Source: Oscillospiraceae bacterium (GTDB lineage Bacteria > Bacillota > Clostridia > Oscillospirales > Oscillospiraceae). From it: a DNA stretch of 32,193 nt. Location: the NCBI GenBank assembly GCA_017469115.1, contig JAFUGY010000051.1, positions 1-32,193 on the forward strand. The letters are read 5' to 3'. The position numbers were made by a program, and so were the translations under genes. This document shows, piece after piece, positions 1 to 32,193 of this stretch. Position 1 is the stretch's first letter, and each line of letters starts with the position of its first letter. The notes under the pieces are model-generated. The model was not told the origin of the DNA. It saw only the letters and a list, made by a program, of their open reading frames with translations, and did no database searches.

Positions 1-165
1 CATTCTGGCGGCAGATTTTCCGTCTGATTTTGTTTCAAAATCTTGAAATACACAAAGTATTCCTGCGATTTTTCACCTTCATCAGGCGAAAAATCTGCTC
101 GCCATTCTGTGCACTTCGATTTAATCAGCGTTTCCTTAGAAATCTGTCGCGAGCTTACATGCAAG
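1..165 (-). other. Edge fragment: open frame without a start codon, possible repeat element
   Basis: Read on the minus strand, the stretch from about 165 down to the window edge is an uninterrupted frame of roughly 55 codons. It follows an in-frame TAG and has no ATG, GTG or TTG near a ribosome binding site. The predicted peptide is hydrophilic and ends near the edge with KQNQTENLPPE. The DNA also holds an 8-bp perfect inverted repeat (GATTTTTC at 67-74, GAAAAATC at 88-95), and GCAGATTTT occurs at 11-19 and, inverted, at 88-98. This looks more like a decayed gene end or a dispersed intergenic element than a working gene. No function can be given. Confidence 0.3.
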
Positions 166-183
166 AAAGGATGCTATTGAATC

Positions 184-1113
184 TTACTCAAACAGCGGGG
201 TGGAGAGATAACGGTCACCGGTGTCCGGAAGGAGGGCAACGATGGTTTTGCCCTTGTTCTCCGGGCGTTTGGCAAGCTGGATGGCAGCCCACACAGCAGC
301 GCCGGAGGAAATGCCCACAAGCACACCTTCCGCTCTGCCGACCTTTTTCCCGGCAGCAAAGGCATCTTCATTTTCGACAGCGATTACCTCGTCATAAATT
401 TTGGTATCCAGCACATCCGGCACAAAACCTGCGCCGATGCCCTGAATCTTATGTGCGCCGGCTGTCCCTTTGGAGAGGACAGGAGAGGTTGCGGGCTCCA
501 CCGCAACAACTTTCACATCGGGGTTCCTGCTCTTCAGGTATTCCCCAACGCCGGTAATGGTGCCGCCGGTGCCAACACCTGCAACAAAGATATCTACTTC
601 GCCATCGGTATCATCCCAGATTTCGGGGCCGGTAGTCGCTTTATGGGCGGCAGGGTTTGCAGGGTTTACAAACTGCCCGGGAATAAAGCCGCCGGGGATT
701 TCTTTTGCAAGCTCTTCCGCTTTGGCAATGGCGCCCTTCATCCCTTTTGCGCCTTCCGTCAGCACGAGCTCTGCCCCATAGGCCTTCATCAGCTGGCGGC
801 GCTCGACGCTCATGGTTTCGGGCATGACGATGATGATTCTGTAACCACGGGCCGCTGCAACGGAAGCGAGCCCGATGCCGGTGTTGCCGGAGGTCGGCTC
901 AATAATGACGGAACCCTCTTTCAGAAGGCCTTTTGCCTCTGCATCGTCAATCATGGCTTTGGCAATTCTGTCTTTCACGGAACCGGCTGGGTTGAAATAT
1001 TCAAGCTTTGCAAGGACTTTGGCTTCGAGCCCTTCTTCTTTTTCAATGTGGGTGAGCTCCAGAAGCGGGGTTTTGCCGATCAGCTGATCAGCCGAGGTAT
1101 AAATAGCAGACAT
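184..1113 (-). CDS. cysK: Cysteine synthase A (O-acetylserine sulfhydrylase)
   Basis: The product is a cytosolic PLP enzyme that makes L-cysteine and acetate from O-acetyl-L-serine and sulfide, the last step of cysteine synthesis. The 309 residues fit the family's usual length of about 310. Visible marks are the PLP lysine in GSVKDRIA (Lys47), the substrate loop TSGNTG (residues 74-79), the phosphate-binding GVGTGGT loop, and the GIGAGFVP and GISSGAA segments typical of CysK/CysM. An in-frame ATG lies 27 nt upstream, but the start at 1113 has a good ribosome binding site (GGAAAGGAG) and begins with the usual MSAIY-type end. The gene diverges from an Rrf2 regulator and shares a repeated operator-like box with it, so repression by that protein is likely. 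CysK versus CysM specificity cannot be proved from sequence alone. Confidence 0.96.
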
Positions 1114-1136
1114 TGTTTGTTCTCCTTTCCTACCTA

Positions 1137-1154
1137 TCACATAGGTTTATAGGG
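1137..1154. promoter_or_regulatory. Candidate Rrf2 operator, cysK copy
   Basis: The box reads TCACATAG-GTTT-ATAGGG and directly abuts the cysK -10 element. The same two half-sequences with a different 4-nt centre occur at 1219-1236 in the regulator's own promoter. That arrangement fits a shared operator for autoregulation and cysK control. It is an inference; no binding data exist. Confidence 0.6.
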
Positions 1155-1183
1155 ATTATAGAGCATGCCTCTCTGTTTGTCAA
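1155..1183 (-). promoter_or_regulatory. cysK promoter
   Basis: On the minus strand TTGACA (forward 1178-1183) is followed by exactly 17 bp and TATAAT (forward 1155-1160). This is a consensus sigma-A promoter about 40 bp upstream of the cysK start. A CCTATCACATAGG palindrome lies just downstream at 1133-1145, between the -10 box and the start codon. Confidence 0.9.
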
Positions 1184-1203
1184 GAGGTTTTTCTAAAAAT
1201 TTG

Positions 1204-1232
1204 TTGAATTCCTATTTTTCACATAGTATAAT
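1204..1232 (+). promoter_or_regulatory. Promoter of the Rrf2 regulator gene
   Basis: TTGAAT at 1204-1209, a 17-bp spacer and TATAAT at 1227-1232 form a near-consensus sigma-A promoter. The -10 lies inside the candidate operator, which points to negative autoregulation. Confidence 0.85.
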
Positions 1233-1236
1233 AGGG
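1219..1236. promoter_or_regulatory. Candidate Rrf2 operator, regulator copy
   Basis: The box reads TCACATAG-TATA-ATAGGG, identical to the cysK copy except for the central four bases, and it contains the -10 element of the regulator gene. CCTAT at 1211-1215 and ATAGG at 1231-1235 also form a wider inverted pair. Occupancy would block RNA polymerase. Confidence 0.6.
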
Positions 1237-1261
1237 AAAACAAGGCAGGAGGATTTTTCTG

Positions 1262-1693
1262 ATGATGATTTCGACAAGAGGGCGCTACGCTCTTCGTGTG
1301 CTCATTGATATGGCAGAGCATCCTTCTGCCGGCAAGATCCCGCTCAGAGACATTGCGGAGCGGCAGGAGATTTCGGAAAAATATCTGGAAAGCATCGTAA
1401 AGGATCTGGTAAAGGCCGGGATTATCGAGGGGCTTCGCGGCAAAGGCGGCGGATATCAGCTGAACAAAGCGGCGGACCAAATCAACGTATATGATGTAAT
1501 CAGCCTGATGGAGGGGACGCTTGCGCCGGTTACATGCCTGGAGGCAGACAAAACGCCGTGCATGCGCATGTCGGACTGCCGAACGATTTCCCTCTGGAAA
1601 GGGTTGGATGAAGCGGTACGTTCGTACCTGAGCAGCTATACCATTGCAGATCTGATGCATCGGGAATCAGACGGATTTGATTATGTGATTTAA
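1262..1693 (+). CDS. Rrf2 family transcriptional regulator (IscR/CymR-like)
   Basis: This 143-residue DNA-binding protein has the standard Rrf2 layout: an N-terminal winged helix (residues about 2-65, opening MISTRGRYALR and containing SEKYLESIVKDLVKAGI), the GKGGGYQL wing, and a C-terminal dimerisation helix. Three cysteines near residues 93-107, spaced C-x7-C-x5-C, match the Fe-S cluster pattern of IscR-like members and are absent from the cluster-free CymR of Bacillus. The protein may therefore sense Fe-S or redox state. Its divergent position next to cysK and the shared box in both promoters suggest it controls cysteine supply. The ribosome binding site is GGCAGGAGG; either of two adjacent ATG codons (1262 or 1265) could be used. 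A strong terminator follows. Confidence 0.9.
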   Translation: MMISTRGRYALRVLIDMAEHPSAGKIPLRDIAERQEISEKYLESIVKDLVKAGIIEGLRGKGGGYQLNKAADQINVYDVISLMEGTLAPVTCLEADKTPCMRMSDCRTISLWKGLDEAVRSYLSSYTIADLMHRESDGFDYVI

Positions 1694-1716
1694 TCTGAAT
1701 CTTTCGCGGGGAAATT

Positions 1717-1753
1717 TCGCACCGGTTGAGGTTACCGGTGCGATTTTCATTTT
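1717..1753 (+). terminator. Intrinsic terminator after the Rrf2 gene
   Basis: CGCACCGGT (1718-1726) and ACCGGTGCG (1734-1742) form a perfect 9-bp stem, extended by one T-A pair, with a 7-nt loop. The T-rich run ATTTTCATTTT follows. Confidence 0.85.
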
Positions 1754-1776
1754 ACAAAGTGTTAAAATATCAGCGG

Positions 1777-1805
1777 TTGATGGAAAGAGTGAAATGTGGT
1801 ATGGT
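1777..1805 (+). promoter_or_regulatory. Possible promoter of the ABC exporter pair
   Basis: TTGATG at 1777-1782, a 17-bp spacer and TATGGT at 1800-1805 lie about 60 bp upstream of the chosen start at 1865. The match is moderate. No local regulator gene sits beside this transporter other than the Rrf2 gene upstream of the terminator. Confidence 0.45.
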
Positions 1806-1864
1806 ATTGCACAATTCCTGTCAAAAGAGGAAAGACGGAACAGAAGGGAAAGGATTGGGAACCC

Positions 1865-3637
1865 ATGCTGAAAATTTTCCGGTTTATGAAGAAGCAGGAT
1901 ATCGGTTATGCTCTGCTGTGTCTGCTTCTGGTGGCGGGGCAAGTCTGGTTTGACTTAACGATGCCCGATTATATGAGTGACATCACCAAGCGGATCGTCA
2001 CGCCGGGCAGCGCTATGACGGAGATCTGGCTATCCGGTGCAAAAATGCTCGGCTGTGCCCTGGGAAGCGCTGCGATGGCTGTGATTGTAGGCTATTTTGC
2101 AGCAAGGCTTGCCTCGAATTTCAGCTATACCATACGGGAAAAGGTGTTTCACCGCGTCACGGATTTCGGCGCACAGGAAATCAAGCAATTTTCTACCGCA
2201 AGCCTGATCACCCGCACCACCAACGACATTACCCAGATTCAGATGCTGGTCGCGATGGGGCTTCAGGTGATGATCAAAGCCCCGATTATGGCTGTCTGGG
2301 CAGTTCTGAAAATCGTCGGGAAGAGTTGGGAACTTTCTCTTCTGACAGCCGGAGCGGTTGTGCTGATTCTGGTGGTTATTCTGATTCTGATGCGACTTGT
2401 TCTGCCGAAATTCCGGATCATTCAACAGCAGATTGATGAAGTAAACCGCATTACCCGCGAAAATCTGACAGGGCTGCGTATCGTGCGTGCCTTCAATGCG
2501 GAAGCTTACCAGGAAGAGAAGTTTGAAACTGCAAACCGCAACCTGATGGAAACCCAGCTGTATACTTCCCGGAAAATGGCCGTTCTGATGCCGTTTATCT
2601 CCATGATTATGAGCACGTTGAGCCTTGGCATTTACTGGCTCGGCGCTTCCCTTGTCAACAATATCCCTCTCACGGGTCCTGAAGCAATTGCGATGCGCGT
2701 CAACACCTTCAGCGAAGTGGTGGTTTTCTCTTCCTATGCAATCTATGTAGTCATGTCGTTTATGATGCTGGTGGTCATCTTTATGATGTGGCCGCGTGCT
2801 CAGGTTTCGGCTGCCCGTATTGAAGAGGTGCTCTCCACCCGGCCGCACATCACAGAAGGCAGCGGAACCGAAGGCTCCGGGCACGGCAGCCTTGCCTTTC
2901 GCCATGTTTTCTTCCGCTATGCCGACGCATCGGAAGATTGCCTGCAGGACATCACCTTTGATGTGAACCCGGGAGAAACGGTTGCGATCATCGGATCGAC
3001 GGGATCATCGAAATCCACCCTCATTTCTCTTGCTGCCCGGCTCTATGATGCCACACAGGGAGAAATCCTGCTGGACGGAAAGGACATCCGGGATTATACC
3101 TTTGCTCAGCTTTACAGAAAAGTCGGGCTGGTGACGCAGAAAGCAGTGTTGTTTTCCGGCACGGTAGAGGAAAACCTGACTTTCGGTGACGCCGGGAACC
3201 CGATTTCGCAGAGTGATCAGGAAGCTGCGCTGGACATCGCGCAGGCATCAGACTTTGTAGAGAACCTCCCGGAGAAACGGCAGGCCAGAATTGCGCAGGG
3301 CGGCGCCAATCTGTCCGGCGGGCAGAAGCAGCGCCTGGCAATCGCCCGCACCATTGCCCGCAAACCGGAAATTCTGATTTTTGACGATTCTTTTTCCGCA
3401 CTTGACTTTCGCACCGATGCCGCTTTGCGGAAACGGCTTGCCACCGACCTGAAAGGTACCACCTGCCTGATCGTCGCCCAGAGAATCGGAACGGTAAAAC
3501 ATGCAGACCGGATTGTCGTTCTGGAAGAGGGAAAAGCCGTCGGGATCGGGACGCATGAAGAACTGATGAAAACCTGCAGCGTCTATCGGGAGATCGCACT
3601 CTCACAGCTTTCCCAGGCGGAATTGGAGGTGGGCTGA
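1865..3637 (+). CDS. Heterodimeric ABC multidrug exporter, subunit with degenerate ATPase site
   Basis: This half-transporter has an N-terminal six-helix exporter domain (residues about 12-310) and a C-terminal nucleotide-binding domain. Three key positions depart from canonical: Walker A reads GSTGSSKST (residues 377-385, Ser382 where Gly is usual), the catalytic glutamate is Asp508 (IFDD), and the switch histidine is Gln539 (VAQRI). The signature LSGGQ is intact. This is the pattern of the non-hydrolysing-site subunit in BmrC/LmrC/TM287-type heterodimers. The start at 1865 (MLKIFRFMKKQD) matches the family; a 23-codon upstream extension is not supported. The gene ends one base before its partner begins. 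The substrate is unknown; drug or lipid export is inferred from family. Confidence 0.9.
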   Translation: MLKIFRFMKKQDIGYALLCLLLVAGQVWFDLTMPDYMSDITKRIVTPGSAMTEIWLSGAKMLGCALGSAAMAVIVGYFAARLASNFSYTIREKVFHRVTDFGAQEIKQFSTASLITRTTNDITQIQMLVAMGLQVMIKAPIMAVWAVLKIVGKSWELSLLTAGAVVLILVVILILMRLVLPKFRIIQQQIDEVNRITRENLTGLRIVRAFNAEAYQEEKFETANRNLMETQLYTSRKMAVLMPFISMIMSTLSLGIYWLGASLVNNIPLTGPEAIAMRVNTFSEVVVFSSYAIYVVMSFMMLVVIFMMWPRAQVSAARIEEVLSTRPHITEGSGTEGSGHGSLAFRHVFFRYADASEDCLQDITFDVNPGETVAIIGSTGSSKSTLISLAARLYDATQGEILLDGKDIRDYTFAQLYRKVGLVTQKAVLFSGTVEENLTFGDAGNPISQSDQEAALDIAQASDFVENLPEKRQARIAQGGANLSGGQKQRLAIARTIARKPEILIFDDSFSALDFRTDAALRKRLATDLKGTTCLIVAQRIGTVKHADRIVVLEEGKAVGIGTHEELMKTCSVYREIALSQLSQAELEVG

Positions 3638-3638
3638 A

Positions 3639-5447
3639 ATGGCAGAACACAGAGGCGGCCCCCGGCGCGGCCCCGGCCGTGTGGCAGAAAAGCCGCATAA
3701 TATGAAAAAAGCCATGTCCGATCTCCTGCGTTACTGCAGAAGGGACATGCCGATCATCGTCATTGCGCTGATTCTGTCCGCGGGAGGCGCGATTTTGGGC
3801 ATCCTCGGCCCCAGACAGATCAGCCGGATCACCGACCTGATTGCTACAGGGCTCAGCACCGGCATTGACATGGCAGCGATTGCCCGCATCGGGCTTTTGC
3901 TGATGGGGCTTTTCGGTTTCAGCGCACTGTTCACCTTCCTGCAGCACTATCTGATGGCGGGGTTCAACCAGCGGACGTCAAAACGGATGCGCAAGGACAT
4001 TGTGGAAAAGATCAATCGGCTCCAACTGAGCTATTTCAACTTCCATGAACACGGGGATGTGCTCTCCCGCGTCACCAATGATGTGGATACCGTCAGCGCT
4101 TCCCTTTCCAATTCCCTGGCATCCATTGTCTCCTCCACAGCGCAGTTTATCGGGTGCCTGATCATGATGGTGATTACCAACTGGGTCATGGCTGCTACTT
4201 CCGTTTTTTCCACTTTTCTGGCTTTTCTGCTGATGATGATCATCGTAAAATCATCCCAGAAGTATTTTGTTGCCCGCCAGAAAAATCTCGGAAACCTGAA
4301 CGGCTATATCGAAGAGATGTATACCGGGCACGATGTCATCCGCATTACCAATGCGGATCAGAAAGTGAAGGACGAATTTGACGTGCTGAACCGTGCGGTA
4401 AAGGAATCCAACTTCAAGTCCCAGTTTCTTGGCGGCCTGATGCAGCCTCTGATGGGTTTTATCGGCAATTTCGGCTATGTAGCCGTTTGCGTGGTGGGTG
4501 CAGCGCTTGCGATGAGAGGCACCATCTCGTTTGGCGTCATTACCGCTTTTATGATTTACGTCCGTCAATTTCAAAGCCCGGTGCAGCAGATCGGCCAAGC
4601 CATGACCAATATCCAATCGGCTGCAGCGGCGGCAGAGCGCGTGTTTGAATTTCTGGGTGAAGAAGAGCTGGAGGAAGAATCCGGCAAAGCAGTCGCTCCG
4701 GCCCAGGTGCGCGGTGAAGTGGAGTTCAGGCATGTAACATTCGCTTATCCGGATAAACCGGAAGAAACCATCATCCACGACTTCTCCGCTCATGTTTACC
4801 CCGGACAGAAAGTCGCCATTTGCGGGCCCACGGGAGCGGGTAAAACAACTTTAGTTAATCTTCTTATGCGGTTTTATGAGACCACCGGCGGAGATATCCT
4901 GATTGACGGGATCAACATCAAAGATATGAAACGCAGCGAAGTGCACGACCGGTTCGGCATGGTGCTGCAGGACACCTGGCTTTTTGAAGGCACCGTGCGG
5001 GAAAACCTCCTGTACAACACTGAGCATGTAACCGATGAACAAATGAAAGCTGCCTGCAAAGCGTGCGGTATTCACTCCTTCATCAAAGCCCTTCCGGAAG
5101 GTTACGATACGGTTCTCAACGACAATACAGCCATTTCAGCCGGGCAGAAACAGCTGATGACGATTGCACGCGCCATGATTCAGAACAGCCCCATGCTGAT
5201 TCTGGATGAAGCCACTTCTTCGGTCGATACCCGCACCGAGCTGATCACCCAGCAGGCGATGGATCGGATGACGGAACATCGCACCAGCTTTGTGATTGCC
5301 CATCGCCTCTCCACCATCCGGAATGCAGACATGATTCTTGTTCTGCGGGATGGAGATATTGTGGAACAGGGAAACCATGAACAGCTTCTGGCTCAAAACG
5401 GCTTCTATGCGGAACTGTACAACAGCCAGTTTGAAACCGTAGCATAA
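3639..5447 (+). CDS. Heterodimeric ABC multidrug exporter, catalytic subunit
   Basis: This 602-residue partner begins one base after the previous stop, with its GGAGG ribosome binding site inside that gene's end. A basic, Gly/Pro/Arg-rich head (about 24 residues) precedes the six-helix membrane domain (about 30-330) and the nucleotide-binding domain. Walker A is canonical (GPTGAGKT, residues 396-403), as are the catalytic Glu524 in LILDEATSS and the switch His555 in VIAHRLS. The signature is altered to ISAGQ. In the assembled dimer this weak signature faces the degenerate Walker site of the partner, while the partner's LSGGQ completes the one active site here. That is the asymmetric arrangement of BmrCD, LmrCD and TM287/288. 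A strong terminator follows. Confidence 0.92.
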   Translation: MAEHRGGPRRGPGRVAEKPHNMKKAMSDLLRYCRRDMPIIVIALILSAGGAILGILGPRQISRITDLIATGLSTGIDMAAIARIGLLLMGLFGFSALFTFLQHYLMAGFNQRTSKRMRKDIVEKINRLQLSYFNFHEHGDVLSRVTNDVDTVSASLSNSLASIVSSTAQFIGCLIMMVITNWVMAATSVFSTFLAFLLMMIIVKSSQKYFVARQKNLGNLNGYIEEMYTGHDVIRITNADQKVKDEFDVLNRAVKESNFKSQFLGGLMQPLMGFIGNFGYVAVCVVGAALAMRGTISFGVITAFMIYVRQFQSPVQQIGQAMTNIQSAAAAAERVFEFLGEEELEEESGKAVAPAQVRGEVEFRHVTFAYPDKPEETIIHDFSAHVYPGQKVAICGPTGAGKTTLVNLLMRFYETTGGDILIDGINIKDMKRSEVHDRFGMVLQDTWLFEGTVRENLLYNTEHVTDEQMKAACKACGIHSFIKALPEGYDTVLNDNTAISAGQKQLMTIARAMIQNSPMLILDEATSSVDTRTELITQQAMDRMTEHRTSFVIAHRLSTIRNADMILVLRDGDIVEQGNHEQLLAQNGFYAELYNSQFETVA

Positions 5448-5465
5448 AGAAATCCGGAGGAAATG

Positions 5466-5499
5466 AAAAGGATGTCACGAATCGTGGCATCCTTTTTTT
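5466..5499. terminator. Bidirectional terminator between ABC exporter and rhamnosidase
   Basis: AAAGGATGTCAC and GTGGCATCCTTT pair as a 12-bp stem (one T-G pair) around a GAATC loop, followed by a seven-T run on the plus strand. The minus-strand reading ends CCTTTTCATT, so it can also stop transcription of the convergent rhamnosidase gene. Confidence 0.88.
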
Positions 5500-5517
5500 G
5501 ACAATATTTCCTTCTTT

Positions 5518-8500
5518 TTATCCGAGGGTAATATCATAGCTGCCGGACTGCAGAGTAAACACAGCACATTCCCGCCCGTTATGAAGCTCCATCCCCTGAT
5601 AGAGCATTCCTTCGGGCAATGCAGCCGACTGTGCCTTTGCCTCATCAATGGGCAGATAGAGCGTTGCGCCGGTATTTGCCGGAACCACCGCATGATAACC
5701 GGTAATCACCCCGGCTTCCGCCGTCCAGCCGCTTTCGATTGTGCCGTAATCAGACTCAAAGCTGCCTTTTGCACTTGTGAAGCTGCCTCCCACTGTTGGC
5801 TGAAGAATAAAGGAGTGATAGCCGGCTTCCGTTCCCGGAGCAATCCCAAGCTGGTAGGCCATCATCCATTCCGTAACAGCACCGAGAGAGAAGTGATTAA
5901 AGGAGTTCATCGAGTTATTGCCGTTAAAGCCGCCCTCTACCGTGTAGGAATTCCAACGTTCCCACACAGAAGTCGCACCCTGCGTCACCGGATAGAGCCA
6001 GGAAGCATAATCCGTCTGCTCAAAGAGTTTGTAGGCCTCCTCCGTATATCCGTACCCGGTAAGCACCGGCAGAAGGTTCGGCGTTCCGGAAAAACCGGTA
6101 GTCAACGTATAGTTGGCACGGGCGACGGTATCAAGCAGGTGCTCAACACTCGCTGCAAGATTCTCCTCCGAAATCACGCCGAAACGAAGCGGGGTTGCAT
6201 ATCCGGTCTGGGTATCCTTGCCCGGTTTCCCGATCAGGCCGGTTTCCGGCGTTACATAGGTTGCATTCCATTCCGCCTTGGTCAGCTCATAACGCTCTGC
6301 ATAGGCCGCAGCGACCTCCTCTTCTCCGATCACCTCTGCCATCTCCTGGATGATATCCATCAGATAGATGTAAACAGCGTTGTTTACAAGAGCGTTATTG
6401 GTCATTTCCAGAGAGAGCCAGTCAGCCAACGGGCCGGTCTTCCCGGTGAGATACTGAGAATTCTTCATGGGTGTCGCCGCCAGAAAATCCATGTAGCGGA
6501 GCATGGCATCAAAGTTATCCCGGATCATTTCCGTGCGCCCTGTCTGCCGGTACAGGTAATACGGCACGAGAGCAATCGTCCCCTCCCAGGAAATGCCGGT
6601 CAGCGGGCCCGAAGAAGAATTACCGAAAGCACCGTAGCAGGGTGCATAGGTGGGAAGCGCCCCGTCCTCTCCCTGTTCAGTGGCAAAGGTACGCATCCAG
6701 TTGCGATAGAAATTATAAACATCAGCATTATAGGATGCTGCTGTAGAAAACACCTGCGCATCACCCGTCCACCCGAGACGTTCGTTACGCTGCGGACAGT
6801 CGGTCGGGATGGAGAGGAAATTACTGGTCTGGGAGTTTTGCACATTGGCAAAGAGCCGGTTTACCAGCGCATTGGAGCTCTCATAGGTTGCGGTATTTTC
6901 TATGGAGGAGAGCACCAGCATCCGAACATTTTCTACCGGAAGGGCTTCTTTCAAGCCCCCGATTTCCACATAACGATACCCATGGAAGGTGAAATGTGGT
7001 TCAACAAGAACTCCGTTCTCTCCTGCCGTGTAAAAATCGGTGACAAGGGCGGCACGCAGGTTTTCCACCATCATCATCCCGTCAATACCGGCATTGCAAT
7101 ATTCTTCAAGTTCCGGATAGAGGATCTCGGCATAACGCACGGTAACAGTCTCTCCCGGATCGACATAAGTGTTGGGAATTTCAATGCTCGGCACTCCGAT
7201 GACATTTTCACCCATATCATAGATATATGTTCCGGAGCCCTCTTTTGATTCACCTACCAGCTCCACTGCCGTGCGGGTACGGACTACATGAGCAGGTGTG
7301 TCATCCCGCGTAACAAGAGAGAAATTCCAGGTCTGCGGAATCTCAACAGCATCCTGCCAGGTGAGAGCATCCAAGGTACGCCGGGCATCATAGCGCTCGC
7401 CATGATACAAAGATGCATAACGAACCGGGCCATCCACACTGACTTTCCAGGTTGAAGGATCGGTGACTACAGTCTGCTTGCTTCCGTCAGCATATGTCAC
7501 ATCCAGTTTTGCCAGCAGCGCTTCGCGGGAACCGTAGAAATTATAGTTATAGGCATAATAGCTTGTCTGGCCTGTCCACCAGCCTTCTGCCAGCTGAGCA
7601 CAGAGGACATTGTCCCCCGACGTGAGAAGTTCCGTCACATCATAGGTCTGATACGGCATCCTCACACGGTATTCCTCGTCGCCGGGATTGAACCAGGTGT
7701 CACTCACACTCTGCCCGTTGAGCGACAGCTCATACAGGCCTTCTGCGCTCACATAAAGGCGAGCACGGGCAACTTCCTGATCCTGCAGCGTGAAGCCGCC
7801 TTGCAGAAGAGGCATGCTGCCCCAGGAAGGATCTGCCCAGGCAATCGTCCCACCGTTGACAGTGATGTTGCCGCCGTCCACCGATACACCGTCAAGCCCT
7901 TCAAAGATAGCATAGGTTGCTCCCGTATCTTTGCCGAACAGGAGCACATCATCGGAAAACTGACCGGGATTCTTGACCTGAACATCGGTAAAGACAACGC
8001 TGCCGCCTTCCGGCACAGCAAATCCGATTCCGTTCAGATTCGGATAGGAGTTATATGAAATGTCTCCGCCAAGCGGATTCAAGGTAACAATCTTATTTTT
8101 GCCAAGGGCGTCTGCACCGTTTACCTGAATGTGAAGGTTGCTGGTGCCCTCCTCGGCCGTTTCAACACGCAGTGTGATGGGTTGGAACACCGCATCGGAC
8201 TGCAGAACTTCCGCAAGTTCAAAGATGAAATCCGGCTCGGAGGGATCGTTTTCCGTTACCTGCACTTTAGCGTCATCCGTTGGCTTCTGGAGCGCTGCAG
8301 GCATCCCCACGGCATAAAGCTTCAGCAGCGGGTTTGCCGGTTCGGATGCATCAATCTCGATATTGAAGTAGCTGTTTTCCGTTTCGCTGCCCCAGATATT
8401 GTAAACACGGTTTGCAAGGCGAAAATCTCCCGCTCCAAGTATGATTCCTGCGCGCGGGCTTTCCTCGGTAAGCTGCATTGTCATGGAAAGATCAAACACT

Positions 8501-8973
8501 GCGGCACTCGCGGCATCCAGGGGGTAGGCATCCGCACCGATCCAGGTTGCGCCGTTCCATGCATCGAGAGAGGCGGACAGGAGGCCGGTTTCAAAGCTTG
8601 TCGGCTCTGAGGCGGAACGTGCGCCTGTCTCATCCGTAACTGTTACAGTCCATGTATAAATACTCTGCGCTGACAGCGGCTCACCTTCGTAGACAATGCC
8701 GATAGAGCAGTCGCTCTGCACTTCCCCGCTGTCCCAGGTGACCGTGCCGGCTTCGTCTTTCACAACAATCTGATAAGCTGTCTGTCGTGCTCCGATTCGA
8801 TCAGACTCCATTCTCCAGTCAAAGGCAATCTCAGATGCATCAATCCCCATTGGGTTTACCAGCCCGTTTGTCTCCAACCCCGTGATGCGGGTTTCCATGG
8901 TTCCCTCCGCCCATGCAGGCAGGCCTGTCATCAGGAGAAGGCACGCCAAAAGCACACATAATCCTCGTTTCAT
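5518..8973 (-). CDS. Secreted alpha-L-rhamnosidase, GH78
   Basis: The enzyme releases terminal L-rhamnose from plant glycosides, pectin side chains or bacterial polysaccharides. Its 1151 residues open with a signal peptide ending in AWA-EG (about residue 22). An N-terminal Fn3-like domain (about 30-130, LVNPMGIDASEIAFDW) follows, then an inserted beta-rich region (about 150-390), the rhamnosidase N domain (AEGLYELSLNGQSV), a middle beta-sandwich, and the (alpha/alpha)6 catalytic barrel. The barrel carries the GH78 motif DCPQRNERLGWTGD, with Asp725, Glu731 and Asp738, and the candidate catalytic base Glu1005 in SVWERWN. A C-terminal beta domain ends the protein. No LPXTG motif or C-terminal helix is seen, so it is probably released. 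The ribosome binding site is GGGAGG. It is not in an operon with a sugar transporter. Confidence 0.93.
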   Translation of the reverse strand: MKRGLCVLLACLLLMTGLPAWAEGTMETRITGLETNGLVNPMGIDASEIAFDWRMESDRIGARQTAYQIVVKDEAGTVTWDSGEVQSDCSIGIVYEGEPLSAQSIYTWTVTVTDETGARSASEPTSFETGLLSASLDAWNGATWIGADAYPLDAASAAVFDLSMTMQLTEESPRAGIILGAGDFRLANRVYNIWGSETENSYFNIEIDASEPANPLLKLYAVGMPAALQKPTDDAKVQVTENDPSEPDFIFELAEVLQSDAVFQPITLRVETAEEGTSNLHIQVNGADALGKNKIVTLNPLGGDISYNSYPNLNGIGFAVPEGGSVVFTDVQVKNPGQFSDDVLLFGKDTGATYAIFEGLDGVSVDGGNITVNGGTIAWADPSWGSMPLLQGGFTLQDQEVARARLYVSAEGLYELSLNGQSVSDTWFNPGDEEYRVRMPYQTYDVTELLTSGDNVLCAQLAEGWWTGQTSYYAYNYNFYGSREALLAKLDVTYADGSKQTVVTDPSTWKVSVDGPVRYASLYHGERYDARRTLDALTWQDAVEIPQTWNFSLVTRDDTPAHVVRTRTAVELVGESKEGSGTYIYDMGENVIGVPSIEIPNTYVDPGETVTVRYAEILYPELEEYCNAGIDGMMMVENLRAALVTDFYTAGENGVLVEPHFTFHGYRYVEIGGLKEALPVENVRMLVLSSIENTATYESSNALVNRLFANVQNSQTSNFLSIPTDCPQRNERLGWTGDAQVFSTAASYNADVYNFYRNWMRTFATEQGEDGALPTYAPCYGAFGNSSSGPLTGISWEGTIALVPYYLYRQTGRTEMIRDNFDAMLRYMDFLAATPMKNSQYLTGKTGPLADWLSLEMTNNALVNNAVYIYLMDIIQEMAEVIGEEEVAAAYAERYELTKAEWNATYVTPETGLIGKPGKDTQTGYATPLRFGVISEENLAASVEHLLDTVARANYTLTTGFSGTPNLLPVLTGYGYTEEAYKLFEQTDYASWLYPVTQGATSVWERWNSYTVEGGFNGNNSMNSFNHFSLGAVTEWMMAYQLGIAPGTEAGYHSFILQPTVGGSFTSAKGSFESDYGTIESGWTAEAGVITGYHAVVPANTGATLYLPIDEAKAQSAALPEGMLYQGMELHNGRECAVFTLQSGSYDITLG

Positions 8974-9013
8974 TCCGGTAATTCCTCCCGTTTGGTAAAA
9001 ATCAGGTGGAAGA

Positions 9014-9022
9014 ATTATACCA
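9014..9022 (-). promoter_or_regulatory. Extended -10 promoter of the rhamnosidase gene
   Basis: On the minus strand TGGTATAAT (TATAAT at forward 9014-9019) is an extended -10 element about 40 bp upstream of the start. No good -35 is seen 17 bp further up. Such promoters often depend on an activator or on the TGn element. Confidence 0.6.
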
Positions 9023-9080
9023 GATCAGCAGAAATATGTGTGTTTTCTGTCCTATCTTTCAAATTTTGGCGTAACTTACA

Positions 9081-9111
9081 CAAAATCCCATGCATTCAGC
9101 ACGGGATTTTG
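9081..9111 (-). terminator. Hairpin enclosing the kinase stop codon
   Basis: CAAAATCCC (9081-9089) and GGGATTTTG (9103-9111) form a perfect 9-bp stem. The TGA stop of the sensor kinase gene (9096-9098) lies inside the 13-nt loop. The tail on the minus strand, ATTTTGTGT, is a poor U-tract, so termination may be partial. Confidence 0.5.
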
Positions 9112-10394
9112 GATTCATTCAGAGGAATCAGAATGTTCAGCACAAACATGTGCGCTTCAACGCTGATGGATAGTTCCCCGCCGTATTTGTTGACGATATG
9201 CCGGATACTCATCAGACCGAAGCCGTGATATCTTTTGTCCGCTTTTGTTGTTACGGGCATTTCCTCTTCCAACATGGGCGGATCTGTGACGTAATTTTCG
9301 ATTCGGATCACCAGAAACTGCCCTTTGCCGGCAACGCTGAAGCTGATGACTCGCTTCTCCTCATCCTCTTCCTTCAAGACGCTCTCAATGGCATTGTCGA
9401 GTGCATTGCCGAACAGCGAATAGATGTCCGACGAAGCCATAAAATTCAGGCTGGCTCCATCGGCGATGCAGGTGAGCTGAATGCCATGCTTGTCACATAA
9501 AAGCAGTTTTTCCATCAGAATAATATCCAGCGTTTCACAACCGGTTTTTACGGAACTGTCATAGATCTGCACGGCATTTTCAACTTCCTGCACATAGGCA
9601 TCATTTCCACCCTGACGAAGCAGTGAAATCTGGTGCTTGAGATCGTGGCATTTCATGTTGATGAGTTCAATAGTTTCGGTCGTGATGGCGCGCTGATGAT
9701 CTTCGGCACGGAGAAGCTGCTCCAGAATATCCAGCTCTCTCGACTGGCGGCTCTCTTTTAAGAGGCCGAACAGCACAAAAAGCACAAGGGCATCGGCTGC
9801 AAGATAGTACAGGAAGTTGAGAAGCCGCGTCATGGAGAAAGTTTCCGGAAGATCCGGGATAAAGAACACCGTCATCAGGAGGAAGAACAGCCCATTCACC
9901 AGCATTCTAGGCCGATCAACGCGGGAAATATCCGCATCCTTCAATCGTCTTACCAGAAATCGGTTTGCGGCGTAATATGTGAGAACCATCAGGGCAATGG
10001 AAAGAGCAGCGCTTTCCCATGGTTTGAAAGGGGTTTTCATCCAGGTTTCACACAGAATCTCCAGATTAACCGTGAGATTATGATGAAAGTGCTGCACTGC
10101 ATAGGCAGCGAGAATACAGAACAGATATTCCGTACTATCACAGTCAACGCAAAACCAAACCCAAGCACCGGTCAATGCCATAATCAACAGAATGAGCAGC
10201 TTATCCAACAGGATAAAACCGGTAGAATCCGTTCCGTAGTGATTTGCAATAAGCGCATAAACCACACAGAAAGGAACTGCCGTCAACACTCTGAGCCAAA
10301 AAAAGCTCTTCCTTTTACTGTAACGGGCAAAAAGCAATTCTGCCAGCATAATGCCAAAAGGGAAATCCGTGAAGATTCTGAAAAATACGTTCAT
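9096..10394 (-). CDS. Sensor histidine kinase, AgrC/LytS-like GHKL type
   Basis: The protein has 432 codons in its frame with about six predicted membrane helices in the N-terminal 200 residues and no obvious extracellular sensor domain. A cytoplasmic kinase core follows. The phosphoacceptor candidate is His250 in KCHDLKHQ, the N-box is NALDNAIES, and the G-box region is HGFGLMSIRHIVNKYGG. This layout is that of the AgrC/ComD-like kinases (HPK10 group) that pair with LytTR regulators and often sense peptides. The start at 10394 (MNVFFRIF) lies two bases after the regulator's stop and is preferred over an ATG 84 nt upstream inside the regulator. No signal-peptide precursor gene was found beside it, so the signal is unknown. 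Confidence 0.88.
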   Translation of the reverse strand: MNVFFRIFTDFPFGIMLAELLFARYSKRKSFFWLRVLTAVPFCVVYALIANHYGTDSTGFILLDKLLILLIMALTGAWVWFCVDCDSTEYLFCILAAYAVQHFHHNLTVNLEILCETWMKTPFKPWESAALSIALMVLTYYAANRFLVRRLKDADISRVDRPRMLVNGLFFLLMTVFFIPDLPETFSMTRLLNFLYYLAADALVLFVLFGLLKESRQSRELDILEQLLRAEDHQRAITTETIELINMKCHDLKHQISLLRQGGNDAYVQEVENAVQIYDSSVKTGCETLDIILMEKLLLCDKHGIQLTCIADGASLNFMASSDIYSLFGNALDNAIESVLKEEDEEKRVISFSVAGKGQFLVIRIENYVTDPPMLEEEMPVTTKADKRYHGFGLMSIRHIVNKYGGELSISVEAHMFVLNILIPLNESKIPC

Positions 10395-10395
10395 C

Positions 10396-11100
10396 TCAGC
10401 GATTCCCCACATGGTCGGCCAGTGCACGCATAAAGTCCACCCTCTGGGTGCGGCTGATCGGCAATTCCTCATTCCCAACCATAAGGCTGCTTTTTGAGAC
10501 GGAGGTAACCCGATCCATATTCACGAGAAACGAATTGGAACATCGTGCAAAACCTTTTTCCGATAATTTATTTTCCTCTGCGGAAAGGGTGCCTCGTACG
10601 GAGAACGTATTCTCTGAAACCGTATGATAAATGAGTGTATGTCCTTTTACTTCGATGTAAGTAATATCCTGAAGATTGAGGCGTCTGCGGTTTTCTTCTG
10701 CCGGGAGGACAAGCTCTGTTTTCTTTCTGCGCATACAGATTTTCATTGCCCGCTCCAATTTCAGGGAAAAACTGAAGTAGCGCACAGGTTTTACGATAAA
10801 GTCCATAGCATCTACCTCATAGCCTTTGATTGCATAGCTTGCAAGATTGGTCACGAAGATCAGGCATACGTTTTCATCGAGTTCCCGCAGTTTTCCGGCT
10901 GCAGTCATTCCGTCGAGATGCGGCATTTCAATGTCCATAAAAACAATGTCAAAGTCCGCCTGATAGTGATCGAGGAAGCTCAACCCATCCCGGAAGCAGA
11001 CTGCCTCCAGATTGACGCCCTTTTCCCTTTCAAACTTTCTGATATAATCCAGCAGCAGTTCGACACTTTTTTCCTCGTCCTCCACGATAGCAAGCTTCAC
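10396..11100 (-). CDS. LytTR family response regulator
   Basis: This 234-residue regulator starts at a GTG codon with a good GGAGG site seven bases upstream. The receiver domain (about 1-120) has the acidic pocket EDE (7-9), phosphoacceptor Asp56 in FMDIEMP, Thr84 and Lys104. The C-terminal LytTR DNA-binding domain (about 132-232) has the typical segments YIEVKGHTLIYHT, FARCSNSFLVNMDRV and LPISRTQ. It is the first gene of a two-gene operon with the sensor kinase. The regulon is unknown; candidates by position are its own operon, the divergent MATE pump and the rhamnosidase downstream. Confidence 0.93.
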   Translation of the reverse strand: MKLAIVEDEEKSVELLLDYIRKFEREKGVNLEAVCFRDGLSFLDHYQADFDIVFMDIEMPHLDGMTAAGKLRELDENVCLIFVTNLASYAIKGYEVDAMDFIVKPVRYFSFSLKLERAMKICMRRKKTELVLPAEENRRRLNLQDITYIEVKGHTLIYHTVSENTFSVRGTLSAEENKLSEKGFARCSNSFLVNMDRVTSVSKSSLMVGNEELPISRTQRVDFMRALADHVGNR

Positions 11101-11128
11101 TGCGCACCTCCGATTTTACGATACCTTT

Positions 11129-11157
11129 ATCTTACACCGATTTTCCTGCGCCGTCAA
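11129..11157 (-). promoter_or_regulatory. Promoter of the LytTR-kinase operon
   Basis: On the minus strand TTGACG (forward 11152-11157), a 17-bp spacer and TAAGAT (forward 11129-11134) lie about 30 bp upstream of the GTG start. Confidence 0.75.
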
Positions 11158-11259
11158 AGAGTTTACAATGAAAAATACAGGCGATTGCTTTCTTCGTGTT
11201 CGCCTGTTCGGTATTGAAGAAAATTTTTTGTTCCCCGGAAGAGAACCGGAACTTCCTTC

Positions 11260-11289
11260 TTGCTTTTTCACCCGGGTTACCGGTATAAT
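11260..11289 (+). promoter_or_regulatory. Promoter of the MATE gene
   Basis: TTGCTT (11260-11265), an 18-bp spacer and TATAAT (11284-11289) lie about 40 bp upstream of the start. CCGG-containing short repeats (CCCCGGAAGAGAACCGG and CCCGGGTTACCGG) sit just upstream of and within the promoter. They may be regulatory, though no regulator can be assigned. Confidence 0.65.
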
Positions 11290-11329
11290 ACTGCAACAGG
11301 AAAAAAGGATTCTACCGAATTGAAAAGGA

Positions 11330-12700
11330 ATGAAAACGTTGGATCAGGAACGGCTAAATAACAAAATACTGTTTGAGGAAACGCCCCCGCTGAAGGCGCT
11401 CTCCGTCATGGCAATCCCCACGGTGATTTCGCAGCTGATCATTCTCATCTACAATATTGCTGACACCTTTTTCCTCGGGAAAACGAACAACCCGTATATG
11501 GTGGCCGGGGCATCGTTGATTTTGCCTATTTTCAACGTTTCCATTGCATTTGCCAACATTGCAGGCACAGGCGGAGGAACCTTGATTGCCCGCCTGCTCG
11601 GGAGGAACCGCATGGAAGACGCGCAAAAAGTTACGGCTTTCAGCTTTTTCTTTTCGCTGCTGGCCGGATGCGTCTTCTCTCTCGGGACACTTGTGTTGAT
11701 GCACCCGCTTCTGACAACCCTCGGGGCAAGCAGTGAAACCTATCCCTTTGCCCGGCAATATGCAACGTGCGTCATCTGCATCGGCGCTGTGCCCACGATT
11801 CTTTCCATGACGATGGGCAATCTTCTGCGCAACACTGGGCACGCAAAGCAGGCAGGGTTCGGCGTTTCGATGGGCGGGATGCTGAACATCATCCTTGACC
11901 CGCTTTTCATGTTTGTGCTGCTCCCGAAGGGAAAAGAAATTCTCGGTGCGGGCATTGCCACGGCATTGTCCAACTATGTAGTCTTCACTTACTTTCTGGT
12001 GGTGATCTTCCGCATCAAAAGCCCGGTGCTGGATCTCTCGCCGCGAAACGGGCTGCCGGGAAAGGAGGAGATCAAATCCTTCTTCGCAGTGGGACTGCCT
12101 GCAGCCGTCGGGCCGTTTCTTTTTGATCTGGACTATATTGTGATCGACAGGCTGATGTCCGCTTACAGCGATATCGCCCTCGCTGCTATTGGAATTGTGC
12201 TCAAGGCAGAGCGGCTGCCTCTGAACATCGGGGTTGGGTTGTGCCTTGGTATGGTGCCTCTCGCCGCCTATAATTATTCTGCCGGCAATCTGGAACGGAT
12301 GGAGACCTTTCTTTCCCTCACACGACGGATCGGAACAATCATCGGTGTGGTCAGCATTCTTCTGTATGAGATATTCGCGCCGGTGCTGATCCGCACCATT
12401 ATCGGAGATGCCCAGACGGTTGCCCTGGGCTCCACCTTCCTTCGCATCCGTGCCATTGCAACCATTGTGATGTTCCTGAGCTTTATTTATGTGCATTTCT
12501 TCCAGGCGGTAGGCCATGGGAATTATGCGCTTTTCCTTGCTGTGATGCGCTGGGCTCTGGTAAATATCCCCATGCTGTTTCTCCTCAACGCGCTGTTCGG
12601 AATGTATGGGATTGTATGGTCACAGTTCATCAGCGATGTGCTGGTGGCTTTCCTCTCCTGGCTGATTTACCGCCGCTTCCGCCGGCAGCAGGCATCATAA
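11330..12700 (+). CDS. MATE family efflux transporter
   Basis: This 456-residue inner membrane protein has about twelve hydrophobic helices in two homologous halves. It shows the MATE hallmarks near the N-terminus: PTVISQLI, YNIADTFFLG and the segment GTGGGTLIARLLG. Proteins of this family exchange Na+ or H+ for cationic drugs or metabolites. The length is normal. The start has AAGGA almost touching the ATG, an unusually short spacing, but no better start is visible. It is transcribed divergently from the LytTR-kinase operon and may be a target of that system. The substrate cannot be told from sequence. Confidence 0.92.
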   Translation: MKTLDQERLNNKILFEETPPLKALSVMAIPTVISQLIILIYNIADTFFLGKTNNPYMVAGASLILPIFNVSIAFANIAGTGGGTLIARLLGRNRMEDAQKVTAFSFFFSLLAGCVFSLGTLVLMHPLLTTLGASSETYPFARQYATCVICIGAVPTILSMTMGNLLRNTGHAKQAGFGVSMGGMLNIILDPLFMFVLLPKGKEILGAGIATALSNYVVFTYFLVVIFRIKSPVLDLSPRNGLPGKEEIKSFFAVGLPAAVGPFLFDLDYIVIDRLMSAYSDIALAAIGIVLKAERLPLNIGVGLCLGMVPLAAYNYSAGNLERMETFLSLTRRIGTIIGVVSILLYEIFAPVLIRTIIGDAQTVALGSTFLRIRAIATIVMFLSFIYVHFFQAVGHGNYALFLAVMRWALVNIPMLFLLNALFGMYGIVWSQFISDVLVAFLSWLIYRRFRRQQAS

Positions 12701-12724
12701 GTGAATCTATCTGTTCAATGCAAA

Positions 12725-12749
12725 ATGGCGTCGAGAATCTCGGCGCCAT
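12725..12749. terminator. Bidirectional terminator between MATE and cyclophilin genes
   Basis: ATGGCGTCGAG and CTCGGCGCCAT form an 11-bp stem (one T-G pair) with an AAT loop. The minus-strand side is followed by TTTTG, and the plus side by a weaker pyrimidine run. Confidence 0.75.
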
Positions 12750-12820
12750 CTTGCTGCTTTCTATCTATTTTTGTTTCCCCGGAATCGTATTCTTGTGAAG
12801 AATCAGACCGATTATTCCGC

Positions 12821-13456
12821 TCAATCCGTGATGATGATTGTCTCAATCACAGGCTGCTGAGCGGCAGGAATGGTACCGTTATTGTCTATGGGTTTTGCAT
12901 CTTTGGCAATCTTCTCTGCAACTTCCATCCCCTCGGTCACACGCCCGAAGGCTGCATAGCTCCCGTCGAGGAAGGTGGAATCCGCTACGGTGATGAAAAA
13001 CTGGGAGCTTGCGCTGTTCGGGTCATTTGCTCTGGCCATGGAGATCACACCCTTGACATGGCTGATCGGGTTATTCACCCCGTTGGATGAGAATTCGCCC
13101 TTGATGTTGTCTTTCGAGCCGCCGGTTCCGTTGCCAAGAGGATCACCGCCCTGAATCATAAAACCATCCATAATGCGGTGAAAGGTCAATCCGTCATAAA
13201 ATCCGGCCTTCGCAAGGCTGATAAAGTTTTCCACGGTGATGGGTGCCGTGCCTTCATCCAGCTCCAGCTTGATGGTGCCGTAATCCTTCACTGTGATCTC
13301 AGCATGCCGAACCTGTGTAAAAGGCTGAACAGAGGCTTCTCCTGCTGTTGGAGATGATGCGGAGGTTGGTGCGCTCTGACTCTTTCCGCATCCGCAGAGA
13401 GCGAGGACCATTGAAAAAGCAAGCAGGAACACTGCGATTTTTTTAATTGTATGCAT
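12821..13456 (-). CDS. Peptidyl-prolyl cis-trans isomerase, cyclophilin-type lipoprotein
   Basis: This 211-residue secreted foldase has a lipoprotein signal with lipobox LCGC (Cys23 modified), a low-complexity Ser/Thr/Ala linker (about 24-45) and a single cyclophilin domain (about 52-210). The conserved catalytic and substrate-binding segments are [20 protein letters not shown] and [10 protein letters not shown], with the active-site Arg in FHRI. It would act at the outer face of the membrane to speed proline isomerisation in exported proteins. The ribosome binding site is AAAGGAA. It is monocistronic. Confidence 0.95.
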
Positions 13457-13491
13457 TGAATGATAATTCCTTTCTGATTGCAGTTCATTGT

Positions 13492-13500
13492 ATTATACCA
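13492..13500 (-). promoter_or_regulatory. Extended -10 promoter of the cyclophilin gene
   Basis: On the minus strand TGGTATAAT (TATAAT at forward 13492-13497) is an extended -10 element with no clear -35. The same nine bases are used ahead of the rhamnosidase gene. Confidence 0.6.
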
Positions 13501-13554
13501 TGTACCGCTCTATTTTTCTACCGCCAAAACAATCCTCTCATTTTTAAATTGGTA

Positions 13555-13584
13555 TTGCACGATAAAGATATTCTGGTTTATAAT
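13555..13584 (+). promoter_or_regulatory. Promoter of the flavodoxin-like gene
   Basis: TTGCAC (13555-13560), an 18-bp spacer and TATAAT (13579-13584) lie 30 bp upstream of the start codon. Confidence 0.75.
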
Positions 13585-13614
13585 GTGCGCTATGAAAACA
13601 CGAAGGAGAACTTT

Positions 13615-14151
13615 ATGAAAAAGATTCTGATTGTCTCAACCAGCCCTCGGAAAAACAGCAATTCCGAAGCCCTTGCCCTCGCTTTTGCAGAAGGTGCAAA
13701 AGCTGCAGGAAATGAAGTGGATTTTGTATCGCTGCGCGGAAAAACCATCAATTTCTGCCGCGGTTGTTTTGTCTGCCAGGAAAAGCAGCGCTGCGTGATC
13801 CGCGATGATGCAGACGAGATCTGCCAAAAAGCTTTGACTGCCGATGTGCTGGTTTTTGCCACACCCATTTACTATTATGAGATGTCCGGCCAGCTCAAGA
13901 CGCTGCTGGATCGCCTCAATCCGCTCTTCCCCAGCGATTATGCGTTTACAGACGTTTATCTTCTGACCTCTGCCGCAGAGGACGAAAGCTACGTTCCCGA
14001 ACGTGCTGTCAGCGGAGTGGAAGGCTGGATCGATTGTTTTGAACGCGCCCGCCTGGCCGGAACGGTCTTTATGGGCGGTGTAACCGCTGCCGGTGAGAAC
14101 CCGGATCATCCCGCGCTGGAAGAAGCCCGTGCCATGGGGCAGAATGCATAA
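13615..14151 (+). CDS. Flavodoxin family / NADPH-dependent FMN reductase
   Basis: This cytosolic protein of 178 residues has the flavodoxin-like fold. The phosphate-binding loop STSPRKNSNSE (residues about 8-18) binds FMN. The segment with GCFVCQEKQRC gives clustered cysteines typical of the iron-sulfur flavoprotein/WrbA-like group in anaerobes, and FATPIYYYEMSGQLKTLLDR is the family's flavin-contacting motif. It probably transfers electrons from NAD(P)H to quinones, metals or other acceptors. The ATG at 13615 follows GAAGGAGAAC; an upstream extension in the same frame lacks a site. A collapsed DUF3737 gene lies 22 bp downstream, apparently the former second gene of this transcript. Confidence 0.9.
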   Translation: MKKILIVSTSPRKNSNSEALALAFAEGAKAAGNEVDFVSLRGKTINFCRGCFVCQEKQRCVIRDDADEICQKALTADVLVFATPIYYYEMSGQLKTLLDRLNPLFPSDYAFTDVYLLTSAAEDESYVPERAVSGVEGWIDCFERARLAGTVFMGGVTAAGENPDHPALEEARAMGQNA

Positions 14152-14173
14152 GAAAGCACAGGGAACCCAGTAA

Positions 14174-14346
14174 ATGACACTCTTTGAAAACAAATCCTTT
14201 GACGAAGAACGCGCCCTTTACGGCAGCTGAAAGGCAAATATTCCTTCCAGTATATCACAGACTCCACGTTTACCAATTGTGAGTTCGACACAAAGGAGAT
14301 CATCATGGACGACCCTGATGCAAAAGGAATCATCCAATGCCAGTGA
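14174..14346 (+). pseudogene. DUF3737 family remnant
   Basis: Three recognisable pieces of a DUF3737 (parallel beta-helix, about 280 residues) protein remain. The first 18 codons read MTLFENKSFDEERALYGS and then stop at TGA (14228-14230). In the +1 frame from 14227 a 39-residue stretch begins LKGKYSFQYITDSTF, a mid-protein motif of the family, and then passes directly to EIIMDDPDAKGIIQCQ, which resembles the family's C-terminus. So most of the coding sequence has been lost in at least two deletions, one of them frameshifting. The family match is from memory of its conserved ends, not a search. The original function is unknown even for the family. Confidence 0.75.
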
Positions 14347-14394
14347 GTTTATCCGGCATCATCTGAATAACAGAACACCGTTATATAAAACAAC

Positions 14395-14435
14395 AGAGAC
14401 TGCACCGCTATCCGGATGCAGCCTCTATTCTTTTT
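14395..14435. terminator. Terminator downstream of the DUF3737 remnant
   Basis: AGAGACTGCACC and GGATGCAGCCTCT pair as an imperfect stem around GCTATCC, followed on the plus strand by ATTCTTTTTG. The minus strand gives GTTGTTTTATAT, so it may also end the convergent operon. Between 14347 and 14394 nothing else is seen. Confidence 0.7.
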
Positions 14436-14490
14436 GATGAAATAATCCTTTTGTCTTTTCTTATATGGAACCCGAACGTTTTCAAGTGTT

Positions 14491-15249
14491 TCAGCCTATG
14501 CTGAGAACGTCCTGCGTCATCTCGGTCGGCAAGTCTGTTACACCCATCACCGGAAGAGATACCGGGAGTGCCACTGTATAAAGGCCGTCTTTCTGTTCTG
14601 CAGTATACTCTTCTCCTTCCACATGGAAGAGATACGTCCCATCAACAAACTCATATGTTCCATTCAGAGCCGGAATATACTGGCCGAAGTTGGTGCTGAA
14701 GAAGTCAAAACTGTCGTCCGCTTTGCAGATCAATCTCATTTCCGCAGCAATTACACCAAGATCTGCCGTCCCGGTAAAGGTCGGGATTTCCACCCAGGGT
14801 TCTTCCGGTGTTTTAAAGGATTTATCTTCCTTTACCAGCAGGATATTTCCTGCTCCACGGGAGCCAAGATCCAGCGGATAGATGAACTCATGTGCCTTAT
14901 CCGTCTCATGATACTGTGACCGCACATTAAAGCCCAGATTGTCATTGAAAACAAATGTCCATCCCTGGCCATCGGTGAAAGTATAGGTTCCGTCCATGAT
15001 GGCCTTCATATTATTGGCATCTACGGTAAATGCCCCGGCTTTTCCTTTCAGGAGCACATCATAGTCTTCCTCAAGCAGATTGATTTTCCCGGAAAACACC
15101 ACATCAAAATCAGAGAGATCTTCTCCTGCTGAACTTTTATTGGCACTCGTAACCGTTGTAATCAGCTGGACTGTTGCGCCGATCATGACAATGCAGAGGA
15201 GCAACGCAATGACCGCCAGAATCTTGTTTCTCAGAGATAATTTTTTCAT
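14491..15249 (-). CDS. Unrecognised membrane-anchored extracytoplasmic protein with internal duplication
   Basis: I do not recognise this 252-residue protein. A positively charged start (MKKLSLRNK) and one hydrophobic helix (about 10-32) would anchor it with the remaining 220 residues outside. The exterior part looks beta-rich and seems to hold two copies of a unit: residues 51-103 and 157-213 both run F-[ST]-G, then a KA-containing strand, then a GTYxFxDG turn followed by a strand. Only a few cysteines are present. It is the third gene of the GH3 operon, starting five bases after the preceding stop with ribosome binding site AGAGGT. Binding of sugar or enzyme is a guess from context. Confidence 0.75.
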   Translation of the reverse strand: MKKLSLRNKILAVIALLLCIVMIGATVQLITTVTSANKSSAGEDLSDFDVVFSGKINLLEEDYDVLLKGKAGAFTVDANNMKAIMDGTYTFTDGQGWTFVFNDNLGFNVRSQYHETDKAHEFIYPLDLGSRGAGNILLVKEDKSFKTPEEPWVEIPTFTGTADLGVIAAEMRLICKADDSFDFFSTNFGQYIPALNGTYEFVDGTYLFHVEGEEYTAEQKDGLYTVALPVSLPVMGVTDLPTEMTQDVLSIG

Positions 15250-15254
15250 CTGTT

Positions 15255-15650
15255 TTACCTCTTTTCTTCCCAGCTCATAAAGGCTGAAATCAATTCAAAC
15301 AGGAGCATTCCGATCATGCCGATTGTGGTTACGATCATTGCCGCTGAAATCGGGTCAGATGCGATTTTATAGTATTGATGAGAATAATACATAAATCTGG
15401 AATTCAGAAACACCCCAAATCCGGCGGCAAAGAAAGCCATTGTAACGACAGGGCCAAATCCGTAAAAATCGTGCCATGTAAAAATCAGAGCTGAGATCAC
15501 GCCCAGTGCCAGCAGAATTACAACCATTGGGACAAACCCATAGCTGTCCTGTCCGGCAAAGGCATAGCCAATCAATGCCACTATGGCAAATACTGCAGCA
15601 ACCAGGTTAAAATAAGCACCAATTTTCTTGCCCTTTAAAAGCTTTGCCAT
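15255..15650 (-). CDS. Small four-helix membrane protein of the GH3 operon
   Basis: This 131-residue protein has about four hydrophobic helices (near 12-32, 38-58, 66-84 and 102-125) joined by short loops, and ends in a charged tail (SWEEKR). I recognise no family. It begins two bases after the GH3 stop codon, with its GGAGGG ribosome binding site inside the GH3 coding end, so translation is likely coupled. Its conserved place between the GH3 enzyme and the anchored 252-residue protein suggests a shared membrane assembly, but this is an inference. Confidence 0.8.
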   Translation of the reverse strand: MAKLLKGKKIGAYFNLVAAVFAIVALIGYAFAGQDSYGFVPMVVILLALGVISALIFTWHDFYGFGPVVTMAFFAAGFGVFLNSRFMYYSHQYYKIASDPISAAMIVTTIGMIGMLLFELISAFMSWEEKR

Positions 15651-15652
15651 TG

Positions 15653-18616
15653 TTATTTGCCCTCCTTTTTCAGTTTATTCTCACCGGTAAGCATGCCGAC
15701 AATACACAGTGCAGCGAGGCATCCGAAAATAATATCTGCGTCAATCAGGGCGGTCTTCCACCACGGATTTACTGGCACAACCTCAATTGAGGAGGAAATA
15801 CCATTCATTGCTTTGCTGTTCACAAAGGTATACAGGATTCTATGGCATGCCTCGCGGACTGCCGAAAACAGATTAACATCATTTAGGAGTGCTGTCTTGT
15901 TGAGTTCATCCGAGCGGCTGTTGCCGGGGAGCAGCATGAGCTTATCATTGCCGTAAGCAATGGAACGCCCACACATATAGGGTTCCAGCGCGTTATCAGT
16001 GATTGTATAGCCGTCAAATCCCCATTCTTCACGCAGAATACCATTTTGCAGCTCATCGCTCTCTCCTACCCAATCCGGTCCAATACGGTTCAGGGAGGTC
16101 ATAATATTCTTTGCTTTTGCCACGGCAACTGCCCCTTCGAAACCACGGAGTGAGTTTTCTCTTGTTGCCTGCTCATTCACATAGACTGCAAACCCGTATC
16201 GATCGGTCTCCTGATCATTGAAGCAGAAGTGTTTCGGGCCGGCAATAACACCGTTGGACTGCAACCCTGCAGTAATCTGGGCACCGGTGATATAGGTCAT
16301 CATGCTGTCTTCCGAGTAATACTCAAAATTGCGGCCTGCATACGGATGCCGATGAAGGTTGAGGCCGGGGCCCCAAAGGCTGGTGAGCCCTGCATAATAA
16401 CAGTCCTCACTCATCATCTCTCCTGTCCGATAAGAGAGCTGCTGATTGAAAGTTGCAGCCTGAACGGATTCGGAGGGATACATTCTCGGGTCAATGGTGC
16501 TGTATCTGGCAATTCCTTCGAAAACAGTGGATCCCTGATCATATTCGCTGGAATAGTTTGTAGCCGGGCCGGAGCCAACCCCGTCATTATCGCTTGTGCC
16601 GGGGAATGAAATGGCAAGGATTGGGTCTATTGCGCCGAAGTTCTTCCCAACAGTTGCTATCATTTCTTCCGGTATCATCTGATCAAGCAATTCATCCCAG
16701 ACAGGATCATCATAGCTCTTTCCCATTGCCATAATCGCGCTCATGGAACCTTCCACACCGTAGTGATACATATCACCGACAGGTGCTCCCTTTTCATAAA
16801 GCGAAGCGAACGTAATATGGTCTATCATCGTCTTATTTGCTGTGAGTGCCTGAATGCCGGAAGACCAGCTGCCATCCCAATCGGAGCGAGTCAGATAAGT
16901 TACCGTATGATCACCCAGGAGAGTATTGGGATCTGCATCCCCAAGCCGATTGGTAATCTCTGCTCCGGTATTGTTATGGAAAAGGCCATTTTCTGTGGTA
17001 AAACCGTTTTCCGTAAAGGTAGGGTTGGAAAGCGTTGTAAATGCCGGGTTCTCCCATGTTTTTGTGAGAGAAGCATCCCCATTCGCTGTCATACCGTCAG
17101 TGGAGGTTTTCCCTTTTGCAGAAAGGATATTGTTCAGCGCTTCATGTGCTCCGTTTCCAACTGCGAAATAATAGGTGCCATCTTCCAGAATCCATGTTTT
17201 TGCCGCCTTTGCATCATAACTTGCAATGTTATATGCATCCATCTTCAGCGTCAGTGTTTCTTCAGCACCCGGTTCAAGAAGGCCGGTTTTCTCAAAAGTT
17301 ACCAATTGAATTGCTGATTTTTCCACACCATTCTGCCGATCATATTCTGTATAAGGGCTCTGGACATAGAGCTCCACTACTTCTTTCCCGGGGAGGTTGC
17401 CTGTGTTCGTCACCTTGACGGTGGCAGTGATCACACCGTCTTCTACGGAAACATCCTGAAGTTCCTGCGTAAAAGAAGTGTAGCTGAGGCCGTATCCGAA
17501 GGAATAGTCAACCTCGTCCGCATAATTCCATCCGTCGGATGAGAGAAACGCTCCCGCTTTCCCGTCTGCATTTCCCTGCTTCATCACGGAATCTTCGTAT
17601 CGGGTTTCATAGTATTTATACCCAACATAGATTCCTTCAGAGAAAAGAGTATATTTTGTACCGCCTGCACCGATTCCAAGAGCAGCATCGGCAGCTGCCA
17701 GGATTTCTGCCGCATTGGCATATTCCTTTGTTCCTGCCATCTGATAAGCGGCTGAGGATCGGGAGTCTGCTGCATAAATGTCCGTCAGTTTGCCGGATGG
17801 ATTCACAGCACCGGTCAATACGCTGCCCAGAGCTTTCGTTCCGCGTGCTCCAAGACCGCCGACTTGCAAAATTGCTCTGACTGATTCATCTTCTACCAAC
17901 GGATGAATTGCAACAGCAGACGGAGAGTTGATGACAACAATAACGTTCTCCGAGATTTCTTCTGCATGTTTTACAAGAGCAAGCTCTGTCTCTGTCAGCT
18001 CATAATATCCTTCTGCAGCGTCTCCGCCTTCTCCGGTTACCCGGGAGAAGACGACAATTGCTGCATCCTTATATTTTTCTTCATCTTCTGTGGGTATCCC
18101 TGAGGGATCCGGTTCTGCAGATGGTTCTGCTGTATAGCTAAGCCCCTGTGATTCATAGAATGCCCACACAGATGGGTTTACCTGCAGTCCAGCATTCTCC
18201 AACCCACGCTTCAGAGTCCAGTTGATTTCGCTGTTTCCGGGGTTTCCGATTGCAGCATTACCGGATGAACCGCCGTAAACAAGGGCCGTGCTTGCTTTTC
18301 CAAGCGTGGTAACTTTTGCATTGGAAGCAAGTGGCAATGCTCCATCGTTTTTTAACAGGACAATTCCTTCTCCAACGATTTCCTCCACAAGTGCCAGTTT
18401 CTGATCCATAAACGCATCAATCGAACGGGTTTTCTTTTTAAAATACTGGGTGTCTTCCGTTCCGTCTCCCGTGTCCACGATCTTGTAGGACGCGGTTCCG
18501 AGCATCTGGTTGACATCTGCCTGTGCTTCAAAAGCGAGACTGGTCAGCGCGAGCATTGCTATATAAATCAAGACGAAAAATGCAGCAAACCCTCGGCTGA
18601 TCTTTTTCAATTTCAT
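15653..18616 (-). CDS. Membrane-anchored GH3 beta-glycosidase with swapped domain order
   Basis: In this 987-residue protein the GH3 domains are in reverse order. The C-type alpha/beta sandwich comes first (about 72-330, starting VEEIVGEGIVLLKNDG, with SRVTGEGGD), then an Fn3-like domain (about 400-490), then the TIM barrel (about 580-920). The barrel holds GRNFEYYSED, the KHF motif in GPKHFCFNDQE, and the candidate nucleophile Asp874 in TITDN, where classical members have SDW. A hydrophobic helix at 10-30 and a second at about 957-978 would anchor both ends in the membrane with the catalytic part outside. The start at 18616 has a GGAGG site and is preferred over an ATG 54 nt upstream. The likely substrate is a beta-glucoside or xyloside. 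It heads a three-gene operon divergent from an AraC regulator. Confidence 0.9.
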   Translation of the reverse strand: MKLKKISRGFAAFFVLIYIAMLALTSLAFEAQADVNQMLGTASYKIVDTGDGTEDTQYFKKKTRSIDAFMDQKLALVEEIVGEGIVLLKNDGALPLASNAKVTTLGKASTALVYGGSSGNAAIGNPGNSEINWTLKRGLENAGLQVNPSVWAFYESQGLSYTAEPSAEPDPSGIPTEDEEKYKDAAIVVFSRVTGEGGDAAEGYYELTETELALVKHAEEISENVIVVINSPSAVAIHPLVEDESVRAILQVGGLGARGTKALGSVLTGAVNPSGKLTDIYAADSRSSAAYQMAGTKEYANAAEILAAADAALGIGAGGTKYTLFSEGIYVGYKYYETRYEDSVMKQGNADGKAGAFLSSDGWNYADEVDYSFGYGLSYTSFTQELQDVSVEDGVITATVKVTNTGNLPGKEVVELYVQSPYTEYDRQNGVEKSAIQLVTFEKTGLLEPGAEETLTLKMDAYNIASYDAKAAKTWILEDGTYYFAVGNGAHEALNNILSAKGKTSTDGMTANGDASLTKTWENPAFTTLSNPTFTENGFTTENGLFHNNTGAEITNRLGDADPNTLLGDHTVTYLTRSDWDGSWSSGIQALTANKTMIDHITFASLYEKGAPVGDMYHYGVEGSMSAIMAMGKSYDDPVWDELLDQMIPEEMIATVGKNFGAIDPILAISFPGTSDNDGVGSGPATNYSSEYDQGSTVFEGIARYSTIDPRMYPSESVQAATFNQQLSYRTGEMMSEDCYYAGLTSLWGPGLNLHRHPYAGRNFEYYSEDSMMTYITGAQITAGLQSNGVIAGPKHFCFNDQETDRYGFAVYVNEQATRENSLRGFEGAVAVAKAKNIMTSLNRIGPDWVGESDELQNGILREEWGFDGYTITDNALEPYMCGRSIAYGNDKLMLLPGNSRSDELNKTALLNDVNLFSAVREACHRILYTFVNSKAMNGISSSIEVVPVNPWWKTALIDADIIFGCLAALCIVGMLTGENKLKKEGK

Positions 18617-18733
18617 AATGACTCCTCCTTTATTTCCCGATTCAACCATCGGATGTGACAAGCTTATCAAATTAACGCCCTTATAAAAATGTTCGAGATA
18701 ATTATTTACCAGAAAAAACTATCCTTATACGAC

Positions 18734-18762
18734 TTGAAAGTGAAAGTACCATCTTGTATAAT
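18734..18762 (+). promoter_or_regulatory. Promoter of the AraC-type regulator gene
   Basis: TTGAAA (18734-18739), a 17-bp spacer and TATAAT (18757-18762) make a near-consensus promoter. A tandem GAAAGT repeat spans 18736-18747. The transcript would start around 18769, right at the GGAGGGAG ribosome binding site, so the leader is very short. No convincing promoter for the divergent GH3 operon could be picked out of 18617-18730. Confidence 0.8.
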
Positions 18763-18786
18763 AGTCGGAGGGAGCGTGATAAGTAG

Positions 18787-19797
18787 ATGAGCAGCCCACT
18801 TTTACCCTATGTATTTCAAAATGCACATTTTTCTGAATGTATCACGGTGAAAGCCTCAGCTACCGGTTTTTACCGCCATGCTGAAGCTGGCCCTTCCTTT
18901 ATTCTCTGGGACAGCACAGGAGAGGGTCTGTCTGTCTACCATGTGGTCCAAAACCAACAGCCGGAACAAGTCACTACACCATTTGTCCCCGGCAAAGCTA
19001 CAGGGACTCATCAGCATGAGGATATTGAGATTCTGTACGTGATTCAGGGCTCTATTTCACAAAATATAGCGGGCGAGACCTATCACTTTCAGCAGCACGA
19101 AGTTGTTCTGATTAATCAGGGGATTCCGCATTTTGACTATCTCCCCGCTCGGGATAGCTGTATTCTTTTCCTGTCTATTCCGAATACGCTTTTTATCCAA
19201 TTATTTCGAAACAGCATTCATTCCCCTTACAAAAACTTCATCGCTGATCTTCTTGTTGAACACAAATCCGATTATACACATATTCATGGAACTCCCAAAA
19301 CACAGGTTCGTGCCGGAGGTTACTTCCAGGCTGAACAAGCTCTCCTCGAAATATGCAGAGAAATTGCCAACACTCAACCGGGATCGACTCACATCATCCG
19401 CGGAAATATCATCCGGTTGATTTATCATCTCGCTCTGGAGTATCACTTTGATCTTCCCGAATATTCACAGGCTAATATGCGGAAGCTTCTTTTTGATGAA
19501 ATCACTGCAGACATCAAAAAAGACTGCAGAAACACTACAATTGAGTCTCTGCAGAAGAAATACTATTTCAATCGGGATTATTTCAATCGTTTGATCAAAG
19601 AATTCAGCGGATATACTTTCCGTGAATTGCGCCAGAATATCCGTCTGGAAGAGGCGAAGCGTTTGCTGCTGGAAACAGATACCCGAGTAGATGATGTGGC
19701 GCTTGCCGTAGGATATGAAAATCGGGGCTTTTTCTATCGTCTTTTCGCGAAAAAATATGGGAAAACACCGAGAGAATATCGGCTTGCGGAACGCTGA
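18787..19797 (+). CDS. AraC family transcriptional regulator
   Basis: This 336-residue regulator has an N-terminal cupin-type sensing domain (about 60-135) with the metal/ligand motif GTHQHEDIEILYVIQG and HQ...GIPHFDY. The C-terminal AraC domain of two helix-turn-helix motifs (about 238-333) includes ESLQKKYYFNRDYFNRLIKEFSGYTFRELRQ and the signature VDDVALAVGYENRGFFYRLFAKKYGKTPREYR. It diverges from the GH3 operon by about 170 bp, the usual arrangement for a local sugar-responsive activator, so control of that operon is the best guess. The inducer is unknown. Confidence 0.93.
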   Translation: MSSPLLPYVFQNAHFSECITVKASATGFYRHAEAGPSFILWDSTGEGLSVYHVVQNQQPEQVTTPFVPGKATGTHQHEDIEILYVIQGSISQNIAGETYHFQQHEVVLINQGIPHFDYLPARDSCILFLSIPNTLFIQLFRNSIHSPYKNFIADLLVEHKSDYTHIHGTPKTQVRAGGYFQAEQALLEICREIANTQPGSTHIIRGNIIRLIYHLALEYHFDLPEYSQANMRKLLFDEITADIKKDCRNTTIESLQKKYYFNRDYFNRLIKEFSGYTFRELRQNIRLEEAKRLLLETDTRVDDVALAVGYENRGFFYRLFAKKYGKTPREYRLAER

Positions 19798-19824
19798 AAA
19801 CCACGATAGGAGAAAACAAAGTAT

Positions 19825-21336
19825 ATGGAATATCTATGGTATATCATTGCCGCTCTCGGTGCAGGCGTTGGCACAGGCCTGGCAGGGCTTTCTGCCGCCA
19901 CTGTCATGGTGCCGATTCTGATTGTGCTGTGCCCCTCCTTCTCCGGAGAGACAGGCGCTTACCAGGCAACGGCAATTGCCCTCGCCTCCGACATTCTCGG
20001 ATCTGCCGTTACCACCTATACCTATGCAAAACATAAAAACATCGATCTGAAGCGCGGGTGGATCATGCTTGTCTGCATCCTTGCCATGTGCACGGTAGGC
20101 AGCTATGTAGCGTTCATCGTCGGCAATGTGGTGCTGGGCGGATTCACGCTGTTCCTTACTTTTTTTATTGGAATTCGCTTTCTGGTAAAGCCCGATACCA
20201 GCCGAAAGAATCAGGCAGCCAAAGGCGAAAAGCTGGACGGGAAAGGCATTGCCATCTCCCTCTTTTTCGGGTTGACCATCGGGTTCGGCACCGGGTTCGT
20301 TGGCACGGGAGGCGGCATGATGATGCTGATTGTGTTTACTGCCTTCCTTGGGATGGAGCTGAAAACAGCGGTCGGCACCAGCACCTTTATTATGACTTTT
20401 ACAGCGCTGATCGCCTCCGTCAGCCATATTCTTATTCACCCGGCAATTGTGCTGGAAAAATGGAATGTCATGCTGATCTGCATCATTGTTGCAACCGCTG
20501 CGAGCCTGATTTCTGCCCGGTTTGCCAACCGCGTCAGGAGCCGGACGGTCGGCCTTGTGACAGGTGCCGTGCTGACCGTGTTGGGTGGAGCCATGCTGAT
20601 TCTCAACTACTGGAGTTTTCTTTCTCAGTTCGCTCTTTTCACAGATATTCTGCACTGCTTTGGTATTCTGATCGCTTATATTGTTCCCTGTGTTCTGGTC
20701 GCACTGCCGATTCGTTTTCTGACAAAGATCCCGTCCTTCATCTTCCGAAAACTGCTACACATCATCGCTTTTACCTGCATTTCCCTGATGATTCTGGCTG
20801 CAAAAAGCTGGCAGGCCGCTTCTTTGACTTCTGTATTGATTGCATTGATCATTTATCCGCTTCTCATGGCGGTTGAACATGAGAGTTGGTATCCCGATCT
20901 GTTTGTAGAAAAAGAACCCGGCGAAATCAAGAAGAGCCTTCTGATGCTTTTCTTCATGTTTGCTTTCCTCACTGCCGTTTGCTGGGGGATCTTCCGCCAA
21001 CCGGCACTCGCTGCTGTTGCAATCTTCATGTGGGGAACCGGTGATGCCGCGGCTGCTCTGATCGGAATTCCCTTCGGAAAGCATAAAGTAAAATCAAGGC
21101 TGACTGACGGCAAAAAGTCATTGGAAGGCAGTGCTGCTATGCTGCTGGTTTCTTTCTGCTGCGGTCTGGGCATGCTTGTAACCGTGTTGAAAATGCCGCC
21201 CCTGCAGGCTGGGTTGATTGCGGTGGTCGGAGCTTTGGCAGGCACTGTGACAGAATTATTTTCTCCCAGTGAAGATGGCACCGTATCCGTGCCAGTCGTA
21301 ATTGCGGCTGCTCTTCTCTTCCTGATGAAATCATGA
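19825..21336 (+). CDS. Fusion of TauE/SafE (TSUP) transporter and dolichol/phytol-kinase-like domain
   Basis: This 503-residue polytopic protein has two parts. Residues 1 to about 270 form a TSUP permease: two copies of the family's half, with GTGLAGLSAATVMVP near the start and GTGFVGTGGGMMML with KTAVGTSTF in the second half. Such proteins move sulfite, sulfoacetate or related anions. Residues about 285-503 resemble the CTP-dependent polyprenol/phytol kinase family: RKLLHI (308-313), GDAAAALIGIPFG (Asp407) and GKKSLEGS (429-436). The two halves are in one frame with no internal start that is obviously stronger. The gene starts 27 bp after the AraC stop with an AGGAG site. The substrate linking the two activities is not known; a joint role is inference. 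Confidence 0.8.
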   Translation: MEYLWYIIAALGAGVGTGLAGLSAATVMVPILIVLCPSFSGETGAYQATAIALASDILGSAVTTYTYAKHKNIDLKRGWIMLVCILAMCTVGSYVAFIVGNVVLGGFTLFLTFFIGIRFLVKPDTSRKNQAAKGEKLDGKGIAISLFFGLTIGFGTGFVGTGGGMMMLIVFTAFLGMELKTAVGTSTFIMTFTALIASVSHILIHPAIVLEKWNVMLICIIVATAASLISARFANRVRSRTVGLVTGAVLTVLGGAMLILNYWSFLSQFALFTDILHCFGILIAYIVPCVLVALPIRFLTKIPSFIFRKLLHIIAFTCISLMILAAKSWQAASLTSVLIALIIYPLLMAVEHESWYPDLFVEKEPGEIKKSLLMLFFMFAFLTAVCWGIFRQPALAAVAIFMWGTGDAAAALIGIPFGKHKVKSRLTDGKKSLEGSAAMLLVSFCCGLGMLVTVLKMPPLQAGLIAVVGALAGTVTELFSPSEDGTVSVPVVIAAALLFLMKS

Positions 21337-21376
21337 GAGGCTGTATCGCCATTTTTCGGTGATACAGCCTCTCCTT
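21335..21376. terminator. Strong hairpin between fusion gene and Sfp gene
   Basis: GAGAGGCTGTATC (21335-21347) and GATACAGCCTCTC (21361-21373) form a 13-bp perfect stem, extended inward by GCC/GGT, overlapping the fusion gene's stop codon. U-tracts are weak on both sides, but the position between convergent genes fits a terminator. Confidence 0.75.
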
Positions 21377-21395
21377 ATGATTTGTATAATTCCTG

Positions 21396-22073
21396 CTATT
21401 GTCTCTCCACCTTTTGGATAAACCATTCCGGCTCGCCTGAAAAATCTTTATATTCTGAGCAGACCGTCAGTTGATAATCTCCAATCGTATGCCTTGTGAA
21501 AAAAAGCTTCTCGCTTGGAAACTCCTCACATCGGGCACGAATGGGCTCGTTCAGATCTATGCAGATTTTTTTCGGTCCAAGGCTGATGCCCGTTCCCCAA
21601 TACTTCATCAGGCTTTCCTTCATCGTCCACAGCGCTGTATAGCCCACGTCAGCATCTTCAAAATGAGTTTCGATCCAGGCAATCTCCGGCTCCAGAAACA
21701 CGTATTGAATCAGCTTTTCATCAAAATGCCTTTTTTCTTCAATGTCAATCCCGACAGGCCGGTCGGAAACCGCACAGGCCGCAACTTGCCCCGAATGGCT
21801 CAAATTGAAACAGAGATCACTCCTGCCGGTGAGATAGGGTTTCCCATTCTCGCCATAGCTCAACGTGTTCTCTCCGATTCCGGCTTGTGAAAGGGCATGC
21901 TGCAGCAGGATTCCCGCTCCGAGTGACAGGCGCTGATCTTTCGCGAAACGGAATCTGTCCGTTTTCTGTCGGCGCTCAGGGGGCATTTTTTGATGCCACG
22001 CTGCAAAGAGCTCTTCCTCTTCCAGCCATCGGGTATCCAGAAGATAAATATGGTTGTTTTTGTCTGTCGTCAT
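21396..22073 (-). CDS. 4'-phosphopantetheinyl transferase, Sfp type
   Basis: The enzyme transfers phosphopantetheine from CoA to a serine of carrier proteins in non-ribosomal peptide, polyketide or fatty acid synthesis. Its 225 residues match the family, with motif 1 ENGKPYL, FNLSHSG (substrate contact), the Mg2+ site VGIDIE and the second acidic motif WTMKESLMKYWGTG. No carrier protein or synthetase lies in this window, so the client is elsewhere. The gene is monocistronic, transcribed toward a shared terminator. The ribosome binding site is weak (GGGAATTAGA). The 200 bp upstream (22074-22275) shows nothing beyond AT-rich sequence and a TATGAT-like -10. Confidence 0.92.
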   Translation of the reverse strand: MTTDKNNHIYLLDTRWLEEEELFAAWHQKMPPERRQKTDRFRFAKDQRLSLGAGILLQHALSQAGIGENTLSYGENGKPYLTGRSDLCFNLSHSGQVAACAVSDRPVGIDIEEKRHFDEKLIQYVFLEPEIAWIETHFEDADVGYTALWTMKESLMKYWGTGISLGPKKICIDLNEPIRARCEEFPSEKLFFTRHTIGDYQLTVCSEYKDFSGEPEWFIQKVERQ

Positions 22074-22275
22074 TCTAATTCCCGCTCACCTCTGTGGACA
22101 ACCGCTTGAAACTGTTTTACTATCATAAACGCACTCCGCGCAAATAGAATAGCGCACATTCCCGTTTTTGGCAAGAGTTGCATATTATGATTTCTTTTCT
22201 CTGTCTGCTCCCCTATCTATATGATATCATACCCACACGGTCTGCCAAGGTACAGTTTGATACAATCAAATGTTT

Positions 22276-23592
22276 TTATTGATCCCGAATGCAGGATACT
22301 GCATAAAGTGGAACAGATTGAATTCCATTTTCAAAGCCAAAGTTTTTTTCAGATATCCGAATGGCATAGCTCGGATGAAATAGCTTCAGATATTCATTCA
22401 GGCTTGCTGCAGCAACATTTGATCCACTTTTTACTTCAACAGGAATCAGTTTTCCTTTCAGAGAAATAATAAAATCTACCTCTTTGGTGCCCTTGTCATT
22501 TCTCCAGTAATATGGTTTCAGACCGGCAACAGCAAACTGTGTATTCACATAGTTTTCTGTCATACCGCCCTTAAAGTCTACAAGTTCTTTCTCCATGAAG
22601 AAGATATCTTCTGCCCGTATATCTTTTTGTGCACATAGTATCCCCATATCGGAGAGGTAAATCTTAAAGTCATCAATATCCTTATAGTTTTCCATCGGTT
22701 TCATAATCTGTTCCAACCGATAGACGCGTGAGATCAGATTTGCAGATACCAGCCATTCAATTGCATTTTCATACTCTGCAGCCCTTGCCCCAGTCTTTAT
22801 GATCTTATACTGAAACCTGGTATTCTTTTTTGACAGTTGGACAGAAACAGTGCCATAAGTCAGCCGTGTTTTCTTTATTTCATTCGTCGTCTCCTGATAC
22901 TTGCTCATATCATCGAGGTAATCCATTTGGATTGTATCAAGAACATGACGAACCTGAAGATAATCCTGTGTGTCAATGAATCTGGCCACTGCTTCCGGCA
23001 TACCGCCTACTGCCAGATATTGGCGATAACGCCTTAATCCCGCTTCGTGTAAGGCAACAGGCATGGGAGTATTCTCTTCAAAACACACATGAATTCGTTG
23101 AACGAGATCCTGCTCGCCGCATGCAAGCAGGAATTCTTCCATATCCATAGGAAACATAGTATAGCGATCTACCTTTCCTACCGGAAAAGCATGCTTCTCT
23201 CGGTTTACAGCTACGCCAAGAAGACTTCCTGCTGCTATAATATGATATTCTGGAGCTTCTTCGCAGAAATACTTCAGTGATGTCAATGCCCGTTCACACA
23301 ACTGTACTTCGTCAAAAACGATCAGCGTATTCCCTTTTGTAATCGTCTGATTGCTGATATGTGCCAAAATCGGCAGAAGATAAGCCGGACTGATACTCTC
23401 TTCAAAAGTTGCTGCCAGCGTTTCACTCGTTTGAAAATTGAAGTAGGCTACATTGTCATAGTGGGTACGTCCGAACTCCAGAATTGCATACGTCTTTCCA
23501 ACCTGACGAGCCCCTTGGATAATCAGCGGTTTTCTGTATTTGCTGTATTTCCATTGCTCAAGATAGGCAGAGACTTTTCGAACCATATACAT
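22276..23592 (-). CDS. AAA ATPase with C-terminal DUF4143 domain
   Basis: This protein of about 438 residues belongs to the widespread AAA_14/DUF4143 group. The N-terminal ATPase (about 15-180) shows Walker A GARQVGKT, Walker B LIVFDEVQ and the sensor-like AAGSLLG. The C-terminal DUF4143 part contains the nuclease-like motif EVDFIIS...LIPVEVKSG, a D-ExK arrangement of PD-(D/E)XK folds. The cellular role of the family is not settled. The start ATG at 23592 is chosen because a run of eight G residues lies seven bases upstream as its ribosome binding site; an ATG six bases further in is possible. It stands alone with its own promoter and palindrome. Confidence 0.88.
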   Translation of the reverse strand: MYMVRKVSAYLEQWKYSKYRKPLIIQGARQVGKTYAILEFGRTHYDNVAYFNFQTSETLAATFEESISPAYLLPILAHISNQTITKGNTLIVFDEVQLCERALTSLKYFCEEAPEYHIIAAGSLLGVAVNREKHAFPVGKVDRYTMFPMDMEEFLLACGEQDLVQRIHVCFEENTPMPVALHEAGLRRYRQYLAVGGMPEAVARFIDTQDYLQVRHVLDTIQMDYLDDMSKYQETTNEIKKTRLTYGTVSVQLSKKNTRFQYKIIKTGARAAEYENAIEWLVSANLISRVYRLEQIMKPMENYKDIDDFKIYLSDMGILCAQKDIRAEDIFFMEKELVDFKGGMTENYVNTQFAVAGLKPYYWRNDKGTKEVDFIISLKGKLIPVEVKSGSNVAAASLNEYLKLFHPSYAIRISEKNFGFENGIQSVPLYAVSCIRDQ

Positions 23593-23598
23593 AGCATG

Positions 23599-23606
23599 CC
23601 CCCCCC
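23599..23606 (-). promoter_or_regulatory. G8 homopolymer serving as ribosome binding site
   Basis: Eight consecutive G residues on the minus strand (C at 23599-23606 forward) form the only Shine-Dalgarno-like sequence ahead of the DUF4143 ATPase. Long G-runs are prone to slippage, so its length may vary between cells and change translation. Confidence 0.6.
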
Positions 23607-23629
23607 GAAAAAGAAAATAGTGTAGATAT

Positions 23630-23658
23630 AACATACCATATTGCAGAATTTAATGCAA
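23630..23658 (-). promoter_or_regulatory. Promoter of the DUF4143 ATPase gene
   Basis: On the minus strand TTGCAT (forward 23653-23658), a 17-bp spacer and TATGTT (forward 23630-23635) are placed about 40 bp before the start codon. The -35 lies inside a palindrome. Confidence 0.6.
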
Positions 23659-23681
23659 TAATTACTTTTATAATTGCATTA
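23651..23681. repeat. Inverted repeat over the DUF4143 gene promoter
   Basis: TAATGCAAT (23651-23659) and ATTGCATTA (23673-23681) are perfect 9-bp arms around a 13-nt AT-rich centre, covering the -35 box. The size and position suit the operator of a dimeric repressor. No repressor candidate is adjacent. Confidence 0.65.
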
Positions 23682-23711
23682 TTTTCTTTCTATATGAATC
23701 TCAACTAAAAG

Positions 23712-23747
23712 AAGAACTCCGCAGTTTGATCTGCAGAGCTCTTTTTT
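23712..23747. terminator. Terminator of the importer operon
   Basis: On the minus strand AAGAGCTCTGCAG and CTGCGGAGTTCTT form a 13-bp stem with two G-U pairs and a 6-nt loop, then CTTTTAG. The plus strand carries TTTTTT but loses two pairs, so the main direction is probably that of the operon ending at 23764. Confidence 0.75.
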
Positions 23748-23763
23748 GAATAACTGGTGGATT

Positions 23764-24876
23764 TTAGAATAACTGGCGGCGCGCACGCTCTTTATCGGCT
23801 GCCATATCATCGGCAGGATACCACATCGGTTCCACCAGATGAACGAAGCATTTTTCTCCTTCGGAGAATGTGATGCGGTGAGGCGTCTGCACCTTCAGGA
23901 GCTGATCTCCGACGGGCACCAGATACTCCGTGCGGTCTGTGAGGAAAATACGTTTTTCAATGTGGCTGGCGAATCCGCCTTCTCCCGGCCCTGTCAGTGC
24001 AATTTCGTTGGGGCGGGTAGCCACAACCATCTCGGAGGCAACATCCTGCGGCACAGGGAGATCCAGCGCCTGTTCCATATGGCCTTTGGGGTACGCTTTG
24101 CCATCCTTGATAGCAACATTGATAAACGTGCTCTCTCCGAGGAAGTTGTGCACGAACCGGTTGCACGGTTTATTATACAGATTTTCAGGGGTATCGATCT
24201 GCATAATTTTACCCATGTCGCAAACCATCATACGGTCAGAGATCGCCATTGCTTCCGACTGGTCATGCGTGACGAAAATAATGGTAAAGTTGAATTTTCT
24301 CTGGAGCGCTTTGATTTCAAAACGCATCGTCTCACGGAGTTTCGGATCGAGGTTTGAAAGAGGCTCATCGAGAAGCATCACCTTCGGGTTGGTTACGATT
24401 GCACGGGCCAGCGCAATACGCTGCTGCTGACCGCCGGAGAGATCTCCCGGGAAAACATTTTCCAACCCGGTCAGGCTGGTATGATGCAATGCTTCGTTGA
24501 CCCGTTTGGTGATATCTGTTTTATTCAGCTTCTGAATCCGCAGCGGGAAAGCCACATTCTCGAAAACATTCATATGCGGCCAGACCGCAAATGCCTGGAA
24601 CACCATGCCGAGGCCGCGCTCTTCCGGAGGAATATACAGATTCTTCTTTTTGCTGGAAACCAGCTTACCGCACAGTTCAATTTCGCCTTCCGTCAGATCC
24701 TCAAAGCCGGCAATCATACGAAGGGTTGTCGATTTTCCACAGCCCGACGGGCCCAAAAAAGAGAAGCATTCTCCTTCATGCACGCGGAGATTGAAATCAT
24801 CCACGGCGACAATGTCGCCCAGAGTCTTGGTAGTGAACCGTTTTGTAACGTGATCAAGCACAATCTGGTCTGCCAT
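23764..24876 (-). CDS. ABC importer ATPase, second copy (FbpC/PotA-like)
   Basis: This 370-residue cytosolic ATPase powers the permease encoded just upstream. It has Walker A GPSGCGKST, the Q-loop VFQAFAVWPHM, signature LSGGQQQR, Walker B VMLLDEP, the D-loop SNLD, and the switch histidine in FVTHDQSEAM. A C-terminal TOBE-like regulatory domain (about 240-365, VVATRPNEIALTG) follows. It is the last gene of the operon and starts three bases after the permease stop with a GGGGG site. It is clearly different from the ATPase encoded on the other side of the permease, so the operon supplies two NBDs for one fused permease. Confidence 0.92.
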   Translation of the reverse strand: MADQIVLDHVTKRFTTKTLGDIVAVDDFNLRVHEGECFSFLGPSGCGKSTTLRMIAGFEDLTEGEIELCGKLVSSKKKNLYIPPEERGLGMVFQAFAVWPHMNVFENVAFPLRIQKLNKTDITKRVNEALHHTSLTGLENVFPGDLSGGQQQRIALARAIVTNPKVMLLDEPLSNLDPKLRETMRFEIKALQRKFNFTIIFVTHDQSEAMAISDRMMVCDMGKIMQIDTPENLYNKPCNRFVHNFLGESTFINVAIKDGKAYPKGHMEQALDLPVPQDVASEMVVATRPNEIALTGPGEGGFASHIEKRIFLTDRTEYLVPVGDQLLKVQTPHRITFSEGEKCFVHLVEPMWYPADDMAADKERARRQLF

Positions 24877-24879
24877 GGA

Positions 24880-26604
24880 TCAAACCCCCTTCCTGTCTTT
24901 GGTGAGTTTGGTGACAATCGTATTGAGGATAATGATAATGCCGATTGCAACCGTTGCCAGTGCCGCAGCCTGCGGAATCATACCGGCATCACGCAGAGAG
25001 TAAATCTGAACACCGAGGGTTCTGGTGTACGGACCGTAGAGCAAAATGGAAGTCGTGACTTCACGCATAGCCGGGAGGAAGATCAGGAAGAAGCCACTCA
25101 CCATTGCAGGGCGAATCAGCGGCAGGGTGACATCCGCCAGGCTTTCCGTATGGGATGCGCCGCAGACACGGGCTGCCTCTTCCAGAGAGGAATGCACCTG
25201 CAGCAAAGCTGCGGAAGAGGTTTTCATACTGAAGGAAAGATAGCGGGCCAGATATGCCACCAGAATAATCCAGATGGTATTATACAGGTTGATGCCGGCA
25301 ATGCGCCCGCTCCATGCCAAAATGACACCGATCGACAAGACCGTGCCTGGGATCGCGTATGGCAGCATGGAGATCACTTCCAGAACGCCCTTTCCTCTCG
25401 GCCTGATTTTCTGCACGACATAGGCAACCAGCGTGCCGAGGAACATACAGATAATACCGGCCGTGATGGAAACAAACAAGGAGTTGCGGATAGCGGCGAT
25501 GGTGCCGTTTGCGGAGAACACCTTCTGATACTGGGCAAAGGTAAAGTTCTTGAACGTGAGCGGCAGACCGTACGCTTTCAGGAAGGAAATCAGAACGATC
25601 ATGACCAGCGGTACAATCACGATCAGCACCAGCGTTAGAATTGCGAGAAGGAACAGAGGGATTTTCGCTCCGCGCAGTTTAATGAGAGTGGGGCGCATAG
25701 ACTTGCCCTTGATAATATCATAGCTGCCGGAGGAGAGGATTTTATTCTGTAAAACAAGCGCAAGCGCAACCACAACCACCAACATAACGGAGAGCGCTGC
25801 CCCCTGACGAATCCCGTCAAAAGATCCGCCGGAGTTATAGATCACAGCATAAATACGCGTCGGAAGTGTATAAATGCCCTTTGCATATCCCAGAATCGAA
25901 GGGACGCCGAAATGCGCCAAAGAGGTTGTCAGAATCAGCAGAGCACCGGCGGAAATAGCCGGCTTTACCAGAGGAAGTGTAATTTTCAGAATAACCTGCC
26001 CCTGTTTTGCTCCTGCAATACGGGCTGACTCTTCAAGCGTCGGATCCATACGCTCCAGAGCAGAGACCACCTGCATAAACACAAACGGGAAGTAATAGCT
26101 GACTTCCACGAACACAATGCCCCACACCGAGTTGATATTAATGGGCATAGATTTCAGATGGAAAATGCTCACCAGCCATTTGTTGATGTAACCGGAGCGG
26201 CCGTTGAACATCATATCCCATGCCATAGCGCCGAGGAACGGCGGGAACATGTACGGGATGTTGAACAGTGCCCTCATCAGCCCTTTCGCCGGAATATCGC
26301 TGCGGCCCAGAAGCCAGGCATAGAAAACGCCCATGATGGTGCCGAGGATTGTGGCAAACACGGCAATCTTCAAGGTGTTCCACATGGCTTCCAGATTTTT
26401 CTTTTCCGAGATCTGCTGGACAAACATGTCCACCTCGAGCTTGCCCTCGTTGAAGAAGGCATTGTAGATGATCATCACAATCGGGATAACCACGATAATC
26501 AAAAGCAGGATAAAGCAGACTACCGTCATCACTTTGTCCATATTCAGGCGCTTATGCCCGTCAACTGCAGCCAGCTCAGCGCTCACGCCACCGTATTGTT
26601 TCAT
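24880..26604 (-). CDS. ABC importer permease, two fused BPD domains (FbpB-like)
   Basis: This 574-residue inner membrane permease has about twelve helices made of two binding-protein-dependent transport domains in one chain. Each carries an EAA-type cytoplasmic loop for the ATPase: LEESARIAGAKQGQVILKITLPL in the first half (about 190-212) and LEEAARVCGASHTESLADVTLPL in the second (about 480-505). Double-domain permeases of this kind are typical of Fe3+ (FbpB/SfuB), thiamine (ThiP) and some phosphonate importers. The start overlaps the upstream ATPase stop by four bases (ATGA), indicating translational coupling; the site is GGAGGAG. The substrate is not defined by sequence. Confidence 0.93.
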   Translation of the reverse strand: MKQYGGVSAELAAVDGHKRLNMDKVMTVVCFILLLIIVVIPIVMIIYNAFFNEGKLEVDMFVQQISEKKNLEAMWNTLKIAVFATILGTIMGVFYAWLLGRSDIPAKGLMRALFNIPYMFPPFLGAMAWDMMFNGRSGYINKWLVSIFHLKSMPININSVWGIVFVEVSYYFPFVFMQVVSALERMDPTLEESARIAGAKQGQVILKITLPLVKPAISAGALLILTTSLAHFGVPSILGYAKGIYTLPTRIYAVIYNSGGSFDGIRQGAALSVMLVVVVALALVLQNKILSSGSYDIIKGKSMRPTLIKLRGAKIPLFLLAILTLVLIVIVPLVMIVLISFLKAYGLPLTFKNFTFAQYQKVFSANGTIAAIRNSLFVSITAGIICMFLGTLVAYVVQKIRPRGKGVLEVISMLPYAIPGTVLSIGVILAWSGRIAGINLYNTIWIILVAYLARYLSFSMKTSSAALLQVHSSLEEAARVCGASHTESLADVTLPLIRPAMVSGFFLIFLPAMREVTTSILLYGPYTRTLGVQIYSLRDAGMIPQAAALATVAIGIIIILNTIVTKLTKDRKGV

Positions 26605-27686
26605 GCCGTTGCTCCTCCTTTCTGTGCCGGATAGAAGCGGGTGTTCAGAAACCGGATTCCGATGGTTTCTCCCTCTTCCGCGACGCCCTTCGTGCGGGCA
26701 TCCAGCATACTCTGCTGGACACGGATCTGTTTTTTACCGAGGGAAAGAAAATAGTTATACTCGCTGCCCAGGAACACCCTGGAATCTACTTTCGCTTTCA
26801 GCGGTGATGCCGGATCGAACACAATATCATTCGGGCGTACGCCAAGCTCAAACCCGCCGTTTTCCACTTCTTTGGGAATTGCATCGGCATACGGAATCAT
26901 CTCTCCGCAATCCAACGCCACCGAATTGCCGTTTTTCACCACCGGAATGAAATTGGAAACCCCGATAAACTCAAACGTAAACCGGTTTGCCGGGTGGAGA
27001 ATGATCTCTTCATCCGTGCCATACTGGCACAGGGTTCCATCCAGCTGCATAATGGCCATCTTGTCGCAGAGCTGCAGGGCAGACTGCTGGTCATGCGTGA
27101 TATAGAGAATGGTAGCATTCAGGCGCTTCTGAATCATCCGGATTTCCAGAAGCATTTCTTCGCGTAGCTTTGCATCCAGGTTGGTGATGGGCTCATCCAT
27201 CACCAGCACGTCACTGTCCACAACAAGTGCTCTGGCAATCGCCACGCGCTGCTGCTGTCCGCCGGAAAGCTGGTTCGGCAGGTGGTTTGCATACTCCGTC
27301 ATATGCACCTGCTCCAGAGCCCGCATGGCTCTTTCCCGGATTTCCTCTTTGGGGCGGCGTTGTTTTTTCAGCGGGTACGAAACATTTTCCACCACAGTCA
27401 TGTGGGGCCAAACGGCATAGTCCTGAAAGACAATGCCGATATTTCTTTTTTCTGCGGGAACATTGATGCGTTTTTTTGCATCGAACAAAATACGGTCTCC
27501 CACGGTGATTGTGCCTGTTTCAGGCTTATTCAGGCCGAGCAGGGCACGGACTAAGGTTGTTTTTCCGCATCCGCTTGGCCCCACAAGGCACACAATTTTC
27601 CCGCTTTCCACTTCGAGGGAAAAATTATCCAGAACCGTGTTTGACCCGTAACGGACGGTGATATTGTCAAATTTTACGTTTGCCAT
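26601..27686 (-). CDS. ABC importer ATPase, first copy (FbpC/PotA-like)
   Basis: This 361-residue ATPase has Walker [10 protein letters not shown], the Q-loop [11 protein letters not shown], signature LSGGQQQR, Walker B VLVMDEP and the switch histidine in [12 protein letters not shown]-terminal TOBE-like domain (about 240-355, [14 protein letters not shown]) follows. The start at 27686 ([14 protein letters not shown]) has a clear AGGAGAAGGAT site; the open frame extends 52 codons upstream through the hairpin and is not used. Together with the downstream permease and second ATPase it forms the membrane part of the importer, and the binding protein gene lies upstream across an attenuator hairpin. 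Confidence 0.93.
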
Positions 27687-27716
27687 ATCCTTCTCCTTCA
27701 GGTCATGATGATATGA

Positions 27717-27759
27717 TAAGAAAAACGGGCATGCCCACCGGGAAGGTGGTGCATGCCCG
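27717..27759 (-). terminator. Attenuator hairpin between binding protein and ATPase genes
   Basis: CGGGCATGC-CCACC and its complement (27726-27739 with 27745-27759) form a 14-bp stem with one bulged base and a short loop, followed on the minus strand by GTTTTTCTT. Partial termination here would make binding protein mRNA exceed that of the membrane components, as is usual for such operons. Confidence 0.82.
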
Positions 27760-27771
27760 GACAAAGCAGGA

Positions 27772-28764
27772 TTACTTGTCGAAGATTTTGTTGAAGGTAT
27801 CCAGATAGGTCTGCAGATTCTCGCCAAGGTCGTTGTAATCAACTTCCATGTTGATGGCAGCGATGGCAGAAGTGTCTACCTGCATCTCAACATCATCACG
27901 CACAGACACCAGGTTATTGGCAACAAGAACTTCCTGGCCTTCCTTGGAGAGGATGAAGTCCATCAACAGTTTGCCGTTTTCTTCATTGGCGCAGCCTTTG
28001 ATCAGAGCGACCGGGCTTGTCATGGTGATGACATCTTCCGTGGTGTAGTGGAACATCATGGGAGAGCCTTCTGCAATCAGGTTTGCAGAGACATAGTCAA
28101 GGCAGATACCGACCTGGTAGGAGGCATCAGCAACACGGTTATGGGTGGCAGTGGTTCCGCTCTCAAGCTCAACGCCGTTGTCTTTCAAAGCCTGGAAGTA
28201 ATCCGGGCCATACTTGGGGGACTGCATCATAGCAGCCATCCAGTACTTCGTGGTGGAAGCCTGGGACGGGTCCGTCATGATGATCTGGTTGTACCATTTG
28301 GGGTCAAGCAGGTCATTCCAGGTCTTCGGTGCGTCTTCTTCCTCAACGCCGATAAACCATGCAATACCCATTGTCACCAGACGGCCAGCCGTGTAATATC
28401 CATCGGGATCCATGTACTCTTTTGCGATATGATCCGTCTCAGGAGAGACATAGGGCTCCAGCCAGCCATTCGCCTTGAATGCTTCATAGTCAGAAGGATC
28501 GCCCAGCCACACAAGGTCACTGGCAATCTGGCCGCCGTCCTGTGCTTCTGTTGTCATCTTGGTGACAAGCTTGCCGCCGCCGGCATAGTAGTATTCCATA
28601 TCAACAGTAGGATACTTTGCTTCGAATGCCTGTTCAATCGCCTGCAGCTGTGCTTCCTGCATGGAGGAATACAGCATTACTTTGCCGGAGGGCTCTGCAA
28701 ATGCCGCTGCGGACAAAGCCAGAACCATCACAAGCGCAAGAATCATTGCCAAGGTCTTTTTCAT
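27772..28764 (-). CDS. ABC importer periplasmic-type substrate-binding protein (FbpA/AfuA-like)
   Basis: This 330-residue binding protein captures substrate for the importer encoded downstream. A signal peptide (MKKTLAMILALVMVLALSAA...) ends in AFA-E near residue 23 and has no lipobox cysteine. The mature part has the two-lobe family pattern: GKVMLYSSMQEAQ, YYYAGGGKLVTKM, LVWLGDPSDYEAF, TDPSQASTTKYW and ICLDYVSANL. These place it in the family 1 group that takes Fe3+, 2-aminoethylphosphonate or similar ligands. A tandem Tyr pair like that which binds iron in FbpA is not evident in the later half, so iron is only one option. It is the first gene of the operon, with ribosome binding site GGAGAC. 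Confidence 0.9.
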   Translation of the reverse strand: MKKTLAMILALVMVLALSAAAFAEPSGKVMLYSSMQEAQLQAIEQAFEAKYPTVDMEYYYAGGGKLVTKMTTEAQDGGQIASDLVWLGDPSDYEAFKANGWLEPYVSPETDHIAKEYMDPDGYYTAGRLVTMGIAWFIGVEEEDAPKTWNDLLDPKWYNQIIMTDPSQASTTKYWMAAMMQSPKYGPDYFQALKDNGVELESGTTATHNRVADASYQVGICLDYVSANLIAEGSPMMFHYTTEDVITMTSPVALIKGCANEENGKLLMDFILSKEGQEVLVANNLVSVRDDVEMQVDTSAIAAINMEVDYNDLGENLQTYLDTFNKIFDK

Positions 28765-28802
28765 TTTTTGTTGTCTCCTTTTTTGAATTATTTTTGTGGA
28801 AA

Positions 28803-28824
28803 GCTGTGTTTATTATAATACAGC
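28803..28824. promoter_or_regulatory. Candidate operator over the importer promoter
   Basis: GCTGT (28803-28807) and ACAGC (28820-28824) are inverted arms 12 bp apart that bracket the -10 box. It does not resemble a classical Fur box. Assignment to any regulator is open. Confidence 0.35.
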
Positions 28825-28841
28825 CTGCCAAGAAACGACAA
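28812..28841 (-). promoter_or_regulatory. Promoter of the importer operon
   Basis: On the minus strand TTGTCG (forward 28836-28841), an 18-bp spacer and TATAAT (forward 28812-28817) lie about 50 bp upstream of the binding protein start. The promoter sits in the short gap after the ABC half-transporter pair, which has no strong terminator, so read-through is also possible. Confidence 0.7.
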
Positions 28842-28887
28842 GAAAATTCAACAACATCAGTGCACAAAACAGATAAGATCTTGTGTA

Positions 28888-30636
28888 TTATGCCTCTTGT
28901 TTCTTCACCTTCCAGCTGGCGGCTTCGCGGCGCTCGCCGATGAAGGCTTTATAAATACCTTCCTGCTTCATCAGGGACTCATGAGTCCCCTGCTGCACCA
29001 CTTTGCCATGATCAATCACAAGAATCTGATCGGCGTGTTCCACGGTTTTCAGCCGATGGGCAATCATAATCACCGTTTTTTCCGCTGTCAGTGCCTGGAT
29101 TGCCCGCATCAGCTCATTTTCATTCTCCGGATCCACGTTGGCAGTCGCTTCATCGAGAAAGATGACCGGCGCATCCTTCATCATGGCACGGGCAATGGAA
29201 ATCCTCTGTTTTTCCCCACCGGACAGGCTTGCCCCGCCCTCTCCGATTACAGTATCGTATCCGTCGGGAAGGGCCATGATAAAGTCGTGGCAGCATGCCT
29301 TCTTTGCGGCCTTCATTACTTTCTCCATCGGCGCATCGGGCTGGCCGAATCGGATATTGTTGGCAATGGTATCATGGAAGAGATAAACATTCTGAAACAC
29401 AAAGGAGAAGTTTTCCATCAGAGAATCCATATCATAGTCTTTGACGTTTCTCCCGTCGAGAGTCACCTTCCCGGCATCGGTATCCCAGAACCGGGCGAGC
29501 AGATTCACCAGTGTGGTTTTGCCGCCTCCCGACGGCCCGACAATGGCTGTGGTGGTCTTCTCCGGAATCTGAAGGGAAATCCCATCGATTACCTTGCGTT
29601 TTTCATAGGAAAACACCACATTTTCCGCGTTGATGTCCCGCTTTTGCGGCCGGATGTTCTCTCCGGAAATATCCATCTGCGGTGTATCCAGAATTTCCTG
29701 TGCGCGCTCTACGCTGACATCCACCACACGAAGCAGAGCGGAATAATTCCCTGCGGTTTCCAGACTTGCATATACAATGAAAGCGGAAATCACCATCACA
29801 ACCGCTGTCAGTGCATCCATTGTCCCGGCGCAGTAAAATGCACAGGAAAATCCCACCATGCAGACACCCGTCAGTTTTGCGAGGAAGCTCTGCGCTGTCA
29901 TACGCGGGATCAGCGTCATCTCCATATCCGTGTTGATCTGGCAGTTGGCTGCAATTGCATCATTCAGTTCCTTGCTTTTCCTCCCTGTGAGATGATAGGC
30001 CTTGACTTCTGCCATTCCCTGCAGATATTCCAGCACTTTTTCCACGAGCTTTTCATCGGCATCAATCTTTCGTCCGGCAAGGGATCCGGCAGCCTTCTGC
30101 AAAAAGCTGTTAGCGACCAGGAATACCGCGAACCCGGCCAAAAGCACAAGTGCAATACGCCAATCAAAGAAAAGCAGCATTACAATGATCAGAGATGTCG
30201 TCAAAAGCCCCTCGCATACCAGCATCACAACACGGGTTGCCACATTTTCCAGGCTCTCCATCACATTGGTGGTGACAGAAGTGATCTGGCCAAGTGAATT
30301 TTCGTTGAAATATCCCATCGGTAAATAACGCATGTGCTCTGCAATCTCCACCCGTTTCTTCGCACAGGTGTCATATCCGGCTTCCGTCTGGAGCATTGTG
30401 CTTCTGGCTTTGATCAGCCCGGAGCCGAGAATGCTGACGAGCATAATGCCGAGAGATAACAGAATATCCTGCGTCGTAACACTGCCCCTCAGCAGGGCGC
30501 GGGCCATGCCGGCAATGGCCGGGATTTTCAGTGCCTCAAAAATAGCCTGCAGGACCCCCAACAGGATAGAAGTGCGGAATTTGCGCCGATTCTCTTCTCC
30601 GCAGAAAGCGAAAAACCTGCGTATGATATTAACCAT
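28888..30636 (-). CDS. ABC half-transporter, second subunit (YbtPQ/IrtAB-like)
   Basis: This 582-residue protein has an exporter-type six-helix domain (about 15-310) and an intact NBD: Walker A GPSGGGKTT, signature LSGGEKQR, Walker B VIFLDEATANVDPENE and the switch His in MIAHRLKT. The DEATA-x-x-DPENE wording after Walker B is common in the siderophore-linked pairs YbtP/YbtQ and IrtA/IrtB, which despite their exporter fold import metal-siderophores; other members of the clade have unknown substrates. The start codon overlaps the upstream subunit's stop by eight bases, indicating coupled translation. The importer operon follows in the same direction. Its function as siderophore importer is inference. 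Confidence 0.88.
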   Translation of the reverse strand: MVNIIRRFFAFCGEENRRKFRTSILLGVLQAIFEALKIPAIAGMARALLRGSVTTQDILLSLGIMLVSILGSGLIKARSTMLQTEAGYDTCAKKRVEIAEHMRYLPMGYFNENSLGQITSVTTNVMESLENVATRVVMLVCEGLLTTSLIIVMLLFFDWRIALVLLAGFAVFLVANSFLQKAAGSLAGRKIDADEKLVEKVLEYLQGMAEVKAYHLTGRKSKELNDAIAANCQINTDMEMTLIPRMTAQSFLAKLTGVCMVGFSCAFYCAGTMDALTAVVMVISAFIVYASLETAGNYSALLRVVDVSVERAQEILDTPQMDISGENIRPQKRDINAENVVFSYEKRKVIDGISLQIPEKTTTAIVGPSGGGKTTLVNLLARFWDTDAGKVTLDGRNVKDYDMDSLMENFSFVFQNVYLFHDTIANNIRFGQPDAPMEKVMKAAKKACCHDFIMALPDGYDTVIGEGGASLSGGEKQRISIARAMMKDAPVIFLDEATANVDPENENELMRAIQALTAEKTVIMIAHRLKTVEHADQILVIDHGKVVQQGTHESLMKQEGIYKAFIGERREAASWKVKKQEA

Positions 30637-32193
30637 TGTCCTTCACCTCCATATGGGCTTTCCACATCATCTCGTACAGAGCGTGGTGGCTGAGCAGCTG
30701 CTCATGAGTCCCTTCATCCTCGATTCTGCCGTCCCGGACCACATAGATACAGTCGGCATCCATCACAGTCGACAGGCGGTGGGCAATCACGATGAGGGTT
30801 TTGCCTTCCGTGAGCTTTGAGACCGACCGCTGGATCACTGCCTCGTTTTCCGGATCGGTATAGGCGGTCGCCTCATCCAAAATCACGACAGGTGCTGCCT
30901 TCAGCATGGCACGCGCAATGGAAATGCGCTGCCGTTCTCCGCCGGAAAGGTGCCCGCCGGAAGAGCCGACCATCGTGTCATACCCGTTTTCAAGGCTCAT
31001 AATAAAGTCATGGCAGCCGCTTTGTCTGGCCGCTTCTTCCACTTCTGCATCAGTTGCAGACGGGTGGCCGAGGCGGATATTCTCACGCACGGTCATGTTG
31101 AACAGGTAGTTATCCTGTGAGACAAAGGCAATTCTGTCGGCATAAACCTCCTGCGGGATGGTCCGGATATCCTGACCGCCCAGGGTAATACAGCCATCCG
31201 AAACGTCCCACAGGGAAGCAATCAAACGGGCAATGGTGCTCTTGCCGCTCCCGCTGGGCCCGACGAGGGCAACAAAGCTACCCTCCGGAATCCGTAGGGA
31301 CACCCCGTGGAGCACCTCGGCCTCCTGATAGGAAAAGTGCACATCCTTCAGTTCCAGATCGTTCTTCACGGGAGCAGCTCCTTCTTCCGGGCGTTCCATT
31401 TCCGGCGCTTCGAGGATGGACCGCACTTCTCCAAAGATCGTGCCCATGGTGCGAAAGTCATCGGAATAGCTCATCATGGTGATAATCGGTGTAATCACAC
31501 CGACGGAGAGGATGATGATGGTTACAAAGTTCTGAGCACTTAATGATCCGCTCTTGACAAGCAGCCCGCCGATCGGCAGCACGCTCACCATGGTAGCCGG
31601 CATAATAACCATGGCAAACGTAAAGGGAATGATGCTGGCCCGCATCCAGTCGATAAAGCTGTGGGCTGCTTCATACGCATCATGCACAAAGCGCTCATAG
31701 CTGGATTTGGTTTTCCCGAAAACCTTGATCACCTGAATCCCGCCGATGTATTCAACCGCGGTGTCATTCAACGCCTTGGTCGCCGTAACCGTATGTTCGT
31801 AAAATTTTGCGCTGCCTGCCATCATAAACACATAGCAGAACATTCCGAGCGGCACCGTGGCAAGGCTTGCCAGTCCCATCCGCCAATCGATTGTGAAGAT
31901 ATAGATCAGGATAATGATTGGGATCAGCAGATTTGCTGTAAATTCCGGCACAATATGGGCAAGTGTGGTTTCAATGCTGTCGATGCGCTCGATCAGTGTG
32001 TTTTTCAGTGCGCCGGAACTCTGCTCCAGCACAGTCCCCAACGGCATCCGTGTCAGCTTTTCCATGCAGCGTTTGCGGATCTCTCCCAGCACAGCGAACG
32101 TGGCTTTGTGGCTTGTGGCTGTTGACAGCGCATGGAAAAGAACTCTCGCAAGCCATAATGCCGCCATGATCAGGCACCGGGTAAGATAGAACG
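30629..32193 (-). CDS. ABC half-transporter, first subunit, N-terminus beyond window edge
   Basis: The frame remains open to the right edge, so the real start lies outside and perhaps the first 60-70 residues are missing. The visible 520 residues contain most of the membrane domain and a complete NBD with Walker A GPSGSGKST, signature LSGGERQR, Walker B VVILDEATAYTDPENE and the switch His in VIAHRLST. Both ATP sites of the pair therefore look active, unlike the exporter pair at 1865-5447. The sequence belongs to the same YbtPQ/IrtAB-like clade as its partner, which overlaps its last eight bases. Substrate and promoter are not visible here. Confidence 0.88.
   Translation of the reverse strand, partial: FYLTRCLIMAALWLARVLFHALSTATSHKATFAVLGEIRKRCMEKLTRMPLGTVLEQSSGALKNTLIERIDSIETTLAHIVPEFTANLLIPIIILIYIFTIDWRMGLASLATVPLGMFCYVFMMAGSAKFYEHTVTATKALNDTAVEYIGGIQVIKVFGKTKSSYERFVHDAYEAAHSFIDWMRASIIPFTFAMVIMPATMVSVLPIGGLLVKSGSLSAQNFVTIIILSVGVITPIITMMSYSDDFRTMGTIFGEVRSILEAPEMERPEEGAAPVKNDLELKDVHFSYQEAEVLHGVSLRIPEGSFVALVGPSGSGKSTIARLIASLWDVSDGCITLGGQDIRTIPQEVYADRIAFVSQDNYLFNMTVRENIRLGHPSATDAEVEEAARQSGCHDFIMSLENGYDTMVGSSGGHLSGGERQRISIARAMLKAAPVVILDEATAYTDPENEAVIQRSVSKLTEGKTLIVIAHRLSTVMDADCIYVVRDGRIEDEGTHEQLLSHHALYEMMWKAHMEVKDNG

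Follow-up and report, generated by a model that had tools for sequence, protein, structure and literature searches.

A conserved fusion of a TSUP permease with a phytol/dolichol-kinase-like membrane domain, and relatives of that domain paired with a CDF-like protein

TSUP permeases, typified by TauE, SafE and YfcA (Pfam PF01925), are membrane transporters of which few have been characterized and whose substrates appear to be broad (PMC12671195). Kinases of lipid alcohols include the COG0170 proteins VTE5, FOLK and SEC59, in which, according to PMC5898192, two conserved aspartates are presumed to be catalytic; for polyprenol and prenol, PMC9782597 counts only a handful of identified kinase genes, from plants and a cyanobacterium. 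Some COG0170-type (SEC59-like) domains are joined on their C-terminal side to a second, kinase-like membrane domain, COG1836 (DUF92), as in Mbar_A3310, the example given in PMC5898192. A related superfamily comprises CdsA and the CDP-archaeol synthases (PF01148, CarS). Fusions of an enzyme-type domain to a TauE domain are represented by MamO of magnetotactic bacteria, whose TauE domain is described in PMC4794232 as necessary for the activation of MamE, though not for the metal-binding role of MamO.

The protein described here resembles each of these in part. Its N-terminal half is a full-length TSUP permease by Pfam score but is followed by a second membrane domain. With VTE5, FOLK and SEC59 that domain has in common an Arg-Lys-x-x-His clamp, the Asp of a GD motif, a D[TN]xxxP block (in relatives) and a profile match to COG0170-type domains over its whole length; it differs in being fused to a TSUP permease, in lacking the second Asp in the copy analysed and in matching none of the Pfam or NCBIfam models searched. 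COG0170-COG1836 proteins likewise join a COG0170-type domain to another membrane domain, and relatives of this type were recovered by a profile built from domains like that of the window, but here the partner is a transporter and lies on the N-terminal side. CdsA and CarS share a superfamily motif block and an apparent resemblance in fold with the new domain, which nevertheless lacks the C-terminal signature of CdsA, while the enzyme-type domain of MamO is of protease type rather than a membrane kinase, and the domain order is the opposite. What is new is a conserved architecture joining two known families, with an interchangeable partner. A preliminary description of the DNA had noted that no described pathway is known to need both domains in one chain; that the combination is unusual agrees with the full-text literature (few subscription journals being covered), where neither a TauE/TSUP fusion to a phytol, dolichol or polyprenol kinase nor a pairing of CDF proteins with a dolichol or phytol kinase was found described.

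The stretch of DNA analysed (the window) comprises 32,193 nucleotides from an Oscillospiraceae bacterium that probably came from an animal gut. The fusion gene, at 19825-21336 on the forward strand, is an uninterrupted ORF with an ATG start encoding 503 amino acids. Residues 1-262 (19825-20610, forward) form the TSUP domain: PF01925 matches residues 6-257 of the whole protein across all 237 of its profile positions (1-237; E 1.3e-32, 113.8 bits against a cut-off of 32.6), close unfused copies end at about the same point, and the N-terminal assignment made in the preliminary description was thus upheld. This half gave one chance match (E 0.58) among PDB sequences. It is linked through residues 263-272 (20611-20640, forward), an uncharged junction predicted from hydropathy and charge to be on the outer side, to the phytol/dolichol-kinase-like (COG0170-type) membrane domain at residues 273-503 (20641-21333, forward), supported by hhalign, the CdsA profile and an AlphaFold2 model. 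Averaged over 13 fused proteins, residues 265-272 are uncharged and basic loops occur at 60-80, 118-142, 229-245, 300-310 and 409-439. The fourth of these includes the RK of the clamp and the fifth both GKHK and KKSLEG, so that the arrangement fits a cytosolic active site and a junction on the outer side.

The polyprenol/phytol-kinase-like character that had been proposed for the C-terminal half is supported, albeit by a different route from the one suggested, and the three motifs quoted in its favour are present. Separate HMM searches of the two halves had been recommended; the N-terminal half alone matched PF01925 (E 1.8e-33), whereas the C-terminal half matched no curated family in Pfam or NCBIfam, using a model set without PF28421, the Pfam dolichol kinase family (PMC13397572). 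Acyl_transf_3 scored weakly (E 0.0016), under its cut-off, and PF01940 (DUF92/VTE6) had no match in the protein. Among 56 related domains, one matched CTP_transf_1 (Pfam, E 3e-4) and two the phosphatidate cytidylyltransferase model PRK11624 (NCBIfam, best E 3.5e-4). Since a simple HMM scan cannot confirm a kinase on this basis, support comes from profile-profile comparison: a profile of close relatives aligned by hhalign with kinase-like COG0170-type domains over 213 columns (99.8%, E 1.6e-27). This is a full-length match; a resemblance to TSUP or generic membrane proteins alone, which the preliminary description had named as an outcome that would refute it, was not found. The comparison set consisted of phytol/dolichol-kinase-like domains, four of them shown to carry DUF92, so the link to kinases runs through DUF92-fused domains and motifs rather than through direct alignment with characterized VTE5, FOLK or SEC59. 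Neither the domain nor its profile matched any PDB sequence, and searches of a plasmid collection returned no match.

The motifs themselves are strongly conserved across an alignment of 68 such domains, from which fragments (L021, L024, L028, L107), CdsA-type rows (L044-L046) and duplicates were omitted. RKLLHI lies at residues 308-313, and the R, K and H of its RKLLH portion (residues 308-312; 20746-20760, forward), the Arg-Lys-x-x-His clamp formed by R308, K309 and H312, are invariant in 68/68; such a clamp is also described in PMC10849223 for a modelled prenol kinase. GDAAAALIG (residues 406-414; 21040-21066, forward) contains the first conserved Asp, D407, again found in all 68, and in GKKSLEGS (residues 429-436; 21109-21132, forward) K431 is kept in 66, E434 in 64 and G435 in 68 of the domains. 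The two Asp columns are inferred to be the aspartates meant in PMC5898192.

The fusion is not confined to the window. A survey of its spread, as had been advised, found it at 20 other loci (21 in all), distributed over four named MAG records (L017, L019, L020 and L023) and 16 genomes besides that of the window. The four records are the fused members of nine loci recovered by scanning GTDB contigs with the C-terminal half; relative to the window they are 85-92% identical in the TSUP half and 57-64% in the kinase half. Within the window's genus, four of 102 genomes carry the fusion (G000, which is the window's own, G125, G110 and a frameshifted copy in G117), seven have the C-terminal domain unfused and one has a remote TSUP alone. 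Searches with the C-domain profile found it in 12 of 300 genomes of a family sample and seven of 394 of an order sample; among 398 genomes sampled across the phylum, 30 of 53 matches were examined and of these just the one from the window's own genome was fused, the other 23, mostly weaker, being left out of the architecture calls. Two further copies are altered or incomplete: one has an in-frame gap of 51 aa within its TSUP half (L020:3308-4690) and the other is truncated by a contig end (L019). No examined locus had adjacent TSUP and kinase genes separated by a stop at the junction, an arrangement that had been raised as a sign of sequencing or assembly error. The patchy occurrence across samples indicates an accessory gene, which may move between species. 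The L017 record is labelled Flexilinea (Chloroflexota), which may reflect transfer or mis-binning; judged by the named records, the C-domain family is apparently mostly from Bacillota.

Where the C-terminal domain is not fused, it commonly has another partner. Its near family comprises 49 rows, 20 of them TSUP-fused, 25 CDF-linked and four with neither partner in view; a CDF-like gene hence follows the kinase-like gene in 25 of the 29 unfused near-family rows. Remote rows outside the near family were labelled as DUF92-fused, by ORF length (Pfam confirmed four of nine), or as having neither partner, and over all 68 rows, 45 have a fused or adjacent transporter-like protein. In total, 26 loci have a CDF-like gene after an unfused kinase-like gene (L002-L005, L012, L013, L029, L035-L037, L048-L053, L055-L060, L101-L103 and L107), always on the same strand and with the matched CDF-like domain starting no more than 81 nt from the kinase stop codon (26/26). 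This two-gene module is found in many families of the phylum. At no examined locus did a TSUP fusion occur together with a CDF-like gene, most of the flanks in view being ~1.5 kb or less.

The membrane part of CDF cation exporters carries two metal pairs of the form HxxxD (or DxxxD). The CDF-like protein is short, at about 200 aa, and all four copies tested exceed the Cation_efflux threshold of Pfam. It has RxxxE and KxxxD at the positions of the metal pairs in ten of ten aligned rows, against HxxxD and HxxxD in a canonical CDF (L156, from G049); this comparison used a single canonical sequence, as one of five canonical CDF loci passed the filter. Searched against PDB, the CDF-like profile found only two designed proteins (E 0.12 and 0.13).

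Trees of the C-terminal domain indicate that the two partners have been exchanged. One tree has 46 rows, omitting 19 remote and three long-branch rows of the 68, and takes its root from five remote CDF-linked rows and a single lone one. In it a 27-row clade (support 95/83) contains all 20 TSUP-fused rows together with two lone rows and five CDF-linked ones from the same genus as the window; the remaining rows are 18 CDF-linked and one lone. The five CDF-linked genus rows indicate partner swapping, as they nest among TSUP-fused ones, in a 17-row clade (100/97) with ten fused and two lone rows. An AU test rejected a single clade of all the TSUP-fused rows (p 1.5e-14), owing to the CDF-linked and lone rows interspersed among them. 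The simplest history would be that the CDF pairing is the older, that a TSUP permease replaced the CDF-like protein by fusion, and that some members in the genus later reverted or lost their partner. In a quick tree of all 68 rows, groups of six TSUP-fused, 14 CDF-linked and 22 rows meet in an open fork and the 27-row clade is not resolved, so which pairing came first depends on the 46-row tree and its rooting.

The homology of both halves, the conservation of the fusion and the exchange of its partner with a separate CDF-like protein are established. As relatives either keep the join or pair the domain with another transporter, the pairing looks meaningful, and our preferred reading, to which we give a probability of roughly 0.45, is of a bifunctional inner-membrane protein in which a CTP-type lipid-alcohol kinase domain is tied to an interchangeable transporter. 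As a family, the C-terminal domain would most likely use CTP to phosphorylate a membrane alcohol on the cytosolic side, candidate substrates being a prenol, a polyprenol or a similar lipid alcohol. The end product would probably be a monophosphate and not a diphosphate, since a search of 17 fused genomes, some of them incomplete, found in none of them a DUF92/VTE6 kinase for a second step. In what is the weakest step of this scheme, the TSUP half might transport a participant in the same salvage or recycling step, either an anion or the lipid that serves as precursor or product; that the permease carries the product, precursor or counter-anion of the kinase is speculative. The preliminary description had suggested that the protein could link export of a sulfonate or another organic anion to lipid-carrier phosphorylation, likewise a hypothesis. 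A stricter version, which we regard as rather doubtful, would be a transporter-coupled kinase in which two unrelated folds, the fused TSUP permease and the separate CDF-like protein without its metal site, are interchangeable and carry either the newly made lipid phosphate or an obligate counter-anion across the membrane during the reaction. The kinase-like domain of the window is named by none of the Pfam and NCBIfam models searched and belongs to a family with a frequent transporter-like partner; should the two be functionally linked, this would give a way into both the mostly uncharacterized substrates of TSUP permeases and the recovery of lipid carriers or isoprenoid alcohols in bacteria without a detected DgkA.

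Beyond the absence of DUF92 from all 17 fused genomes, the distribution of DUF92 and DgkA points to no specific pathway. DUF92 was present in two of 16 genomes with the CDF-type arrangement, PF01940 had no match in the window's genome, and two-step salvage to a diphosphate by DUF92 inside these genomes is accordingly unsupported. DgkA was absent from 16 of 17 fused genomes, from 11 of 16 CDF-type genomes and from all 17 same-genus controls that lack the domain; given those controls, replacement of DgkA as undecaprenol kinase by the C-terminal domain is not supported either. DgkA (PF01219) had no match in any of 28 genomes of the genus tested, that of the window included. The window's genome encodes a separate CdsA-type protein (G000:C134; PF01148, E 6.4e-53).

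Both domains might instead be active but independent, with the fusion serving only to fix their co-production and stoichiometry in the membrane within a loosely shared process. Close TSUP permeases do occur unfused, as do the kinases: unfused TSUPs with 74-87% identity are present in G141, G961, G456 and G199, no kinase gene adjoins those in G141 and G961, a contig end is near those in G456 and G199, and, at the thresholds applied, the C-domain was not matched in G141, G199 or G961, G456 having a fused copy elsewhere in its genome. Four close unfused TSUPs group with 20 fused ones in one clade (100/100), apart from seven remote stand-alone TSUPs, in trees that omit L014, L015, L020 and most remote stand-alone TSUPs. 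The existence of close unfused TSUPs counts against a strict coupling of permease and kinase. The halves also evolve as if under different constraint: when the window is compared with seven fused relatives, dN ranges from 0.05 to 0.11 for the TSUP half and from 0.25 to 0.43 for the kinase half, the second value being about three to seven times the first across the seven pairs, with synonymous change near or at saturation. The neighbourhood of fused genes is not conserved, and the enzyme-type domain of MamO, as reported in PMC4794232, retains one role without its TauE domain. Against independence, the recurrent adjacency of the unfused near-family kinases to a different transporter-like protein, with no examined locus having both partners, suggests a shared task; we consider independence rather unlikely.

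Loss of catalysis, either in the window's lineage or more widely, would leave the C-terminal domain with a structural or regulatory role for the permease. At G485 (codon 21277-21279, forward) the window has Gly where 67 of 68 domains, including the other 19 fused rows of the set, have the second conserved Asp; its EDGTVSVP, against EYDTVTVP in close relatives, has an Asp one place earlier, and genuine loss, a tolerated shift or an assembly error may account for the change. The window also has Leu in KKSLEGS where nine of 12 aligned relatives have Trp (KKSWEGS), and one fused copy (L028, in G117) has a frameshift in its kinase half, at about residue 365. With the second Asp replaced, the window copy is not filed as an active kinase member and its activity is left in doubt. 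The two domain assignments of the preliminary description and their unusual combination are supported. Against such loss, R308, K309, H312, D407, G435, E477 and P490 are all retained in the window, the other fused rows keep the Asp, and dN/dS is well below 1 where computable, on near-saturated dS, making this explanation unlikely.

The C-terminal domain could also perform some other chemistry of the CDP-alcohol/CdsA superfamily, such as nucleotidyl transfer. It shares with CdsA the block GD or CD..A..G..GKHK...KK[ST].EG, and the best structural match of its AlphaFold2 model (mean pLDDT 96.0) is to an enzyme of the archaeal CDP-archaeol synthase type. However, the C-terminal signature KR...KD...GHGG..DR.D, present in the aligned CdsA-type rows, is absent from the window domain, and alignment with CdsA (96.3%, 109 columns, E 1.8e-9, excluding the non-CdsA row L047, with L025 assigned to CdsA by Pfam and the other three rows by signature) is weaker than the full-length one with kinase-type domains; this alternative appears quite improbable. 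Finally, the window's genome is fragmented (148 contigs, 89% complete), but faulty assembly, faulty gene calling or chance resemblance between hydrophobic stretches can be dismissed, the gene being genuine on the evidence of its intact ORF, the full-length profile match and independent copies at 20 other loci, 12 aligned copies being 52-78% identical over their whole length.

An exception to the varied surroundings of the fusion is an esterase gene directly downstream in two genomes (L077:9794-10720 in G125, Abhydrolase_3 by Pfam; L081:656-1570 in G428), the G428 esterase being 53% identical to that of G125. In the window, the gene for an AraC-type regulator (18787-19797, forward) ends 27 nt before the fusion gene, an arrangement not conserved beside other fused genes, and a gene for an Sfp-type 4'-phosphopantetheinyl transferase (PF01648; 21396-22073, reverse) is convergent with it. 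A set of genes that looks like an iron(III)-type ABC uptake system occupies 23764-28764 on the reverse strand, in which ATPase genes (24876-23764 and 27842-26601) flank one two-domain permease and one binding protein. Two putative ABC exporter gene pairs, apparently encoding heterodimers, are located at 1796-5447 (forward) and 28888-32167 (reverse).
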